Positions 1 through 64,000 of a stretch of DNA of 64,000 bases are shown here, in pieces. The notes under the pieces were generated by a model. That model saw nothing but the letters and a program-made list of their open reading frames with translations, was not told the origin of the DNA and ran no database searches. Source of the stretch: Tessaracoccus flavescens (GTDB lineage: Bacteria > Actinomycetota > Actinomycetes > Propionibacteriales > Propionibacteriaceae); NCBI RefSeq assembly GCF_001998865.1, contig NZ_CP019607.1, positions 1,364,001 through 1,428,000 of the forward strand. The letters run 5' to 3'. Within the stretch, counting starts at the first letter, position 1, and each line of letters starts with the position of its first letter. The translations under genes and the position numbers were made by a program.

Positions 1-69
1 ACGGAGCTGGTTGTCCCAGGGCCACACCAGCTGGCTGAGCAGGCTGGCCCTCCGGGGGTTCTGTTCCAT
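1..69 (-). CDS. Partial gene, N-terminus only, runs off the left edge
   Basis: Only the first 23 codons lie in the window, read leftward from an ATG at 69-67. The start is supported by a GGAGG Shine-Dalgarno (complement of 78-82) eight bases upstream. The visible N-terminus begins MEQNPRRASLLSQLVWPWDN. It is moderately basic with no obvious signal peptide. The product is not recognised from so short a piece. It is transcribed away from the following hypothetical gene. Confidence 0.45.
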   Translation of the reverse strand, partial: MEQNPRRASLLSQLVWPWDNQLR

Positions 70-194
70 GGTGTCGTCCTCCGGTCACTGCGTGGCGCCG
101 TCCGCTCTCGTGCAGCGTCGCGCGGTGTCGTCGATCGTAATGGAGCCCCTGCCTGCGGCGCGCGCCGGCGGCGACCACCTGGAACGGCTCGCGG

Positions 195-811
195 GTGCGA
201 CCTGCACCGGCCTTCCAGCACACTGGCACGGTGAAGGCCTGGCCGGGAGACAGCAGACAGTTGCGCACGTGGTGCCGCGAGGAGATCCTCGGCGCGCTCG
301 AGGAGGACGGGCTCCGGGTACGCGGGAAGCACAGGCTGCGGGTCGACGCCGAGGTGTCGGGCTCCGATGTGGTCAACCTCCAGATCGATGCCACCGGGCT
401 CGAGTTCTCCTTCTCAGGCGGTTTCCCCGACACCGAACCGGAAGCGGAACCGGAGCCGGTCACGCGCACGCCCGGGCACCTGCACACGGCACGGGTGATC
501 GCCGACCCGGTGCGGGTGCAGGGATTCAACGTGAGCCTCCTGGCGCATGTCACCGACCTGCCGATCGAGTGGTGGACGAACGCACGGCCGCGGCGTGCCG
601 ACCAGCCGCTGTCGGCGTTCGCCTTGGGGGTCGGCAACGAGGCCTCCGCCGCCTCGTCGGGAGCAGTCACGACCTGCACGAGCACCTCGACCCGTCCGAG
701 TTGAGGATCAACGACCTGGACGTATCGATCGACCACGAGATCACCATCAGCGGGCGGATCGCGGTTCCCGAGCCAGGGACGGCGTCGACCTGGGCCCCTC
801 CGCCTCACTGA
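195..811 (+). pseudogene. Hypothetical protein, probably frameshifted near its 3' end
   Basis: A coding-like stretch begins at GTG 195 or, more plausibly, GTG 231. It reads well to about position 650 (segments such as GSDVVNLQIDATGLEFSFSG and VQGFNVSLLAHVTDLPIEWW). It then turns into low-quality sequence ending at 704. A second frame continues with protein-like sequence (ELRINDLDVSIDHEITISGR) up to a stop at 811, which suggests a one-base shift around 640-670. The alternating strand pattern vaguely recalls small DUF2993/LmeA-like lipid-binding proteins, but I cannot confirm a family. The 3' end touches the convergent SorC gene. It may be a live gene with an assembly error. Confidence 0.35.
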
Positions 812-1746
812 CGCTCGAGCAGGGCGGTCGCCGTCGGCTCGTCGGTGACGAGAGCATCGATCAGATGACCGGCGATCGCGCCGCGGATCGCGTCGACCTT
901 CTCGACCCCTCCGGCCACGCCGACGACGTTGCTCAGGCCGCGCAGTTCGTCGAGGCCCAGCCCGATCCGACGCCTCGACCACGACGTCTCGACCACGTTC
1001 CCGTCGATGTCGTACCACTCGCCGAGCATGTCGCCCACGGCTCCTCTGGAGGCGAACTCGGCGACCTCGTCGTCGGTGGTGACCCCGAACTGGACGGCCG
1101 ATCCGCCAGGAAGGGCGGCGCCCATACCGGTGAGGGTCACGACGGCGCCGCGCGCGAGCTCGAGCACGTCTCGCACAGCGGCTTCCTCACGCAGCGCGCC
1201 TGCGACCGTCTCGCTGGAGACGAGCAGCGGCGCGGGCAGCGTCCGCAGCCTGCGCATCACGTGCGGCGAACTGGTCAGCACCTCGTCAAGGGCGCTCAGC
1301 TCACCGGCGGTCGCGACGAGCTGGACGCCGTCGAGCGACTCCTCCGACAGCATCGAGAGGGCGCGGGCGACGGAGTCTCCCCAGCTGACGCCCACCACCG
1401 CTCCGGGGTGTAGGTGGCGTCGGACGAAGGCGGCGAGGGCGGCGGCGACCCGCTCGTTGGTGCGTTCGCGCGACAGGCGGCCCTGCGCGGTGGGCGCGAC
1501 GATCGCGTCACGCAGGCCGTAACGCTCGCGCAGCCGGGTCGCCAGCTGCATGGCGGCGAGGTACTGCGAGTCGAGCTCGATCCGGACGATGCCGTGCTGG
1601 CGGGCGCTCTCGAGGAGGCGGCCGACGGTCTGCCGGGAGACGAAGAGGCGGGTCGCGATCTGGGCCTGGGTGAGGCCGTCCTCGTAGTAGAGCCAGGCGG
1701 CGCGCACGACGAGGTCGAGATCGTTGGGTGCGGGGTTCAGCACCAT
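805..1746 (-). CDS. SorC/DeoR-family sugar-binding transcriptional regulator
   Basis: A protein of about 313 residues with an N-terminal helix-turn-helix (WLYYEDGLTQAQIATRLFVS, then RQTVGRLL) and a C-terminal sugar-phosphate sensing domain of the SorC/CggR type (VGVSWGDSVARAL, GMGAALPGGSAV, GVAGGVEKVDAI). An in-frame ATG lies 36 bases further upstream. The start at 1746 is preferred because GGAGGAAGG sits six bases before it. It is divergent from the dehydrogenase gene at 1866, with a 120-base shared promoter region holding an inverted repeat. In this family the effector is usually a phosphorylated sugar or polyol, and the regulated genes are usually the neighbours. It therefore most likely controls the dehydrogenase. 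Confidence 0.9.
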   Translation of the reverse strand: MVLNPAPNDLDLVVRAAWLYYEDGLTQAQIATRLFVSRQTVGRLLESARQHGIVRIELDSQYLAAMQLATRLRERYGLRDAIVAPTAQGRLSRERTNERVAAALAAFVRRHLHPGAVVGVSWGDSVARALSMLSEESLDGVQLVATAGELSALDEVLTSSPHVMRRLRTLPAPLLVSSETVAGALREEAAVRDVLELARGAVVTLTGMGAALPGGSAVQFGVTTDDEVAEFASRGAVGDMLGEWYDIDGNVVETSWSRRRIGLGLDELRGLSNVVGVAGGVEKVDAIRGAIAGHLIDALVTDEPTATALLERQ

Positions 1747-1792
1747 GGGTTCCCTTCCTCCAGGCAACGCTGTGGTGAGCATATGCCCAGTT

Positions 1793-1815
1793 GCCCCCGC
1801 AGGTCTGTCGGGGGC
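1793..1815. promoter_or_regulatory. Inverted repeat between sorC-type gene and dehydrogenase, possible operator
   Basis: Perfect seven-base arms GCCCCCG (1793-1799) and CGGGGGC (1809-1815) flank a nine-base centre. The repeat lies midway between the divergent starts at 1746 and 1866. The position fits an operator for the SorC-family protein. The arms are pure G/C, so chance is a real alternative. Confidence 0.4.
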
Positions 1816-1865
1816 GGGGACCGCAGCCTAGATTGGTAGCACATCAACGTAGAAAGAGGCATGCA

Positions 1866-3476
1866 GTGAGCCAGATTCCTGCCCACCAGCACGCGATCCA
1901 GATCGTCGGCGTCGACGAGATCGTGGTCAACGACTCCAAGCCCGTCGACGAGGTCGGGCCGCATCAGCTGCTGCTGCAGGTCGAGGCCTGCGGCATCTGC
2001 TTCAGCGACACGAAGCTGCTGCACGCCTTCGACTCGCACCCCCGCAAGGCAGAGGTCGTCGAGGGCATCGCCCCCGATGCGCTGGCGGAGATCCCCAGCT
2101 ACAAGCCGGGCACGCTTCCCGCCGTCCCGGGGCACGAGCCGGTCGGCCGGATCGTCGCCGTGGGCGACCAGGTCACCCACTACAAGGTCGGCGACCGCGT
2201 GCTTGTCCAGGCCGACTGGAAGCACCTGCGCACCCCCACGAGCAACGGCGCGCTCGGCTACAACTTCGAGGGCGCCCTGCAGGAGTACGTCGTCATCGAC
2301 GAGCGCTGCGCCGTCTCCCCCTCCGGTGAGGAGTTCCTGATCCACGTCACGGACGGCCCGTCCGCCGCGGCCGTCGGCCTGATCGAGCCGTGGGCCACCG
2401 TCGAGGGCTCCTACGCCTGGGCCGAGCGCAACCACGTCAAGGACGACGGGCACCTCCTGGTCGTCTCCGAGGGCGAGACGCCCGGCCTCGAGGCCCTGAC
2501 CGCGGAACACGTTCCGGCGGAGGTGCTGACGATCGGCGCCGCCGACCTGGACACGCTAGAGGGTCGCACGTTCGACGACATCGTCTACTACGGCGCAGAC
2601 GCCGACGTGATCGAGCAGCTGGCGGCGCTGCTCGGCACCCGTTCGGTGTTCTGCATCGTGCTGGACGGCGCGACGATCGGCCGCAAGGTCTCGCTCGACA
2701 TCGGCCGCGTCCACTACGACTTCATCCGCTTCGTCGGCACCACCGGTTCCGACCCGGCGGAGGGCTACGCCTGGATCCCGGCGAACGGCGACCTGCGCGC
2801 CGGGGACAAGGTCGCCATCATCGGCGCCGCCGGACCGATGGGCCTGATGCACACCATGCGCGCCGTCACCTCCGGCGTCGAGGGCATCACCGTCACGGGC
2901 ACCGACCTGAGCGACGAGCGCCTGCGGCACCTCGCCGAGACGGTGGACCCGGTGGCGGCCGAGCGCGGCGTGGAGGTCTCCTACGTCAACACCGGTGAGA
3001 CGCAGCTGCAGCCCGGCTTCACCCACATCTCCTGCATGGTCCCGGTCCCCGCGCTCGTGTCGCAGGCCGTCGACCTCGCCGCCGAGGATGCGATCTTCAA
3101 CGCCTTCGCCGGCATCCCCGCTGGGACGCTCGGCGAGTTCGACCTGCAGGGCATCATCGAGCGTCGGATCTTCCTGCTCGGCACGTCGGGTTCCGACGTC
3201 TCCGACATGCGCACCGTGCTGCGCAAGATCGAGGAGGGGATCATCGACACCCACATCTCCCTCGACGCGGTGACCGGCATGGCCGGGTTCCAGGACGCCA
3301 TCGACTCGGTGATGAACCGCACCTCGGGAGGAAAGATCATGGTCTACCCGATGCTGCACGACCTGCCGCTGACCCGCCTCGTCGACATGGACGAGAAGCT
3401 CCCGCACGTCGCGGCGAAGCTGAAGGACGGCATCTGGACCAAGGAGGCCGAGGAGGCCCTGCTCGCGGGAGCCTGA
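1866..3476 (+). CDS. Zinc-type medium-chain dehydrogenase with two tandem Rossmann regions (sorbose/polyol-phosphate reductase-like)
   Basis: A 536-residue member of the zinc alcohol dehydrogenase (MDR) superfamily. Most members have about 350 residues. The N-terminal GroES-like half carries the catalytic-zinc signature (CGICFSD near residue 46; PGHEPVGRIVAVGDQV near 85-100) and a substrate-domain GALGYNFEGALQEYV. About 120 residues of extra alpha/beta sequence (HLLVVSEGETPGLEALTAEH onward) precede the canonical dinucleotide-binding motif KVAIIGAAGPMGLMH. The start is GTG 1866, six bases after AGAAAGAGG. An upstream in-frame ATG at 1791 lies in the promoter and is rejected. Pairing with a SorC regulator suggests sugar- or polyol-phosphate oxidation, but the substrate is unknown. 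Confidence 0.85.
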   Translation: MSQIPAHQHAIQIVGVDEIVVNDSKPVDEVGPHQLLLQVEACGICFSDTKLLHAFDSHPRKAEVVEGIAPDALAEIPSYKPGTLPAVPGHEPVGRIVAVGDQVTHYKVGDRVLVQADWKHLRTPTSNGALGYNFEGALQEYVVIDERCAVSPSGEEFLIHVTDGPSAAAVGLIEPWATVEGSYAWAERNHVKDDGHLLVVSEGETPGLEALTAEHVPAEVLTIGAADLDTLEGRTFDDIVYYGADADVIEQLAALLGTRSVFCIVLDGATIGRKVSLDIGRVHYDFIRFVGTTGSDPAEGYAWIPANGDLRAGDKVAIIGAAGPMGLMHTMRAVTSGVEGITVTGTDLSDERLRHLAETVDPVAAERGVEVSYVNTGETQLQPGFTHISCMVPVPALVSQAVDLAAEDAIFNAFAGIPAGTLGEFDLQGIIERRIFLLGTSGSDVSDMRTVLRKIEEGIIDTHISLDAVTGMAGFQDAIDSVMNRTSGGKIMVYPMLHDLPLTRLVDMDEKLPHVAAKLKDGIWTKEAEEALLAGA

Positions 3477-3490
3477 TCCTCCCGCAGGTC

Positions 3491-3523
3491 GCGCGACTCG
3501 TGCCTCCAGTGCACGGGTCGCGC
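3491..3523 (+). terminator. Stem-loop after the dehydrogenase gene
   Basis: Arms GCGCGAC-T-CGTGC and GCACG-G-GTCGCGC pair with one internal mismatch around a seven-base loop, 14 bases after the stop at 3476. There is no T tract. It may end transcription from both the dehydrogenase and the convergent CPBP gene. Confidence 0.5.
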
Positions 3524-3543
3524 CTCCGAGCGTCGAAGGCGGA

Positions 3544-4347
3544 TCAGGCCTTCCGCCTCGGCGCGACAATCGAGGCGGCCACAAGGAGCAGCCCGAACTC
3601 CAGGGTCGCCACCGTCACGCGTTCACCCGGGCCCAGCGACCCGGGGTCCTGCAACAGGTTCACGCTCGCGAGCGGGAGGGCGTGACCGAACACAGCGGGC
3701 CATACGCTCCCGAAACGGGCGACCGCCGCGCTCAGGAAGAGACCGAGCGCGAAGAGGGGCACGGTCACCAGAGCCGCCTCGCCCCAGGACAGTGTCCCCT
3801 GCGCCGCCATGACTCCGTGCACGGGGACGTGGAAGAGCACCCACACCGCCGAGACTCTCGCCGCGCCACCCCAGAAGCCCTTCGTCTCCAACAGTTTCTG
3901 CAGAAATCCCCGCCACCCGACCTCCTCACCAAAGGTGCTGAGCGTGATGAGCAGAAGAGTGACGACGAGAGTAGGAAGGACGGCGAGGAGGAAGCCGGCC
4001 GTCTGAAGTCGGCCGATGCCGAGCAGAGAGGCGATGGTCGCCGTCAGCGCGTAGACGGCGGCCAGGCCGAGGACCCCGACGCCCAGTCCCGCAAAGAAGC
4101 GCCCGACGCCCCCGGCCCGGAGGCGCCACCAGGCCCCGATGCCCCCTTCGAGCGGGACGAGGCGCAGCACGAGGAGGCTGACGAGCGCCGGGATCCAGCG
4201 ACCGGCGAGGACCACCCACTCGGGAAGCTGAATGCCGAAGACAGGGAAGGCAAGGCTGACAACGGTGATGCTCGCAAGCACCGTGAGGACGTAGAGACGG
4301 ACCGCTCTCGCATTGTTTGTACGCTGCACAAATAGGGACGTTATCAT
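3544..4347 (-). CDS. CPBP-family intramembrane metalloprotease
   Basis: A 267-residue polytopic membrane protein with about seven hydrophobic segments. It has the three CPBP (Abi/CAAX-protease-like) motifs: EEVGWRGFLQ with the Glu-Glu pair and Arg, FHVPVHG, and FGHALP near the C-terminus. These supply the Glu and His residues that would bind the catalytic zinc. Family members cleave prenylated or other membrane substrates or act in bacteriocin self-immunity. The substrate here is unknown. The start at ATG 4347 is only six bases from the divergent TetR start. Alternative in-frame GTG starts lie further inside, so the exact N-terminus is uncertain. Control by the adjacent TetR protein is the simplest reading. 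Confidence 0.88.
   Translation of the reverse strand: MITSLFVQRTNNARAVRLYVLTVLASITVVSLAFPVFGIQLPEWVVLAGRWIPALVSLLVLRLVPLEGGIGAWWRLRAGGVGRFFAGLGVGVLGLAAVYALTATIASLLGIGRLQTAGFLLAVLPTLVVTLLLITLSTFGEEVGWRGFLQKLLETKGFWGGAARVSAVWVLFHVPVHGVMAAQGTLSWGEAALVTVPLFALGLFLSAAVARFGSVWPAVFGHALPLASVNLLQDPGSLGPGERVTVATLEFGLLLVAASIVAPRRKA
4316..4347. promoter_or_regulatory. Divergent TetR/CPBP control region with operator-like repeat and leaderless -10
   Basis: TTTGT (4316-4320) and ACAAA (4328-4332) form an imperfect palindrome with a seven-base centre. TATCAT at 4342-4347 ends six bases before the GTG of the tetR gene, as expected for a leaderless transcript. The TetR -10 box overlaps the CPBP start codon, so the control sites for each gene lie inside or against the other. 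Confidence 0.5.
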
Positions 4348-4353
4348 GGTGCC

Positions 4354-4971
4354 GTGACATCGAAAAGTAGACGCGGCCCGCGGGGCGACATCAGCGCAGC
4401 CCTGCTGCTGGACGCCGCTGAGCGTGTGCTCGCCGAGGCCGGAGTCGCGGGGCTGAGCCTTCGACGGGTGGCAAGGGAGGCGGGGATCGCCCCGAACGCC
4501 GTCTACACGTACTTCGATGACATGGCCGACCTCTCCACCGCACTCGCCGACTCCTTCCTGTCGCGCCTTGACCTGACCCAGTTGACGGTGGGCGTTCCCG
4601 AGGACGCACTCCGCGGACTCCTCAAGTCGGCGATGCGCCTGTTCACCGACTCTCCGCACCACGTCGCTTTGCTTGCGGCGCAGCGGGTCGCGGGGCCGAA
4701 CGCGATGAACCTCAACGAAGCCCTCCTCGACTTCTTCATCGAGCGGGTCGGCGTCGAGACCGACCTGGCGGTCGCGTCGACCGGGTTCATCACGGAGTGG
4801 ATCCACGGGTACGCCGCGCTCGCGCCGACCGACGCTCCAACCCCTGCGTTCGAGCGCGCCCTCTCTCGGCTCGATCTGACGCGCTGGCCGCGCACTGTCG
4901 ACATGTTGGGCAGGCAGGACCAGCGGATCAGCGTCGATCTGCTCGTCCGAGCCGTCATCCCCGGCCACTGA
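4354..4971 (+). CDS. TetR/AcrR-family transcriptional regulator
   Basis: A 205-residue protein with a typical TetR N-terminal DNA-binding domain (LLDAAERVLAEAGVAGLSLR, then RVAREAGIAPNAVYTYFDD). A divergent C-terminal ligand-binding domain follows. It starts with GTG 4354, with a TATCAT -10 box ending at 4347, so its message is probably leaderless. It is divergent from the CPBP protease gene at 4347, which it probably represses together with itself through the palindrome at 4316-4332. The ligand cannot be inferred. Confidence 0.9.
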   Translation: MTSKSRRGPRGDISAALLLDAAERVLAEAGVAGLSLRRVAREAGIAPNAVYTYFDDMADLSTALADSFLSRLDLTQLTVGVPEDALRGLLKSAMRLFTDSPHHVALLAAQRVAGPNAMNLNEALLDFFIERVGVETDLAVASTGFITEWIHGYAALAPTDAPTPAFERALSRLDLTRWPRTVDMLGRQDQRISVDLLVRAVIPGH

Positions 4972-5117
4972 TGGGGACGCGGCGCTGCGACAGGCCGATA
5001 CCATGCCGGGGCAAGGCACCATGGGGCCGCTCCAGCGGCAGATCTCCTGCCGCGTACCGGCGCCACAACTCAAGCCAGCCACACGGGTCCTGATCGGGCC
5101 AGCGGGAACCGGATCGC

Positions 5118-5486
5118 TCAGTCGCGTCCGCGCAGCTTCTCGATCGCGCGGCGGTCACGCTTGGTCGGGCGGCCGGTTCCCCGGTCGCGCACCGCGACCC
5201 TGCCCGTCATCTCGTTGATCGGCGGGGGCTTCTCGGGCGTCCGGTCGATGTAGGCGGCCTGAGCGAGCGGGGCGCCGACGCGCTTCTCCAGGGTCGGGTC
5301 GACGACCTCGAGCAGCTTCTCGTCCTGCTCCTTGCGCAACCGCACCTTCTGCCCGGTGACCACGTGCTGTGATGCCTTGGCGAGCTTGTCGTCGACGCGG
5401 ACGTGGCCGCCTCGCACCGCCGCGGTGGCCATCGAGCGGGTCTTGTACATCCGCACGGCCCAGAGCCAGGAATCCAGTCGCGCCAT
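5118..5486 (-). CDS. S4-domain RNA-binding protein (Hsp15-like)
   Basis: A 122-residue basic protein whose first 60 residues form an S4 RNA-binding domain (MARLDSWLWAVRMYKTRSMA, then VRGGHVRVDDKLAKASQHV and VRL). The charged tail ends KRDRRAIEKLRGRD. Relatives of this size (Hsp15/YrfH group) bind stalled 50S subunits carrying nascent chains. Whether this protein does so is inferred from family. The promoter is leaderless: TAAGCT (complement of 5493-5498) ends six bases before the ATG. It is divergent from the DinB-like gene. Confidence 0.88.
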   Translation of the reverse strand: MARLDSWLWAVRMYKTRSMATAAVRGGHVRVDDKLAKASQHVVTGQKVRLRKEQDEKLLEVVDPTLEKRVGAPLAQAAYIDRTPEKPPPINEMTGRVAVRDRGTGRPTKRDRRAIEKLRGRD

Positions 5487-5492
5487 TGCCCC

Positions 5493-5511
5493 AGCTTAGG
5501 GCGGCTAGCGT
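5493..5511. promoter_or_regulatory. Divergent pair of leaderless -10 boxes
   Basis: TAAGCT on the minus strand (5493-5498) lies six bases before the ATG at 5486. TAGCGT on the plus strand (5506-5511) lies six bases before the ATG at 5518. Both -10 boxes fit within the 31-base gap between two divergent genes. Confidence 0.6.
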
Positions 5512-5517
5512 GATGCC

Positions 5518-6006
5518 ATGGCCCAGCACACCGACCCGTCCGGCACCCCCTCGCTGCGCGGCAACCTCGACGCACTGATCGACCAGCACCGCGCCATGCT
5601 GCACGACTCCCTCGACGGACTCACCGAGGAGGAGGCGAGACGGCGGCTCGTCCCGTCGCTGACCACACCGCTCGGTCTGCTGAAGCACGCGGTCTTCGTG
5701 GAGAAGGTGTGGTTCGACGAGGCGGTCACCTGCCGGAGCCGCGACGAGATCGGCATCCCCCGCACCGTCGACGAGAGCTTCCTGATCGGCGAGGACGACA
5801 CCGTCGCCTCGGTCCGGGCCGAGCACCGGGCCGTGTGCGAGGCCTCCCGCGCGGCCGTCGCCTCACTCGGGCTCGAGGAGGTGGTGCACGGCAACCGTCG
5901 CGGCCCACTGCCCCTGAGCTGGATCCTCCTGCACGTACTGCGCGAGCTGGCCCAACACTGCGGGCATGCCGACATCCTGCGCGAACAGATCCTCGCCACG
6001 CGCTGA
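5518..6006 (+). CDS. DinB-superfamily protein (DUF664)
   Basis: A 162-residue protein with the DinB/DUF664 pattern: an N-terminal histidine helix (LLKHAVFVEKVWFDEAV), a middle acidic region, and a C-terminal histidine helix (LSWILLHVLRELAQHCGHAD). Family members form four-helix bundles binding a metal with histidines. Some are thiol-dependent transferases or isomerases for mycothiol or bacillithiol. An actinobacterial member could act on mycothiol adducts, but that is inference. The ATG follows TAGCGT by six bases (leaderless). Confidence 0.85.
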   Translation: MAQHTDPSGTPSLRGNLDALIDQHRAMLHDSLDGLTEEEARRRLVPSLTTPLGLLKHAVFVEKVWFDEAVTCRSRDEIGIPRTVDESFLIGEDDTVASVRAEHRAVCEASRAAVASLGLEEVVHGNRRGPLPLSWILLHVLRELAQHCGHADILREQILATR

Positions 6007-6105
6007 GGTAGGCGTCACGATGAGGGTGATCCCCGGCGAACCCTTCTCGACGCGGTCTTGACCAGCCGCTAGCGTGGCCGGGTACGTCCAGACGAAGGGA
6101 AGCCC

Positions 6106-6786
6106 ATGACCCGCAAAGCCATCGTGACCGGAATCAGCCGCGGACTCGGAGCCGAGATCGGCGCGGAACTGGAGCGCCGCGGCTTCGAGGTGCTCGGGGT
6201 CTCCCGCAGCGCGGGTGAGGCGGTCGACCTGGCCGACCCGAGCGCGCTGACCTCCTGGCTCTCCGGAGACACCTTGCGCGACTTCCTCGCCGACGCCGAC
6301 GACATCGTCCTCGTCAACAACGCCGGCCTGCTCGGGCCAGCGACGCTCGCCGGCGAGCAGGACGCCGAGGCCACCATCGCGGCCGTCAACGTCAACGTGA
6401 CGGCGCCCATCCTGCTCACGAACGCGGTGCTCCGCGACCGCCCCGACGGACTGCCCGTGCGGGTCGCGCACATCTCCAGCGGCGCAGGCCGCCGCCCGCT
6501 CGAGGGATGGAGCGTCTACTGCGCGACGAAGGCCGCAGTCGACCACCACGCCCAGACCGTCGCGGCCGAGCAGCTGCCGGGAGTGCGGATCGCCGCCATC
6601 GCGCCCGGAGTCGTCGACACCGACATGCAGGCCGAGATCCGTGGCTCGCAGGACTTCCCGGCGCGCGAGGAGTTCGTCGCCATGAAGGACGAGGGCCGCC
6701 TGTCCACCGCGGCCGAGGCAGGCGCGGGTGTCGTCGACCTGCTTCTCTCTGACGGCTACGGCTCCGAGGTCCTGACCCGCATCTGA
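6106..6786 (+). CDS. Short-chain dehydrogenase/reductase, sepiapterin-reductase-like
   Basis: A 226-residue classical SDR. The cofactor loop is TGISRGLG near residue 8, the NNAG motif is at LVNNAGLLGP, and the catalytic Ser and YxxxK are in HISSGAG and YCATKAA. The C-terminal APGVVDTDMQ is typical of sepiapterin-reductase or YueD-type members that use NADPH on carbonyl substrates. A TAGCGT -10 box lies near 6070. The ATG at 6106 is preceded by GAAGGGA, so this gene has a normal ribosome site, unlike many neighbours. The substrate is unknown. Confidence 0.88.
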   Translation: MTRKAIVTGISRGLGAEIGAELERRGFEVLGVSRSAGEAVDLADPSALTSWLSGDTLRDFLADADDIVLVNNAGLLGPATLAGEQDAEATIAAVNVNVTAPILLTNAVLRDRPDGLPVRVAHISSGAGRRPLEGWSVYCATKAAVDHHAQTVAAEQLPGVRIAAIAPGVVDTDMQAEIRGSQDFPAREEFVAMKDEGRLSTAAEAGAGVVDLLLSDGYGSEVLTRI

Positions 6787-6804
6787 GCCCGCTCTCCTCT
6801 TCCG

Positions 6805-7025
6805 GTCGCGCCCATCACGACGCCCGCCTACACCCCGTTCTTCGCGATGGCCTCCGCCCTGGTCACCGACGTCGGCCGGCCGTTGCCGCACAGCTCGATC
6901 GTCGCCCGCGAGTACGGCTTCCCGACGGTGCTGGAACCGGCTCTGCGACGGCACGGATCAAGGACGGCGACGAGGTGACGGTCGACGGGGTCAAGGGGAT
7001 CGTCCTGCTGGCGGAAGCCGACTGA
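6805..7025 (+). pseudogene. Relic of the PEP-transfer (swivelling) domain of a PEP-utilising enzyme
   Basis: The stretch beginning VAPITTPAYTPFFAMASALV, then TDVGRPLPHSSIVAREYGFP, matches the C-terminal phosphohistidine domain of PEP synthase, PPDK and rifampicin-phosphotransferase-like enzymes, including the histidine in LPHSS. After TVL the frame breaks. One missing base restores GTGSATARIKDGDEVTVDG, then VKGIVLLAEAD and a stop at 7023-7025. The rest of the enzyme (ATP-grasp and PEP domains, several hundred residues) is absent, so this is a deletion remnant with an added frameshift. It is not a copy of the ppdK gene at 57862, whose sequence here differs. No intact start is needed or seen. 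Confidence 0.8.
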
Positions 7026-7148
7026 CCGCCGCGTCGACATCCTGGCCGACGCGGGCTCGCGGCACCCGGCACCGTTGGTTGACGCGCTCCCCACCTTCAG
7101 CACGGCCAGCGTCCGGAGCGTTCGCCGGCACCGACATAGGCTTGGGCC

Positions 7149-8027
7149 ATGAACCCCCTTCAGTCGCTGCGCAACCTGATCGGCTCGGCCATCCGGTCCC
7201 GGGTAGCCGGGCCGGACCCGGAGGAGCGCGAGGCCAAGATCTGGGGCGCCGACGGTGAGCGCTGGCACAGGCCGAGCGACGCGATCTGGAAGGTCAACCG
7301 TGACGCGGCCATGTACGCGGGCGGCATCCGGGCCCTGCTGCTCCAGGCGCTGCACCCGGCTGCGATGGCCGGGGTCGCGGGCCACTCCGGCTACCGCTCC
7401 GACCCCTGGGGACGATTGCAGCGCACGGGCGAGTTCATCGCCATGACGACCTACGGCCCCGTCCCATCCGCGGAGGAGCTGATCGGCCGGATCCGCGCCG
7501 TCCACGAGCGGGTCCGCGGCAAGACAGACGACGGCACGCCTTACCGCGCCTCCGACCCGCACCTGCTCGAGTGGGTGCACGTGGCCGAGACCCAGAGCTT
7601 CCTCGCCGCCTACCAGCACTTCGGCCCTGAGGCTCTCGAGCAGGGCGAGGCCGACCAGTACGTCGCCTCAGCGGCCCCCGTCGGCGAACTGCTCGGAGCG
7701 GTCGACCTCCCCAGGACCGAGGCGGATCTGCTCGCCGTGATCGAGTCGTACCGCCCGGAGCTGCGCGCCTCACCCGCCGCGCTCGACACGGTCGACTTCC
7801 TGCTCAGGACCCCACCCGTCCCGTGGCCGGGCAAGCCCGGCTACTGGATGCTCGCCGCCGGGGCGATCTCGACGCTGCCGGTCTGGGCGCGCGAACTGCT
7901 CGGCCTTCCGACGTCGAAGTGGTTCGACCGCCTCGTCGGGTTGCCACTCGGCCGCCTCGCCACCCGGGTCGCCGGCTGGGCGATCGCGACGCCGAGAACC
8001 TCCGCCGAGCGCAAAGTGGCGGCGTGA
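7149..8027 (+). CDS. MpaB-family oxygenase-like protein (DUF2236)
   Basis: A 292-residue protein of the DUF2236 family, related to the rubber oxygenase Lcp and fungal MpaB. Family marks include GGIRALLLQALHPAAMAGVA, followed by HSGYRSDPWGRLQRTGEFIA, and the histidine segment HLLEWVHVAETQSFLAAYQ. Conserved His and Arg residues are thought to bind heme in characterised relatives. The function here is unknown. The ATG is preceded six bases upstream by TAGGCT (7137-7142), a leaderless promoter. The stop overlaps the GTG of the DUF1990 gene (GTGA at 8024-8027), so the next genes are probably co-transcribed. Confidence 0.85.
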   Translation: MNPLQSLRNLIGSAIRSRVAGPDPEEREAKIWGADGERWHRPSDAIWKVNRDAAMYAGGIRALLLQALHPAAMAGVAGHSGYRSDPWGRLQRTGEFIAMTTYGPVPSAEELIGRIRAVHERVRGKTDDGTPYRASDPHLLEWVHVAETQSFLAAYQHFGPEALEQGEADQYVASAAPVGELLGAVDLPRTEADLLAVIESYRPELRASPAALDTVDFLLRTPPVPWPGKPGYWMLAAGAISTLPVWARELLGLPTSKWFDRLVGLPLGRLATRVAGWAIATPRTSAERKVAA

Positions 8028-8455
8028 GCCAGGACCTCGACCGCCTCATGGTGCGGGAGCGGATCGGGGACTTGCGCGACTTCGGCCCGCCGCCGACCGG
8101 CTGCTGGGGCCGGACCTGCATCGCGCGGTCGGCCTCGGAGTCGACGCGGCCTCCCCCTCCCGGCACCGGGCGAGCGGCTGGTGCTTCGGCTGGGTCCAAT
8201 TTCGGCCCAGTCCTGGTGACCTCCGCGGTGCGCGACGACCGCACGGCCTCATCGACCTACGCCGCGCTGCCGGGCCATCCGGAGCGCGGGTGGGAGAGGT
8301 TCACCGTCGAGCGACGCGAGGACGGGACCTGGATCGAGGTCGAGGCACACCCCAAGCCTGCGACGTGGTGGTCGAGGCTCGGCGGACCCGCCACGTACGC
8401 GATCCAACGCTGGGTGACCCGGAGATACGTGTCCGCCGCGAAGGGCGACCGGTGA
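8024..8455 (+). pseudogene. DUF1990-family gene broken by frameshifts
   Basis: The C-terminal half is a clear DUF1990 domain (YAALPGHPERGWERFTVER, PATWWSRLGGPATYAIQR, then WVTRRYVSA). The open frame upstream (about 8090-8215) is low-complexity Pro/Ser/Arg sequence. The missing family sequence appears in the other two frames: LHRAVGLGVDAAS near 8116, and LPLPAPGERLVLRLGPISAQ near 8150-8210. At least two compensating indels are therefore needed to restore the family domain. The gene may still yield a protein, since one frame is open from GTG 8024 to 8455, but its middle would be nonsense. It overlaps both neighbours by GTGA junctions. Confidence 0.7.
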
Positions 8456-9126
8456 GCGACCTGGTCGACGCGGCCCGCTTGGCACTGCGCGCGGTGGCCG
8501 ATCCCGAGCGAGCGCCCAGGCAGCAGGCCTACATGCGTTCCGCGATGCCCTTCAACGGGGTGGGGGTCGCTCAGGCGCGGGCCGTCGCCCGCGGTCTGGT
8601 CGCGTCGCACCGGTTCGCCACGGCCAGACAGTGGAGGGAAGGTGTCGCCGAACTGTGGGACGCGGCGACGCACAGGGAGGAGCGCTACGTCGCCATCGGC
8701 CTGATCCGACATCGCGCTTACCGGCGGTGGGCCACGGAAGCGTCAACGGTCGGCCTGCTGATCGTGGACGGCGCCTGGTGGGATCTGGTCGACGAACTGT
8801 CGCACTGCGTCGGAGACCTCTTCCGCGCACGCCCCGACACGATGACCGGCGTCATCCGGGCCTGGGCGCTCGACGAGGATCTCTGGTTGAGGCGCGCGGC
8901 GATCATCTGCCAGCTGGGCTTCCGGGAAGAGACCGACCTCGACCTGCTGAGTTACGCCATCGCAGGCTCGCTCGACGACGGCGACTTCTTCGCGCGCAAG
9001 GCCATCGGCTGGGCGCTCCGCGACTACGCAAGGACGGACGCCGAGTGGGTGCGTCGCTTCGTGGACCGACACCGCGGGCGGTTGTCGCCCCTCTCCGTGC
9101 GGGAGGCGCTGAAGCATCTCGGCTGA
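8452..9126 (+). CDS. DNA alkylation repair protein (AlkD-like HEAT-repeat glycosylase)
   Basis: A 224-residue all-helical protein of the AlkC/AlkD family. Members excise N3- and N7-alkylated purines without base flipping. Family marks are the SAMPFNGVG turn, WDAATHREERYVAIGLIRH, VDGAWWDLVDELSHCVG, and KAIGWALRDYARTDAEWVRR, with the Trp and Asp residues that line the DNA groove in AlkD. The GTG start at 8452 overlaps the stop of the DUF1990 gene, suggesting translational coupling. It is the last gene of the MpaB-DUF1990-AlkD run. Confidence 0.9.
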   Translation: MSDLVDAARLALRAVADPERAPRQQAYMRSAMPFNGVGVAQARAVARGLVASHRFATARQWREGVAELWDAATHREERYVAIGLIRHRAYRRWATEASTVGLLIVDGAWWDLVDELSHCVGDLFRARPDTMTGVIRAWALDEDLWLRRAAIICQLGFREETDLDLLSYAIAGSLDDGDFFARKAIGWALRDYARTDAEWVRRFVDRHRGRLSPLSVREALKHLG

Positions 9127-9189
9127 GCCGCGCGGGCTGGGCCCGCAACCCGGCGGCGCGTGCACCGTCCGGAATGCAGGCCCCCCGGC

Positions 9190-10923
9190 TCAGAAGACCT
9201 GGCGCCAGTTCGTCGTCGCCAGGTCGAGCAGCTCGTCGCCGCGACCGTTGAGCACGGTGCGGATCGCGTACAGGGCGAAGCCCTTGAGCTGCTCCTGCGT
9301 GATCTTCGGCGGGATGGTCAGCTCCTGCCTGCCGGTCGGGATGTCGATCAGGGCTGGCCCGTCATGCTTGAAGGCCTCTCTGAGCGTCTTCTCCAGATCG
9401 GCGGAGTTCTTGACGCTGTAGCCCGCGATCCCCATCGCCTCGGCGACCTTCGCGAAGTCGGGGTTGACCAGGTCGGTGCCGAAGTCGACGAACCCTGCGG
9501 CCTTCATCTCGAGCTCGACGAAGTTGAGACTCGAGTTGTTGAACACGACCACCTTGACCGGCAGCTTCTCCTGGACAAGCGTGATCAGGTCACCGAGCAG
9601 CATGGAGACGCCTCCGTCGCCCGACATCGTGATGACCTGCCGCTTCGGGAACGTGGCCTGCGCCCCGATGGCCTGCGGGACCGCATTGGCCATGCTTCCG
9701 TGGCTGAACGAGCCGAGGATGCGTCGCCTGCCGTTCATGGTGAGGTAGCGGGCGGCGTAGATCACGGGCGAGCCGACGTCGGGGATGAAGATCGCGTCGT
9801 CGGAGGCGATCTCATCGATCAGCTTCGCCACGTACTGCGGATGCAACGGCTTGCCCTTCGGCGACGGCGTGGCCAACTCGTCGAGCTTCTCGCGGGTCTT
9901 GCGGTAGTGCTTCTGGGCATCCTCGAGGTGACCGCGGTCCTTCTTCCTGGCGACGAGACCGTTCAGCGCCGCCGCGGTGTCCTTGACCGTTCCGATCAGG
10001 CCGAGGTCGAGCTGGACTCTGCGCCCCAACTGCTCACCGCGCACATCGACCTGGATGATCTTGGCGTCGTCGGGATAGAACTGCTGGTACGGGAAGTCGG
10101 TGCCGAGCATCAGCAGGGTGTCTGCGCTCGCCATGGCACGGTAACCGCTTGCGAAGCCGAGCAGGCCGGTCATGCCCACGTCGAAGGGGTTGTCGTACTC
10201 GATGGAGTCCTTGCCGCGCATGGCGTGCACGATCGGCGCCGCGAGGGTGTCGGCCAGCGCGACCAGTTCGTCGTGCGCCCCCGCGGCACCGGCGCCGGCC
10301 AGGATCGTGATCTTGCGGCCCCGGTCGAGCAGGTTGGCGGCCCGACGCAGATCCGTGTCGGCCGGAATCACCCGGGGAATCACCTCCGAGGCGAGCGCGA
10401 GCTCGTTGCTCACCGCGTCGCTGAGCGCCACGTCACCGGGGATCACGAGCACCGCGACGCCGCGCTTCGAGATGGCCTCCTGCATGGCGATGCGCAGCAG
10501 GCGCGGCATCTGGTCGGGGCTGCTGACCAACTCGGCCCAGACGGAGCACTCACGGAACAGCTCCTGCGGATGAGTCTCCTGGAAGTAGTTGGAGCCGATC
10601 TCCTCGGACGGGATGTGCGCGGCGATGGCAAGAACGGGAACCCGGCTGCGCTGCGCGTCGAACAGGCCGTTGATCAGGTGCAGGTTGCCTGGGCCACAGG
10701 AGCCCGCACACACGGTCAGCTTCCCCGTCAGCTCTGCCTCGGCCCCGGCGGCGAAGGCCGCGGACTCCTCATGACGGACGTGGACCCACTCGAGCTTCTT
10801 CGAAACGCGGACCGCGTCGGTGAGGCCGTTGAGCGAGTCTCCAGAGAGGCCGTAGATGCGCTCGACTCCCTGTGCTTCGAGCGATGAAATCAGATTCTGT
10901 GCGACATTAGCCATGTCTTGCAT
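9190..10923 (-). CDS. poxB: Pyruvate:quinone oxidoreductase (pyruvate dehydrogenase, acetate-forming), ThDP-dependent
   Basis: A 577-residue thiamine-diphosphate enzyme with the three POX/AHAS domains. The N-terminal Pyr domain has YGLSGDSLNGLTDAV and the catalytic Glu in HVRHEESAAFAAGAEAELTG. The central FAD-type domain has ITILAGAGAAGAHDELVALA. The C-terminal ThDP-binding domain has the GDGG..N motif (MSGDGGVSMLLGDLITLVQE, then FNNSSLNFVELE). It converts pyruvate to acetate and CO2, passing electrons to quinone at the membrane. The length matches E. coli PoxB (about 572). The ATG at 10923 is used; a second ATG three codons later is equally possible, and neither has a strong ribosome site. 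It may work with pta-ackA elsewhere in the window on the acetate node. Confidence 0.93.
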   Translation of the reverse strand: MQDMANVAQNLISSLEAQGVERIYGLSGDSLNGLTDAVRVSKKLEWVHVRHEESAAFAAGAEAELTGKLTVCAGSCGPGNLHLINGLFDAQRSRVPVLAIAAHIPSEEIGSNYFQETHPQELFRECSVWAELVSSPDQMPRLLRIAMQEAISKRGVAVLVIPGDVALSDAVSNELALASEVIPRVIPADTDLRRAANLLDRGRKITILAGAGAAGAHDELVALADTLAAPIVHAMRGKDSIEYDNPFDVGMTGLLGFASGYRAMASADTLLMLGTDFPYQQFYPDDAKIIQVDVRGEQLGRRVQLDLGLIGTVKDTAAALNGLVARKKDRGHLEDAQKHYRKTREKLDELATPSPKGKPLHPQYVAKLIDEIASDDAIFIPDVGSPVIYAARYLTMNGRRRILGSFSHGSMANAVPQAIGAQATFPKRQVITMSGDGGVSMLLGDLITLVQEKLPVKVVVFNNSSLNFVELEMKAAGFVDFGTDLVNPDFAKVAEAMGIAGYSVKNSADLEKTLREAFKHDGPALIDIPTGRQELTIPPKITQEQLKGFALYAIRTVLNGRGDELLDLATTNWRQVF

Positions 10924-11025
10924 TCTTCATCATTCAACCTGTTGGACGAAGCCGAAAGCGGCAATCGGGCTTGTCAATGTTTACCCCAGTCGCGAACACG
11001 CCCGCGATGGCCTCGGCACAGACCC

Positions 11026-11053
11026 TTGACATACAACCAGTTGGTTGTATGTT
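11026..11053 (+). promoter_or_regulatory. Leaderless promoter overlaid by a 24-base operator palindrome
   Basis: TTGACA (11026-11031) and TATGTT (11048-11053) are separated by 16 bases and end six bases before the ATG at 11060. A palindrome with perfect 11-base arms, ACATACAACCA and TGGTTGTATGT (11029-11052, two-base centre), covers the spacer and parts of both boxes. Binding of a dimer here must block RNA polymerase. The obvious ligand is the ArsR-type regulator encoded immediately downstream. Confidence 0.85.
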
Positions 11054-11059
11054 GGACTC

Positions 11060-11407
11060 ATGTCCGACGACGAGGAGCGCGCAGACGCGCTGTTCCACGC
11101 GCTAGCCGACCGGACCCGACGCGACATCGTCCGCCGGGTGCTCGCCGGCGAGCACTCCGTCTCGGCCCTGGCAGCGAAGTACGACATGAGCTTCGCCGCC
11201 GTGCAGAAGCACATCGCCGTCCTGGAGAAGGCCGGCCTGATCACCAAGCGCCGCCGAGGCCGCGAGGCCATGACGAGCGGCGACATCGACGCGGTGCGCT
11301 CGGTCGGCTCGATGCTCATGGAGCTCGAGACGATCTGGCGCGGCCGCATCGCCCGGATCGACGACCTGCTCGCCGAGACCTCGGACCACACACCACCGAA
11401 AGGCTGA
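11060..11407 (+). CDS. ArsR/SmtB-family winged-helix regulator
   Basis: A 115-residue winged-helix protein with the ArsR fold (ALADRTRRDIVRRVLAGEHS, then AALAAKYDMSFAAVQKHIAV, LEKAGLITKRRRGRE). No cysteine metal site is visible, so it is unlikely to be a metal sensor. It belongs with the many ArsR proteins paired with SRPBCC genes. ATG 11060 is chosen over an in-frame codon at 11045 because the latter lies inside the promoter palindrome. The transcript is leaderless. It is probably autoregulated through the 11029-11052 operator, with the SRPBCC gene five bases downstream in the same unit. Confidence 0.93.
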   Translation: MSDDEERADALFHALADRTRRDIVRRVLAGEHSVSALAAKYDMSFAAVQKHIAVLEKAGLITKRRRGREAMTSGDIDAVRSVGSMLMELETIWRGRIARIDDLLAETSDHTPPKG

Positions 11408-11412
11408 CCATC

Positions 11413-11901
11413 ATGCCCGTCACCGCTACCACCCACGACCTCGAGTCCCGCACGATCACCATCACCGCCGACTTCGCCGCCCCCGTCGAACGGGTCTGGC
11501 AGATCTACGCCGACCCGCGCCAACTCGAGCGCACCTGGGGTCCGCCGAGCCACCCAGCGACCTTCGCAGCCCACGACCTCACCCCCGGCGGCCGGATGCA
11601 CTACTACTTGACCGGCCCGGACGGGGAGAAGTACTTCGGCGTCTGGGAGGTGCGCGACGTCGACGCGCCCAACAGCTTCACCTTCGCCGACGGCTTCGCG
11701 GCCGACGACACCTACGCCGTCAATCCGGACCTGCCGGTCGGTGTGACCACGTTCTGCTTCACCCCCAACGGCGATGGCACCCGCATGATCGCCGTCACGA
11801 CCTATCCGACCGTCGAGGCCCTGCAGCAGGTGCTCGACATGGGAGCCATCGAAGGCGCGACCCAGGCGATGGCCCAGATCGACGACCTCCTGGCCGCCTG
11901 A
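11413..11901 (+). CDS. SRPBCC/AHSA1-domain protein
   Basis: A 162-residue START-like (Activator of Hsp90 ATPase homologue 1-like) domain: ITADFAAPVERVWQIYADPR, LERTWGPPSHPATFAAHDL, GGRMHYYLTGPDGEKYFGVW, and C-terminal ALQQVLDMGAIEGATQAMAQ. This fold makes a deep hydrophobic pocket for small ligands. The specific ligand is unknown. It is co-transcribed with the ArsR regulator, a common pairing in which the regulator responds to the same compound or stress. Its 3' end overlaps the convergent monooxygenase-like gene by 107 bases, which is odd and points to a C-terminal extension of that neighbour. Confidence 0.9.
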   Translation: MPVTATTHDLESRTITITADFAAPVERVWQIYADPRQLERTWGPPSHPATFAAHDLTPGGRMHYYLTGPDGEKYFGVWEVRDVDAPNSFTFADGFAADDTYAVNPDLPVGVTTFCFTPNGDGTRMIAVTTYPTVEALQQVLDMGAIEGATQAMAQIDDLLAA

Positions 11902-12205
11902 ACGGCTGGCCCACCCGCGGGCGTGATTCAGGCCTGGGGGTGGTGGGCGCGAGTTCGTAGAAGCCGTGCAGGAGCTCGGACCAGCGTCCGTATTCGGGCG
12001 ACTTCCGGAACCCGTCGGCATGGGCCTCGACCGAGTCCCAGGCGACCAACAGCAGGTAGTGGTCGGGCGACTCGAGCGACCGGCGCAGGGACACATTGAG
12101 GCAGCCCGCCTGCTTCTCCATCAGCGGGCGCGCCTCGATCCAGGCCTCTTCGAAGCGGTCGGCCTCGCCCTGGCGGACCTGGAGAACGGCGTGCTCGAGA
12201 ATCAT
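11795..12205 (-). CDS. Antibiotic-biosynthesis-monooxygenase (ABM) domain protein with anomalous C-terminal extension
   Basis: The first 90 or so residues are a clear ABM ferredoxin-like domain: MILEHAVLQVRQGEADRFEE, LMEKQAGCLNVSLRRSLESP, HYLLLVAWDSVEAHADGFRK, and ELLHGFYELAP. Family members are about 95-100 residues and act as cofactor-free oxygenases or heme/quinone-modifying enzymes. After residue 90 the frame continues for 46 residues of Pro/Arg/Gly-rich sequence antisense to the SRPBCC gene. The adjacent frame stops at 11928. The true stop was probably lost by an indel near 11930-11945. The ATG at 12205 has no strong ribosome site. Confidence 0.75.
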   Translation of the reverse strand: MILEHAVLQVRQGEADRFEEAWIEARPLMEKQAGCLNVSLRRSLESPDHYLLLVAWDSVEAHADGFRKSPEYGRWSELLHGFYELAPTTPRPESRPRVGQPFRRPGGRRSGPSPGSRLRWLPCRAPAAGPRRSDRS

Positions 12206-12282
12206 GGAACCATCGCCGACCCGGCTCCCCCGCTTGCCAGGCGCTTTCGCCTATGCACGGCAGGACACTCCGTCGCGAGGCC

Positions 12283-12626
12283 TCAGACGAGGTCCTCCAG
12301 GCCCGGCAGCTCGTAGCCACGCTCCTCGCTCCACTCGGCGGCACGTCATCGAGAGTGACCTCCCACGCGGCATCGGGAAGGCGCCGCCGCAGCGCGGTGA
12401 CCCCAGCACGGAGGTGCAGCAGCGACTCGAACATGTGATCGGGGTCGGCGGACGGCTTCGACGAGCCGCTCAGCACCTCGGGCCGCTCCTGCGGATAGAA
12501 GCCGAGCAGTTCGGCGTCACCGACGCTGTTCTCGTTGAACGCCGCGCAGGACTGCTCGAGGAGTTCGCGCTCGGCATCAGTGACGGGAGCGGAGCTGGCT
12601 GCCGTGTAGGAGAGAGGAACACCCAT
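12283..12626 (-). pseudogene. Small hypothetical protein with a late frameshift
   Basis: From ATG 12626, preceded by GGGGGAGGA, the frame reads MGVPLSYTAASSAPVTDAER and continues sensibly through ELLGFYPQERPEVLSG and MFESLLHLRAGVTALRRRLP to WEVTLDDV. It then degenerates. The neighbouring frame immediately supplies AAEWSEERGYELPGLEDLV and a stop at 12283-12285. A single indel near 12340 therefore separates two halves of a protein of about 114 residues. The product is not recognised. It is acidic and soluble. It may be live if the indel is an assembly error. Confidence 0.6.
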
Positions 12627-12768
12627 GTGCCATCCTCCCCCGCCATGGGTTCTGCTCCGCGGACAAGCGGCCGTGCGTCGGAGCCGCCCCGGCTGCGCCG
12701 GGCGAGACGACCGCAGCACCTCTCACCGCCGGACGACACCAGCAGGGCCGCTCATGAAGCCCTCGCAC

Positions 12769-12786
12769 GACTCCGTCGGCGGAGTC
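12769..12786. repeat. Short stem-loop in intergenic DNA
   Basis: GACTCCG (12769-12775) pairs with CGGAGTC (12780-12786) around TCGG. There is no T tract. It lies in the 261-base gap between the 12.6 kb hypothetical and the MarR gene. No other gene-like sequence is seen there. Confidence 0.35.
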
Positions 12787-12834
12787 TGCTCAAGGAACGG
12801 AGGTGGGATCGCCGACGAACCAGGTGTGCCATTT

Positions 12835-12870
12835 TTGATTAGCCAAGGTAATGAGCTAGACTAATTAGCT
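12835..12870 (+). promoter_or_regulatory. AT-rich promoter/operator of the MarR-MFS operon
   Basis: TTGATT (12835-12840) and TAGACT (12857-12862), 16 bases apart, form a likely promoter. The eight-base palindrome CTAATTAG (12861-12868) overlaps the -10 region. The stretch is strikingly A/T-rich against its surroundings, as expected for a MarR-type operator. A ribosome site GGAGGG precedes the ATG at 12888. Confidence 0.55.
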
Positions 12871-12887
12871 GGAGAAACGGAGGGCAC

Positions 12888-13337
12888 ATGGCCACGAAGA
12901 CGACGCAGACCATCGACGAGGCGGACATGTTCGCCCTCGCCAACGATCTGCGACTGGCCTGCCAGCGCATAGCGCGCAGGGTCAGGTTCGAGTCGACCAG
13001 TGCCGTCGCGCCCCACCAGTTCTCCGTGCTCGTCTACCTGGGCCGGGTCGGGCCGCAGACGCCCAGCCAGCTCGCCGCCCACGACAAGGTCAGCGCGCCG
13101 TCGATGACGCGCACCGTCAACTGCATGGCAGAGGACGGCCTCGTCGAGAAGGTCCCGCATCCCGACGACGGCCGCCAGGTCCTCGTCCGGGCGACCGAGG
13201 CAGGTGAGGCCGTCGTCCGCGAGACGATCGCCCAGCGCGACTCGTGGATGCTCGCGCACATCGAAGGCCTCGACGCGGCGCAACTCGCCCTGCTGCGTCA
13301 GGCCGCGGACCTGCTCCTGGAGGTGTCGGATGCCTGA
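12888..13337 (+). CDS. MarR-family transcriptional regulator
   Basis: A 149-residue winged-helix MarR protein. The DNA-binding core is HQFSVLVYLGRVGPQTPSQL, AAHDKVSAPSMTRTVNCMAE, and the wing DGLVEKVPHPDDGRQVLVRA. The flanking helices form the dimer interface. GGAGGG lies just before the ATG. The stop overlaps the start of the downstream MFS gene by eight bases. This is the classic arrangement of a drug-responsive repressor with its efflux pump. The AT-rich palindrome upstream suggests autoregulation. Confidence 0.93.
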   Translation: MATKTTQTIDEADMFALANDLRLACQRIARRVRFESTSAVAPHQFSVLVYLGRVGPQTPSQLAAHDKVSAPSMTRTVNCMAEDGLVEKVPHPDDGRQVLVRATEAGEAVVRETIAQRDSWMLAHIEGLDAAQLALLRQAADLLLEVSDA

Positions 13338-14688
13338 ACGCATGAAGACCTTCGCCTCCCTCGGCATCCGTAACTACCGCTACTTCTTCCTCGGCGCCCT
13401 CGTCAGCAACCTGGGCACCTGGATCCAGCGGATCGGCCAGGACTGGCTCGTCCTGACCGACCTGACCGACAACTCGAGCACCGCCCTCGGCATCGTCACC
13501 GCGCTGCAGTTCCTGGCCATCCCGCTGCTGGCCCCCTTCGCCGGCTCGATCATCGACCGCTATCCGAAGCGGAAGGTGCTCGTCGTCACCCAGATCGCGC
13601 TCATGCTCAACGCGCTCGGCCTGTGGGCGCTGGTCGCGACCGAGACCGTCGAACTCTGGCACGTGTACGGGTTCGCCCTGCTGATGGGCGCCATCACGGC
13701 CTTCGACAACCCGGCACGCCAGGCCTTCGTCTCCGAGATCGTGCCGCGCAACTACATCACCAACGCCGTCGGCCTGAACTCCACGTCGTTCAACGGTGCC
13801 CGACTGATCGGCCCCGGCCTCGCCGGCCTGCTTGTCGCGGCGGTCGGCGTCGGCCCGACGCTGCTGATCAATGCGCTCAGCTTCGTCGCCATGATCGGCG
13901 CGATCCTGCTGATGCACGGCGAGGAACTGCATCCCGCCCCAGTGTCCAAGACGCGCGGCGGGGCCATGGACGGCCTGCGCTACCTCGCCGGACGCCCCGA
14001 CCTGATCGTCGTGCTCGTCCTGGTGTTCGTGCTCGGCACCTTCGGCATGAACTTCCAGATCTTCAACGCGACCATGTCGACCGTCGAGTTCGGAGTCGGC
14101 TCCGCGGAGTTCGGCCTGCTCGGCACGGTCATGGCGGTGGGCACCCTCGGCGGCGCGCTGATGGCGGCGCGACGGACCAAGCCGACGCTTCGCACGCTCG
14201 TGCTGTCCATGGTCGGTTTCGCGGTCAGCGCCCTCGCGCTGGCGCTCGCCCCCAACTACTACGTCTACGCGCTCCTGCTGATCCCGGCCGGGTTCTTCTC
14301 GCTGACGGCGATGACGACGGCGAACGCCTCGGTCCAGCTCGGCACCGCGCCCGAGTTCAGGGGCCGCGTGATGGCCGTCTACATGGCGATCTTCATGGGA
14401 GGAACCCCGCTGGGGTCGCCGCTGATCGGCTGGATCGGCCAGGTCCTCGGACCCCGCACCTCTGTGCTGGTGGCTTCCGTGACGACGGGTCTCGCCGCGG
14501 TCGGCGTGTTCGCCTACTTCGTCCTGCACAACGGGATGCGCGTTCGGATCGACCGTCACCCGCTGCGGTTGAAGGTCTGGACGCAGGAGCGTCGCCCGAT
14601 CGACCCTGCCACGCCCGAACCGGCCGAGAGCAACGCCGTCGAGCGCATGGAGGACCGCCGCCGCCCCGAGCGGGCAAGGGCGGCATAG
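13330..14688 (+). CDS. MFS transporter, EntS-like efflux family
   Basis: A 452-residue major-facilitator protein with about 12 hydrophobic segments. Family marks are NYRYFFLGALVSNLGTWIQR at the N-terminus (the MFS_3/EntS-type opening), AGSIIDRYPKRKVLVVTQ in loop 2-3, FDNPARQAFVSEIVP, and MTTANASVQLGTAPEFRGRV before the last helices. A 40-residue charged tail (ERRPIDPATPEPAESNAVER) extends into the cytoplasm. The start codon ATG 13330 lies inside the MarR gene, so the pair is translationally coupled. It probably exports a toxic compound sensed by the MarR protein. The substrate is unknown. Confidence 0.92.
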   Translation: MPERMKTFASLGIRNYRYFFLGALVSNLGTWIQRIGQDWLVLTDLTDNSSTALGIVTALQFLAIPLLAPFAGSIIDRYPKRKVLVVTQIALMLNALGLWALVATETVELWHVYGFALLMGAITAFDNPARQAFVSEIVPRNYITNAVGLNSTSFNGARLIGPGLAGLLVAAVGVGPTLLINALSFVAMIGAILLMHGEELHPAPVSKTRGGAMDGLRYLAGRPDLIVVLVLVFVLGTFGMNFQIFNATMSTVEFGVGSAEFGLLGTVMAVGTLGGALMAARRTKPTLRTLVLSMVGFAVSALALALAPNYYVYALLLIPAGFFSLTAMTTANASVQLGTAPEFRGRVMAVYMAIFMGGTPLGSPLIGWIGQVLGPRTSVLVASVTTGLAAVGVFAYFVLHNGMRVRIDRHPLRLKVWTQERRPIDPATPEPAESNAVERMEDRRRPERARAA

Positions 14689-14753
14689 CGTGCGCGACGC
14701 CCGGCTCACCACTAGAGTCGGGCGTCAGAGCCACAGCGACCAACGGAGGCGGC

Positions 14754-16127
14754 ATGGCCATCAGCGCCCTCGATCTGTTCAAGATCGGCATCGGGCCATC
14801 CTCGTCCCACACGATGGGCCCGATGCGGGCAGGAGCCATGTTCGTCTCCGCCCTCGGGGACCGGCTCGAGCTGGTCGAGTCCGTCCGGGTGGACCTGTAT
14901 GGCTCCCTCGCCGCGACGGGGATCGGCCACGGCACCGACCGGGCGGTCGTCGGCGGCCTCATGGGCCTCGAACCGGACACCGTCGACCCCGACCACTATG
15001 CGACGGCGATCGCGGCGGTCGGGCGCGACAACACCCTCCTTCTCGCCGGACGCCGGGCCATCGACTTCGGCTGGGCCCGCGACCTTCGGCTGCATCGCGA
15101 GGCGCTGCCCCGCCATCCCAACGCGCTCGACCTGACCGCCTTCGACGCCGACGGCGGGGTCGTGCACAGCGACAGGTACTACTCCATCGGCGGCGGCTTC
15201 GTCGTGGACGAGGCGCAGGCAGCCGAGGGAGAGACCGGCGTGGAGGACGTGTCGGTGGAGTTCCCCTTCGCCACCGCCGTCGACCTGCTGGAGATCTGCC
15301 GACGCGAGGGCCTCAGCGTCGCCCAGGTCGTGGCGCGCAACGAGGAGGCCTGGCGGCCGGCCGCCGAGACCAGGGCGGGCCTGCTGCGGGTGTGGGAGGT
15401 GATGGACGCCTGCATCGCGCGCGGCACGCACCAGGAGGGCCTGCTCCCGGGCGGGCTCAACGTCCGCCGTCGTGCCCCCGAACTGCACCGTCGGCTCACC
15501 CGCGACGCCCGGCCCAACCTGATCACCGCGACCTTCGCCGCCATGGAGTGGGTGAACCTGTACGCGCTGGCGGTCAACGAGGAGAACGCAGGCGGCGGAC
15601 GGGTGGTCACTGCCCCCACCAACGGCGCCGCGGGAGTGGTTCCGGCGGTGCTGCACTACTACATGGACTTCGCCGAGGATCCGGGTGAGGACGACGTCGT
15701 CGAGTTCCTGCTCGCCGCGACGGCGGTCGGCGTGCTGCTGAAGCAGAATGCGTCGATCTCCGGGGCTGAGGTGGGCTGCCAGGGAGAGGTCGGCTCGGCA
15801 TGCGCCATGGCCGCTGCGGGCCTGGCCCAGGTGCTCGGCGGCACGCCTGAGCAGGTCGAGAACGCGGCGGAGATCGGGCTCGAGCACAACCTCGGCCTCA
15901 CCTGCGACCCCATCGGCGGCCTGGTGCAGGTGCCGTGCATCGAACGCAACGCGATGGCCTCGGTCAAGGCGATCAATGCGGCACAGCTCGCGCTCGCGGG
16001 CGATGGGACCCACCGGGTGACGCTCGACCAGGCGATCCGGACGATGCGCGACACCGGCCGCGACATGCTCAGCAAGTACAAGGAGACCTCCGAGGGTGGC
16101 CTCGCCGTCGCCTTCATCGAGTGCTGA
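14754..16127 (+). CDS. sdaA: L-serine ammonia-lyase (single-chain, iron-sulfur type)
   Basis: A 457-residue enzyme joining the beta ([31 protein letters not shown]) and alpha ([28 protein letters not shown]) regions of bacterial L-serine dehydratase in one chain, as in E. coli SdaA (454). Conserved cysteines that would hold the [4Fe-4S] cluster are in [17 protein letters not shown] and [19 protein letters not shown]. It deaminates L-serine to pyruvate and ammonia in the cytoplasm. TAGAGT at 14713-14718 is a likely -10, and ACGGAGGC lies five bases before the ATG. The product feeds the same pyruvate pool used by PoxB and PPDK. Confidence 0.95.
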
Positions 16128-16481
16128 CTAGGCGCCCCGCCCGACCACGCCGAGCTCTGCGAGGATCCGTCTGGTCGCCTCGATGCCGCTCACTCCGGGC
16201 ATCCGGACGTCCCTGATCACCTCCGGCTCGAGCAGCTTCGCCGACGAGACCGCCTCGGCCCCGTCGGACGCCTCGCCGACGACCACGATGTCGTCCTGTG
16301 CCTCGAGCACGAGCCGGAAGCCGTAGCGCGCGCCCCACGGGCGTGGCGCAGCACGTTGGTCAGCGACTCCTGCACGATCCGGTAGACGGTGAGCCCGACG
16401 GCCGACTCGTCGTGAAGTCGAGGGAGTTGACGGCGACCTTGTCCGCGTACCGCTTGGTCAGTGACGTTGCCTTGATCATGT
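16128..16481 (-). pseudogene. Composite relic: ABC ATPase N-terminus + histidine kinase + response regulator fragments
   Basis: Three same-strand pieces of different genes are joined. From ATG 16481, with AAGGAG upstream, MIKATSLTKRYADKVAVNSL is the N-terminus of an ABC exporter ATPase, cut before its Walker A. At about 16417 it passes into DESAVGLTVYRIVQESLTNV, then LRHARGAR, from the H/N-box region of a NarL-type sensor kinase. At about 16328 this runs into YGFRLVLEAQDDIVVVGEAS, DVRMPGVSGIEATRRILAEL, a response-regulator receiver domain lacking its first strand and one residue before the phospho-acceptor Asp. It stops at 16128. The pieces are in different frames. This looks like the deletion-collapsed remains of a drug-resistance type ABC/two-component locus. 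Confidence 0.8.
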
Positions 16482-16630
16482 GAACTCCTTGTCCATGTCT
16501 GCGACGCTACGGCCGCCGCGCGGAATCCGCAGTGGCCGTCGGTGCCGTGCTCGCGGCCGACCAGCACCTGGGTCTACATCGCCGTCCGGACCGGGGTGGG
16601 GTCCGTTACGTGGAAGGCCACCCCGCGAAG

Positions 16631-16718
16631 CGACGACGCACGTCGTCGAAAGGTACCCAACCCCGCGCAGGAACCCGGGTCGAGGAACGCTGAAAGGCAT
16701 CGTTACCTTTCGACGACG
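16631..16718. repeat. Nested inverted repeat element in a gene-free stretch
   Basis: CGTCGTCGAAAGGTA (16641-16655) is repeated in perfect inverted orientation as TACCTTTCGACGACG (16704-16718), with 48 bases between. Immediately to the left, CGACGACG (16631-16638) pairs with the first eight bases of the left arm, giving a second hairpin with a two-base loop. The arms can form two alternative structures. The interval 16482-16824 holds no convincing gene. This element is its only clear content. It could be a small mobile-element end pair, a recombination site or a regulatory RNA. Confidence 0.65.
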
Positions 16719-16824
16719 CCTGGCACGACTTCGCCGGCAGAGGCTCAAGGAACGGGAAATAGACGCCTGGCACCGCGTCGGCCGAGGCTAATCAGGGAAC
16801 GAAGAAGGCGACGCCCCGCACGGC

Positions 16825-16992
16825 TCACTCGTCCTTGGCATCCTCCGCCGGCTCGGTGCGCTCGTTGAGTTCGATCCAGGACGAGTCGCAGCCGGGACAG
16901 CGGTAGACGGGCGCGCCCTCGACCCGCTCGTCGGTGGTGACGGTGCCGCAGGCGTCCTGGCAGGGCCAGCTGCTCAGGAAGCGGGCACTCAT
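16825..16992 (-). CDS. Small zinc-ribbon protein
   Basis: A 55-residue protein with two cysteine pairs, PCQDACG near residues 10-16 and CPGCDSSW near 32-39, separated by about 18 residues. This is the size and spacing of a zinc ribbon. The acidic tail ERTEPAEDAKDE ends the chain. The ATG at 16992 overlaps the stop of the esterase gene (ATGA), so it is translated from the esterase message. The function is unknown. It could bind nucleic acid or a protein partner. Confidence 0.7.
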   Translation of the reverse strand: MSARFLSSWPCQDACGTVTTDERVEGAPVYRCPGCDSSWIELNERTEPAEDAKDE

Positions 16993-17834
16993 CGGCCGGT
17001 CCAGGTGGCGCGGAGCCAGTCCGCGCACAGGTCGATCCAGGCGTCCGCGTTCTCCGGCAGCGAGGCACGGTCAGCGTTGGCGACCGGGGTGGACGTCGAC
17101 AGGCCGTGCTCGCCGCGGTCGAAGTGGTGGTACTCGAACGGGACGCCTGCCTCGGCGAGCGCCGTCGCGAAGCGGAGGGACTGCGTCGGCGGGACGACCG
17201 CGTCCTCGTTCGTGGTCCAGAGGAAAGTCGGAGGCACCTGGTCGGTGACATTGGCAAGGCAGTCGCCGAAGGTCAGCCACTCCCGCGACGAGTCGTCGGG
17301 CCAGTCCATGCTGAACACCGCGTAGCAAGGCACGATCGCATCGGGCCGCGAGCTGAACTCGAGCAGCCCGGAGTTGGACTCCACACCAGCGGCGACGAGT
17401 CGGTCGTACTCGTCCCTCTCTGCGGCGAGGAGATCCTCGGACTGCCAACTGGTGCCGATCATGCCGGTGACGTGTCCACCGGCCGAGAAGCCAAGGAAGG
17501 CCACACGCTGGGGGTCGACGCCGAGTTCTGCGGCGTGCGCTCGGACCCACCGCACAGAACGGGCAGCGTCGATCGCCGGGTTGGCGCCCTTCGCGTGCTC
17601 CCGGATGGAGTAGCGCAGGACGAACGTGTCGAACCCCTTGGCGAGAAACTCTGCGGCGACGGGGTCCGCCTCGCGCTGCGACAGGAACTGATATCCGCCG
17701 CCCGGGCAGATGATGACCGCGGGTCGGGGGTGCTCGAGCGGGGTCGGCTGCTCCTCCGGGCTCGGCGCGTCGTAGAGCGTCGCCTCGAGGGTGACGTCGC
17801 GTTCGGGATTCAGGTCGACCGTGAAGGTGCGCAT
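16989..17834 (-). CDS. Alpha/beta-hydrolase, acetylesterase/BD-FAE-like
   Basis: A 281-residue alpha/beta-hydrolase. The oxyanion-hole region is RPAVIICPGGGYQFLSQREA, the nucleophile elbow is FLGFSAGGHVTG (Ser), the acid is probably in TNEDAVVPPTQS, and the catalytic His is in HHFDRGEHGLS. This pattern matches acetylxylan-esterase-like and feruloyl-esterase-like enzymes (Aes/BD-FAE group). There is no signal peptide, so it is cytoplasmic and probably deacetylates an imported carbohydrate or similar ester. The start is ATG 17834, because TAGGAT (complement of 17841-17846) ends six bases before it (leaderless). The GTG two codons upstream would lie between the -10 and the transcript start. Confidence 0.87.
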   Translation of the reverse strand: MRTFTVDLNPERDVTLEATLYDAPSPEEQPTPLEHPRPAVIICPGGGYQFLSQREADPVAAEFLAKGFDTFVLRYSIREHAKGANPAIDAARSVRWVRAHAAELGVDPQRVAFLGFSAGGHVTGMIGTSWQSEDLLAAERDEYDRLVAAGVESNSGLLEFSSRPDAIVPCYAVFSMDWPDDSSREWLTFGDCLANVTDQVPPTFLWTTNEDAVVPPTQSLRFATALAEAGVPFEYHHFDRGEHGLSTSTPVANADRASLPENADAWIDLCADWLRATWTGR

Positions 17835-17972
17835 CCCCACATCCTAGTGCGCGACCCGCCGCGACCTGCTTTCCAGATTCGGTCGCGCTCGGGCGGCGGC
17901 GGCTCGGACCGACCAGCGAAGAACCTGGACGAAGTGCTCGTCCGTTGGGTCCTGGCGGGCGAGGATGGGTTC

Positions 17973-18395
17973 ATGAGCGAACTCGCCTTCGAACCCGACG
18001 ATCCCCTCCTGGCCCGGGTGCGCGCCCTCGCGATCGACCTGCCAGGTGCGCAGGAGAAGCTCGTCGTCGGCCATCCGGCGTTCTACACGCGCAAGGTGTT
18101 CTGCTACTACGGCATGAGCCATAAGGTCGACGGCCACTGGGAACGTAGGCCCAGGACGGTCAGCTTCCTCCTTCCGGAGGACGAACGCCGAGCGATGCTC
18201 GAGGACCCGCGCGTTCACGTTCCTGGATACATCGGCCCCTACGGCTGGCTCTCGATGTTCCTCAACGATGAGACCGACTGGGCCGAGGTGGCAGAACTGA
18301 TCCAGCTGTCGTATCGGGAGACCGCGGGCAAACGGCTGGCCGCCCAGCTCGATCGGCGCGAAGAAGACCATCCCGGGCCGTCGCTCCCGGCCTGA
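17973..18395 (+). CDS. MmcQ/YjbR-family protein
   Basis: A 140-residue protein of the MmcQ/YjbR family: RVRALAIDLPGAQEKLVVGH, PAFYTRKVFCYYG, PRVHVPGYIGPYGWLSMFLN, and WAEVAELIQLSYRETAGKRL. Members have a double-wing DNA-binding-like fold. Their role is poorly defined. The ATG at 17973 is preceded by GAGGAT at 17961-17966, a weak match to the leaderless -10 pattern of this genome. It is divergent from the esterase. Confidence 0.85.
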   Translation: MSELAFEPDDPLLARVRALAIDLPGAQEKLVVGHPAFYTRKVFCYYGMSHKVDGHWERRPRTVSFLLPEDERRAMLEDPRVHVPGYIGPYGWLSMFLNDETDWAEVAELIQLSYRETAGKRLAAQLDRREEDHPGPSLPA

Positions 18396-18491
18396 CCCGC
18401 ATCGTCCATCCGGAGCGCTCGGCCGTCGAGCTGGAGCGCCGAGCGCCGATGCAACGTAGGGACAAGTGCGCAAGGTGTCCGGCAACGGCGA

Positions 18492-18521
18492 GACGGCGCC
18501 GACCCGAAGGTCGACGCCGTC
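18492..18521. terminator. Bidirectional stem-loop between convergent genes
   Basis: GACGGCG-CC-GACC pairs with GGTC-GA-CGCCGTC around a CGAA tetraloop. It lies between the stop of the MmcQ gene (18395) and the stop of the convergent GlsB-like gene (18539). There is no strong T tract. Confidence 0.55.
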
Positions 18522-18538
18522 TGCACTGGGCGTGAAGG

Positions 18539-18799
18539 TCAGGCCTTCCTGCGCACCAGGCCGTAGATCAGGAGCACGAGGATCGCGCCGACGACCGAGA
18601 AGATCAGGCCCTTGATGGAGAAGATCTCGCTGTAGCTGACGCCGAGGAGGGCGCCGCCGAGGAAGCCTCCGACGAGTGCGCCGACGATACCGAGCAGCAT
18701 GGTGGCGAGCCAGCCGCCGCCCTGCTCACCCGGAAGGATCGCCTTGGCGATGGCCCCACCCAGGAGGCCGATGATGATGTAACCGATGATTGTTCCCAT
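18539..18799 (-). CDS. GlsB/YeaQ/YmgE-family small membrane protein
   Basis: An 86-residue protein with three hydrophobic helices and glycine-zipper motifs: MGTIIGYIIIGLLGGAIAKA, WLATMLLGIVGALVGGFLGG, and LIFSVVGAILVLLIYGLVRR. This is the transglycosylase-associated/YeaQ family, often induced by general stress. The precise function is unknown. The ATG at 18799 gives the family start MGTIIGY. An upstream in-frame ATG seven codons earlier also exists, and neither has a clear ribosome site. An exact 14-base palindrome lies 35 bases upstream. Confidence 0.88.
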   Translation of the reverse strand: MGTIIGYIIIGLLGGAIAKAILPGEQGGGWLATMLLGIVGALVGGFLGGALLGVSYSEIFSIKGLIFSVVGAILVLLIYGLVRRKA

Positions 18800-19116
18800 T
18801 CGCGCCAGTCTGCCGTTCATCGGGAGGCCTGTAAAGCATCGATGCTTCTCAACGCCGCGTGCCACACGCCTGCCGAGGCGCCCGTCCCTACTCCGCGAAC
18901 GCAGGAGCCTGGGGTCGGCGGAACGGAGCTCGTCCCTTGGCCGCGGCTGCCGCGCTGCGCGTCTCGCAGCGGCCAAGCCGAGATAGGTGCTTGTGGCGAC
19001 CACATTGACGGGCGCAGGGTGCCGGATCGGCAGCGAGCCGACTCACCGCGCACCGACTCCTGCCGATGCCTGTGTCACCCTCCGACAAGGCTCCTGCCGA
19101 CGCGCAATGCCCGAGT
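18800..19116. other. Gene-poor gap of 317 bases
   Basis: I see no supportable gene here. Short open frames on both strands lack family resemblance and starts. The one clear structure is the perfect palindrome AAGCATCGATGCTT (18834-18847), close enough to the GlsB-like start to be an operator. Confidence 0.5.
18834..18847. promoter_or_regulatory. Perfect 14-base palindrome upstream of the GlsB-like gene
   Basis: AAGCATCGATGCTT is a perfect palindrome, 35 bases upstream of the ATG at 18799. It is a candidate site for a dimeric regulator. No regulator gene adjoins it. Confidence 0.4.
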
Positions 19117-19785
19117 TTAATTCAGTGCATCCAGCGCGACGCCCACCGGCGTGTCGCCGTCGTTGCAACGCAGCGTCACGCGCTTGAGGCCCGGTCGGTC
19201 GATGACCTCCGCCACCAGACGGGCGACGGTCGATCGCGCGATCTCCCCTGCCGGAACGAGTCCTGTGTCGAGACTCACCCGGGGGTCGATCTCGATGCCA
19301 CCGGCCGGCTCGAGGGTCAGCGCCGACGGTGCGACTATCACCCAGTCGACGAGGCTTCGGCGGATCGCGTCATCCGCATGGGCCTTCGCCTCGGCATAGG
19401 CGAAGAACGAGTTGTCGCTCGGCACGCCGTGATCGAGACGGGCTCCGAAGTACGACACCATGATCAGCCGGGTGCCGAGCGCCTCCGCCGCCCTCAGGAC
19501 CCGGATCGCCGCCTCCTCGTCGACGGCCTTCGTCCGGGCGGGGTCGCCCCCACCTGCACCTGCCGACCAGACGACGATGTCGAAGCCGTCGACCAGTTCG
19601 TCGATGTCGCTCTGTCCGAGCCGCTCGACGTCGTTGACGAGCGCATGCGCGCCAGTGGCCTCGACGTCGGCGGCGTGGTCCGGGTTACGGATCACCCCGG
19701 TCACATCGTGGCCCTGCTGCACGAGAAGGGGCTCGAGCAGGAGCGCGATCTTTCCGTGGGCACCGATGATGAGGATCTTTGCCAT
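19117..19785 (-). CDS. NAD(P)H-binding atypical short-chain reductase
   Basis: A 222-residue atypical SDR (NAD(P)-binding, NmrA/YwnB-like). The glycine-rich loop is IGAHGKIALLLEPLLVQQGH, followed by VTGVIRNPDHAADVEATGA and DIVVWSAGAGGGDPARTKAV. The active-site lysine is probably in YAEAKAHADDAIRRS. It probably acts as a flavin or quinone reductase or a redox sensor; the substrate is unknown. Its promoter is leaderless: TAGGGT (complement of 19792-19797) ends six bases before the ATG. Confidence 0.85.
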   Translation of the reverse strand: MAKILIIGAHGKIALLLEPLLVQQGHDVTGVIRNPDHAADVEATGAHALVNDVERLGQSDIDELVDGFDIVVWSAGAGGGDPARTKAVDEEAAIRVLRAAEALGTRLIMVSYFGARLDHGVPSDNSFFAYAEAKAHADDAIRRSLVDWVIVAPSALTLEPAGGIEIDPRVSLDTGLVPAGEIARSTVARLVAEVIDRPGLKRVTLRCNDGDTPVGVALDALN

Positions 19786-19840
19786 GATTCGACCCTACGT
19801 CGGATCTCCCGGAATCATCCTGACCGGGCCGTTTCAGCAG

Positions 19841-19878
19841 AAAAGGGGGCGCCGCCGTCCAGGACGGACGGCGGCGCC
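19841..19878 (-). terminator. Intrinsic terminator of the M48 protease gene
   Basis: Perfect 13-base arms GGCGCCGCCGTCC (19848-19860) and GGACGGCGGCGCC (19866-19878) with a five-base loop. On the minus strand this is followed by a TTTT run. It lies just after the stop at 19887. Confidence 0.85.
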
Positions 19879-19886
19879 TGCGGAAA

Positions 19887-20900
19887 CTACTGGCCCTTGA
19901 CCTTCCCGCTGACCCACTTGCCGAGGTCGCTGATGCCGCCGCCGACGTCGCGGGCGAGCTTTGCGAGGGCGTCTTCGCTCTGGTTGAAGTCCTTCGAGTA
20001 GGCGTCGGCCGCTGCGGCAGCCTCCTCGGAGATCTTCGCGTCCTTGTCACCCGCCCGACGGGGGTAGTCACCCTGCAGGATCTCGGCGTACTTGCCGGAG
20101 TCGACCCAGCGGCGCAGTTCGCTGGCCCGCACCACGTTCATCGGATGCGTGGTGCCGTCGACGAGAAGGAGTTTGGCGATCGAGTCGCGCAGGTCGTCGG
20201 AGTCCTGGTACTCGCGAGCCTGGGCCAGGAACTCCGTCTGGTCGAGGTCCTCGAGGTGACCGCCGGAGGCGAGCTTCATGTTGACCCGGATGGCCGCCTG
20301 GACGTCCTGGGTGGCGAGCAGGCCGGCCCGGTCGGAAGAGAGCTCGGACTTGCGTGACCACTCGCTGAGCGCCGAGCGCAGGGCGATCAGGCCGATGCCG
20401 CCGAAGGGGACGCTGGTAAGCGTCATGCCGAACATGAGGATGTACTGCAGCAGGGTCCGGTACAGCGCGTGGCCGCTCTCCGCATGACCGATCTCGTGGC
20501 CGAGGACGAAACGCAGTTCGTCGTCGTCGAGGAGGTCGACGAGCGCGGAGTTGACCACGATCTTCGGGGTGTCGATGCCGATCGTCATGGCGTTGAACAC
20601 CGGCGAGGCCATCACGTAGAGCTCCGGAAGCTTCTGCACGTCGAGCGCGGTCGCGGCCTCAGCGTGGAGGCGGCTGATCCGTGGGAACTGACGCTCGCTG
20701 ACGCGGACCGCGGAACCGAGCAGCATCATCTTGATTGCCCGTTCGTTCATGAACGCGGAGAACTTCTTCAAGATGGTGTCGAAGCCCTGCAGCTTTCGTA
20801 GCGCGACAAGGGCCCCACGGTCGGCGGGATGCTCCCAGGCGCGGCTGGAGATGCCTTTGAGGACGATGCGGTGACGGGTTGTTGCGCTGCTCTCGCTCAT
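19887..20900 (-). CDS. M48-family metallopeptidase
   Basis: A 337-residue zinc peptidase. The active-site motif HEIGH is at residues 135-139 (VLGHEIGHAESGHALYRTLL). The third zinc ligand is probably the Glu in SRKSELSSDRAGLLA, the usual ExxxD motif of M48. A hydrophobic stretch (LLQYILMFGMTLTSVPFGGI) lies between these, as in membrane-associated family members. The C-terminal 60 residues are Ala/Asp/Lys-rich with a coiled look. Relatives degrade misfolded membrane proteins. The ATG at 20900 begins MSESSATTRHRIVLKG. An earlier in-frame start overlapping the region before the rplI terminator is rejected. Confidence 0.9.
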   Translation of the reverse strand: MSESSATTRHRIVLKGISSRAWEHPADRGALVALRKLQGFDTILKKFSAFMNERAIKMMLLGSAVRVSERQFPRISRLHAEAATALDVQKLPELYVMASPVFNAMTIGIDTPKIVVNSALVDLLDDDELRFVLGHEIGHAESGHALYRTLLQYILMFGMTLTSVPFGGIGLIALRSALSEWSRKSELSSDRAGLLATQDVQAAIRVNMKLASGGHLEDLDQTEFLAQAREYQDSDDLRDSIAKLLLVDGTTHPMNVVRASELRRWVDSGKYAEILQGDYPRRAGDKDAKISEEAAAAADAYSKDFNQSEDALAKLARDVGGGISDLGKWVSGKVKGQ

Positions 20901-21010
20901 GAACCCAGTGTGCCCTCCCGCCGGACCAGGCAGCCTCAGACCCCGGTCTTGACCGCCCTTCGACCTCGGGACCGCCCTGTCCAAGACATGCCCCCATGGA
21001 ACCGAGGTGA

Positions 21011-21044
21011 AAAGGAAGAGCCCCGGCATCAGCCGGGGCTCTTC
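21011..21044 (-). terminator. Intrinsic terminator of the rpsF-ssb-rpsR-rplI operon
   Basis: Perfect 12-base arms GAAGAGCCCCGG (21015-21026) and CCGGGGCTCTTC (21033-21044) with a six-base loop. On the minus strand it is followed by CTTTTCACC. It lies 15 bases after the rplI stop. Confidence 0.9.
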
Positions 21045-21058
21045 ACAGGTATCTCAGA

Positions 21059-21505
21059 TCACTGAGCGACGACCTCGAAGGGCACGTGCGCCGTGACGGC
21101 ACCGTGCAGCTTCACGTTGGCGGTGTGACCGCCGACGGTCTTGACCGGCTTCGAGAACGAAACCGAACGCTTGTCGATCGTGGGACCGCCGGCCTTCTTC
21201 ACGGCGACCGCGAGGTCGTTGGCCGTGACAGCGCCGAACAGGTGGCCCTGCTCGGAGACGCGGGCGGGGATCTGGATGGTCAGGCCCTCGAGCTGGGTGC
21301 GGATCTCCTGCGCGTGCTCGACGCCGCGAACCTCGCGGGCGTCGCGGGCACGCTTGATGCCGTCGATCTGCTTCTCGTTGCCGCGGGTCCAGCGGATCGC
21401 CTTGCCCTGGGGCAGGAGGTAATTACGGCCGTAGCCGTCCTTCACCTCGACGATGTCGCCGGCGATGCCGAGCTTGTCAACCGTTCCGGTCAGGATGAGC
21501 TTCAT
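21059..21505 (-). CDS. rplI: 50S ribosomal protein bL9
   Basis: A 148-residue bL9. The N-terminal domain has MKLILTGTVDKLGIAGDIVE, then VKDGYGRNYLLPQGKAIRWT. The long connecting helix runs through KQIDGIKRARDAREVRGVEH. The C-terminal domain has GHLFGAVTANDLAVAVKKAG. It binds 23S rRNA near the L1 stalk and helps keep the reading frame. The start is ATG 21505 with AGGAAGG upstream. It is the last gene of the rpsF-ssb-rpsR-rplI operon, followed by a strong terminator. Confidence 0.98.
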   Translation of the reverse strand: MKLILTGTVDKLGIAGDIVEVKDGYGRNYLLPQGKAIRWTRGNEKQIDGIKRARDAREVRGVEHAQEIRTQLEGLTIQIPARVSEQGHLFGAVTANDLAVAVKKAGGPTIDKRSVSFSKPVKTVGGHTANVKLHGAVTAHVPFEVVAQ

Positions 21506-21524
21506 GTGAGTGGTCCCTTCCTGA

Positions 21525-21764
21525 TCAGCGCGCGGTCGACGCGTACGGCAGCAGGGCAACCTCACGCGCGTTCTTGACGGCGAGGGCGACCTTGCGCTGG
21601 TCCTGAACCGAGAGGCCAGTGACGCGGCGGGCGCGGATCTTGCCACGCTCAGAAATGAACTTCTTGAGCGTGTTGATGTCCTTGTAGTCGATGTTGGCGA
21701 CGCGGGTCGTCTTCACCGGCATGATCTTCTTCTTGTTCACAGACTTGCGCTGTGGACCGGCCAT
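21525..21764 (-). CDS. rpsR: 30S ribosomal protein bS18
   Basis: A 79-residue bS18 with the conserved core [20 protein letters not shown] and [30 protein letters not shown]. There is no CXXC zinc motif, so it is the zinc-independent (C-minus) form. It pairs with bS6 on the 30S platform. It lies 98 bases after ssb and 19 bases before rplI. Some actinobacteria have a second S18 paralogue elsewhere, which cannot be judged here. Confidence 0.98.
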
Positions 21765-21862
21765 TGTGGTGCTCTCCTTAGGTGATGGGCAGGATGCCCG
21801 TGAAAGCCCGTCTTGCGACGGAATGTGCCAGCTAGCCTTGGCGGGCTAGATAAGCGGGTGGA

Positions 21863-22396
21863 TCAGAACGGGGGCTCTTCGGGCTGGGACTGCGCCCACG
21901 GGTCGTTCCCGCCGCGGTTGTTACCGCCGCCGGAGTTGCCGGAGCTGGCCCAGGGATCGGACTGCTGCGAGTTACCGCCGCTGTTGCCGCCGCCCTGATT
22001 GCCCTGCCACGAGCCGCCACCGCCGCCGCCACCCGTGGTGCGGGTGACCTTCGCGGTCGCGTAACGCAGGGCGGGACCGACCTCGTCGACATCCACCTCG
22101 AACACGGTGCGCTTCTCACCCTCGCGGGTCTCGTAGCTGCGCGACTTCAGACGGCCCGAGACGATGACGCGCATGCCCTTGGTGAGGGACTCCGCGACGT
22201 TCTCGGCGTACTGACGCCAAACCGAGCAGTTGAGGAACATGGCGTCGCCGTCCTTCCACTCGTTCGTCTGACGATCGAACGTGCGGGGGGTCGACGCGAC
22301 CGTGAAGTTCGCCACTGCCGCCCCGTTGGGCGTGAAGCGAAGCTCAGGATCGGCGGTCAGGTTGCCGATGAGCGTGATGGGGGTCTCGCCTGCCAT
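21863..22396 (-). CDS. ssb: Single-stranded DNA-binding protein
   Basis: A 177-residue SSB. The OB fold occupies residues 1-115 ([60 protein letters not shown]). The linker is glycine/serine/asparagine-rich and low in complexity. The acidic tip SQPEEPPF is the partner-binding tail used to recruit replication and repair proteins. It forms tetramers on ssDNA. GGAAGG precedes the ATG. It sits between rpsF and rpsR, the usual bacterial order. Confidence 0.98.
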
Positions 22397-22514
22397 GTTT
22401 TCTGTGCCTTCCGATTGATCGGACTTCGATGTGCCGCTTCCGACACATCCTCGTGATACCAGTCATTCTCGACGGCCGGGCCGGCAAGTTTTCACGGTAT
22501 CGGGAAGTTGTGGA

Positions 22515-22811
22515 TTACTTCTTCGAGTCCTCGAGACGGAGAACCTTGGTCCGCACGATCTTCTCGTCGATGGTCATCAGACGATCCATCTCGGAAACGG
22601 TCGCGGGATCCGCGGTCACCTGGACGACCGCGTAGATCGCCTCGGACTTCTTGTTGATGTCGTACGCAAGGCGACGACGTCCCCAGATGTCGATGTTCTC
22701 GATGCTGCCGCCACCCTTGGTGATGACTTCGAGGTGCTTGTCAACGAGTGCGGGTGCCTGACGCTCATCAACGTCGGAATCGATGAGAACCATGACTTCG
22801 TACTTACGCAT
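22515..22811 (-). CDS. rpsF: 30S ribosomal protein bS6
   Basis: A 98-residue bS6 with MRKYEVMVLIDSDVDERQAP at the N-terminus, the central IENIDIWGRRRLAYDINKKS, and IDEKIVRTKVLRLEDSKK at the C-terminus. It forms a heterodimer with bS18 on 16S rRNA. It is the first gene of the operon. A strong AAGGAGGTGGGG ribosome site lies just upstream. A minus-strand TAGAGT at 22900-22905 is a plausible -10, giving a leader of about 80 bases. Confidence 0.98.
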   Translation of the reverse strand: MRKYEVMVLIDSDVDERQAPALVDKHLEVITKGGGSIENIDIWGRRRLAYDINKKSEAIYAVVQVTADPATVSEMDRLMTIDEKIVRTKVLRLEDSKK

Positions 22812-22899
22812 ACTTCAGCCCCACCTCCTTCGGACTAACGGCCACGGGTCGATCCCGCGGCAGGAGGGCGTGACCGACCACATGGTCAGTCAGCGCGTA

Positions 22900-22905
22900 A
22901 CTCTA
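22900..22905 (-). promoter_or_regulatory. Likely -10 box of the rpsF operon
   Basis: TAGAGT on the minus strand lies about 90 bases upstream of the rpsF ATG. The intervening leader contains small inverted repeats (GACC..GGTC near 22874-22887). In many bacteria bS6-bS18 binds its own leader RNA. No clear S6:S18 motif can be asserted here. Confidence 0.35.
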
Positions 22906-22939
22906 CCGTGAGCGTGAGCGGGGCGGAAATCTGGTCGGA

Positions 22940-23689
22940 TCAGGCTGCGCGGAGCTCGTCGAGCCTTCCGCTGGCCTCGATCGTCTCCCAGAAGAGGTCG
23001 GCCCAGGCCCGGTAGCCCTTGTCATTGGGATGGAACCAGTCGGCCGCCGTGTTGGTGTGGAACCGCAGGTATCCGGTCTCGCGCATCGTCCGGTAGATCG
23101 GGACGAGATGGTGTCCGTAGGCGCCGATCAGGTGCGACGCGCGGGTCGTCATCGTCTTCGACCGCTGCGCGAGGCCGGGAATCATGAACCAGGGCACGTC
23201 GCCGACGAAGCTGCCCGGCGGAAGGGCGGCCAGGATCGCCTCGAAGCTCGACGCGAACGAGTCGACGGTGTTGTCCGCGGCGAAGACGACGTCGTTTCCT
23301 CCGATGTCGAGGGTGACGAGATCGGGGGTGAACCCGAGGTCCTCGAGCACCGGCAACTGCCGTGCGACGACGTCGCCGCTGACCGCCCCGGAGATGGACA
23401 GGTTCGTGATCGCGACGCGACGGCCGGTGGCGGATGCCAGGCGTTCACCGAGCAGCGAGACATAGCTGGCGCCGACGTGGGTCGCCCCGACGCCCTGGGC
23501 CGCGGAGTCTCCGAGCGCGACGTAGTGCAGCACACCCTCAGGATGGTCCTGTGGCCGCGACTCCCAATGGGCGCGGTAGTCGTCGACGTGACGGTTGATC
23601 AGCCGGTGGCCGCGCAGATAGTTGAGCCCGGCGGCGCCGGCGGCGGCCGCTGCGGCAACGACGGCGAGCCCGAGCGCGAAGCGGTTCAT
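22940..23689 (-). CDS. SGNH/GDSL-family hydrolase with N-terminal membrane anchor
   Basis: A 249-residue serine hydrolase. An N-terminal hydrophobic segment (LGLAVVAAAAAAGAAGLNYL) looks like a signal anchor. The nucleophile block is YVALGDSAAQGVGATH, block III is TLDIGGNDVVF (Gly-Asn), and the catalytic Asp-His pair is in DWFHPNDKGYRAW. It likely deacylates lipids or sugar esters outside the membrane. Its ATG overlaps the stop of the rhodanese gene (23686-23689), so the two are coupled. Confidence 0.9.
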   Translation of the reverse strand: MNRFALGLAVVAAAAAAGAAGLNYLRGHRLINRHVDDYRAHWESRPQDHPEGVLHYVALGDSAAQGVGATHVGASYVSLLGERLASATGRRVAITNLSISGAVSGDVVARQLPVLEDLGFTPDLVTLDIGGNDVVFAADNTVDSFASSFEAILAALPPGSFVGDVPWFMIPGLAQRSKTMTTRASHLIGAYGHHLVPIYRTMRETGYLRFHTNTAADWFHPNDKGYRAWADLFWETIEASGRLDELRAA

Positions 23690-24066
23690 CGGCGGCGACG
23701 GTAGGGGCCGGGGATGACGGGGTTGCCGTCCTTCGCCCAGGCGCGGAGTCCGCCCGCGACCGACTCGGCGAGGACGCCTTGCTCGCGCAGCTGAGCCGCC
23801 GCGAGAGATGAGCGCAGCCCGTTGTCGCAGATGACGATGACGGCCGCGTCGCGCTCAGCGAGGGGATCGTCGCCGTGGATCGCGTCGAGCGGGTTGTCGC
23901 GCAGCGCTGCCGGATCGACCGGGCGGGCGCCGGGCGCGTGGCCCGCCTCGTACTCGACCTTCGTGCGGACGTCGACGAGGACAGCACCCTTGCTGAGAGC
24001 CATGAGCGTCTCTTCGATGCTCAGGCCTCCGGCGGATCGCTTACCGAGGAAGTCCATGAAACCCAT
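23686..24066 (-). CDS. Rhodanese-like domain protein
   Basis: A 126-residue single rhodanese domain: GAVLVDVRTKVEYEAGHAPG, then GARPVDPAALRDNPLDAI, and the active-site loop VIVICDNGLRSSLAAAQLRE with Cys80 as the presumed sulfur carrier. The C-terminal GGLRAWAKDGNPVI is typical. It transfers sulfane sulfur; the acceptor is unknown. It is the first gene of a two-gene unit with the SGNH hydrolase. Confidence 0.92.
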   Translation of the reverse strand: MGFMDFLGKRSAGGLSIEETLMALSKGAVLVDVRTKVEYEAGHAPGARPVDPAALRDNPLDAIHGDDPLAERDAAVIVICDNGLRSSLAAAQLREQGVLAESVAGGLRAWAKDGNPVIPGPYRRRR

Positions 24067-24217
24067 GGCCCAATCGTGACCGTTACGGCGGCCTGAGCCA
24101 AGTCCGCCACGGAAATACCCGGTCTGCGTCCCCGTCGTGCCCTGGCGCGGTGCATCGAAAGGTCATCCATGCGCCGAACGTCTCCCACGCGCCGACAGCG
24201 GGTGCCAAGATGGATGA

Positions 24218-24697
24218 ATGAGCGATCACGTAGAGGTGCACAACTACACATCCCAGGACGCGCAGCCGACCCTCGCCATCTTTCTCGAGGCCGTGACGAA
24301 GACCGCCGCGCCGCACTACACGCCCGAGCAGATCGGCGCCTGGGCCGCTCCCCGTGAGCGCGACCTCGTGACCTGGCATCAGCGGCGCAGCAGTCGGGCG
24401 ACCCTTGTGGCCACCGTCGATGACGAGGCGGCGGGTTTCTCCGATGTCGACATCGAGGGGTTCATCGACATGCTCTTCGTCGCCCCGCGCTTCGGCCGAC
24501 GCGGCATCGCGACCCGCCTGCTCCGCGAGGTCGAGTCACGGGCACGTGAGGTGGGTGCCCAGACCCTCTCGGTCGACGCGAGCGTCGTCGCCCGCCCGCT
24601 GCTGGAGCGGCTCGGCTTCAGCGTCGAGGCGGAGCAGCAGCCAGAGCTGCGAGGGGTGAGGCTGGTGAACTACCGGATGGTCAAACGCCTGGGCTGA
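24218..24697 (+). CDS. GNAT-family N-acetyltransferase
   Basis: A 159-residue GNAT protein. The acetyl-CoA pyrophosphate loop is RFGRRGIATRLLREVESRAR, preceded by DMLFVAPRF. The C-terminal LSVDASVVARPLLERLGFSV and VNYRMVKRL strands match the YafP/PhnO-type N-acetyltransferases. The acceptor is unknown. The ATG at 24218 follows CAAGAT (24206-24211) by six bases, a near match to the leaderless pattern. Confidence 0.88.
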   Translation: MSDHVEVHNYTSQDAQPTLAIFLEAVTKTAAPHYTPEQIGAWAAPRERDLVTWHQRRSSRATLVATVDDEAAGFSDVDIEGFIDMLFVAPRFGRRGIATRLLREVESRAREVGAQTLSVDASVVARPLLERLGFSVEAEQQPELRGVRLVNYRMVKRLG

Positions 24698-24698
24698 C

Positions 24699-25028
24699 TC
24701 AGAGGATGCCGATCTGGAACAGGCCGACGATGCCGACCAGCGCGCTGAGGCAGAGCCCGAGCAGCAGGTAGCCTGCCCACTTCCGCTTAGCCCACCATGC
24801 CGTCAGGACGGGCAGGACGACTCCGCCCGCCACCAGCGCGATCGAGACGGGAACCATCCAGCCAGGGGTGTCGACCGGTTGCAGATCTGTCCCCGCATTC
24901 GACGCGGCGGGCACCGTCAAGCCGACCAGGCCGGTGAAGAGCCCGGCCGAGGCGAGCAGGGCCGCGGCCAGCCCCATCACGAGTGCGCCGGGCCACGTCG
25001 CCCACCAGATCCGTCGCGGTCGTGCCAT
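24699..25028 (-). CDS. Small integral membrane protein
   Basis: A 109-residue protein with three hydrophobic helices (GALVMGLAAALLASAGLFTG, VPVSIALVAGGVVLPVLTAW, GYLLLGLCLSALVGIVGLF) and a basic N-terminus. The family is not recognised. The leaderless promoter has TAGACT (complement of 25036-25041), seven bases before the ATG. It ends one base from the convergent GNAT gene. Confidence 0.75.
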   Translation of the reverse strand: MARPRRIWWATWPGALVMGLAAALLASAGLFTGLVGLTVPAASNAGTDLQPVDTPGWMVPVSIALVAGGVVLPVLTAWWAKRKWAGYLLLGLCLSALVGIVGLFQIGIL

Positions 25029-25125
25029 GGCCCCGAGTCTAGAGGGGTCGCTCCAGCCGTTTGCGAGGCGCCGACCTGGGCTCGGCTATGGGTCGCCGCC
25101 CCCTTCGGCCGGCCTCTCCCGCCGG

Positions 25126-26907
25126 TCAGCGGTCCTTGTGCTTGAGCTTGTCGAGCCGTTCGTACATCTCGTCGACCAGCGCCTTGAACCGCGCCTCCAC
25201 CTCGCGACGGCGGACCTTCAGCGTCGGCGTGAGGAGCCCGTTGTCCATCGTGAACTCCTCGTCGACGACCTTCGTGTCCTTTGGCCGCTCCTGCGTTGGC
25301 AGCTTGGCCGTGATCTCCTCGACCCGCTTCTTGAGCTCGTCAAGGAGTTCGCTGGACTTCAGCCAGTCCTGCAGTTCGCCCTGCCACTGGCCGGCCTTCG
25401 CGAGCGCCTCCACGTGGGTGAGCGACGGCTTGACCAGCAGGGTGACGAACGGCCGGTTGTCGCCGAGCAGGACGGCGTGTTCGAACAGTGGGTCGGCGAG
25501 GATCAGGCCCTCGATCGGCTGCGGGGCGACGTTCTTGCCTCCGAGCGTGACGATGATGTCCTTGAGCCGGTCGGTGATCGTCAGGAAGCCGTCGGTGTCG
25601 ATGTAGCCGACGTCACCGGTGTGCAGCCAGCCGTCGACGATGGTGTCCCGGGTCGCCTCCTCGTTGTTCCAGTACCCGAGCATCACGTTGGGGCCCTTGT
25701 AGAGGATCTCGCCCAGCTCGGCGATCCTCAGCTCGCCGCCGGCGAGGACCTTTCCGACGGTGCCCTCCTTGAAGTCGGTCGGTGCGTTGAACGAGACGAG
25801 CGGGGAGGCCTCGGTCAGCCCGTAACCCTGCATCACCGGCATGCCCACCGAACCGAAGAACTCCTCGATCTCCACCCGCAGCGGGGCGCCGCCGCAGGCG
25901 AGGACGGTCTTCGGCCCGCCCATGGCGTCACGCACGGCCTTGAGCACCAGCTTGTCCGCGAGCTTCAGCTGGCTGCGCAGCCACAGGCTGGGGGTGCGGC
26001 CCGCGCGGTGTGCGTACTGGTTGTGCCTGCCGACCTTGAGCGCCCAGGCGAAGATCTTGCGCTTGACCGGGGAGCCTGCGGCCTTGGAGTGCGCCGTCGT
26101 GTAGACGGTCTCGTACAGCTTCGGGACGCTGACCATCATGGTGGGCTGCGCGAGCACCATCTGCTCCGCGACGGTGCGCGCGTTGGCGACATAGGTGTTC
26201 ATGCAGCCATGGGTCAGGACGACGACCGTCCAGGCACGCTCGAGCGCGTGCGAGAGGGGCAGGAAGCACAGCGAGTGGTCCTCGGGCGTGAGGTCGAAGA
26301 ACTCGTCGAGGGCGTCGGCCTGCGCGATCAGGGCCTTGTGCTGGATCATCACGCCCTTGGGGTTCCCGGTCGTGCCGGAGGTGTAGATGATCGACGCCAG
26401 GTCGTCGCCGTCCGCCTCGGCCAGGCGGGCATCGATGGCGGCGAGGTCGGGTTCGGCCATGAAGTCGGTGTAGGAGACGACGTCGTCGGGCATGCCCTCA
26501 TACGGGTGCACGACGACGACCCTGCGCAGGTCGGGAAGCTCGGCGGCGAGCACGCGCTCGGCCTCGCTCCTGCCTCCCACGAACATCACGGTCAGTCCCG
26601 AGTCGCGGCCGATATGTTCGATCTGCTCGGTCGTCGACGTGGCGTACAGGGGGACGGGGACGGCGCGGGCGGTGAGCGCTCCGAAGTCGATCTCCGACCA
26701 CTCGGGGCTGTTGTTCAGGAAGATGCCGACCCGACTGCCGGCCTCGACACCCGCGTCGAGGAGGCCCTGCGCGACCTGGAGGATCTTGGCGCCGAACTGC
26801 GAGTAGGTCTGCACCGCCCAGTCGTCACCGGTGCGGATGCGCGTGGCCGGGCGCATCGGGTGTTCGGCGATGACCGAACGGAGCCTGGTGATGATGTGGT
26901 CGGACAA
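25126..26907 (-). CDS. Long-chain acyl-CoA synthetase (AMP-forming)
   Basis: A 593-residue ANL-superfamily adenylate-forming enzyme. The P-loop motif is IIYTSGTTGNPKGVMIQHKA. Other core motifs are MQGYGLTEASP, DGWLHTGDVGYIDTDGFLTI, and TDRLKDIIVTLGGKNVAPQP with the catalytic-domain hinge. It activates fatty acids to acyl-CoA through an acyl-AMP. The length and the long C-terminal region match FadD15-type actinobacterial enzymes. The start is TTG 26907, because AGGAGG (complement of 26913-26918) lies five bases upstream. An earlier in-frame ATG at 26943 has no such support. It may supply acyl-CoA to lipid genes such as those at 51.6-54.9 kb. Confidence 0.92.
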   Translation of the reverse strand: MSDHIITRLRSVIAEHPMRPATRIRTGDDWAVQTYSQFGAKILQVAQGLLDAGVEAGSRVGIFLNNSPEWSEIDFGALTARAVPVPLYATSTTEQIEHIGRDSGLTVMFVGGRSEAERVLAAELPDLRRVVVVHPYEGMPDDVVSYTDFMAEPDLAAIDARLAEADGDDLASIIYTSGTTGNPKGVMIQHKALIAQADALDEFFDLTPEDHSLCFLPLSHALERAWTVVVLTHGCMNTYVANARTVAEQMVLAQPTMMVSVPKLYETVYTTAHSKAAGSPVKRKIFAWALKVGRHNQYAHRAGRTPSLWLRSQLKLADKLVLKAVRDAMGGPKTVLACGGAPLRVEIEEFFGSVGMPVMQGYGLTEASPLVSFNAPTDFKEGTVGKVLAGGELRIAELGEILYKGPNVMLGYWNNEEATRDTIVDGWLHTGDVGYIDTDGFLTITDRLKDIIVTLGGKNVAPQPIEGLILADPLFEHAVLLGDNRPFVTLLVKPSLTHVEALAKAGQWQGELQDWLKSSELLDELKKRVEEITAKLPTQERPKDTKVVDEEFTMDNGLLTPTLKVRRREVEARFKALVDEMYERLDKLKHKDR

Positions 26908-27039
26908 AGCGGCCTCCTGGGTCGTGTGCACGGCGTGCCCCAAGGGTACTGGCGCAACCCAGCCTCACGGGCGGTTCCACCCGTACCGGCGAGGTGGTCT
27001 CGCCGCCCATCGGCGGCTACAGTTGGTCGCACCCCTAGT

Positions 27040-27088
27040 AGGAGGTCCCGAGTGACTGACTGAGCCTGGCACGCCCCGTTGGCGTGCC
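27040..27088 (+). promoter_or_regulatory. Candidate attenuation leader of the ABC-F gene: three-codon ORF plus hairpin
   Basis: AGGAGG (27040-27045) lies six bases before GTG-ACT-GAC-TGA (27052-27063), a complete leader ORF for fMet-Thr-Asp. Five bases after its stop, GGCACGCC (27068-27075) pairs with GGCGTGCC (27081-27088), a perfect eight-base stem. GAGTGA (27050-27055), which spans the leader start, is complementary to TCACTC just before the ABC-F ATG. No T tract follows the hairpin, so translational control or anti-structure switching is as likely as termination. Confidence 0.6.
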
Positions 27089-27131
27089 GTCGTGAACAGA
27101 CCGCATCCCAGCGACCCTCCAGGACTCACTC

Positions 27132-28760
27132 ATGGCTCATTCCTCCCCTGCCGTCGTCGTTGACGGCCTCTCCTACCACCTCACCGATGGCACCGTCATC
27201 CTCGACGGTGTCAGCGCAACATTCCCCGTTGGCATGACCGGCCTCATCGGCCCCAACGGCTCCGGCAAGTCGACCTTGCTGCGGCTCATCTCAGGCGAGC
27301 TCGAACCGACCGCCGGGCAGGTGCGGGTCTCCGGAAGCGTCCACATGGTGCACCAGAGACTCTCCACCGCCGGCACCGTCGCCGACCTGCTCGGCATCGC
27401 CCCCGCGCGGCGCGCCCTCGCCGCGATCGAGGCGGGATCGGTCGACCAGGCCGACTTCGACGCCGTCGGCGACGACTGGGACGTCGACGCGCGCGCGGTG
27501 GCGGAACTGGCCGCCCTCGGGCTCGACGCCGACCCCTGCTTCCTCGACCGGGATGCCTCGACCCTCTCCGGGGGTGAGGCCACACGGATCGCGCTCGCCG
27601 GGGCCCGTCTGGCCCGCTCTGAGATCACCCTGCTGGACGAGCCGACCAACAACCTCGACACCCACATGAGGCGCTGGCTCTATGACGCACTCGACGGCTG
27701 GGACGGCGCGTTGATCGTGGTCAGCCACGACCGCGACCTCCTCGAGCGGGTCGACGCGCTCGTCGATCTCGACCCCCGCGGCACGGTCAGCTTCGGCGGC
27801 ACGTTCAGTCAGTACCGCGGGCACAGGGCGACACTCCAGTCGGCGGCCGAGCGACGGCTCCGCGACGCCGACGCCGAGCTCGACCGGGCAAAGCGTCAGG
27901 CGCAGGCCGAGTTGCAGCGACAGGCACAGCGCGACCGGTCGGCGCGCAAGGAGCGGGCCCTCGGCAACGTGTCGAAGGGTGCGGTCGACTTCTACCAGAA
28001 CCGCTCCGAGAAGAAGGCGGGCTCGAAGTCGCAGCTGCACGGCCAGGCCATTGCCGAGGCCGGGGAGGCGAGGGCCGAGGCGGACGCGGCCGCCCGGACG
28101 GCCGACACCATCCGGATCGCCCTTCCCGACACGACGGTTCCGGCAGGCAAGGGCGTGCTCCGCCTCGAGCTGGGCGGAATGCGTCTGGACGTGGTCGGGC
28201 CGGAGCGGATCCGCCTGACCGGCCACAACGGGACGGGCAAGTCGACACTCCTTGCCCGGATCCTCGGCGCGGGGAGCGAGCCGTGGCGCGACGCCGTCCT
28301 CGGCGACGTCAGCCTAGACCTTCCGCCGAGCGTTCCCACGGGCCTGCTCGCCCAACGCCTCGACGAGTTGGACGGATTCGGCAGCGCGATCGAGGCCGTG
28401 CGCGACGCCGCCCCACAACGCACCCCCCACGATGCCCGCGCGCTGCTCGCCCGCTTCCTGATCCGTGGCGACCGCGCCGACCAGTCGCCCCTGACGATGT
28501 CGGGCGGCGAGCGCTTCCGGGTCGCACTGGCCAGGACGCTGTTCGCCGACCCCGCGCCCCAGTTCCTCGTCCTCGACGAACCGACCAACAACCTCGACCT
28601 CGCCTCGGTCGAGCAACTCGTCGAAGCCCTGGACGACTACCGCGGAGCCCTGCTCATCGTCACCCACGACGAGCACCTCGCCGCCGACCTTAGGGTCACC
28701 AGACGGTGGCACCTGAGCCGCGGCGGCGCGACGCTCAGCGTCGAGGACGAGACCGTCTGA
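27132..28760 (+). CDS. ABC-F family ATPase
   Basis: A 542-residue soluble protein with two ABC ATPase domains and no membrane segment. Domain 1 has GLIGPNGSGKSTLLRLISGE, STLSGGEATRIALAGARLA and LLDEPTNNLD. Domain 2 has LTGHNGTGKSTLLARILGAG, LTMSGGERFRVALARTLF and VLDEPTNNLD. The linker between them is long, charged and helical (RRLRDADAELDRAKRQAQAE), as in ABC-F proteins that enter the ribosomal E site. Members either protect ribosomes from antibiotics or act as translation factors. The upstream three-codon ORF and hairpin suggest induction by translation-targeting stress. Confidence 0.93.
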   Translation: MAHSSPAVVVDGLSYHLTDGTVILDGVSATFPVGMTGLIGPNGSGKSTLLRLISGELEPTAGQVRVSGSVHMVHQRLSTAGTVADLLGIAPARRALAAIEAGSVDQADFDAVGDDWDVDARAVAELAALGLDADPCFLDRDASTLSGGEATRIALAGARLARSEITLLDEPTNNLDTHMRRWLYDALDGWDGALIVVSHDRDLLERVDALVDLDPRGTVSFGGTFSQYRGHRATLQSAAERRLRDADAELDRAKRQAQAELQRQAQRDRSARKERALGNVSKGAVDFYQNRSEKKAGSKSQLHGQAIAEAGEARAEADAAARTADTIRIALPDTTVPAGKGVLRLELGGMRLDVVGPERIRLTGHNGTGKSTLLARILGAGSEPWRDAVLGDVSLDLPPSVPTGLLAQRLDELDGFGSAIEAVRDAAPQRTPHDARALLARFLIRGDRADQSPLTMSGGERFRVALARTLFADPAPQFLVLDEPTNNLDLASVEQLVEALDDYRGALLIVTHDEHLAADLRVTRRWHLSRGGATLSVEDETV

Positions 28761-29534
28761 TCAGCCGCGCGCCTCGTCCTCGGCGATCACACGGCGCATG
28801 CCCTCGATGGCCACGGGGATCAGGTTCTCGACCTTCGAGGCCTCCTTCTCCTCGTCGGTCATCGGAGCGAAGTCGTGGTGACCCATCACCATCATCACGC
28901 CGCCAGCGCGCACGCGGCGCACGGACGCGACGAGGAACAGGGCCGCGCACTCCATCTCGGAGACGAGGCAGCCTCCCTTGACCCAGGCGTCCCAGCGCTC
29001 GCGCAGCCGGGGGCCCACGGGCATCGAGTCGGGGTCGTGCTGCCCATAGAAGGAGTCCTTCGACTGCGAGACACCGATGTGGTAGCGCTTGCCGAGGTCC
29101 TTCGAGGCGGCGACGAGGCCGTTGATCAGGTCCTGGTCGGCGACCGCCGGGTACTCCATCGGGAGGTAATGCAGGCCGGTGCCCTCGTCGCGGATAGACG
29201 CGTTGATGACGGCGATGTCGCCGGGCTGGGTCTCGGGCTGCATGGCGCCCGAGGTGCCGACGCGCATGAAGGTGTCGGCTCCGACGTGGATCAATTCCTC
29301 GACGGCGATCGCGGCGCTCGGGCCGCCCATGCCGGTGGAGGTGACGGCGACGGGCACGCCGTCCAGCTCGCCCGCCCAGGTGGTGTGCTCGCGGTGGGAG
29401 GCCACGAACCGGGGGTTGTCGAAGTGCTGCGCGATGACCTCGCAGCGGCCCGGATCACCAGGCAGGAAGACGTAGCGACCGATGTCACCCTGCTTCAGGT
29501 GGATGTGGTACTCGTAGCCCTCTGAATAGGCCAT
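28761..29534 (-). CDS. udp: Uridine phosphorylase-like nucleoside phosphorylase
   Basis: A 257-residue PNP/UDP-family enzyme. The phosphate and ribose sites are in VFLPGDPGRCEVIAQHFDN, TSTGMGGPSAAIAVEELIHV and RVGTSGAMQPETQPGDIAVI. The uridine-specific region reads EGTGLHYLPMEYPAVADQDL and SQSKDSFYGQHDPDS, with CLVSEMECAALF following. It cleaves uridine with phosphate to uracil and ribose-1-phosphate. GAAGGAG precedes the ATG. Its stop directly abuts the stop of the convergent ABC-F gene (28760/28761) with no terminator space between. Specificity for uridine is inferred from motifs. Confidence 0.88.
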   Translation of the reverse strand: MAYSEGYEYHIHLKQGDIGRYVFLPGDPGRCEVIAQHFDNPRFVASHREHTTWAGELDGVPVAVTSTGMGGPSAAIAVEELIHVGADTFMRVGTSGAMQPETQPGDIAVINASIRDEGTGLHYLPMEYPAVADQDLINGLVAASKDLGKRYHIGVSQSKDSFYGQHDPDSMPVGPRLRERWDAWVKGGCLVSEMECAALFLVASVRRVRAGGVMMVMGHHDFAPMTDEEKEASKVENLIPVAIEGMRRVIAEDEARG

Positions 29535-29635
29535 GACTGCTCCTTCTCACGGAATGGGACCTCCTACGCTAACGCGGATCGCTACCCGCGTGGGACCACC
29601 CGGGTCTAGAGTTGTCCTGCTGACAGGAGGAACCG

Positions 29636-30493
29636 ATGTCTGGACGCTGGGTGCGAGGCGCCGTGACGGCGCTTGCCGCGGCCTGTCTGGCACTGGCGGC
29701 GCTCCCGTCCTCTGCAGACGATGTCGAACCGGTGCGACGTGTGTCGTGCCCCACCGTCGAGGCGGTCAGCGCCACCTCCGGATACGAGCTCGACTCCCTC
29801 TCGTCGTCGGTCGGCTCCTGCTGGTACGGCTCACCCGTGAAGGGTCCTCGACACCGCATCGAGTTCACCTACACCAAGGATGCCGCCCTGAGCGATGCCA
29901 GGGCGCGGGTGGCCTCGTGGTCATCCCCCTCGCTCAAGGTCACCGAGGCGCCTGCCCTCGGCGAAGGCGCATTCGCTTGGTCCGACGGCTCGGGCAGCAA
30001 CCTCTACTGGGAGGTCAGCCCCGGTGCCGTCGCAACGCTCAGCGGGGTCGGCGACGAAGCGACCGCAGCGAAGGTCGCGACCCTCTTCGCCCCGCAGATG
30101 CAGGTCTACACGATCCCAGGGGAACACTCCGTCGCCGGCCGCAAGTGGCGCACCACCTGCGAGAACTACTCGGCGACCGCACGCTGCCGCACCGAGATCT
30201 GGGCGTCGGTCATCGTCCCGAACGGAGACGGCTTCTCCACGAACCAGGGCTGGCAGTTCAACTCGCCGACCTACCGCTGGTCCGATCGTGAGATGTGGGG
30301 CACCAACCCGCTTGCCAACTCCGGAACCTGGACCGACTCGACGGGACGGCACTGGCGCACCGAGTGCGACACCGCTTCCACCGGGCGCGGCGCCTGCCGC
30401 AGCTGGTTCTTCGGCCCGACCCTCGACGCCTCCGCGTCCACCCCGACGGTGCGGCAGGCCTGGGTGTTCAACAACCAGGTGCTGTTCTCCTGA
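29636..30493 (+). CDS. Secreted protein with two internal GRxWRTxC repeats
   Basis: A 285-residue exported protein. A signal peptide (VRGAVTALAAACLALAALPS, cleavage near SSA-DD) precedes a Cys-containing domain of about 120 residues. Two related repeats follow. Repeat 1 (about 165-212) has AGRKWRTTCENYSATARCRT and GWQFNSPTY. Repeat 2 (about 234-285) has TGRHWRTECDTASTGRGACR and WVFNNQVLF. Each repeat has two cysteines about 11 residues apart, likely a disulfide. The same module occurs in a broken gene at 60600-61007. AGGAGG precedes the ATG, and TAGAGT upstream is a likely -10. The function is unknown; possibly cell-surface or wall binding. Confidence 0.85.
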   Translation: MSGRWVRGAVTALAAACLALAALPSSADDVEPVRRVSCPTVEAVSATSGYELDSLSSSVGSCWYGSPVKGPRHRIEFTYTKDAALSDARARVASWSSPSLKVTEAPALGEGAFAWSDGSGSNLYWEVSPGAVATLSGVGDEATAAKVATLFAPQMQVYTIPGEHSVAGRKWRTTCENYSATARCRTEIWASVIVPNGDGFSTNQGWQFNSPTYRWSDREMWGTNPLANSGTWTDSTGRHWRTECDTASTGRGACRSWFFGPTLDASASTPTVRQAWVFNNQVLFS

Positions 30494-30716
30494 CCTTCCC
30501 CGTGTTTGCGACGCCCCTCCCTGTTGCGACGCCGACCTGATGCCGACACCGTCAGCCGAAGCCCCATCCGAATCCCCGGAGCCGATCCAGTGCGATACGC
30601 CGACCCGCCCCATGCCCGGCCTACCTGGTGACCAGTGACTACGGGGGAGTACGCACTGCCTGGTCCTCGCGGCGATCGGCCCGTCGTGAGGTCCCGCCCG
30701 ACCCAGCCGCGCCGGG

Positions 30717-30755
30717 CGATGTCGTGGGCGACCCCCAAGCCCGCCCACGACATCG
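30717..30755 (-). terminator. Long perfect hairpin after the HesB-like gene
   Basis: Perfect 14-base arms CGATGTCGTGGGCG (30717-30730) and CGCCCACGACATCG (30742-30755) with an 11-base loop. It lies immediately after the stop of the minus-strand HesB-like gene. It is nested within a wider pair, GACCAGTGAC (30630-30639) and GTCACTGGTC (30756-30765). There is no T tract. Confidence 0.65.
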
Positions 30756-30756
30756 G

Positions 30757-31140
30757 TCACTGGTCCCAGCGCATCGGCCGGCGAGACGAACAGTCCGGTT
30801 GACGGCCGGGCCACTCGCCGCCGAAGGACCGGTTGCATGGGCATCGCTGCGCGGTGTTGGGGTTTCGCAGCACCCGGAAGCGGCGTGGCGTGTGGCGATC
30901 CGTGTAGTCGAGCGTTGCGCCGGTGAGCACCTCGAGCGCCGGCTGGCTCACGAACAGTTCGGCGCCCGGGCACCCGAAGGCGGCGTCGCCCTCGACCCCC
31001 TTCGAGTCGGCGAACTCGTAGCTGAGTTCGCAGCAGCCCCGCCCGTCGAGCCACACCCGAACCGCGCCCCCGAGGCCGACGATCTTGTCGATCGCCTCAC
31101 GCGTGACGACGAAGGGCGGAAAGACCGTGTCGTTGTCCAT
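30757..31140 (-). CDS. HesB/IscA-like iron-sulfur protein
   Basis: A 127-residue protein resembling HesB-like proteins. The N-terminal IscA-type fold reads PPFVVTREAIDKIVGLGGAV, then RVWLDGRGCCELSYEFADSK. Cysteines also occur in FGCPGAELF and in the C-terminal CPCNRSFGGEWPGRQPDC. These would allow metal or Fe-S binding. Classic A-type carriers have three conserved cysteines in a different arrangement, so a carrier role is uncertain. ATG 31140 is used. An upstream in-frame codon lies in the shared promoter region with the divergent ArsR-type regulator. Confidence 0.75.
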   Translation of the reverse strand: MDNDTVFPPFVVTREAIDKIVGLGGAVRVWLDGRGCCELSYEFADSKGVEGDAAFGCPGAELFVSQPALEVLTGATLDYTDRHTPRRFRVLRNPNTAQRCPCNRSFGGEWPGRQPDCSSRRPMRWDQ

Positions 31141-31205
31141 GACTAGAGGCTCCCAGGCTCCACCGACAATTCGTGGGATCGGCTTCCGCGCGAGGCTCAC
31201 GCCTG

Positions 31206-31223
31206 CTTAGATGGGTATCTAAG
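31206..31223. promoter_or_regulatory. Operator palindrome upstream of the ArsR-DUF2087 gene
   Basis: CTTAGAT (31206-31212) and ATCTAAG (31217-31223) are perfect seven-base arms around GGGT. The site is one base before the apparent ATG at 31225. It is in the 84-base region shared with the divergent HesB-like gene. It is a likely autoregulatory operator. Confidence 0.6.
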
Positions 31224-31224
31224 G

Positions 31225-31837
31225 ATGACGGACGGACATCGACTCGAAGGTCACCCTGCTCAAGACCATCGCCGACGCGACCCGACTCAGGATCCTCGGC
31301 CTGCTCACTGAGCGCCCGCGCACAGGCGGCGAGCTCGCGACCGAACTCGGCCTGAGCGCGCCGACGATCAGCCACCACCTGCACCGCCTCCGCGACGTCG
31401 GCATCGTCGACTCCGCCGACGACGCACAGCGCCGTATCTTGTCGCTCAACCGGACCCTGCTCGACGACGTTCGCGCGGTTCCCGCCCCGGAAGGCCCAGA
31501 CGACCCGGATCACAAGCGGACGCTTCGCATCTTCTCCGACGGTGACCGCCTCCGCTCGATCCCCGCCAAGCGCAAGGCAAGGGTCAGCATCCTGCTCGAA
31601 CTGCTGCGCCGCTTCGAGCCGGGCCGTCGCTACCCCGAACGCGAGGTCAACGACATCCTCCGCAGCGCCCACGACGACGTGGCCACGCTGCGTCGCGAGC
31701 TGATTGACTACCGCTACCTCCGTCGCGAAGGCGCCGTGTACTGGGTCAACGAACGCCAGCCGGCCCGCGACGCGAACGAGGCGCAGGAGGTTCCGGAGGG
31801 CGAGGCCGCCTGGCTGCGCGCGCTGCTGCGCTCCTGA
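31225..31837 (+). CDS. ArsR-type HTH regulator with C-terminal DUF2087 domain; N-terminal frame anomaly
   Basis: From 31238 the frame encodes a full ArsR winged helix (IDSKVTLLKTIADATRLRIL, LSAPTISHHLHRLRDVGIVD). A DUF2087 domain follows (RTLRIFSDGDRLRSIPAKRK, ILLELLRRFEPGRRYPEREV, DVATLRRELIDYRYLRREGA VYWV). That frame has a TGA at 31226 and no ATG, GTG or TTG before the domain. The only good start, ATG 31225 (MTDG), is one frame off, so one extra base in the run ATGACGGACGGAC breaks the join. Either an assembly error, a real frameshift, or a rare ATC start at 31238 is involved. It is divergent from the HesB-like gene and probably binds the palindrome at 31206-31223. Confidence 0.75.
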
Positions 31838-31949
31838 GCCGGCGCGCCGGTCCGTGACAGCGCGGCGGGCGGCACAGCACGCAGGAGCCGAGGTGAGACG
31901 CCCTTCCCGTCTGCAAGACTCGTCCCAGATGAGTCTGTGAGGGGGCGCC

Positions 31950-33887
31950 ATGTCCGTGATCATCGGGACGCTGACCAACGTCGCGCTGCTGATGTACCTG
32001 TCCCGTCGCCTCCTCGGGGTACCCGTCGGCTGGGGCCGCACCCTGGTCGTCGCCGCGCTGCAGAACATGGTCGGCTGGTACGCCGCCGAACAGGTGCTGG
32101 GAACCCTGGGGGTGACGGCGGACACCCCGACCCTTCCGGTCCTGCTGGTGGTCGTGGTGCTCGGTGGCTGCATCATCGCCTTCGACCTCATCGTGCTGAC
32201 GGTGCTCGAGGCGATCATCCCGACCTGGAGCGTTCCGACCCTGACCAGCGTCGTGACCGGGTTCCCCTCCGCCGTGCGTAGGCTGCGTCGCTACGTCGTC
32301 ATCTGGTGGATCCTGCTGAAGAACGGGCTGACCGCCTACATCGGCCCCGCCCCGAAGCGCGACCTCGACTCACCGCGGGTCGCGCGCTCACTGCGCAAGG
32401 CCCTCACCGAGGCCGGGGTCACCTTCGTCAAGTTCGGCCAGATGCTGTCGACGCGCGCCGACCTGCTGCCCGCGTCCTACGTCCGTGAGCTGTCCAAGCT
32501 GCACTCCGACGTCGAGGCCGAGCCGTGGAAGGACGTCTCGCCGGTGCTCACCGAGGCCCTGCCCCGTCCGAGCGACGAGGTCTTCAAGGAACTCGACGAG
32601 ACGCCGATGGCGGCGGCCTCGGTCGCGCAGATCCACGGCGCGACGCTGCTCGACGGGACGCCGGTGGTGGTGAAACTGCAGCGGCCACAGGCGCGTCGCC
32701 AGGTCACCGCCGATCTCGACATCCTCCGCCGCCTCGCGGTCCGGCTCGAGAAGCGCACGAGGTGGGGGCGCCACCTCGGCGTCGTCGCGTTGGCCGACGG
32801 GTTCGCCGACTCGCTGCACGAGGAACTCGACTACACCGTCGAGGTCGGCAACATGCGCTCGGTCGCCGCCGCGTCGGATCTGCTCGTGCCCACCCCCTAC
32901 CCGGAGCTGTCCTCCGAGCGCGTGATCGTCATGCAGCGGATCGCCGGCCGTCCCCTCTCCTCCGCGGCCGAACAGCTCGCCGCCCTGAGCGACGAGCAAA
33001 GGGCAGAGCTGGCCGACCGGCTGCTCAGCGGCGTGCTCCGCCAGATCTTCGTGCACGGCGTCTTCCATGCCGACCTGCATCCCGGCAACGTCATCCTCAC
33101 CGACGACGGCGACCTGGCCCTGCTCGACTTCGGCTCCGTCGGCAGGCTGGATCGCCCCACCAGATCGGCGCTCACGATGCTGCTCTACGCCGTGGAGCGG
33201 CAGGACTCGATCGCCGCCACCGACGCGCTGCTGGACCTGATGGACCGGCCGTCCGGGCTCGACGACCGCGAGCTCGAGCGGGAGGTCGGCAAGCTGATGC
33301 TGCGCTTCGGGGACGGCTTCGCCCCCGGCGGCGCGGGCACCATGTTCGCCGAGCTCCTCAACGTGGTGGTCCGCTTCGGGTTCCGGGTGCCGCCCCAGCT
33401 CGCGGGCGTCTTCCGCACCCTCGGGACCCTTGACGGCACGCTCCAGTTGATCGATCCCGACGTCGACCTGATCGGCATCGCCCGCGACCGCGGCTCCGAA
33501 CTTGCCCAGTCGTTGCTCGGCAGGGACGCCATCCGGGAGCAGGCCGAGCACCAGTTGGCGACGCTCATGCCGATGCTGTCGCGTCTGCCGAGGCGGCTGT
33601 CCCGGATCACCGAGCAATTGGAGGACGGCACGCTCTCGGTCAACATCCGCCCGCTCGGCGACGCCTCGGACAGGAGCTGGATCGCCCGCGTCGGAAGCCA
33701 GCTCAACCTCAGCCTGCTCGGCTGCGCGCTGCTGTTCGGCGGGCTGTTCCTGCTGACGAGGGCGGCCGGTCCGATGCTGCTCCCGACGGTGCCGCTGTGG
33801 CCGATCCTCGGCGCGGCCCTGCTCTTCGTCGCCTTCATCCTCGCCGCCCGGGTGCTGGCGGGGGTCTTCATCGCCGACCGGGAGTAG
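31950..33887 (+). CDS. AarF/UbiB-family atypical kinase, membrane-anchored
   Basis: A 645-residue ABC1/ADCK protein. Three hydrophobic segments at the N-terminus precede the kinase-like domain. The KxGQ family motif is in TFVKFGQMLSTRADLLPASY. The nucleotide lysine is in VVVKLQRPQARRQV, the catalytic-loop equivalent is HGVFHADLHPGNVILTDDGD, and the metal motif is LALLDFGSVGRLDRPT. Two more hydrophobic helices close the chain. Homologues support quinone synthesis or lipid homeostasis at the membrane through ATPase activity. The substrate is unknown. GAGGGGG lies before the ATG, and a small GACTC..GAGTC hairpin is just upstream. Confidence 0.92.
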   Translation: MSVIIGTLTNVALLMYLSRRLLGVPVGWGRTLVVAALQNMVGWYAAEQVLGTLGVTADTPTLPVLLVVVVLGGCIIAFDLIVLTVLEAIIPTWSVPTLTSVVTGFPSAVRRLRRYVVIWWILLKNGLTAYIGPAPKRDLDSPRVARSLRKALTEAGVTFVKFGQMLSTRADLLPASYVRELSKLHSDVEAEPWKDVSPVLTEALPRPSDEVFKELDETPMAAASVAQIHGATLLDGTPVVVKLQRPQARRQVTADLDILRRLAVRLEKRTRWGRHLGVVALADGFADSLHEELDYTVEVGNMRSVAAASDLLVPTPYPELSSERVIVMQRIAGRPLSSAAEQLAALSDEQRAELADRLLSGVLRQIFVHGVFHADLHPGNVILTDDGDLALLDFGSVGRLDRPTRSALTMLLYAVERQDSIAATDALLDLMDRPSGLDDRELEREVGKLMLRFGDGFAPGGAGTMFAELLNVVVRFGFRVPPQLAGVFRTLGTLDGTLQLIDPDVDLIGIARDRGSELAQSLLGRDAIREQAEHQLATLMPMLSRLPRRLSRITEQLEDGTLSVNIRPLGDASDRSWIARVGSQLNLSLLGCALLFGGLFLLTRAAGPMLLPTVPLWPILGAALLFVAFILAARVLAGVFIADRE

Positions 33888-33903
33888 GGCGGGGGGCTGC
33901 GAT

Positions 33904-33979
33904 GAGCACTTTTCCGGACTCGTTCAGGATGTGACCGCGCACACGGGCCTCGATGCGAAACGAACCCGGAAAGGTGCTC
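33904..33979. repeat. Large imperfect hairpin between ubiB-like and nfo genes
   Basis: The 21-base left arm (33904-33924) begins GAGCACTTTTCCGG. The right arm (33959-33979) ends CCGGAAAGGTGCTC. They match at 18 of 21 positions, with a 34-base loop. It may terminate the UbiB-like transcript. Its size and symmetry also fit a REP/MITE-like element. Confidence 0.6.
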
Positions 33980-34045
33980 AAGGCGCCACCTGCCCCGAGC
34001 AGAGAACCGACGGGAACCGTCGGGATCCGCGGATAGGGTGGGGCC

Positions 34046-34843
34046 ATGACCATCCGACTCGGCGCCCACGTCTCGTCCGTCCATCCGCTCACCGACGTCG
34101 CAGGGATCGGTGCCGAGCTCGTGCAGGTCTTCGTCGGGGATCCGCAGAGCTGGAAGAAGCCGGTCAGCCCGTTCCCCGAGGGGGCAGCCGCGCTCAAGGC
34201 TGCCGCGGATGCCGACGGCGTTGGCATCGTCGTCCACTCCCCCTACGTGCTCAACGTCGCGTCCACCAACAACCGGATCCGGATCCCGTCGCGCAAGCTG
34301 CTGCAGCAGACCATCACCGAGTCGGCGGCCGCAGGAGCCATGGGCGTCGTCGTCCACGGAGGCCACGTCACCGCCAACGACGACCCGGCGGTCGGCTTCG
34401 AGAACTGGCGCAAGTGCATCGACGGCCTCACCCTCGACGTGCCGATCTTCATCGAGAACACGGCGGGTGGAAACAACGCGATGGCGCGCCAGCTCGACGC
34501 GATCGAACGGCTCTGGGAGGCAATCGCAGACTCGCCGAACATCGACAACGTCGGCTTCTGCCTCGACACGTGCCACGCCCACGCCGCAGGCCTCGAGCTC
34601 GACGGCCTCGTCGGGCGCGTCAAGGCGATCACGGGCCGGGTGGACGTCATCCACTGCAACAACTCGCGCGACGCCGCGGGCAGCGGCGCCGACCGCCACG
34701 CCGGGCTGACGGAAGGGACCATCGATCCCGAACTCCTGGTCGGTGTCGTGTGTGAGGCAGACACGGCCACCATCCTCGAAACCCCAGGTGACGTGGCCGA
34801 ACACGCCGCCGAGGTGGCCTGGCTGCGCGAACGTCTCGCCTGA
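34046..34843 (+). CDS. nfo: Endonuclease IV (AP endonuclease)
   Basis: A 265-residue TIM-barrel AP endonuclease of the xylose-isomerase-like fold. It has the opening RLGAHVSSVHPLTDV and the metal-binding histidines and acids in VVHSPYVLNVAST, GVVVHGGHVTAND, FIENTAGGNNAM, FCLDTCHAHAAG, HCNNSRDAAGSGADRHAGLT and ILETPGD. All three zinc-site segments are recognisable. It nicks DNA 5' to abasic sites in base-excision repair. It is slightly shorter than E. coli Nfo (285). TAGGGT (34034-34039) ends six bases before the ATG, so the message is leaderless. Confidence 0.94.
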   Translation: MTIRLGAHVSSVHPLTDVAGIGAELVQVFVGDPQSWKKPVSPFPEGAAALKAAADADGVGIVVHSPYVLNVASTNNRIRIPSRKLLQQTITESAAAGAMGVVVHGGHVTANDDPAVGFENWRKCIDGLTLDVPIFIENTAGGNNAMARQLDAIERLWEAIADSPNIDNVGFCLDTCHAHAAGLELDGLVGRVKAITGRVDVIHCNNSRDAAGSGADRHAGLTEGTIDPELLVGVVCEADTATILETPGDVAEHAAEVAWLRERLA

Positions 34844-34952
34844 TCCTGGCACCGTCGCCTGCCTGCGGCGGAAAAAACCACCTCCGACGGATTGTCCCGA
34901 TCCGATAAACTATCCCCGCCACCACGTACCCGACCCCGAAGGGACCTCTGGC

Positions 34953-37850
34953 GTGCTCTATGCCCTGATCGCCGTCCACGCGGTCCTCGGCGCGCTCACC
35001 CCCCTCCTGGTCAAGAAGCTTGGCGCGCGAGTCTTCTACGTCTTGTCGCTCGCCCCGCTCGCCGCGGGCGTCTGGCTGACGGTCGTCGCACCGGGAATCC
35101 TCGCGGGGGAACCGCACGTCGAGGCCTACCAGTGGATACCCACCCTCGACGTCAATCTCACCCTGCGCATGGGTCTCGTCCAGTGGATCCTGGCCATGAT
35201 CGTGTCCTGGATCGGTTTCCTCGTGCTGCTGTTCAGCCGCTGGTACTTCGAGGGGCTGAAGTCGGGCAGGTCCGCAGCCATCCTGACGATCTTCGCAGGC
35301 ACCATGCTCGGCCTCGTCACCGCAGACAACCTCGTGCTGTTGTTCGTCTTCTGGGAACTGACGACGATCTTCTCCTTCCTGCTGATCGGCCACGACCCGT
35401 CCAGGCGTGCCAACCGCGGAGCCGCGCAGACCGCCCTGATCGTCACCACCTCCGGCGGCCTCGCCATGCTGGTGGGTATCGTCGCGATCTGGCGCACCTC
35501 CGGGACCCTCTCGCTCGAGGCGGTCATCGCCGACCCGCCGACCGGGACGCTTGCCACGGCAGGCGCCCTGCTGATGCTGGTCGGCGCGCTCAGCAAGTCG
35601 GCTCTCGTGCCGTTCCACTTCTGGCTGCCTGGCGCGATGGCCGCACCGACCCCAATCTCGGCGTACCTGCACGCGGCGGCGATGGTGAAGGCGGGCGTCT
35701 ACCTGGTCGCCGTCCTCGCTCCAGCCTTCGCCGACGCGCCCTACTGGCGACCCATCGTCCTGGCCCTCGGCACCGCCACCATGGTGCTCGGCGGCTGGCG
35801 GGCGCTGCGCCAGACCGACCTGAAGCTGCTGCTCGCCTACGGAACGGTCTCACAGCTCGGCTTCATGGTGCTGCTGCTCGGCCTCGGCACCCAGTCCGCC
35901 GCAATGGCAGGCCTCGGCATGGTCATCGCGCACGCCCTGTTCAAGTCGACGCTGTTCATGTGCGTCGGCCTGATCGACCATTCGGCGGGCACGCGCGACA
36001 TCCGTGAGCTCAGCGGCGTCGGCTACCGGGTGCCCTGGCTGGCGATCCTCGGCGGCCTGGCCGCGCTGTCGATGGCCGGCATGCCCCCGCTGGTCGGCTT
36101 CCTGACGAAGGAGGCCGCCTTCGAGTCGATCACCTACCTGGTTGAGGGCGACCTGGCAGTTGTCTCCCCACTCGCCGCCGCAGCCATCGCGGTCGCGCTG
36201 GTCTTCGGCTCCGCCATCACCGTCGCCTACTCCCTGCGGTGGTGGTGGGGAGCGTTCGCCTCCAAGGACGGCGCCCCGGTGCTCAGCTGGCACCGGCCCG
36301 CGTTCGGGATGGCGGCGGTGCCCATGGCGCTGGGCGTGATCAGCCTGGTGCTGGGCTTCTGCGGACCGCTCCTGACGAAGCTCATCAAGCCGTACGCCGA
36401 CACGCTTCCCGAAGGCCACGCCAGCCACGGCTTCGCCCTGTGGCACGGGTTCACCTGGCCGCTCGCCATGTCGGTCATCGCGCTCGGGGCAGGCATCGCC
36501 CTGTTCTGGTTCCGGCAGCGGATCGCCTCCATCCAGGCCACGTTCCCGCAGGTGGTCACCGCTGAGGAGCTCTACCACAAGTCGATGCACGGCATCGACC
36601 GGATAGCAGTCGAGGTGACGGCGCGCGTCCAGCGCGGCTCGCTGTCGATCTACCTCGGCACGATCCTCGTCACGCTCGTCGCCTTCTCCACCTACGCGAT
36701 GCTGCGGATCCAGGTCTGGCCCAAGCTCCGCTTCTTCGACACCTGGCCCCAGCTCCTTGTCGCCATCGTGATGGCCACCGCCGCCTTCCTCGCGGCCACC
36801 TCCCGCGGCCGGATCCGAGCCGTCCTGCTTGTCGGCGTGACCGGCTACGGGCTCGCCTTCCTCTTCGCGGTCGGCGGCGCCCCCGACCTAGCGCTCACCC
36901 AGGTGCTGGTCGAGACGGTGACGCTGGTCGTCTTCGTGCTGGTCGTGCGCAAGCTGCCCCGCTACTTCACGAACCGACCGTTGAGCTCGACCCGCTGGTG
37001 GCGGGTTCTCGTGGCGCTGGCGACCGGCACCACCGTCACCCTGATCGCGCTCGTCGCGGCAGGAGCCCGCGTGGCCGATCCGATCTCCGACGCCTGGTAC
37101 GACGCGGCCTACGAGTTCGGCTACGGCAAGAACATCGTCAACGTCGCCCTGGTCGACATCCGCGCTTGGGACACCTTCGGCGAGATCGCCGTCCTCGTCA
37201 TCGCAGCGACCGGCGTCGCATCGCTGATCTTCCTCCGCTCCCGGGTGGGGGCCGTCGCCACGACGAAGGAGGTCTTCGCCAAGCGCGACGACGAGCAGCA
37301 GGCCGACAGCTCTCCCGGCGTGTGGCTGCGGGCGGGGCAGACCCTCTCCCCGATGGTCCGCTCCGTCGTGTTCGAGGTGGTCACCCGGATGCTGTTCGGC
37401 ATCATGATCGTGGTGTCGATCTACCTCCTGCTCGCCGGACACAACTGGCCAGGAGGTGGTTTCGCCGGCGGACTCGTCGCGGGCATGGCCCTGATCATTC
37501 GCTACCTCGCCGCGGGCAGGCACGAACTGGACGAGGCCGCCCCGATCGACGCGGGGCGCCTCATGGGCGGCGGCCTGATCCTCGCCCTGATCTCGGCCAT
37601 CGCTCCGCTGTTCGCCGGGGGGACGATCCTGCAGAGCTTCGACGTCCACCTCCACATCCCGCTGCTCGGTGAGCTCCACGTGGTCAGCTCGACCGTCTTC
37701 GATATCGGCGTCTACCTCGTCGTGGTCGGCATGCTGCTCGACGTGGTGCGAAGCCTCGGCTCGGGCATCGACCAGCACGCAAGCGAGGAGATCGCCCCGG
37801 TGCCGCTACCCGGCTCGACGAAGGCTCTGCCCGGATACGGAGGCCGCTGA
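34953..37850 (+). CDS. mrpA: Na+/H+ antiporter subunit MrpA fused to MrpB domain
   Basis: A 965-residue membrane protein. Residues 1-500 are the NuoL-like proton-translocating core: FAGTMLGLVTADNLVLLFVF, WELTTIFSFLLIGHD, VGALSKSALVPFHFWLPGAM, AAPTPISAYLHAAAMVKAGV. The C-terminal MrpA extension follows. The last 130 or so residues are an MrpB domain (FEVVTRMLFGIMIVVSIYLL, LAGHNWPGGGFAGGLVAGMA). The lysines and glutamates lining the antiporter channel are present (VGALSK, FWELTT). The start is GTG 34953. TAAACT near 34906 is a likely -10. It is the first gene of a six-gene operon in which every junction overlaps (TGATG or ATGA). Confidence 0.95.
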   Translation: MLYALIAVHAVLGALTPLLVKKLGARVFYVLSLAPLAAGVWLTVVAPGILAGEPHVEAYQWIPTLDVNLTLRMGLVQWILAMIVSWIGFLVLLFSRWYFEGLKSGRSAAILTIFAGTMLGLVTADNLVLLFVFWELTTIFSFLLIGHDPSRRANRGAAQTALIVTTSGGLAMLVGIVAIWRTSGTLSLEAVIADPPTGTLATAGALLMLVGALSKSALVPFHFWLPGAMAAPTPISAYLHAAAMVKAGVYLVAVLAPAFADAPYWRPIVLALGTATMVLGGWRALRQTDLKLLLAYGTVSQLGFMVLLLGLGTQSAAMAGLGMVIAHALFKSTLFMCVGLIDHSAGTRDIRELSGVGYRVPWLAILGGLAALSMAGMPPLVGFLTKEAAFESITYLVEGDLAVVSPLAAAAIAVALVFGSAITVAYSLRWWWGAFASKDGAPVLSWHRPAFGMAAVPMALGVISLVLGFCGPLLTKLIKPYADTLPEGHASHGFALWHGFTWPLAMSVIALGAGIALFWFRQRIASIQATFPQVVTAEELYHKSMHGIDRIAVEVTARVQRGSLSIYLGTILVTLVAFSTYAMLRIQVWPKLRFFDTWPQLLVAIVMATAAFLAATSRGRIRAVLLVGVTGYGLAFLFAVGGAPDLALTQVLVETVTLVVFVLVVRKLPRYFTNRPLSSTRWWRVLVALATGTTVTLIALVAAGARVADPISDAWYDAAYEFGYGKNIVNVALVDIRAWDTFGEIAVLVIAATGVASLIFLRSRVGAVATTKEVFAKRDDEQQADSSPGVWLRAGQTLSPMVRSVVFEVVTRMLFGIMIVVSIYLLLAGHNWPGGGFAGGLVAGMALIIRYLAAGRHELDEAAPIDAGRLMGGGLILALISAIAPLFAGGTILQSFDVHLHIPLLGELHVVSSTVFDIGVYLVVVGMLLDVVRSLGSGIDQHASEEIAPVPLPGSTKALPGYGGR

Positions 37851-38275
37851 TGAGCGCGAACCTGACCCTCGCCGTCGCGGCCGGGCTCCTCGTCGCCTGC
37901 GGCGTCTACCTGCTGCTGGAGCGGTCGCTGACCCGCATCCTGCTCGGGGTGCTGCTGACGAGCAATGGCGTCAATCTGCTCTTCCTGATCGCCGCGGGAT
38001 ACCCGGGGACGCCGCCGATCGTCGGCCTGACCGACGAGAAGGTCTCCGATCCGCTCCCCCAGGCGATGGTGCTGACCGCCATCGTGATCACCATGGCCGT
38101 TGCGGCCTTCGTCCTCACGCTGGCCTACCGCAGCTTCCAACTGCACGGCCATGACGAGGTCGCAGACGATGTCGAGGACGCCCGCATCCGCGAGCTCGCC
38201 GACGCCGACGTGGCCTCCGAGTCCTATGAGGACACGACCTTCTCCGACACCGGCGCGAACGTGGTGAGCGAATGA
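37850..38275 (+). CDS. mrpC: Na+/H+ antiporter subunit MrpC
   Basis: A 141-residue NuoK-like subunit with three membrane helices: LAVAAGLLVACGVYLLLERS, RILLGVLLTSNGVNLLFLIA, and LPQAMVLTAIVITMAVAAFV LTLAY. PQAMVLTAIVI is the family signature. The acidic C-terminal tail (DDVEDARIRELADADVASES) is cytoplasmic. The ATG shares its A with the mrpA stop (TGATG at 37848-37852). Confidence 0.96.
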   Translation: MSANLTLAVAAGLLVACGVYLLLERSLTRILLGVLLTSNGVNLLFLIAAGYPGTPPIVGLTDEKVSDPLPQAMVLTAIVITMAVAAFVLTLAYRSFQLHGHDEVADDVEDARIRELADADVASESYEDTTFSDTGANVVSE

Positions 38276-39822
38276 TCAACCTGCTCCCCGTCCCCGTCCT
38301 GCTTGCCATCTTCGGCGCGGCGACGACCCTTGTCGTCCCCCGCCGGCCAGGGGTCCAACGCCTGATCTCGGTCGCGTGCCTCTCCGGCATCGTCATCGTC
38401 GCCGGGCTGTTCATGTACGCCACAAGCACCACCGGCCCGATGGCGCTCTGGCTCGGCGGCTGGGCCGCACCGCTCGGCATCGCGCTGGTCGTCGACCGGC
38501 TGAGCGCCCTGATGCTGCTGGTCGCCTCGACCGTCGCGCTCGCCGTCCTCATCTTCGCCACCGGGCAGGACAAGGACGAGGTCCGCCGCGAGACCCCGGT
38601 GTCGATCTTCCACCCGACGTTCCTGCTGCTGGTGGCCGGCGTGTCGAACGCCTTCCTCGCGGGCGACCTGTTCAACCTGTTCGTCGGCTTCGAGATCCTG
38701 CTGTTCGCCTCCTACGTGCTGCTGACGCTCGGCGGCACCGCAGACCGGGTGCGCGCAGGCACGACCTATGTCATCGTCTCGCTGCTCAGCTCGTCGCTGT
38801 TCCTGATCTCCATCTCGGCGATCTACGCGGCAACGGGCACGGTGAACATGGCTCATCTGTCGGTGCGGCTGCGCGACCTGACCGAACCCGTCCAGCTGCT
38901 GCTGGAGGTGCTGCTGCTGGTCACCTTCGCGATCAAGGCGGCGGTGTTCCCGCTGTCGAGCTGGCTGCCCGACTCGTACCCGACAGCGCCGGCGCCGGTC
39001 ACCGCGGTGTTTGCGGGCCTGCTGACGAAGGTCGGCGTCTACGCGATCATCCGCACCGAGACGATCCTGTTCCCGCTGCACACCCTCGACACCGTCCTGC
39101 TCGTGGCCTCCGGGCTGACGATGGTGATCGGCATCCTCGGCGCGCTGGCCCAGGTCGAGATCAAACGAATGCTGTCGTTCACCCTGATCAGCCACATCGG
39201 CTACATGGTCTTCGGCATCGCGCTGAACTCGACCGAGGCTCTGGCGGCCACCATCTTCTACACCGCCCACCACATCACCATCCAGGCGACCCTGTTCCTG
39301 GTGACCGGCCTGATCGAACGTCGCGGAGGCACGTCGTCGCTCGAGGGGCTCGGCGGGCTGCTGAAGACGGCCCCGCTGCTCGCTTTCTTGTTCTTCGTGC
39401 CTGCAATGAACCTCGGCGGCATCCCTCCCTTGTCCGGCTTCATCGGCAAGCTCGGCCTGCTCCAGGCCGGCGCGGGCGTCGGTGGTCCGCTCGTGTGGAC
39501 CGTGATGGTGGCAGGCGTGTTGACCAGCCTGCTGACGCTGATGGCGATGGCGAAGGTCTGGAACCGCGCGTTCTGGGGCGTCACGCCGTCCGAGCAGCGA
39601 CGCCAGGAGGCCATCGCCGCCAACCAGGATCCCGAGGATGTCGATGGCGACGACCCGCGCGTGATGCCCCCGCTGCAGGTCGGCGCGACCGTCGGACTCA
39701 TCCTCTTCGGCATCGCGCTGACGGTGTTCGCCGGCCCTCTCTACGAGTACGCCCACGCGGCGGCCGAGACGCTGCGCGACGGGACGGTCGTCTCGATCGT
39801 CCTCCCGGAGGGACTGCGATGA
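38272..39822 (+). CDS. mrpD: Na+/H+ antiporter subunit MrpD
   Basis: A 516-residue NuoM/N-like subunit with about 14 hydrophobic segments. Core motifs are LFNLFVGFEILLFASYVLLT, FAIKAAVFPLSSWLPDSYPT, APAPVTAVFAGLLTKVGVYA and IKRMLSFTLISHIGYMVFGI. The channel lysines and the glutamate of helix 5 (FVGFEILLF) are present. Together with MrpA it forms the ion-translocating part of the complex. Its start overlaps the mrpC stop by four bases. Confidence 0.96.
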   Translation: MINLLPVPVLLAIFGAATTLVVPRRPGVQRLISVACLSGIVIVAGLFMYATSTTGPMALWLGGWAAPLGIALVVDRLSALMLLVASTVALAVLIFATGQDKDEVRRETPVSIFHPTFLLLVAGVSNAFLAGDLFNLFVGFEILLFASYVLLTLGGTADRVRAGTTYVIVSLLSSSLFLISISAIYAATGTVNMAHLSVRLRDLTEPVQLLLEVLLLVTFAIKAAVFPLSSWLPDSYPTAPAPVTAVFAGLLTKVGVYAIIRTETILFPLHTLDTVLLVASGLTMVIGILGALAQVEIKRMLSFTLISHIGYMVFGIALNSTEALAATIFYTAHHITIQATLFLVTGLIERRGGTSSLEGLGGLLKTAPLLAFLFFVPAMNLGGIPPLSGFIGKLGLLQAGAGVGGPLVWTVMVAGVLTSLLTLMAMAKVWNRAFWGVTPSEQRRQEAIAANQDPEDVDGDDPRVMPPLQVGATVGLILFGIALTVFAGPLYEYAHAAAETLRDGTVVSIVLPEGLR

Positions 39823-40433
39823 GACAGAAGAAGAGCGCGGTCGTCGCGCGGTTCCGGTTCCGTCCCCTCTCCATCCTCGGCATGACGGCCGTCTGGATCA
39901 TCCTGTGGGGCTCGATCTCGCCGATGGTGATCCTCTCCGGCGTGCTGCTCGGCTGGGTGATCGGCATCGTGTTCCCGCTGCCCCCCATGCACTGGGAGGG
40001 CCGCTTCCGGCCGCTCGGCTTCCTCAACCTCGTGTGGCACCTGATCCACGATCTGGTGGTCTCGTCGTTCAGGATGATCCGGCTGGCCTTCGCGAAGAAG
40101 GTCGACCTCAATGCAGGCATCGTCCGGGTCGATCTCGACAGCGACAACGACCTCTACCAGGTGCAGGTGGCCGAACTCATCTCGCTCGTGCCGGGCACCG
40201 TCGTCGTCGAGGTGGTCCGCCATCCGCGGCGCCTCTACCTGCACGCGATCGACCTGATCGGCCCCGACCCGGTCGAACGGGTGCAGCGGATGGCCCACGA
40301 CATCGAGCTGCGCGTCGTCAAGGCGTTCGGCTCCAAGCAGGAACTGGCCGACTATCTCGAGCACCGGGCGAACTCGGAGACCGAGCCGGCCACGCTCGAG
40401 GAACTTCCCGAGATGGAGGTGGAGGAGTCATGA
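39819..40433 (+). CDS. mrpE: Na+/H+ antiporter subunit MrpE
   Basis: A 204-residue MrpE protein with N-terminal membrane helices (LSILGMTAVWIILWGSISPM, VILSGVLLGWVIGIVFPLPP) and a cytoplasmic domain. The signature is VQVAELISLVPGTVVVEVVR followed by RRLYLHAIDL. The C-terminal tail is acidic and longer than in short homologues. The start overlaps mrpD by ATGA at 39819-39822. Confidence 0.95.
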   Translation: MRQKKSAVVARFRFRPLSILGMTAVWIILWGSISPMVILSGVLLGWVIGIVFPLPPMHWEGRFRPLGFLNLVWHLIHDLVVSSFRMIRLAFAKKVDLNAGIVRVDLDSDNDLYQVQVAELISLVPGTVVVEVVRHPRRLYLHAIDLIGPDPVERVQRMAHDIELRVVKAFGSKQELADYLEHRANSETEPATLEELPEMEVEES

Positions 40434-40750
40434 TGCTCGCCACCCAAATCATCCTCAGCATCGCCGCGGTGGTGCTGTTCGTGTCGGCCATGATCGGCGT
40501 CAACCGGATCGCCGTCGGACCGTCCCAGCTGGACCGCTCCATCGCGGCCGACCTGATCGTCGCCGTCGTCGTCGCCGCCCTCGGCTTGTGGACGGTGTGG
40601 ACCGACCTGTCGACCGAGCTGCTGATCCTCGTGCTCTTGTCAATGCTCGGGTTCACCAGCGCGGTGTCGGTGGCGCGGATGGTGAGCGACCGGATGGCCT
40701 CCCGCCGTCGGAGATTCACGCCGGTCAAGCGAGAGGAACACGACGCATGA
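40430..40750 (+). CDS. mrpF: Na+/H+ antiporter subunit MrpF
   Basis: A 106-residue MrpF subunit with three helices. The conserved loop with the key Asp is NRIAVGPSQLDRSIAADLIV. The charged tail RMASRRRRFTPVKREEHDA faces the cytoplasm. Two adjacent ATG codons (40430, 40433) could start it. GGAGGAG lies immediately upstream, which fits either. Confidence 0.94.
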   Translation: MMLATQIILSIAAVVLFVSAMIGVNRIAVGPSQLDRSIAADLIVAVVVAALGLWTVWTDLSTELLILVLLSMLGFTSAVSVARMVSDRMASRRRRFTPVKREEHDA

Positions 40751-41112
40751 TCGACCAGATCTTCGACCTCATCGGGGCGGTCCTCGTCCTCCTCGGCGCC
40801 CTGCTGTGTTTCGGCGCGGCGATCTCGCTCGTGCGGTTCCCCGACGTGTTGGGCAAGATGCACGCCATCACCAAGCCCCAGGTGCTCGGCCTGATCACGA
40901 TCGCCGTCGGGATCGCGCTGAGCCTGCGCACCTGGTGGGCGGCAGGGCTCTGTCTGCTCGTCGTGGTCCTGCAGCTGATGACCGCGCCCGTCTCGGCGAA
41001 CCTGGTCGCCCGCAGCGCGAGCCGGTCCGGCCTCGTCGAGGACCAGTTCCTCAAGGTCAACCACCTTGCGGAAGATCTTGAGGAAGCCGGCTACAAGCGC
41101 GGCGAGCAGTGA
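40747..41112 (+). CDS. mrpG: Na+/H+ antiporter subunit MrpG
   Basis: A 121-residue MrpG/PhaG subunit with three helices. Family motifs are LVLLGALLCFGAAISLVRFP, then DVLGKMHAITKPQVLGLITI. The C-terminal extension (ASRSGLVEDQFLKVNHLAED) is cytoplasmic. It is the last gene of the mrp operon and ends ten bases before the stop of the convergent pterin dehydratase gene. Confidence 0.95.
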   Translation: MIDQIFDLIGAVLVLLGALLCFGAAISLVRFPDVLGKMHAITKPQVLGLITIAVGIALSLRTWWAAGLCLLVVVLQLMTAPVSANLVARSASRSGLVEDQFLKVNHLAEDLEEAGYKRGEQ

Positions 41113-41121
41113 CGGGCGGGC

Positions 41122-41832
41122 TCAGGCCTCCTCTGGGGCTGCCTGCTCCTCGCTGACCGGCTCGGCGTCCACCGCGCGGTGCGGGCCCTCGTTGCGACCT
41201 TCTGCCCAGCAGATGCATGCCCGGTTGCCCTGGCGGTCCTGCAGCACACGGAAGTGCGGCGTCTCCCACGCGATGATGCCCCCGGCCTCAAGTGCGGCGT
41301 CAGTGCGGCGTTGGATCTCCTCGGGAGCGACGCTGACGTCGAGGTGGAAGCGCTGCGCCGGGACGGCATGGGGCTCGGCCTCCTGGAACCAGAGGACGGG
41401 TGCCCGTCCGCCCGGGTCGATCACGGTGTCCTCGTCCACGTGGTTCGGCGAGCCGGTCAGGATGACCGACCAGAACTGGTCGATCTCGGACTGGTCGACG
41501 GTGTCGAGGGCCAGCTCGACGAGTTGCACAGCCTCCGGCACCGCGGCGATTCCGCGGTCGACGGCCAGCATCGAGATCGCTCGCGCCAGGTCAATGTCGT
41601 GTTCGGTGACCCCACCCTCGGTGTGGGTCATCAGGGTGACGTCGACAGCTGGATAGGTGAGCGTGATGTCCGGGTGGTGGTCGGCCTCGTCGGCCGCCTC
41701 GGCGATCGCCGCGACGAAGTCAGCACCGGTCTCGAAGTCGACCGTCGCGAAACGGGCCGCGATGTGGTTGGTCACAGTGCGCCAGTCGGTGAGGCCGGCG
41801 TCGAGGATCTGCGGATTGGTGAGTCTCGTCAT
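41122..41832 (-). CDS. 4a-hydroxytetrahydrobiopterin dehydratase fused to a VOC (glyoxalase-like) domain
   Basis: A 236-residue two-domain protein. Residues 1-100 form a PCD/DCoH domain with the catalytic histidine signature ADHHPDITLTYPAVDVTLMT, then HTEGGVTEHDIDLARAIS. Residues 115-225 form a VOC-fold domain (DQFWSVILTGSPNHVDEDTV, QRFHLDVSVAPEEIQRRTDA, HFRVLQDRQGNRACICW). PCD recycles the pterin cofactor of aromatic hydroxylases. The role of the attached VOC domain is unknown. This fusion recurs in actinobacteria. CAGGAT six bases before the ATG is a near-match to the leaderless -10. Confidence 0.9.
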   Translation of the reverse strand: MTRLTNPQILDAGLTDWRTVTNHIAARFATVDFETGADFVAAIAEAADEADHHPDITLTYPAVDVTLMTHTEGGVTEHDIDLARAISMLAVDRGIAAVPEAVQLVELALDTVDQSEIDQFWSVILTGSPNHVDEDTVIDPGGRAPVLWFQEAEPHAVPAQRFHLDVSVAPEEIQRRTDAALEAGGIIAWETPHFRVLQDRQGNRACICWAEGRNEGPHRAVDAEPVSEEQAAPEEA

Positions 41833-41960
41833 GGTTCAATCCTGCAACCAGAAGGACCTGGCGGCTCCGATCGGCCCAGATCGGCCTTCCCCGACGGCGT
41901 GGGCGCGCCACCCGGTTTCGCCCGTCGCCCGCCCAGACGCGCACCGACGTGAGGTCGGGG

Positions 41961-42545
41961 TCACATGGAGCGGAGCTCGTCGGCACGCGTGGCCAACTCC
42001 GACCAGTCGGGCGTCTCCGGCGCCTGGGCCGCCCGGTCGGCATACCGCCCGGTGTCCTCGTCGAGCCGGGTGAGGGCCAGGTTCAGCGCCTGCCGAATCG
42101 CGTCGCTGAGCCGGAGACTCTCGGCGAGGAGGTGCTGGGGGGCCTCGAGGATCGCCACGCCGTGCGGGGTCACCGACACGTGCACCTGCCCACTCTCGTC
42201 GCGGCCGTCGGCCTGGTCCGGGAACCAGGCGCCCTGAGGTGAGGGTTCCAGGTCCTGAGCCTCCGCCAACTGATCGAGCGCGAACGAGACCGCCGAGGCA
42301 TGGTCGCCCGCAGCCGGCGGGTCGCTCGCCTGCACGACGGCCTCGACGAGCGCAGCGCGGTGAGTCGCCAGAGCGACGCTCAATGCCTCTCGCACCCCGG
42401 CAAGAGCCTCCTCGGCCCCGTGAGGGTCCGCCGGGAACCGCTCGAGGTGGAGCAGTTCCACCCTCCCGTTGACGAACCGCGCTGCCAGCCACGGAGCGTG
42501 CTGCTCGTACTCGGTGACGGTCCTCGTCGGTGCTGTCTCGCTCAT
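41961..42545 (-). CDS. Hypothetical protein, last gene of the WXG/zincin cassette
   Basis: A 194-residue soluble protein, strongly acidic and alanine-rich: MSETAPTRTVTEYEQHAPWL, ARFVNGRVELLHLERF, VREALSVALATHRAALVEAV and ESLRLSDAIRQALNLALTRL. The helical middle and C-terminus could form a chaperone- or EspG-like fold, but no family is recognised. Its ATG overlaps the previous gene by ATGA. The position at the end of the cassette suggests an immunity or chaperone role; this is inference only. Confidence 0.7.
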   Translation of the reverse strand: MSETAPTRTVTEYEQHAPWLAARFVNGRVELLHLERFPADPHGAEEALAGVREALSVALATHRAALVEAVVQASDPPAAGDHASAVSFALDQLAEAQDLEPSPQGAWFPDQADGRDESGQVHVSVTPHGVAILEAPQHLLAESLRLSDAIRQALNLALTRLDEDTGRYADRAAQAPETPDWSELATRADELRSM

Positions 42546-43030
42546 ACCAGTTCGAACCATCTCTGTGTGCCGTCTGAGACCGTGATCTCGTCGATCAGTC
42601 GGCCCGACGTCTCGACGCTTCGTTGCCCGGCTGGTGCCAGGCCGAGGCTCGACAGCAGCGCGTACTCGTCGGCGACGTGCAGCACCCGCCACGGCCGCTC
42701 CTCGGTCCCATCGCCGGAACCCGCGATGGCCTCCAGCGAGACCTCCGCATAGAACCGCTGCCGCTGCGACTCCTCCCGCTCACCGATGCCCCCGTAGGCG
42801 ACGCTGAGCATTGCGTGCGCCGTCGGGGACAGCAGGACGCCGGGCATGAGCCGGGTGAGCAGCCGGATCAGCTCGTCGTGCCGGGAGGCGTCGGCCAGCT
42901 CTGTTGCCCGTTCCAGCCAGACGGTGGCCCTGAGGAAGTTGTGCGACGACGTGATCTCGCGGTGGAGTTCGGCCAGCCTCGTCGGGCCTGGTGCGTCGAG
43001 GTAGGCGCTGAAGGCGCTCTGCAGGCTCAC
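42542..43030 (-). CDS. Hypothetical protein with tetratricopeptide-like helical N-terminus
   Basis: A 162-residue protein. The N-terminal half is helical and repeat-like (LDAPGPTRLAELHREITSSH, LRATVWLERATELADASRHD, LIRLLTRLMPGVLLSPTAHA). The C-terminal half is beta-rich and ends in TVSDGTQRWFELV. No family is recognised with confidence. The start overlaps the lipoprotein gene stop (43027-43030), and the end overlaps the next gene, so it is tightly coupled within the five-gene unit. Confidence 0.72.
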   Translation of the reverse strand: MSLQSAFSAYLDAPGPTRLAELHREITSSHNFLRATVWLERATELADASRHDELIRLLTRLMPGVLLSPTAHAMLSVAYGGIGEREESQRQRFYAEVSLEAIAGSGDGTEERPWRVLHVADEYALLSSLGLAPAGQRSVETSGRLIDEITVSDGTQRWFELV

Positions 43031-44163
43031 TGGATCCTCCCAGGTTCGTCGAAGCGGCGGATCAGCTCCCCGCTACGGGTATCGAATGACGCGACGCCGC
43101 CGACGCCGTCCGCAAGATAGGTGGCCGCCCCGTCTGCGGAGAAGCCGACGGCGTGGCCGTAGCGGACCCCGTCACGCACCACGACCTCCTCGCCTCCGGG
43201 CTCCACGAGGGTGAGACGTGCGGGCATGCCGACGGCGAGCGTCGAATCGGCAAGCGCCTCCACCGTCAGCGGGGTCTTCTGGAACTTGTGTTCCGAGACG
43301 CTCGAGTCGGCCAGATCGACCGTGACGATCGCGTTCGCCCCGTCCGCGACTGCCACGGCCTTCGCCTTCCCAACGGCCTTCCAGCCTCCGGTCGAGGCGG
43401 GCAGGTCGGTCAGTGTCTGAGCAGGCTCCAACTCCGTCGAGAAGGACTGCAGCGAGGTGCCGTCTGCCGAAGTGACGAGGACGATGGCGGCGTCCGCGTC
43501 CAGCGTGAGCCAGGTCGGCGCCTCCACCTCGGGCTGCACGGACCGCACCTCGCTCAACGATTCGACATCCCACAGCCTCAGGGTCCCGTCCGCCCCCAGC
43601 GACACGAGGTGTTGAGCGTCCACCGCCTCGAGCCCGAGCACCGCGGTCGCCGCTCCCTTTGGGAGGGTGTGGCCCTTCAGTTCATCCACGAGGCAGCCTT
43701 CGCGATGCACCGCGAGGGTCCCGTCACAGGACGCGTTGATCGTCGCGTCGCCGCAGATCGCATAGGCCCAGGAGTCGGACCGTTTCGGTGCCAAGAGGCC
43801 GCTCACCCTCCCCGTCGCGGGATCCCAGGCCACGATCGCGTTGACGAACCAGGCCGTGACGCCGGCCTCGGTCGCGCGCACCGGGCCGAAGTAGGTGAGC
43901 TGCTGCATGTTGCCGCGGTCGTCGGAGACCGGCCCGCCCGAGCCGCCGCAGAGCGTCTCGAAGCGGAACTCGTGGTCGGCGAGGGTGACGCAGGTCGGCC
44001 TGGTGTCCACCGGTGTCGGGCCACCGGTGGACGCGGGTGGGGGGGAGCCGATCGTGGCAGGGGTGGCCGACGAGCCGACGTCCGGCGTGGTGCAGGCCGC
44101 CCCGCCGAGGGTGACCAGGGATGCCCCGAGCACGGTTCGGCGGCGTATGCCGGACTCGGCCAT
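43027..44163 (-). CDS. Tat-type lipoprotein with beta-propeller (WD40/PQQ-like) repeats
   Basis: A 378-residue exported lipoprotein. The N-terminus has a twin-arginine signal (RRRTVLGASLVTLGGAAC) with the lipobox Cys at about residue 24, then a Ser/Pro/Thr linker. The mature part has repeated short blades: AVDAQHLVSLGADGTLRLWD, LDADAAIVLVTSADGTSLQS, VGFSADGAATYLADGVGGVA. It is probably a propeller displayed on the outer face of the membrane. It is translationally coupled to the zincin gene upstream, so it may bind or neutralise that product. Confidence 0.82.
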   Translation of the reverse strand: MAESGIRRRTVLGASLVTLGGAACTTPDVGSSATPATIGSPPPASTGGPTPVDTRPTCVTLADHEFRFETLCGGSGGPVSDDRGNMQQLTYFGPVRATEAGVTAWFVNAIVAWDPATGRVSGLLAPKRSDSWAYAICGDATINASCDGTLAVHREGCLVDELKGHTLPKGAATAVLGLEAVDAQHLVSLGADGTLRLWDVESLSEVRSVQPEVEAPTWLTLDADAAIVLVTSADGTSLQSFSTELEPAQTLTDLPASTGGWKAVGKAKAVAVADGANAIVTVDLADSSVSEHKFQKTPLTVEALADSTLAVGMPARLTLVEPGGEEVVVRDGVRYGHAVGFSADGAATYLADGVGGVASFDTRSGELIRRFDEPGRIQ

Positions 44164-45161
44164 CAGAGGTACTTCTCCAGATCCTTCTCGCTGAGGTTGT
44201 TGACGTAGTCTCGGCCTGCGTCGCGGGCCCCCACCTCGATGGGCCTCGGCCAGTAGCTGTCCGGGTCCCCGCCCTTGTTGCGGACGTCGTTGCTGTTGAG
44301 CTGCTTCCAGCGTTCCGCCTCGTCTTTCGACATGCCCGCCTTGGTGTCCTCCCAAGGCCACCGGAATCCCATGCCCGTGTACTGGCGGCGATGCTCCATC
44401 TCGTGGATCACGGTGTTGATCGCGATCTGCGGGTCGTCGAGGTAGTTGATGTTGACGCGCAGCCGTCCGCTGTCGTGGGAGTAGTCGCCGTACGTCACGT
44501 AGCCTGGCTTCGAGGGGATGTTCGTGAAGTCGATCTTCACGGGGTCGAAGCCGTTCGCCCTGGCGTAGTCGTCGGCCATCTTCTGCAGGATTGCCTTGAT
44601 CTTCTCTGGATCCTCGTCGTAGAGCTCCTGCCACTTCTTGGTGATCCCCGGGTCGAGGCGGCCGTAGACGTCTGCATTCTTCGTCGCAAACGTAGCCGGG
44701 AGATTGAGGTTGGCGAACGCGGCCTGGATCCCCGCGACCCCCTTGGCCTCAAGCTTCTGCAGTTCGCCGCGCACCACCTGGACAAAGACGGAGAGCGTGG
44801 CGGGGTCGGCACCGCTGAAGAACGCTTCCCAGAACTGTCGGTCGCGTTCCGCCGCGAGGATATACATGGACCCTGCGGCGCTGCCGCCGTCGCGGGCGGC
44901 GTTGCTGTACGCATCCTTTGTGCGTGTGGCCGCGGCGGCGAGGTCCTGCAGATGGTGGGTGATGGAGCCCGCGCCCCCCTCGCTGGCGGTGAACGCCTTG
45001 GCCGCGGGGCCGTCGTTGCTCGCCTGGACGTGGCGGACGCATCCGGCGGAGGTGAGGTTGGCGCTGGTCAGCGCCGTCGCGAGGGTCCCGTACGCCGACG
45101 AGAGCGCCGTCATGGCGCCCGTGTCGAGCTTCGGCTCGGCGATACCCGTTCGGGAGAACAT
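44163..45161 (-). CDS. WXG100-like N-terminal domain fused to a zincin-type metallopeptidase effector candidate
   Basis: A 332-residue protein. The first 130 or so residues are alanine-rich and helical (LDTGAMTALSSAYGTLATAL, HHLQDLAAAATRTKDAYSNA), like the export domain of type VII secretion substrates, though no WxG is present. The C-terminal half has a zinc-peptidase motif HEMEH at 253-257 (IAINTVIHEMEHRRQYTG) and a downstream PRPIEVGARDAGRDYV whose Glu309 fits the third zinc ligand of many peptidase toxins. There is no classical signal peptide. The combination suggests a type VII-exported peptidase effector. No secretion machinery genes are in the window. Confidence 0.75.
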   Translation of the reverse strand: MFSRTGIAEPKLDTGAMTALSSAYGTLATALTSANLTSAGCVRHVQASNDGPAAKAFTASEGGAGSITHHLQDLAAAATRTKDAYSNAARDGGSAAGSMYILAAERDRQFWEAFFSGADPATLSVFVQVVRGELQKLEAKGVAGIQAAFANLNLPATFATKNADVYGRLDPGITKKWQELYDEDPEKIKAILQKMADDYARANGFDPVKIDFTNIPSKPGYVTYGDYSHDSGRLRVNINYLDDPQIAINTVIHEMEHRRQYTGMGFRWPWEDTKAGMSKDEAERWKQLNSNDVRNKGGDPDSYWPRPIEVGARDAGRDYVNNLSEKDLEKYL

Positions 45162-45166
45162 GGCGC

Positions 45167-45463
45167 TCAGCTCCAGAACCTGGTGGAGGCGGCCGCCTCT
45201 TCGGTTGCCGCGTAGTCGGTGCCGGTGGCGACCATCTTCGTGGCGGTGGTCGTCATTCCCTCGTTCGCGGCGGCGACGAGTTGATGCCACGGCACGTTGC
45301 ACAGAGCGTCGCCGGCAACGGCCGCGGCGTCGATGGGTGAGGAGGACTTGGCGGTGAGCGGCTGGGCCGTGATGACTGCGTACGCCGAGCGGTACATGTC
45401 GTCGGCGGCGGTATTCATCACCTCGCCGGCCTTCTTCCAGGTGGACGGCTCGAAGGTGGTCAT
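45167..45463 (-). CDS. Small WXG100-like protein, first gene of the cassette
   Basis: A 98-residue protein of helical, Ala/Thr-rich composition: MTTFEPSTWKKAGEVMNTAA, DMYRSAYAVITAQPLTAKSS, and VAAANEGMTTTATKMVATGT, then DYAATEEAAASTRFWS. The length, the central turn and the YxxxE-like C-terminal pattern (YAATE) recall ESX/WXG100 secretion partners. The canonical WxG is missing. AGGAG lies six bases before the ATG. Five bases separate its stop from the zincin effector gene, so the two could form a secreted heterodimer. This assignment is by pattern, not by close family match. Confidence 0.7.
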   Translation of the reverse strand: MTTFEPSTWKKAGEVMNTAADDMYRSAYAVITAQPLTAKSSSPIDAAAVAGDALCNVPWHQLVAAANEGMTTTATKMVATGTDYAATEEAAASTRFWS

Positions 45464-45581
45464 CGCTGGCTCCTCACGGTGGCTTGGCTGGAAAGCCTAG
45501 GCCGCAGCGGGGTCAGTCGCCTGGGTAGCCAACGCAGGATTCGGTCACGGCAGCGGGGGCGCCACTTCGCCGCGAGCGCGG

Positions 45582-46652
45582 TCAGCTCAGCATCGCGTCG
45601 GCGAGCAGTTGGAGCCCGCGCTGCTTCGCCACCCACTGATCGGCCGGCTCCCCCGGCCTCGCGCCCTGGACGGCGTTGATCATGATCTCGTCGACCTCGA
45701 ACTGCTCCGCGGTGTCCATCAGTTGGGCGCGGACCTGCTCCGGGTCGCCGATCGCCCAGGAGGCAACCGACGAGGCCACGACCTGCTTGAGCTCATCGGT
45801 CAGTACCGAGCGGACGTCCTCGCCGACGAGCCGAGCCCGCTGCAGTCCGCCGCCAGAGCGGAGCATGGCCATGGAGTACATGTGCGGCTCGGCGAGCTCC
45901 CACGCCTCCTCCGACGTTTCGGCGACCGAGACGTTCATCGTCAGGAACGTGCGGGGCTGCTTCCCGAAGTCGCCCGGCTTGAAGTGGCCGCGGTACAGCT
46001 CGAGGGCGCGCTTGGTGCCCTGACCGGAGAAGTGGTGCGCGAACACATAGGGCAGCCCGAGAGAGGCGGCAAGCTCGGCCGAGTAGTCGCTGGATCCGAG
46101 CAGCCACACCTGTGGGGCGACGGGCAGATCGGGCGCGGGCCGGAGGTGGTAGGTCTGGCCGTGCCTGAGCCGCACCGAGGCGCCGTCGGGGCTGAGCAGC
46201 GCGAGGATGTCGTGGATGTTGCTCGGGAACTCCTGCACCGGATCCATGGGGCGACCGTTGTCGTCGACGAAGTGCCCGCCACCGAGGTGTCCGCGGATCG
46301 CCGCCGAGGTGATGGGGTCGGTGCCGGGCGCGCGGCCGATGCCGAGGTCGATCCGGTCGCCGAAGACGTTGGCGAGCAGGGCGAACTGCTCGGCGACGGC
46401 CAGAGGTGAATGGTTCGGCAGCATCACACCTCCAGAGCCGAGCCGGATCCGCGAGGTGTCGGCGCCGAGGTACATCAACTCGACCGCCGGGGCGGTGGAT
46501 GCGACGGACTCGGTGTTGTGGTGTTCGGCGACCCAGTACCTGGTGTAGCCCAGCTCGTCGGCCGCCTCCACCATCGCCTTGCTTGCGCGCAGCGATTCGG
46601 AGGTGGTCTGTCCGGTACGCACGTTGATCAGGTCGAGCACAGAGAGCCGCAT
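45582..46652 (-). CDS. LLM-class flavin-dependent oxidoreductase (MsnO8-type)
   Basis: A 356-residue luciferase-like TIM-barrel enzyme: RLSVLDLINVRTGQTTSESL, AADELGYTRYWVAEHHNTES, IRLGSGGVMLPNHSPLAVAE, and FGDRIDLGIGRAPGTDPITS. It binds reduced flavin and probably oxidises a small organic molecule. A separate FMN reductase would supply the flavin. The nearest candidate, at 46802, is broken. TAGCCT (complement of 46660-46665) lies seven bases before the ATG (leaderless). Confidence 0.92.
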   Translation of the reverse strand: MRLSVLDLINVRTGQTTSESLRASKAMVEAADELGYTRYWVAEHHNTESVASTAPAVELMYLGADTSRIRLGSGGVMLPNHSPLAVAEQFALLANVFGDRIDLGIGRAPGTDPITSAAIRGHLGGGHFVDDNGRPMDPVQEFPSNIHDILALLSPDGASVRLRHGQTYHLRPAPDLPVAPQVWLLGSSDYSAELAASLGLPYVFAHHFSGQGTKRALELYRGHFKPGDFGKQPRTFLTMNVSVAETSEEAWELAEPHMYSMAMLRSGGGLQRARLVGEDVRSVLTDELKQVVASSVASWAIGDPEQVRAQLMDTAEQFEVDEIMINAVQGARPGEPADQWVAKQRGLQLLADAMLS

Positions 46653-46747
46653 GTCGTCCAGGCTACCCGCGCTCCTGGACGCGTGGACCCGAATCCGCTG
46701 TGGTTCGCCGAACGCCGAACCTGCGTCCGCGCCCTCGACTTGGCCTT

Positions 46748-46766
46748 ACTTTAAGTTTCAACTACC
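46748..46766 (+). promoter_or_regulatory. AT-rich promoter region of the broken FMN reductase gene
   Basis: ACTTTAAGT (46748-46756) is an odd-length palindrome, followed by TTCAACTACC. It is the only A/T-rich stretch nearby and looks like a control site. It lies about 45 bases upstream of the ATG at 46802. Confidence 0.4.
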
Positions 46767-46801
46767 CTGGACGGGTACCTCACCTCGACCAGAAGGACAC
46801 C

Positions 46802-47109
46802 ATGAAGATCGGCATCGTGCTCGGATCCATTCGCGACCACCGCAAGGGTGAATCCGTCGCCCGCTGGGTGCTCGACAACTACCCGGCACGCGAGGGCGTC
46901 GACTTCGAGATCATCGACGTGTCCGGGTTCGACCTGCCGCTGCTGAGCGACGAGACCCTCCCCGCGGCGCGGGGCGGCAGCTACGACGACCCGCGGGTCC
47001 AGTCCTTCGCCGACCGGATCGCGGGGTCGCGCCGAAGGAGGGCGAGGCGAAGGAGCTCACCGAACTGGTCGACGTCCTCGTGCCGATCGCGGCGAAGCTC
47101 GCCGCCTGA
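46802..47109 (+). pseudogene. NADPH-dependent FMN reductase gene with internal deletion
   Basis: The ATG at 46802, with AGAAGGACACC before it, opens a clear flavodoxin-like reductase: MKIGIVLGSIRDHRKGESVA, DFEIIDVSGFDLPLLSDETL. At about residue 80 (DRIAG) the frame turns to Arg/Ser-rich nonsense. The family C-terminus, APKEGEAKELTELVDVLVPI AAKLAA, follows at once in another frame with a stop at 47107-47109. The middle of the protein (about 80-90 residues) is missing. This is a deletion rather than a simple sequencing indel. The terminator at 47123 is intact. Confidence 0.85.
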
Positions 47110-47122
47110 ACCGTCGCGCCCG

Positions 47123-47154
47123 ATGCCCCGCTGCCACCGGTGGCGGGGCATTTT
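47123..47154 (+). terminator. Intrinsic terminator with TTTT tail
   Basis: ATGCCCCG plus CCACC pairs with GGTGG plus CGGGGCAT, with a three-base bulge and no loop beyond the turn. TTTTGC follows. It ends the broken FMN reductase unit before pta. Confidence 0.85.
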
Positions 47155-47221
47155 GCTCATCCTCGTCCCTGACCCCCGGCGCGTAGGCGGTCAGGCCTGC
47201 GAAGCGCGGTAAGGTGACCAC

Positions 47222-49279
47222 GTGACCAAGAGTGTGTTCATTGCCTCGTCGGAGCGGCAAGTCAGCAAGTCCTCAATTGCGCTTGGCGTGATCGACCTTT
47301 TCGCGCGCCAGGTGCGCTCAGTCGGCGTGTTCCGGCCGCTCGTCGCATCGTCTGAGCACGACGCCGTCACCGAGGCGATGCTGAGCCAGAAGGGCGTCAA
47401 CCAGTCCTTCGAGTCGGCGATCGGCGTGTCCTACACCGAATGGGCCGAAGACCCGGCGCAGGCGATCGACACGATCGTCGCCAAGTACAACGCCATCGCG
47501 GAGACCCGCGACGCCGTGGTGATCCTCGGCTCCGACTACGAGGACATCGACACCTCTTCCGAGCTGGCCCACAACGCGACCATCGCCGCAAACCTCAACT
47601 CCCCCGTGCTCTTCGTCTGCCGCGCTGAGGACCGCTCCGTCGAGCAGGTCCGCCGTCTCACCGAGGCGGCCATCGAGGCCATCGAGCAGCAGCACAACAC
47701 CGTCATCGGCATCGTCGCCTCGCACGCGGCGCCCGCAGAGGTCGACGCGCTGAAGACGGCGCTCGGCGGCCTCGGGGCCGCAGCCGTCTCCGTCCTGCCG
47801 TACAACGCCATCCTGCGTGCACCGTCGGTCGGCGAGCTGTTCGACGCCGTCGGCGCGACCCAGTGGCTCGGCCAGGTCGACTTCCGGCGCCACGAGTCGC
47901 TGCACACCCTCGTCGCAGGCATGACGCTGCCCAACCTGCTCACGCGCCTGCGCCGTGAGGCGACGGTGATCGTCCCGGCCGATCGGCTCGACCTGCTGCC
48001 CGGCCTGCTCATGGCACACCGCTCCCCCGACTACGGGCCGCTCGCCGCCCTCGTGCTGACCGGTGGCTTCGAGATCCCCGAGTCGGTGTCCAAGCTGTTC
48101 GCCGACTCCGCCATCGACCTGCCCATCGCCGTCACCGAGCGCGACACCTTCCCGACGGCGGTCGCCCTGCAGGCCGTCCGCGGCACGTCGACCAGCTCGG
48201 CGCGCAAGATGGCAGAGTCGCGCACGCTGTTCTCCCAGTACGTCGATGAGGACGCCCTCCTCACGGCCATCGATCTGCCTCGCACCGAGATCCGCACGGC
48301 GACGATGTTCGAGTACCAGATCATGCAGCAGGCCCGGGCCAACCGTCAGCGCATCGTCCTGCCAGAGGCCACCGACGACCGCATCCTCGAGGCCGCCTCG
48401 GTGGTGCTGCAGCGCTCCGTCGCCGAGCTGATCCTGCTCGGCGATTCGGCCAAGATCAGCCAGCGCGCCACCGAGCTCGGCCTCAACCTGAGCGGCGCCA
48501 CGATCGTCAACCCGAACGACACGGAGCTCGTCGAGACCTTCGCCGCCGAGTACGCCCGGCTGCGCGCCCACAAGAACGTCACCCTCGAGCAGGCGCGCGA
48601 GAAGCTGAAGGACCTCTCCTACTTCGGCACCATGATGGTCCACCTCGACATGGCAGACGGCATGGTCTCCGGCGCGATCAACACCACCGCCAACACCATC
48701 CGCCCCTCGCTCGAGTTCATCAAGACCGTTCCGGGCGTGAGCGTCGTGTCCGGTTCGTTCCTGATGTGCATGAGCAACCGCGTGCTGGTCTACGCCGACT
48801 GCGCGGTCAACCCCGATCCCGACCCGTCGCAGCTGGCCGATGTCGCCATCTCGTCGGCGAAGACGGCCGTCGACTTCGGCATCGAGCCGCGGATCGCGAT
48901 GCTCTCCTACTCCACCGGCGACTCGGGCTTCGGCGCCGACGTCGACAAGGTCCGCGAGGCGACCCGGATCGTCCGCGAGCGCGCCCCCGAGCTGAAGGTC
49001 GAGGGTCCGATCCAGTTCGACGCGGCCGTGGACGAGGTCGTGGCGCAGAAGAAGATGCCCGGCTCCGAGGTCGCGGGCCGCGCGACCGTGTTCATCTTCC
49101 CCGACCTGAACACCGGCAACAACACCTACAAGGCCGTCCAGCGCACCTCCGGTGCCGTGGCGATCGGTCCCGTCCTGCAGGGGCTGAAGAAGCCGGTCAA
49201 CGACCTGTCGCGCGGCGCCCTCGTCGACGACATCGTCTCCACGATCACCATCACGGCCATCCAGGCCCAGTCCGTCTGA
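47222..49279 (+). CDS. pta: Phosphate acetyltransferase, long form with BioD-like and DRTGG regions
   Basis: A 685-residue Pta. The N-terminal third is P-loop/BioD-like (IASSERQVSKSSIALGVIDL), followed by a DRTGG region. The C-terminal catalytic domain starts near residue 365: QARANRQRIVLPEATDDRIL, SYFGTMMVHLDMADGMVSGA, SVVSGSFLMCMSNRVLVYAD, and FPDLNTGNNTYKAVQRTSGA. It interconverts acetyl-CoA and acetyl phosphate. TAAGGT (47210-47215) lies six bases before the GTG, fitting a leaderless start; AAGG could also act as a weak ribosome site. ackA follows 69 bases after the stop. Confidence 0.97.
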   Translation: MTKSVFIASSERQVSKSSIALGVIDLFARQVRSVGVFRPLVASSEHDAVTEAMLSQKGVNQSFESAIGVSYTEWAEDPAQAIDTIVAKYNAIAETRDAVVILGSDYEDIDTSSELAHNATIAANLNSPVLFVCRAEDRSVEQVRRLTEAAIEAIEQQHNTVIGIVASHAAPAEVDALKTALGGLGAAAVSVLPYNAILRAPSVGELFDAVGATQWLGQVDFRRHESLHTLVAGMTLPNLLTRLRREATVIVPADRLDLLPGLLMAHRSPDYGPLAALVLTGGFEIPESVSKLFADSAIDLPIAVTERDTFPTAVALQAVRGTSTSSARKMAESRTLFSQYVDEDALLTAIDLPRTEIRTATMFEYQIMQQARANRQRIVLPEATDDRILEAASVVLQRSVAELILLGDSAKISQRATELGLNLSGATIVNPNDTELVETFAAEYARLRAHKNVTLEQAREKLKDLSYFGTMMVHLDMADGMVSGAINTTANTIRPSLEFIKTVPGVSVVSGSFLMCMSNRVLVYADCAVNPDPDPSQLADVAISSAKTAVDFGIEPRIAMLSYSTGDSGFGADVDKVREATRIVRERAPELKVEGPIQFDAAVDEVVAQKKMPGSEVAGRATVFIFPDLNTGNNTYKAVQRTSGAVAIGPVLQGLKKPVNDLSRGALVDDIVSTITITAIQAQSV

Positions 49280-49348
49280 CAAGCCCCTCCGCAGCAGCGG
49301 AGCAGCCGCCCCGGCGGCCATCTCAACTCAATGAACAAGGAAATGCCC

Positions 49349-50542
49349 ATGTCGCAGCCGATCCTGCTCCTCAACTGTGGATCGTCGTCGATCAAGTACC
49401 AGTTGCTTGACCCGTCCCAGCCAGGTCCGCAGGCGGTGGGGATCGTGCAGCGCATCGGGCAGGACATGTCGACCATCGACCACGAGGTCGGCGGCTCCGA
49501 GTACCACGAGGACATCCGCTTCGCCGACCACACCGAGGCCGTCGCCGCCGTCGTGAAGATGTTCGTCGAGCACGGCCCCGATCTCGACTCGGTGGTCGCG
49601 GTCGGCCACCGCACAGTGCATGGCGGCTCCACCTTCGTCGAGTCGGTGCGGATCGACGACGCAGTGATCGCGAAGCTCGAGGAGCTCTCCGACCTGGCTC
49701 CGCTGCACAACCCTCCGGCCATCGCGGGCATCCGTGCCGCCCAGGAGGTGCTGCCCGACGTGCCGCACGTGGCGATCTTCGACACCGCCTTCTTCTCCAC
49801 CCTGCCCGCGGAGGCCTACACGTACGCGATCGACGCCGAGCTCGCCGAGCAGTACGGCATCCGCAAGTACGGATTCCACGGCACCTCGCACAGCTACGTC
49901 TCGAAGAAGGCAGCCGAGTTCCTCGAGCGCCCCCTCACCGAGTTGAAGACGATCGTGTGCCACCTCGGAAACGGCGCCTCGATTTCCGCCGTCGACGGGG
50001 GCGTCGCCATCGACACGTCGATGGGCCTGACCCCGCTCCAGGGCCTCGTCATGGGCACCCGCTCGGGCGACGTCGATCCGGGCCTGCCGAAGTACCTCAA
50101 CGTCGCCGCCCGGATGAGCGTCTCCGAGGTCGACACGATGCTGAACAAGAAGTCCGGCATGGCCGGCATGTGCGGCTACAGCGACATGCGCGACATCAAG
50201 ACCCAGATCGAGGAGGGCAACGAACAGGCCCAGCTCGCGCTCGACGTCTACGTGCACCGCCTCGTCGGCTACATCGGCTCCTACATCGCGATCCTCGGCG
50301 GAGTCGACGCCCTCGTCTTCACCGCTGGCGTCGGCGAGAACGCCGACCACGTCCGCGGCCCGGTCATCCGCCGCCTGGAGGCGCTCGGCTTCGAGCTCGA
50401 CGAGTCGGCGAACCTGGTCCGCTCCAAGGAGCCCCGCGACATCTCGACGCCCGGGTCGAAGGTTCGAGTCCTGGTCATCCCGACCAACGAGGAGTTGGCC
50501 ATGGCCGAGGAGACCCTCGAGGTCATCGGCGCCGAGTTCTGA
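49349..50542 (+). CDS. ackA: Acetate kinase
   Basis: A 397-residue ASKHA-fold kinase: PILLLNCGSSSIKYQLLDPS, VVAVGHRTVHGGSTF, YGIRKYGFHGTSHSYVSKKA, VCHLGNGASISAVDGGVAID, TSMGLTPLQGLVMGTRSGDV, LVFTAGVGENADHVRGPVIR. The catalytic Arg, His and Glu of the family are present. It makes ATP and acetate from acetyl phosphate. The ATG at 49349 is chosen because AAGGAAA sits five to eight bases upstream; an ATG six codons earlier lacks one. It is in an operon with pta. Confidence 0.97.
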   Translation: MSQPILLLNCGSSSIKYQLLDPSQPGPQAVGIVQRIGQDMSTIDHEVGGSEYHEDIRFADHTEAVAAVVKMFVEHGPDLDSVVAVGHRTVHGGSTFVESVRIDDAVIAKLEELSDLAPLHNPPAIAGIRAAQEVLPDVPHVAIFDTAFFSTLPAEAYTYAIDAELAEQYGIRKYGFHGTSHSYVSKKAAEFLERPLTELKTIVCHLGNGASISAVDGGVAIDTSMGLTPLQGLVMGTRSGDVDPGLPKYLNVAARMSVSEVDTMLNKKSGMAGMCGYSDMRDIKTQIEEGNEQAQLALDVYVHRLVGYIGSYIAILGGVDALVFTAGVGENADHVRGPVIRRLEALGFELDESANLVRSKEPRDISTPGSKVRVLVIPTNEELAMAEETLEVIGAEF

Positions 50543-50553
50543 TCCACCGCCGG

Positions 50554-50578
50554 GGGCCCGTGGCGATGCCGCGGGCCC
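50554..50578. terminator. Stem-loop after ackA
   Basis: GGGCCCG-T-GGC pairs with GCC-G-CGGGCCC around GAT. It lies 12 bases after the ackA stop and just before the stop of the convergent membrane-protein gene, so it can serve both directions. Confidence 0.6.
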
Positions 50579-50582
50579 TCAG

Positions 50583-51029
50583 TCATGCCCTGGTGCGGGA
50601 GTCGTCTACCTCAGGTCGGTAGAAGAAGAACGCGATCCCGATGGCGACGCCGGCGACGGCGAGCGCCACCATCGCCACCGCCAGGACGTAGGCCGCGACG
50701 CCGATCCGTGGCTCAAGGACCCACATCGCCGGCATCAGGTTCAACACGACGAGGCCGCCGAGCACGGCGACCACCAGCGCGATGATCCGCTGCGACCAGA
50801 CGGGCGGCCTGCCGCTGCCCCGCGCCGCCCTCAGGTGCGCGACGGCGATCCACAGGCCCCCGCAGCAGGCGACGAGCAGCGTGCCCGCAAGCAGCCTCAG
50901 CGGGCCGAGGCCCGAGGGGATCAGGGCGAGCGAGACGCCGAGCGCGACGATGGCCGCCACCAGGACGACCACCGCCATCAGCGGCCGACGGGTCGCGGGG
51001 CCTGCGGGTTCCTGCATGCGACCGAGCAT
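50583..51029 (-). CDS. Four-helix membrane protein of unknown function
   Basis: A 148-residue protein with four hydrophobic segments: PLMAVVVLVAAIVALGVSLA, LLAGTLLVACCGGLWIAVAH, IIALVVAVLGGLVVLNLMPA, and VLAVAMVALAVAGVAIGIAF. The C-terminus YRPEVDDSRTRA is hydrophilic. No family is recognised. The start may be ATG 51029 or 51017. It lies just downstream of the broken RidA gene on the same strand. Confidence 0.75.
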   Translation of the reverse strand: MLGRMQEPAGPATRRPLMAVVVLVAAIVALGVSLALIPSGLGPLRLLAGTLLVACCGGLWIAVAHLRAARGSGRPPVWSQRIIALVVAVLGGLVVLNLMPAMWVLEPRIGVAAYVLAVAMVALAVAGVAIGIAFFFYRPEVDDSRTRA

Positions 51030-51040
51030 GCCAGACGCCG

Positions 51041-51413
51041 TCAGCGCCAGGGCGACAGTTCGCCCAGGGCCGCCACGGCCTCGATCTCGATCCTGAAGCG
51101 CTGATCGACCAGCGCCGAGACGACGACGAGGGAGGCGGCCGGGGCGGGGTGCGGCAGCCGCTGCCGCCGGACCGCGCGCAACGCCGTCCAGGTCGGAGCT
51201 GTCGGTGAGGAAGGAGGTCACCTTCACGAGCCGATCCATGCCGACGCTCCGCTCGCCGAGCAGCCGCTCGATCCGGTCGAGGCAGGCGGCCGTCTGGGCC
51301 CCGATGTCGTCGCGCACCTCGCCGCCGACCAACGGCACCTGCCCGGAGATGAAGAGGAGCGGCGGCTGCGCGAGGCGCGAGTCGCTGAAGACGGGGCGGG
51401 TGGAGTCGGTCAT
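51041..51413 (-). pseudogene. RidA/YjgF-family gene with a mid-gene frameshift
   Basis: From ATG 51413, with GAGGGG upstream, the frame gives a good RidA N-terminus (QPPLLFISGQVPLVGGEVRD, DIGAQTAACLDRIERLLGER, VKVTSFLTDSSDLDGV). It then becomes an Ala/Arg/Pro-rich frame. The remaining half is found in another frame: APAASLVVVSALVDQRFRIE, then IEAVAALGELSPWR and a stop at 51041. This includes the family's C-terminal IEIEAVA strand. The length from start to stop is 373 bases, one more than a multiple of three. A single insertion near 51170-51190 would explain it, so an assembly error is possible. Confidence 0.8.
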
Positions 51414-51582
51414 GGGATCCCCTCTCGTGGGCGACCACACACTCCTTCCGGAGCCGTTCACCCGTGTCGTTGTGTGAGCCGGACAACCGCGCGCGACAGC
51501 CGTTGTGCGGGAGCAACAAGACGTCAGCCGACGACGCCTACCGCTTGGGCGACCAGCCGCGCGGTGGCGTACCTTAGAGCCC

Positions 51583-52359
51583 ATGGCTTCAGCTTTGATC
51601 ACCGGTGGCACCTCGGGCATCGGGCTCGCTTTCGCGCGCGAGCTCGCGGCACGGGGAATGGACCTCATCCTCGTCGCGCGTGACGAGGCGAGGCTCGAGT
51701 CCGTCGCCGCCGAGCTGACCGAGGTCCACGGCGTCGCCGTCGAGGTCCTTCCCGCCGACCTTTCCGTCCGGGAGGACGTGCTGCGCGTGGCCGAGCGCCT
51801 CGAGGATCCGGCCCGGCCCGTCGAGTGGCTGGTCAACAACGCGGGCTTCGGCCTGCACTCGACCGTGCTAGATCCCGCCGACATCGACCTGCACGCGAAG
51901 GCGCTCGACGTGATGTGCCTCGCCATGCTGATCCTCGGCGGCGCCGCGGGGCGCGCCATGCGCAGCCGCGGCCACGGGCACATCGTCAATGTCGCCTCGT
52001 CATCTGCCGCCATCTTCACCGGCAACTACTCCGCCATCAAGGCGTGGGCCCGCACCTATTCGACGGGCCTCGCACTCGAGCTGCACGGCACCGGCGTCAA
52101 GGTCACCGGCCTACTTCCGGGCTGGGTCCGCACCGAGTTCCACGGCCGCGCGGGCATCAACGCGAGCAAGCTGCCCAACATCGTGTGGATCGACCCCGAC
52201 AAGCTCGTCCGCACGGCCATCGAGGATGCCGAGAAGGGCCGCATCGAGTCGATTCCCGACTGGAAGTGGCGCCTCGCCATGTTCATCGGCGACCACGGCC
52301 CCCGCGGCCTCGCCCGTTTCGTCTCCCGCAAGTTGACCGCTTCGCGGAAGCAGCACTGA
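51583..52359 (+). CDS. Short-chain dehydrogenase, candidate acyl/alkyl-DHAP reductase of an ether-lipid operon
   Basis: A 258-residue classical SDR with TGGTSGIGLAFARELAARGM, VEWLVNNAGFGLHSTVLDPA, GHIVNVASSSAAIFTGNYSA and the YSAIKAWARTYS active-site helix. The C-terminal part is basic (FVSRKLTASRKQH), perhaps membrane-peripheral. Relatives act on lipid-linked ketones. Being first in an operon with a PlsC acyltransferase and an AGPS-like enzyme, it could reduce acyl- or alkyl-DHAP. That step in animals is done by an SDR of the DHRS7B/Ayr1 group. TACCTT (51570-51575) lies seven bases before the ATG (leaderless). Confidence 0.87.
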   Translation: MASALITGGTSGIGLAFARELAARGMDLILVARDEARLESVAAELTEVHGVAVEVLPADLSVREDVLRVAERLEDPARPVEWLVNNAGFGLHSTVLDPADIDLHAKALDVMCLAMLILGGAAGRAMRSRGHGHIVNVASSSAAIFTGNYSAIKAWARTYSTGLALELHGTGVKVTGLLPGWVRTEFHGRAGINASKLPNIVWIDPDKLVRTAIEDAEKGRIESIPDWKWRLAMFIGDHGPRGLARFVSRKLTASRKQH

Positions 52360-52360
52360 C

Positions 52361-53155
52361 GTGGACCTCGAGCCGAGCAACAGCCGCTACACCTCGCGCG
52401 TCCAGGCGACCACCCGCCAGACGGCGCAGTTCCTGCTGCTCAAGCCCGCGCTCAGCCGCCTGCTCAAGATCCATGTCCACGGGCTCGCCAACCTCGACGG
52501 CCTCGAGGGCGCCTTCGCCGTCTTCGGCAACCATTCGTCCCACCTCGACGCCCCGCTGATCCTCTGCTCGTTGCCCAACCGGCTCTCCCGCTACGTCGCC
52601 ACGGGCGCGGCGGGTGACTTCTTCTTCGGCAACTGGGTCAAGGCGATCTCCATGTCGCTGTTCATGAACGCCTTCGCGATCGACCGCGGAAAGGGCGGAA
52701 AGGGACGAAGGGGCATGGCGGGCCAACTGCTGTCCGACGGGGTCCCGATCCTGCTCTTCCCCGAAGGCACCCGCTCCCGCACCGGCGCGATGGGGCCGTT
52801 CATCCCCGGCGTCGCATCCCTGTGCGTCTCCCGCGGCGTCCCGGCCCTTCCTGTGGCGTTGGTCGGTGCCTACGAGGCGTGGCCGTCGAACCAGAAGCAC
52901 CTGCCGAAGGGCCGGCCCGAGGTGCACGTGGTGTTCGGTCGCCCGATGGTCCCGTACCCGGGTGAGATCGCGCTGGAGTTCAACGAGCGGATGCGCCGTC
53001 AGGTTCTTGAACTGCACGACACGACGGCGCGGGCGTACGGTAAAAAGACACTGGCAGAGTACGAGCGGACAGAGGCCCTCCACCGGGCCGAACAGACAGA
53101 GATTGCCTCCTTGGTCGAAGACGCCAGGGAACAGGCTGACAAGCAGGAGGACTGA
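52361..53155 (+). CDS. PlsC-type glycerolipid acyltransferase
   Basis: A 264-residue LPLAT-family acyltransferase. The catalytic HX4D motif is His58 to Asp63 (FGNHSSHLDAP), and the acyl-acceptor motif is FPEGTRSR at 133-140. Other blocks are GVASLCVSRGVPALPVALVG and VVFGRPMVPYPGE. A C-terminal charged helix (ERTEALHRAEQTEIASLVED) follows. It transfers an acyl group to a glycerol-phosphate type acceptor. It starts with GTG 52361, one base after the SDR stop, and its own stop overlaps the AGPS-like start. In this setting the acceptor might be dihydroxyacetone phosphate. Confidence 0.9.
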   Translation: MDLEPSNSRYTSRVQATTRQTAQFLLLKPALSRLLKIHVHGLANLDGLEGAFAVFGNHSSHLDAPLILCSLPNRLSRYVATGAAGDFFFGNWVKAISMSLFMNAFAIDRGKGGKGRRGMAGQLLSDGVPILLFPEGTRSRTGAMGPFIPGVASLCVSRGVPALPVALVGAYEAWPSNQKHLPKGRPEVHVVFGRPMVPYPGEIALEFNERMRRQVLELHDTTARAYGKKTLAEYERTEALHRAEQTEIASLVEDAREQADKQED

Positions 53156-54861
53156 TGATCGAGGGCGTCAAGCAGCAGAAGTGGTGGGGCTGGGGCGAAG
53201 AGGGCCTCGCCTACCGCTACGAGGACAAGCCCAAGTTCCCGGGCTTCGTCCAGAAGATGGTGGGCGTCGACATCACCCGGCCGGTCAAGCCGATCCCCCC
53301 GTTCTCCTCGCTCGACGTTCCCGCCTCCGAACTGTCCGACGAGCTGCGCGCGAAGTTCGTCGACGCGATCGGTGAGAAGTACGTCCAGACCGATGACGAG
53401 ACCCGCGTGGTGCACGCCTACGGCAAGGGCGTCCGCGACCTGATCCGCATCCGCAAGGGCGACCTCGGCCGCGTCCCCGACGTCGTGCTCTACCCCGGCA
53501 CCCAGGAGGAGGTCGAGGCCATCGTCGACGCGTCGGTCGAGGCCGACGCCGTCCTGATCCCCTTCGGCGGCGGCTCCAACATCGTCGCCGCCCTCGAGGC
53601 GCAGCCCGGCGAGACCAGGCAGGTCATCTCCGTGAACCTCGGCCGGATGAGCAAGGTTCTGGAGATCGACGAGACCTCCGGCCTCGCCCACATCCAGGCG
53701 GGCGTCTTCGGGCCCGACATGGAGGACCAGCTGAACGCCCGCGGCTGGACGATGGGACATCACCCCGACTCGTTCGTCTGGTCGACGCTTGGCGGCTGGA
53801 TCGCGACCCGCAGCTCCGGCATGCAGTCCGACAAGTACGGCGACATCGCCGACATCGTCCGCGGCCTCACAATGGTCATGCCCGGCCAGGTGCTCCAGCT
53901 TCGCCCCCTCCCGTCCAGCTCCTCCGGCCCGAGCGTCCGCGAGATGGTGCTCGGTTCCGAGGGCCGCCTCGGCGTGATCACCTCTGCGTGGGTCAACGTG
54001 CACCGCATCCCCGAGGTGCGCGAACTCCAGGCCTACTTCTTCCCGACCTACGAGGACGGCCTCAAGGCATGTGAGCAGATCGTCTCCTCCGACGCCTCGG
54101 TGATGATGGCGCGCGTCTCCGACCCGATCGAGACGCAGTACATCATGGCCAACGGCAAGAAGTCGGGCCGCGTCTCGTCGCTCGCCAACAAGGCCATCCA
54201 GAAGATCATGCTGCAGAAGGGCTGGGACCTCGAGAAGATCGCGATGAGCTTCATCGGTTTCGAGGGCAGCGCCAACCACGTGCGCTACGAGAAGGGTCTC
54301 GTCGGCAAGATCGTCAAGGACAACGGCGGCATGGGCGTCGGCAAGGGCCCAGGAACGCTGTACGACCAGAAGAAGTACGACACCCCCTACATCCGCGACT
54401 TCATGCTCGACCGCGGCCTGATCTGCGACGTCTCGGAGACGACGACGCCGTGGAAATACGCGGCGGAGATCCACGCGAAGATCGTCGACCGCTTCGCCAA
54501 GGCGATGGACGACCTCGGTGTGCGAGGCGTCGTGTTCTGCCACCTCAGCCACTCGTACCACTCGGGCGCCTGCCAGTACTTCACCTTCGCCATCGCCGAC
54601 GACTCCGACAACCAGGAGGCGACCTACGACGCCGCGAAGCGGGTCATCCAGCAGTCGTTCATGGACTTCCACGGCACCGTCTCGCACCACCACGGTGTCG
54701 GCGAGGAGCACAGCCCCTGGATGGACCAGGACATCTCGCCTGCTGGCGTGTTCATCCAGCGCAAGCTCTTCGAGGGCGTCGACCCCGGCCGCAACCTGAA
54801 CCCGGGCAAGATCATCCACGACGGCGAGCCCGGCATCTCGTCGAACTCCAAGGACGCCTGA
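53155..54861 (+). CDS. FAD-dependent alkylglycerone-phosphate synthase (AGPS)-like enzyme
   Basis: A 568-residue vanillyl-alcohol-oxidase-fold flavoprotein. The FAD-binding loop is VLIPFGGGSNIVAALEA (134-150). The region TLGGWIATRSSGMQSDKYGD (211-230) closely follows the AGPS family pattern. The FETS/PW-like DVSETTTPWKYA is at 425-436, the acceptor-site HSYHSGACQYFTFA at 466-479, and SHHHGVGEEHSPWM at 510-523, with the histidine triplet needed by AGPS. The end DPGRNLNPGKII is family-typical. AGPS exchanges the acyl chain of acyl-DHAP for an alkyl group, making the ether bond. AGGAGG lies four bases before the ATG at 53155. It is the last gene of the SDR-PlsC-AGPS operon. Confidence 0.9.
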   Translation: MIEGVKQQKWWGWGEEGLAYRYEDKPKFPGFVQKMVGVDITRPVKPIPPFSSLDVPASELSDELRAKFVDAIGEKYVQTDDETRVVHAYGKGVRDLIRIRKGDLGRVPDVVLYPGTQEEVEAIVDASVEADAVLIPFGGGSNIVAALEAQPGETRQVISVNLGRMSKVLEIDETSGLAHIQAGVFGPDMEDQLNARGWTMGHHPDSFVWSTLGGWIATRSSGMQSDKYGDIADIVRGLTMVMPGQVLQLRPLPSSSSGPSVREMVLGSEGRLGVITSAWVNVHRIPEVRELQAYFFPTYEDGLKACEQIVSSDASVMMARVSDPIETQYIMANGKKSGRVSSLANKAIQKIMLQKGWDLEKIAMSFIGFEGSANHVRYEKGLVGKIVKDNGGMGVGKGPGTLYDQKKYDTPYIRDFMLDRGLICDVSETTTPWKYAAEIHAKIVDRFAKAMDDLGVRGVVFCHLSHSYHSGACQYFTFAIADDSDNQEATYDAAKRVIQQSFMDFHGTVSHHHGVGEEHSPWMDQDISPAGVFIQRKLFEGVDPGRNLNPGKIIHDGEPGISSNSKDA

Positions 54862-54979
54862 GCATCCTCGGGTCCTGGGCCGCGCCCGAGACCTGCGTGA
54901 TGCGGAGGGCGACGGCCGATCCTCGCCCGCCCCCTGACGCGGGAGCGCGCGGCCGCCGTCGGGCATCTAGACTCGCTCC

Positions 54980-55750
54980 ATGCTCACCGTGCTCTCGCCC
55001 GCGAAGTCCCTCGACTACGAGTCGAAGCTCCCCACCCGGAAGCACTCGGAGCCGCGACTGCTGGGACAGTCGGAGGGGCTGATCGAGATCATGCGGACGA
55101 AGTCGCCCGCGGACATCTCCCAGCTCATGCACATCTCCGACGAACTCGCCCACCTGAACGCGACCAGGTTCGCCGAGTGGTCGCGCGAGCACACGCCGAA
55201 GAACTCCCGACAGGCCATCCTCGCGTTCAACGGCGACGTCTACCAGGGGCTGCGGGCCTACGAGTTCGAGGCGAGGGACTTCACTGACGCCCAGAAGACC
55301 GTCCGCATCCTCTCCGGCCTGTACGGCCTGCTGCGTCCCCTCGACCTGATCGAGCCATACCGGCTCGAGATGGGAACGAGGCTCGCCTCCAGCCGCGGAA
55401 AGACCCTCTACGACTGGTGGGGCACGCAGGTGACCGATCTCCTGGCAAAGGACCTCGAGGGCTCCCCCGGCTCCCCCGTGCTGGTCAACCTGGCGAGCAA
55501 CGAGTACTCGAAGGTGATCGACAGGCGGCGCCTCGGCGCCCGCGTCATCTCACCGCGTTTCGAGGACCGCGACGGCAACGGCGAACCGCGCATCGTCAGC
55601 TTCTTCGCGAAACGCGCTCGGGGCACGATGGCCGGCTGGCTGGTCCGCAACCGCGTCCGCTCTGCCGCGAAGCTGGTCGACTTCGACGCCGACGGCTACG
55701 CCTACGACGAGGCCCGCTCGACGAGGGACGAACCCGTCTTCGTCCGCTGA
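54980..55750 (+). CDS. yaaA: Peroxide stress protein YaaA (DUF328/UPF0246)
   Basis: A 256-residue YaaA protein: MLTVLSPAKSLDYESKLPTR, ARFAEWSREH-like helix, AILAFNGDVYQGLRAYEFEA, LRILSGLYGLLRPLDLIEPY-type block, NLASNEYSKVIDRRRLGARV, and FFAKRARGTMAGWLVRNRV. In E. coli it lowers free iron during peroxide stress and binds DNA. TAGACT (54968-54973) lies six bases before the ATG (leaderless). It is slightly divergent in the YEPYRLEMG region but full length. Confidence 0.95.
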   Translation: MLTVLSPAKSLDYESKLPTRKHSEPRLLGQSEGLIEIMRTKSPADISQLMHISDELAHLNATRFAEWSREHTPKNSRQAILAFNGDVYQGLRAYEFEARDFTDAQKTVRILSGLYGLLRPLDLIEPYRLEMGTRLASSRGKTLYDWWGTQVTDLLAKDLEGSPGSPVLVNLASNEYSKVIDRRRLGARVISPRFEDRDGNGEPRIVSFFAKRARGTMAGWLVRNRVRSAAKLVDFDADGYAYDEARSTRDEPVFVR

Positions 55751-55768
55751 TTTGTTGGGCGGGAACGC

Positions 55769-55800
55769 GATGAGGCGCGGCCAGACGGCCGCCCCTCATC
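55769..55800. terminator. Bidirectional terminator between yaaA and the first DUF4190 gene
   Basis: GATGAGG-CG-CGGCC pairs with GGCCG-CC-CCTCATC around a short AGA-type loop, midway between convergent stops at 55750 and 55813. Confidence 0.75.
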
Positions 55801-55812
55801 TCTCGTCTCAGG

Positions 55813-56340
55813 TCAGAACTGGCTGAACACGGCCGCCATGAAGGCGATGTACAAGATGATGAACACGATGTACAGGGCGATCCCGACGATCCAGATGATC
55901 CCGAAGACCTTGCCGAGCGTGTAGCCGGTCTTCAGCTGGCCGCCCCACTGGAAGGGGGCCCCGGCCTCGATCTCCTTCTTCGCCTGAGCGCCCATGTACC
56001 AGGCGACGAAGGCGGTGACGCCGGTGAAGATCCCGACGATGCCGAGGATGAACACCATCTGCGACTGCGGGTGCTCCGGAGCGGGGATGTAAGCGCCGTA
56101 GCCGGGGCCGTAGCCCTGCTGCTGCCCATAGCCCGGCTGCTGACCCGGGTAGCCCTGGTTGTAGGGAACGGGAGCGTAACCCGGCTGCTGCGGCTGCTGA
56201 CCGTACGGGGCCGAGCCGTAGGGGGCAGAGCCGTACGACTGCGGCTCGCCATAGGGCGAGGCGCCGTAGCTGGACTCGGCGTACTGGTTGTCTTGGCCAC
56301 GGCCTGGGGTGCCGGGACGGAAATCAGGGTGTTCAGCCAT
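55813..56340 (-). CDS. DUF4190-type membrane protein with Tyr/Pro/Gln-rich tail (paralogue 1)
   Basis: A 175-residue protein. The N-terminal 95 residues are a low-complexity cytoplasmic segment of YGQ/YGS/PGY units (YGSAPYGSAPYGQQPQQPGY). Two membrane helices follow: MVFILGIVGIFTGVTAFVAW, YMGAQAKKEIEAGAPFQWGG, and VFGIIWIVGIALYIVFIILY. The AKKEIEAGAP loop between helices is shared by all three tandem paralogues. The function is unknown; such proteins often sit at the division or growth zone. It ends near the yaaA terminator. Confidence 0.8.
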   Translation of the reverse strand: MAEHPDFRPGTPGRGQDNQYAESSYGASPYGEPQSYGSAPYGSAPYGQQPQQPGYAPVPYNQGYPGQQPGYGQQQGYGPGYGAYIPAPEHPQSQMVFILGIVGIFTGVTAFVAWYMGAQAKKEIEAGAPFQWGGQLKTGYTLGKVFGIIWIVGIALYIVFIILYIAFMAAVFSQF

Positions 56341-56404
56341 GGGAAGGCCCCTTCCTTTCAGGGATGCTGCCAGTGTCTCACAGGACGGTGCTAGCTCCGC
56401 GGAC

Positions 56405-56436
56405 GAAAAAGGGCCGGACGCCGAAGCGTCCGGCCC
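56405..56436 (-). terminator. Intrinsic terminator of the second DUF4190 gene
   Basis: Perfect 11-base arms GGGCCGGACGC (56411-56421) and GCGTCCGGCCC (56426-56436) with a CGAA tetraloop. On the minus strand it is followed by TTTTTCG. It lies just after the stop at 56452. Confidence 0.9.
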
Positions 56437-56451
56437 CTGACGGGTCTTGGG

Positions 56452-56832
56452 TCAGCTGCCGTAGACCGACATCGCGCCGAGACCGGTCGCGAAGAGGATG
56501 ATCATCAGGATGATGTAGAACACGATGAGCACGATGTAGATGATCGAGAAGACCTTGCCGAGCATGTAGCCGGTCTTCAGCTTGGTGCCCTCCCATGCGT
56601 AGGGGGCTCCCGCCTCGATCTCCTTCTTGGCCTGGCCGCCCAGGTACCAGGCGATGAAGGCCACGATCGGCACGAAGATGCCGACGATGCCCAGGATGAA
56701 CACGGTCTGGGTCTGGGGGTGCTCCTGAGCGCCGCCAACCGCGCCGTAGCCGGGCTGACCGGCAGGCTGGCCGTAGCCGTAGTTGGGCGACTGCTGCGGG
56801 TCAGGCTGGCCGTAGCCACCGGGCTGGGACAT
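56452..56832 (-). CDS. DUF4190-type membrane protein (paralogue 2)
   Basis: A 126-residue shorter paralogue. The N-terminus is Gln/Gly/Tyr-rich (MSQPGGYGQPDPQQSPNYGY). The helices TVFILGIVGIFVPIVAFIAW, YLGGQAKKEIEAGAPYAWEG and SIIYIVLIVFYIILMIILFA follow. The core VFILGIVGIF and AKKEIEAGAP are nearly identical to paralogue 1, showing recent tandem duplication. GGAGAC precedes the ATG at 56832. It has its own terminator, so it is probably transcribed alone. Confidence 0.82.
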   Translation of the reverse strand: MSQPGGYGQPDPQQSPNYGYGQPAGQPGYGAVGGAQEHPQTQTVFILGIVGIFVPIVAFIAWYLGGQAKKEIEAGAPYAWEGTKLKTGYMLGKVFSIIYIVLIVFYIILMIILFATGLGAMSVYGS

Positions 56833-56940
56833 GTCGTCTCCTATGTGTAACTGGTCGTTGCCTAACGATTCTGTGTCATGCACCGGTTCAACCGCAAGGG
56901 TTTCGGTACACCAATTGGACGCTCCGACAAGCGGAGAGGC

Positions 56941-57771
56941 TCAGCCGAACATGATTGCCAGCATGATCAGGGCCGTGAACATCATCATGAAGATGGTGTA
57001 GACGATGCCGATCACGTACCCGGTCGTGGCCATTCCGCCGAAGCGGTACGGCGCCCCCTGGGCGATCTCCCGCTTCGCCTTCGCGCCCATGTACCAGGCG
57101 ATCGGCGCGGTCACCCCGACGAAGAAGCTGGCGATCCCGAGCCCGAGGATCGCGCCGCTGGACGGGTGCTCGGGCACGGCGGCCTGGAACGACGCGTAGG
57201 GATAGGGCTGCACCGGGTACCTGGGCCCGTAGGGCTGGACCTGCGCGTACTGTGGGGCCCCCGGCTGCTGGTAGCCGTAGCCGTAGCCGTAGTTGGGCGG
57301 CTGCTGAGGCAGATGCTGTTGGACGGGCGCGGGCTGGGGGGTGCGGTAGTCGTCGACGACCGGCGCGGGGGTGGGCGCCACATAGCCGGCGTCGTAGGGC
57401 GTCGGCTCCTGGTCGAGGCTGTCGTATCCCGACGAGTAGGTGTAGTCGGGTGCCTGGCTGCCAGGGTTGTAGCCGTACTGCTCGGCCTCCGGTTCGACGG
57501 CGCTCGAGGCGGCGCGGGCCGCGGTGCCGGACCCGGGAGCGGTGGGCTCGTAGCTGTAGTCCTCGGAGGCGGACTCATGGGCGAGGTGTTCTGAGGCGGG
57601 CTCGACGCTTTCCTCTGCCGCACGGGCCGCAACGTGCTCGGGCATCGACGGCTCGGCCCCGGGGCCGCTCGACTCGTACCCCGTCGGGGCCTCGTCGGCT
57701 GAGCTCGAGTAGTCGGGGCTCAGATAGGTCGGCTCGTAGGGCTGCGGCTCGTGCTCATTCGGCGACGACAT
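56941..57771 (-). CDS. DUF4190-type membrane protein with long acidic N-terminal region (paralogue 3)
   Basis: A 276-residue protein. About 190 residues of disordered, acidic Ser/Glu/Pro/Tyr-rich sequence (EEASDEYS-like composition, with YGYGYGYQQPGAPQYAQVQP near the end) precede the same two-helix core: SGAILGLGIASFFVGVTAPI, AWYMGAKAKREIAQGAPYRF, TTGYVIGIVYTIFMMMFTAL. The loop AKREIAQGAP parallels AKKEIEAGAP of the others. The start is ATG 57771, because GGAGGT lies four bases upstream. The GTG two codons earlier is rejected. Confidence 0.8.
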   Translation of the reverse strand: MSSPNEHEPQPYEPTYLSPDYSSSADEAPTGYESSGPGAEPSMPEHVAARAAEESVEPASEHLAHESASEDYSYEPTAPGSGTAARAASSAVEPEAEQYGYNPGSQAPDYTYSSGYDSLDQEPTPYDAGYVAPTPAPVVDDYRTPQPAPVQQHLPQQPPNYGYGYGYQQPGAPQYAQVQPYGPRYPVQPYPYASFQAAVPEHPSSGAILGLGIASFFVGVTAPIAWYMGAKAKREIAQGAPYRFGGMATTGYVIGIVYTIFMMMFTALIMLAIMFG

Positions 57772-57816
57772 TTCCACCTCCGATGTGGGGTACAGCTCAC
57801 AAGTGTATGCGCGACG

Positions 57817-57850
57817 CCGCGCACCCCGGCCAGCTCGCCGGGGTGCGCGG
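57817..57850 (-). terminator. Stem-loop after ppdK
   Basis: Perfect 14-base arms CCGCGCACCCCGGC (57817-57830) and GCCGGGGTGCGCGG (57837-57850) with a six-base loop, 12 bases after the ppdK stop on the minus strand. There is no T tract. Confidence 0.7.
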
Positions 57851-57861
57851 AACGCCGCTGG

Positions 57862-60510
<2,649 letters not shown>

Positions 60511-60599
60511 GGTGGGGAAATCTCCTTTGACTGCCCAGGTTGCGGGGACTTCGGCGTCCCGGTCCCAAGCCTAGCTCCCACGCTTTTCTCGCGTGGGGT

Positions 60600-61007
60600 G
60601 GGGACGGATTGTCCTAACCCCGCGGGCGACCGCTCGGAAACGGAGAGCGCTCCCAGCCAACTTGCGCCCGTTGGACACCCACTGGGAGCTGCGTCCGAGA
60701 TTGTTGTTGATCCAGGCCTGCGCGGGCTCGCCTTGTACGTCAGGTTGTTGAACACCCATCCGTTGCTGGTGACGTGGCGACCGTTCTTCTCCGCGACCTG
60801 GGTGGCCAGATCTCGGTGCGGCAGCGCGGCGCATTGGGGGAGTAGGCCCACGTCGTCGAGCACTGACGCCCGTTGACGGTGCGCTTGCCCGGGGTGATGT
60901 AGACATCGACCTGGGCGTCTGCGGTCTGGGTCAGCGGACCCGTCGTAGCCACCGCGCGAGCGCCGTTGCCGCGGCCAGTTTGGCAAAGAGTTTCTTCCTG
61001 GCCGCAT
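60600..61007 (-). pseudogene. Broken secreted-protein gene, paralogue of the gene at 29636
   Basis: Pieces in three frames rebuild a protein like the one at 29636. A signal-peptide-like KKLFAKLAAATALA is near 60990. VDVYITPGKRTVNGRQCSTT and APRCRTEIW form the first repeat. TQVAEKNGRHVTSNGWVFNN, then LTYKAS, follow in a second frame. AQAWINNNLGRSSQWVSNGR comes in a third. At least three indels are needed. Shared units are GR-x-(W)-(R)-T, CRTEIWA and GW-x-FN. No frame is open throughout. It lies between ppdK and its regulator. The decay is too extensive to be a single sequencing error. Confidence 0.8.
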
Positions 61008-61073
61008 GCTAGGGGAAACACCACTTCCCCGGGCGACAAACTTTCGTTAATGTCCATTGTCAGCGGGCGTTTT

Positions 61074-61958
61074 TCAGCGCGGGCTCCAGGCATCGCCGGG
61101 CCGTACGACGCCGGGTGGCCTGCGCAGCCGCGCTCCGACGTTCTTGGCCCGCTCGTCGACGATGTCGATGATCCGCGCGGCGGCCTCTTCGAGGGCGACC
61201 CCAGTGGTGTCGATGATGGGCGCCTTGAGCCGCCGCTGGATCCTCGCCACCTCGTCCAGTTCGTCATAGATCTTGACCAGGTCGGCATACCCGTCCTTTG
61301 TGCCGAATCCGCCCATGCCCCGCACCCGCTCGCCGCGGATCCGCAGCAGTCGCTCGGCGTCCATGGTGAGCCCGACGATGCGCCACTGGTCGATGGCGAA
61401 CAGTTCCTCTGGCGGGGCGATGCCCGGCACGAGCGGCACGTTGACCGCCTTGTACCCGAGATAGCCCAGGTAGATCGACAGTGGGGTCTTGCCCGAGCGC
61501 GACGGCCCGACCAGGCAGATGTCAGCCTCGTGCAGCGCTCCGGGCATGGCCCCGTCGTCGTTGCGCACGGCGAAGTCGATGGCCGACATCCGCACGAAGT
61601 ACTCGGCCTCCACGCCCAGCGGTCGCATGGGGACCTGGTCGGACTCGAGCCCGCTGATCTGCTCGAGGGCGTGCATCGCGTCGGTCATCAGGTCGGCGAA
61701 CGGGATCTGCTCGTCGCGGCAGAAGTTCTTGACCAGGTCTGCGAGTTCCTCGTTGACCAGCGTGAAGAACACCGCGATGGGGGCCTCCGAGTCGCGCACC
61801 GCCTCGAGGGCCTGGATCAGCGCCGTTGTCGTGTTCATCTTGCGGTGCCGGATGATGGTGAACTCGCGGGTCGGGAACTGCGTGACGGCGGCGCGGGCGA
61901 TGCGCGCTGCCGTCTCACCTGTCGAGTCGGCGATGACGTGGATCTCCAGGGCGGACAT
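61074..61958 (-). CDS. PPDK regulatory protein (bifunctional kinase/pyrophosphorylase, DUF299)
   Basis: A 294-residue DUF299 protein: IHVIADSTGETAARIARAAV, TREFTIIRHRKMNTTTALIQ, FRAVRNDDG-type middle, and the nucleotide motif LVGPSRSGKTPLSIYLGYLG, then YKAVNVPLVPGIAPPEELFA. Family members phosphorylate PPDK on a threonine next to the catalytic histidine using ADP, and reverse this with phosphate. The target ppdK lies 560 bases downstream on the same strand. TACAGT (complement of 61965-61970) lies six bases before the ATG (leaderless). Confidence 0.96.
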   Translation of the reverse strand: MSALEIHVIADSTGETAARIARAAVTQFPTREFTIIRHRKMNTTTALIQALEAVRDSEAPIAVFFTLVNEELADLVKNFCRDEQIPFADLMTDAMHALEQISGLESDQVPMRPLGVEAEYFVRMSAIDFAVRNDDGAMPGALHEADICLVGPSRSGKTPLSIYLGYLGYKAVNVPLVPGIAPPEELFAIDQWRIVGLTMDAERLLRIRGERVRGMGGFGTKDGYADLVKIYDELDEVARIQRRLKAPIIDTTGVALEEAAARIIDIVDERAKNVGARLRRPPGVVRPGDAWSPR

Positions 61959-62029
61959 GGCCCAACTGTAGGCGGGCGCGACCCCGGCCGTCTGGGCGCC
62001 TCGGATCGACGACTCAGAGCGGAGCGGCC

Positions 62030-62637
62030 ACGAGCAGCACCTCGGTGATCTCGATGTCGATCGGTTCGATCCTCGCCGCCGCGGCAGGCGCACCCGTCAC
62101 CCGGCGGTTCGGGGCCAGGACGACGGCAGCCGTCGGGTCGCTGATCATCGCCGCAGCACCGAGGCGGGCGCGGCCCTCGGCGCCGCAGGACTTGGCTACA
62201 CCCTCGTGCTGCTCAGCCAGTTCATCGGACGGATACTCGGCGACCCGATGACGGACCGCTGGGGCCGGGGTCCGGTCGCCCGGCTCGGTGGAGTCCTGAT
62301 CGCCGTCGCCGCATTGTGCGTCGTGCTCGTCCCCGGGATGGTGGCGCCCTTCATCGGCTTCGCCCTGATGGGTTGCGGCAGCGCGACCCTCGTGCCTGCC
62401 GCCTTCGCGGCAGCCGGCCGGCTGCCGGGGCTCGCGCACGGCTCGGGGATCGCGCTGGTCGGCTGGCTGATGCGGCTCGGGTTCCTCTTCACCTCACCCC
62501 TGATCGGGGTCACCTCCGACGCGTTCGGCCTGCGCACCGCAATGCTCTTGCCTGTGTTCAGCGGGCTGGCTGCGGCCGTCATCGCGCACCTCGTCTGGAG
62601 GGTCAAAACACCTTCGACGGTCGCCGTCGAAGGCTAG
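62030..62637 (+). pseudogene. MFS transporter relic with internal deletion
   Basis: Two MFS pieces are joined. The first (about 62045-62155) reads ISMSIGSILAAAAGAPVTRR, then FGARTTAAVGSLIIAAA, the helix 2-3 region of an MFS protein. The second, in another frame from about 62155 to 62637, reads GLGYTLVLLSQFIGRILGDP, MTDRWGRGPVARLGGVLIAV, PFIGFALMGCGSATLVPAAF and MLLPVFSGLAAAVIAHLVWR, the helix 7-12 region. Helices 4-6 or so, and the N-terminus, are missing, with a frame change at the joint. A GTG at 62206 could still express the second half alone. It looks like a deletion remnant of a YbjJ-type exporter. Confidence 0.75.
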
Positions 62638-62691
62638 GCTGGAGCCCAGGGCCCAACGATGTCGCCCGCAGTACCCAGGAGGTGCACAAGC

Positions 62692-63090
62692 ATGGAAGCA
62701 ACCATGGAGGAGACCGGGGAAACCACAGGCTTGGAGGTGTCGCTCACAGTCCACAAGCAACTCAGAGACGTGTGGGCGGCGCTCATGACACCGGAGGGCA
62801 ACGAGGCCCTGCTCGGTGAGGGAGGACGGCTGGGGTCGAAGGGTGACGACTGGCGCTCGGCCGACGGCGCCTACGGCGTCACCCGAAGCTTCCATCCGAT
62901 GGAACAGATCCGGTTCTCCTGGCATGCCGATGACGACTCGCCACGCACGGTCGTCGATCTCCAACTCCACGACGAGGACGGTCGTACCAGGCTCGACCTC
63001 AGCCAGGACCATCTGCCGACGGAAGCCGATCTGGACGCGCTCTCTTCCCACTGGGAGGACGTGCTCGCACGGATCGCCGACCTGGGCTGA
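62692..63090 (+). CDS. SRPBCC-domain protein
   Basis: A 132-residue START/AHSA1-like protein: TGLEVSLTVHKQLRDVWAAL, MTPEGNEALLGEGG, TRSFHPMEQIRFSWHADDDS, TVVDLQLHDEDGRTRLDLSQ, and HWEDVLARIADLG. The fold has one helix-grip domain with a ligand pocket. The function is unknown. AGGAGG (62678-62683) lies eight bases before the ATG at 62692. It is not closely related to the AHSA1 protein at 11413. Confidence 0.85.
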   Translation: MEATMEETGETTGLEVSLTVHKQLRDVWAALMTPEGNEALLGEGGRLGSKGDDWRSADGAYGVTRSFHPMEQIRFSWHADDDSPRTVVDLQLHDEDGRTRLDLSQDHLPTEADLDALSSHWEDVLARIADLG

Positions 63091-63093
63091 GCC

Positions 63094-64000
63094 TCATCCC
63101 CAGACGGTGAGCGTTCCGTCCGGGCCGTAGGTGGCGAGCCTCGGCCCCAGCCGCATCAGGCTCCAGGAGTCCTGCTGGTCGTGCCACTGCCAGACCAGCT
63201 CTCCACTGCCAGGGTCGATGCCCGCCACCTCGAACGTCGGGTCCGGGTCGGTCGGCTCGTACATCCGCGTCACGAGCAGGTCGGTCGCGACCATGACGTC
63301 GAGGACGGGCGCCGGGGTGCGGGTGTGCCACAACTCGCGCCCGGTGGTGAGGTCGATTCCGGCGAGCCAGGCGTCCGCATAGTCGGCGGTCGTGGTGCCG
63401 AGCTCCGGGAAGATCGTCTGGGCGCCCTGGTACAGGATGAGGTGGTTGTCCCGGATGATCAGGTCGGTGTAGACCATCCGGATCTGCGCCGACCACTGCG
63501 TGCGCCCTGTGTACGGGTCGAGCCGGTACAGCTGACCCATCGACTCGGCCAGCAGCACCTCGAGGCTTCCGATGACGTAGGCCGCCCCCGGCGCGACCCG
63601 CCAGAGCCGCCTACCCGTCTCCAGGTCGTGTCCGACCATCTCCTTCTCGGAGGTGTAGATGGCGACGTCACGGGCGATCACGAACCGGTCGGTCTGCGTC
63701 GACCATGCTGGCCGCTCACCGGTCCAGGCGTCGAGCGCGAGCGCGTAACTGGCCGAGCCGCGCCACCCGTCGGAGGTCCGCGCGAGCAGCAGACCGTCGC
63801 GCTCAACCACCTCGGCCTCGCGCAGCGCGAGGGAGACTGCGGCGGTGAACGGCACCTCTGTGGTCCAGGTGACGGCGCCCGGGTCGGGACGCGACAGCCG
63901 GCTGATGCGCAGCCGGTCGCCGTCCGGCACCGCGAGGATCAGCGTCCCGCGGCTGCTTGAACCGAACCACGCGCGCTGATCCGGGAGGGTGAACCGGTGG
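63094..64000 (-). CDS. PQQ-like beta-propeller protein, partial (5' end beyond the window)
   Basis: The frame is open to the right edge, so the true start is outside. More than 300 residues are visible, with repeated propeller blades: LLARTSDGWRGSASYALALD, KEMVGHDLETGRRLWRVAPG, LYRLDPYTGRTQWSAQIRMV, AWLAGIDLTTGRELWHTRTP and IDPGSGELVWQWHDQQ. The D-x-x-T/S-G-x-x-x-W pattern is that of PQQ-like repeats, which often need no cofactor. The chain ends YGPDGTLTVWG. A signal peptide or membrane anchor would lie upstream of the window. The function is unknown. Confidence 0.85.
   Translation of the reverse strand, partial: HRFTLPDQRAWFGSSSRGTLILAVPDGDRLRISRLSRPDPGAVTWTTEVPFTAAVSLALREAEVVERDGLLLARTSDGWRGSASYALALDAWTGERPAWSTQTDRFVIARDVAIYTSEKEMVGHDLETGRRLWRVAPGAAYVIGSLEVLLAESMGQLYRLDPYTGRTQWSAQIRMVYTDLIIRDNHLILYQGAQTIFPELGTTTADYADAWLAGIDLTTGRELWHTRTPAPVLDVMVATDLLVTRMYEPTDPDPTFEVAGIDPGSGELVWQWHDQQDSWSLMRLGPRLATYGPDGTLTVWG

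Follow-up and report, generated by a model that had tools for sequence, protein, structure and literature searches.

The window (the whole 64,000-nt stretch of Tessaracoccus flavescens DNA that was analysed) contains an operon of SDR, PlsC-type and AGPS-type genes that probably encodes the ether-forming steps of a pathway for alkyl-glycerolipids in actinobacteria. Evidence comes from the 568-aa flavoenzyme, which has the domains and key residues of AGPS and falls with AGPS-type proteins, apart from dehydrogenases, in a tree, and from the conserved arrangement of the three genes in related genomes. The features are as follows, with coordinates given as positions in the window and genes read from the sequence together with the list of open reading frames:

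51570..51575, + strand: TACCTT, -10-like element of the presumed leaderless promoter, 13 nt 5' of the SDR ATG
51583..52359, + strand: SDR, 258 aa, proposed NADPH-dependent acyl/alkyl-DHAP reductase (PF00106, motifs, linkage to AGPS)
52361..53155, + strand: PlsC-type acyltransferase, 264 aa, proposed DHAP acyltransferase (PF01553, motifs, PDB 5kym)
53155..54861, + strand: AGPS-type flavoenzyme, 568 aa, proposed alkyl-DHAP synthase (key residues, Pfam FAD domains)

Operon layout and conservation among relatives

The earlier note described the three genes as joined end to end under a leaderless promoter; the sequence bears out the junctions and shows a presumed promoter of this kind. The SDR gene starts with ATG at 51583 and stops at 52359, one base before the GTG start codon of PlsC at 52361, and the PlsC stop codon TGA (53153-53155) has one base in common with the AGPS ATG at 53155 (TGATG). 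The spacing between the promoter element and the SDR start is conserved: among the 27 relatives with 60 nt of upstream sequence, TANNNT was found 12-14 nt 5' of the SDR start in 25, compared to two occurrences at all 52 other upstream offsets combined.

In 25 of the 28 loci sampled from the family, homologues of all three genes share a strand, so that the recurrence of the trio in related genomes, which the note had proposed as a check, was indeed observed. The SDR-PlsC-AGPS set is therefore not a chance set of open reading frames, and the conserved linkage rules out chance neighbourhood of the genes. The gene set is not unique to this bacterium but occurs in many Actinomycetes, and agps homologues have been reported in Actinobacteria (PMC11868695). 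Carriers of the operon include T. bendigoensis and T. flavus, and the four-gene cluster is present in Kocuria and Microbacterium strains. In the examined loci of Frankia (L087), Actinoplanes (L083) and Kineococcus (L092), no PlsC of the window type was found near AGPS. A description of this actinobacterial operon was not found among the listed search results from open-licence PMC papers and may have been published elsewhere.

Protein searches, with the best 120 matches listed for each search, returned Tessaracoccus and five Arachnia sp. entries (MAGs); an AGPS of Arachnia propionica was not among these listed matches. Alkyl-ether glycolipids have been reported for A. propionica in a 2003 JBC paper, as cited in PMC11237483 and also referred to in PMC5328823, and alkyl-ether PG has been reported in Cutibacterium (PMC11237483). 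The link between the reported glycolipids and the operon genes is one of family only.

Identity of the AGPS-type flavoenzyme

The 568-aa protein is, by its sequence, a member of the AGPS family. It contains the Pfam domains FAD_binding_4 (1e-31) and FAD-oxidase_C (4e-33), and all the segments named in the earlier note (FAD loop, GGW..TR.SGM block, HS-H-SGAC segment and HHH triplet) are present: the motif search located GGGSN at 138, GGWIATR at 213 and SHHHGVG at 510, and SSGM and HSYHSGAC were read directly in the translation. Fold and FAD domains resemble those of the mammalian (PDB 4bby) and Dictyostelium (PDB 2uuu) enzymes, including the N-terminal part beyond the dehydrogenase core. Among solved chains, the best matches were AGPS 2uuu (388 bits) and AGPS 4bby (264 bits), followed by a putative oxidoreductase (78.5 bits) and D-LDH (75 bits). 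Alignment placed H202, D205, T211, R320, R414, Y475 and H511-H513 at key AGPS positions, and all of H300, D303, T309, R419, R515, Y578 and H615-H617 of guinea-pig AGPS are kept; the FAD motif and histidines, whose loss on alignment the note had named as a counter-argument, are thus retained. Residues R352, R447 and Y508, important in Dictyostelium AGPS (PMC3509576), are kept together with the HHH triplet as R320, R414, Y475 and H511-H513, with the chain index taken as offset by 3 from the published numbers, which fits all three residues. The protein is 40% identical to Dictyostelium AGPS over 477 aligned residues and 28% identical to the guinea-pig enzyme over 535.

That the flavoprotein is instead a D-2-hydroxyacid (lactate, glycolate) dehydrogenase is highly improbable. 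It shares the FAD_binding_4 and FAD-oxidase_C domains with dehydrogenases and matches the GlcD model TIGR00387 at 114.4 bits, but the cut-off of this model is far higher, at 567.9 bits, and the match to D-LDH falls well behind those to both AGPS chains. In a careful tree, 38 AGPS-type rows were separated from 4 dehydrogenase-type rows with support 100/100, which places the protein with AGPS rather than in a lactate or glycolate dehydrogenase clade. At each of the positions R419, R515, Y578, H615 and H616, seven of the eight outgroup rows are unlike AGPS, whereas H617 is common to all eight. We rejected the dehydrogenase identity on the cut-off, the structure matches, the residues and the tree. 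Grouping of the window protein with eukaryotic AGPS, apart from mycobacterial-type proteins, received an SH-aLRT of 98 in a quick tree and a weak 61/70 in the careful, smaller one, where the alternative topology was not rejected (p-AU 0.36).

Proposed pathway and alternative roles

The operon SDR is of the classical type, with YxxxK and a nucleotide-binding glycine motif, features expected of acyl/alkyl-DHAP reductases such as DHRS7B and AYR1: it matches adh_short (PF00106, 7e-34) and contains TGGTSGIG, ARD at 32, NNAG at 85 and YSAIK at 149-153. The PlsC protein matches Acyltransferase (PF01553, 9e-17, 61.6 bits) and PDB 5kym (8e-10), and its NHSSHLD at 57 and FPEGTR at 133 provide the HX4D and FPEGTR motifs of a PlsC/GNPAT-type domain. 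Of the three ether-lipid activities for which the note saw candidates, the AGPS assignment is backed by family and residues, whereas the SDR as alkyl-DHAP reductase and PlsC as DHAP acyltransferase are suggested only by gene position.

The trio cannot make an ether alone, since a fatty alcohol is needed, a point missing from the note, whose reading of these genes as an ether-lipid route is supported in part. The same genome contains a FAR-HAD fusion gene, unlinked and about 1.9 Mb from the operon, whose product matches NAD_binding_4 (PF07993, 151.6 bits) and, over residues 4-497, the solved fatty acyl-CoA reductase 7eoz (8e-42); its C-terminal Sterile domain (PF03015) scored 30.2 of 35.4 bits, not reaching the cut-off. 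FAR-HAD has other uses as well, because 34 of the 65 FAR-positive genomes of the class lack AGPS of the window type. In this genome, FAR-HAD and a LarA-like gene are followed downstream by a gene for a 263-aa protein that appears PlsC-like by eye and had no Pfam match; in a relative (L152), a gene in about the same position is a 34% match to the operon PlsC.

We infer the enzyme activities, the preference of PlsC for DHAP, the ketone substrate of the SDR and the lipid product as follows. FAR-HAD would convert acyl-CoA to fatty alcohol, PlsC would acylate DHAP, and AGPS, via an FAD N5 adduct, would exchange the acyl chain for the alcohol, giving 1-O-alkyl-DHAP, the ketone of which would be reduced by the SDR to form 1-O-alkyl-glycerol-3-phosphate. 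Further acyltransferases encoded in the genome, together with the standard enzymes of head-group addition, could then produce alkyl-acyl phospholipids or glycolipids. Against this scheme speak the loci without a PlsC near AGPS, the unlinked position of FAR-HAD and its occurrence without AGPS of the window type, the mycolate reductase match of the SDR, the weak grouping with eukaryotic AGPS, the small effect of losing the AGPS homologue in M. xanthus and the alkyl-ether PG of Cutibacterium.

The same pathway may operate with other roles, which we consider a clearly lesser but appreciable possibility: the operon PlsC would acylate 1-alkyl-G3P at sn-2, and another acyltransferase of the genome would supply acyl-DHAP. 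In agreement with such roles, PlsC is not found beside SDR and AGPS in three of the 28 family loci (L033-L035, one sister group), two other acyltransferases outscore it in the PF01553 search of the genome (95.9 and 94.5 versus 63.5 bits), and its match to TIGR00530, at 45 of 103 bits and thus under the cut-off, is to 1-acylglycerol-3-phosphate acyltransferase. On the other hand, the 4-nt overlap of PlsC and AGPS in 17 of 25 family loci and the fusion of the two in P0196 fit PlsC feeding AGPS, though a later step is equally compatible. Rather unlikely is a DHAP ether with a non-plain alcohol (for example isoprenoid, hydroxylated or desaturated), with the SDR acting on the chain and not on the DHAP ketone. 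The best NCBIfam match of the SDR is mycolate reductase (NF040690), far under the cut-off at 138.7 of 380 bits, and, of 17 four-gene loci, 10 have desaturase-like D1/D2 genes flanking FAR; however, FAR-HAD matches fatty acyl-CoA reductase along residues 4-497, and alkyl chains are what the ethers described from the family contain (PMC11237483).

Slightly more doubtful still is the possibility that true plasmalogens are formed in aerobic actinobacteria through AGPS and, as the last step, a soluble diiron desaturase D1 (with D2) unrelated to CarF/PEDS1, with oxygen-using and anaerobic routes largely excluding each other in the family. In the ether clusters of Micrococcales, D1 and D2 flank FAR-HAD, and an adjacent D1/D2 pair is present in the window's own genome. 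D1 has the acyl-ACP-desaturase fold with invariant E48, E80xxH83, E144 and E174xxH177, and D2 is its paralogue; while the ether is being formed or afterwards, the two would add the 1'-double bond or else desaturate the alkyl chain. CarF/PEDS1 (PF10520) had no match in this genome, but the control genomes were likewise silent.

Relation to other ether-lipid systems

The DHAP/AGPS chemistry proposed here for an alkyl-glycerolipid operon is mostly associated with peroxisomes, and there is a tentative connection to myxobacteria. The eukaryotic ADPS carries a peroxisomal signal (PMC3509576); the window enzyme differs in being bacterial and in sharing an operon with acyltransferase and reductase genes. 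An AGPS operon is already known in Myxococcus: MXAN_1676-MXAN_1674 of M. xanthus encodes an AGPS homologue, a FAR1-like/acyltransferase protein and an NAD-dependent protein (PMC9131029). Compared by published description, the two operons share a bacterial AGPS homologue, but FAR and acyltransferase form one protein in M. xanthus, in contrast to the separate PlsC and FAR-HAD fusion here, and the third M. xanthus protein is of the epimerase/dehydratase type, not a classical SDR. ElbD is described as the main ether-lipid route in M. xanthus, and ether lipids fell only slightly when the gene for the AGPS homologue was disrupted (PMC9131029).

The mycobacterial-type AGPS-like proteins (Mycobacterium, Rhodococcus, Nocardia, Streptomyces and others) are about 33% identical to the window protein and have the same HHH, R, R and Y residues. 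However, the aspartate of D303, kept in the window protein, is lacking in 41 of 41 of their rows in the tree (39 Q, 2 E). In the examined flanks of their loci (L119-L149), FAR-HAD and PlsC were not matched, and only weak SDR matches (28-31%) were found, at a distance, in L120, L121, L139 and L144.

The anaerobic plasmalogen synthase PlsA and the glycerol ester reductase Ger are also tied to bacterial ether glycerolipids, but their substrate is an acyl ester already in place; Propionibacteriales are reported to have pls genes (PMC9702350, PMC11868695). Their marker DUF2229 had no matches in the window's own genome in a search that was positive in 4 of 14 control genomes, and thus the anaerobic route is not supported for this genome; within the family, DUF2229 is anticorrelated with AGPS. 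Both observations lend only indirect support to the note's suggestion that the operon may represent an oxygen-tolerant route distinct from the anaerobic one.

The operon, with FAR-HAD elsewhere in the genome, suggests that actinobacteria may make ether lipids much as animals do. If this is true, DHAP/AGPS chemistry would serve lipid synthesis in many Actinomycetes, its few clustered genes would be open to deletion and assay, and genes would be on offer for alkyl-ether lipids like those of propionic acid bacteria. D303 versus Q, together with the gene neighbours, would separate likely AGPS from the AGPS-like proteins pooled by homology surveys, and oxygen-tolerant and anaerobic ether routes could be compared within one bacterial family.

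Operon layout and conservation of the trio

Three genes, all on the + strand, make up the operon, as listed here with their Pfam matches:
51583-52359, + strand, SDR (adh_short)
52361-53155, + strand, GTG start, PlsC acyltransferase (Acyltransferase)
53155-54861, + strand, ATG start, flavoprotein of 568 residues (FAD_binding_4 and FAD-oxidase_C)

The sequence and ORF list bear out the end-to-end arrangement described in the earlier note, with one base between SDR and PlsC and the overlap TGATG at the PlsC-flavoprotein junction. The next gene 3' is yaaA (Pfam). Among the matches listed, protein neighbours come from Tessaracoccus aquimaris (91%) and T. bendigoensis (87%). A RidA-like ORF, assigned by eye, lies divergently at about 51050-51415 on the - strand; its N- and C-terminal parts are in two different frames, which suggests either a frameshift within the gene or an error in the sequence.

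The motif TACCTT stands 13 nt 5' of the SDR ATG. In the 60 nt upstream examined in 27 relatives, TANNNT is found 12-14 nt before the SDR start in 25 and only twice at the remaining 52 offsets; the same offset count gives 12 of 25 relatives at offset 12 before PlsC and 0 of 30 before AGPS. These counts support the leaderless promoter suggested for SDR, the transcript beginning at its start (a reading of the motif count, not of a mapped transcript). They also support a further leaderless start, at PlsC, in some of the relatives, and AGPS expression that rides on PlsC.

AGPS was detected at E<=1e-60 in 79 of the 147 genomes of the family sample. The loci fetched from these and other positives comprised 30 from the family (28 with window-type AGPS and two with AGPS resembling the guinea pig enzyme) and nine from other families of the order. 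The same trio was indeed found in related genomes, lying on one strand in 25 of the 28 window-type loci (with SDR-PlsC spacing of 3.2-4.4 kb in three, and a 4-nt PlsC/AGPS overlap in 17); SDR and AGPS lack a PlsC neighbour in 3/28. The nine loci from other families showed no SDR or PlsC at E<=1e-5. In P0196, a metagenome protein of 798 aa with two member sequences, PlsC is fused to AGPS.

PlsC-AGPS-SDR clusters in a different gene order occur in Verrucomicrobiota, KSB1 and one further bacterium (L110, L111, L113, L118), their PlsC and SDR showing only 26-31% identity; the set was perhaps put together earlier in these lineages, or independently. In a congeneric genome estimated as 60% complete (G008, C1:1697454-1699107), AGPS matches come in pieces, some with stops, indicating a pseudogene or poor assembly.

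Placement of the flavoprotein and the anaerobic marker

In a careful tree of 42 chosen rows, a split with 100/100 support separates 38 AGPS-type rows from four of dehydrogenase type, which places the flavoprotein in the AGPS-type group, as first proposed, and contradicts a dehydrogenase clade. A quick tree of 110 rows set the window group beside eukaryotic AGPS (SH-aLRT 98), but this grouping reached only 61/70 in the careful tree, and grouping with the mycobacterial type was not rejected (p-AU 0.36). The tree-based claim is confined to the AGPS-type/dehydrogenase-type split.

The DUF2229 domain, which we take to be the marker of PlsA/Ger-type anaerobic proteins, had no match in the T. flavescens genome (the control matched in 4/14). 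Among the 147 family genomes, whose kinship inflates any p-value, 22 had both AGPS and DUF2229, 57 AGPS only, 58 DUF2229 only and 10 neither. The domain scan covered one of the 80 DUF2229 positives, the partial locus L067, which carries BcrAD_BadFG and DUF2229. The marker is non-specific, since Ger and PlsA products are indistinguishable by homology, according to PMC11868695.

A probable fatty acyl-CoA reductase partner

In L033 and L034, two loci without PlsC, the divergent neighbour of SDR encodes a two-part protein (FAR-HAD), with a fatty acyl-CoA reductase (NAD_binding_4) at the N-terminus and a HAD domain at the C-terminus. The T. flavescens counterpart (G000:C1:3316920-3319130; 42% identity over query residues 6-737) lies on the operon's contig, ~1.9 Mb away, and matches the fatty acyl-CoA reductase of PDB 7eoz (8e-42, residues 4-497). 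Downstream of it (L066 8816-13489 of the same contig, outside the window) come a LarA-like gene, whose match to the LarAH14/15/16 model is below cut-off, and, overlapping this gene, an unclassified protein of 263 aa. Of 13 other family loci, 8 keep the FAR-LarA order, one of them being cut by its contig end.

At thresholds of E<=1e-60 (AGPS) and E<=1e-40 (FAR), both occur in 76 of the 147 family genomes and neither in 67, a Fisher test on these counts giving a value that overstates the evidence because the genomes are related; three have AGPS without FAR (G117, G169, G192) and one, 82% complete, FAR without AGPS (G061). By genus, each is present in 20/29. In 296 genomes of the class (AGPS E<=1e-120, retaining the window type only; FAR E<=1e-100), AGPS was found in 35, FAR in 65, both in 31 and neither in 227; the four with AGPS only are drafts of 560-880 contigs, and 34 have FAR without window-type AGPS. 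Thus window-type AGPS is nearly always accompanied by FAR, and FAR also has other uses. The two starts are <=10 kb apart in 20 of the 31.

Among the best 80 of 581 named-contig loci, FAR-HAD is present in 21, all with SDR and AGPS and 17 also with PlsC, including Kocuria, Schumannella, Phytoactinopolyspora, Plantibacter, Brachybacterium, Dermabacter, Salinibacterium, Microbacterium, others, and Georgenia, where all four genes share one strand. A desaturase-like pair (D1/D2) flanks FAR-HAD in 10 of these 17 four-gene loci and might desaturate either the alkyl chain or the ether bond. T. flavescens itself has a diiron acyl-ACP-desaturase-like D1 adjoining a D2-like gene; positions for it and for another sampled locus are:
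G000:C1:about 1853860-1855543 (L176 4860-6543), D1 and D2-like pair, D2 by eye
L106 4543-5352 and 7609-8412, D1/D2 of another sampled locus

The AGPS of L052 is guinea-pig-type (476 bits to PDB 4bby, 282 to Dictyostelium 2uuu; 43% identity to guinea pig), and it adjoins an SDR with 55% identity to the window SDR, followed by FAR-HAD. The same partners beside two AGPS types argue that SDR and FAR-HAD probably belong to the ether reaction. The second such locus, L051, has no SDR nearby at E<=1e-5 (hence SDR in 1/2), and its genome carries FAR on another contig.

Ether lipids of the family and the proposed route

According to PMC11237483, the first lipids found to carry an ether-linked alkyl chain were sugar derivatives from Propionibacterium propionicum, and PG with an alkyl ether is reported in Cutibacterium. 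The former species is now Arachnia propionica (Propionibacteriaceae); among the matches listed, window-type AGPS occurs at 78-85% identity in five entries labelled Arachnia sp. (MAG names). In the AGPS mechanism reviewed in PMC3509576, acyl-DHAP loses a C1 proton and binds flavin N5, the fatty acid leaves and the alcohol enters. PlsC would supply the acyl-DHAP and FAR-HAD the alcohol, and SDR would reduce the ketone of the product, the roles of PlsC and SDR being those we infer from gene position; two other PF01553 proteins of the genome could cover ordinary phosphatidate synthesis.
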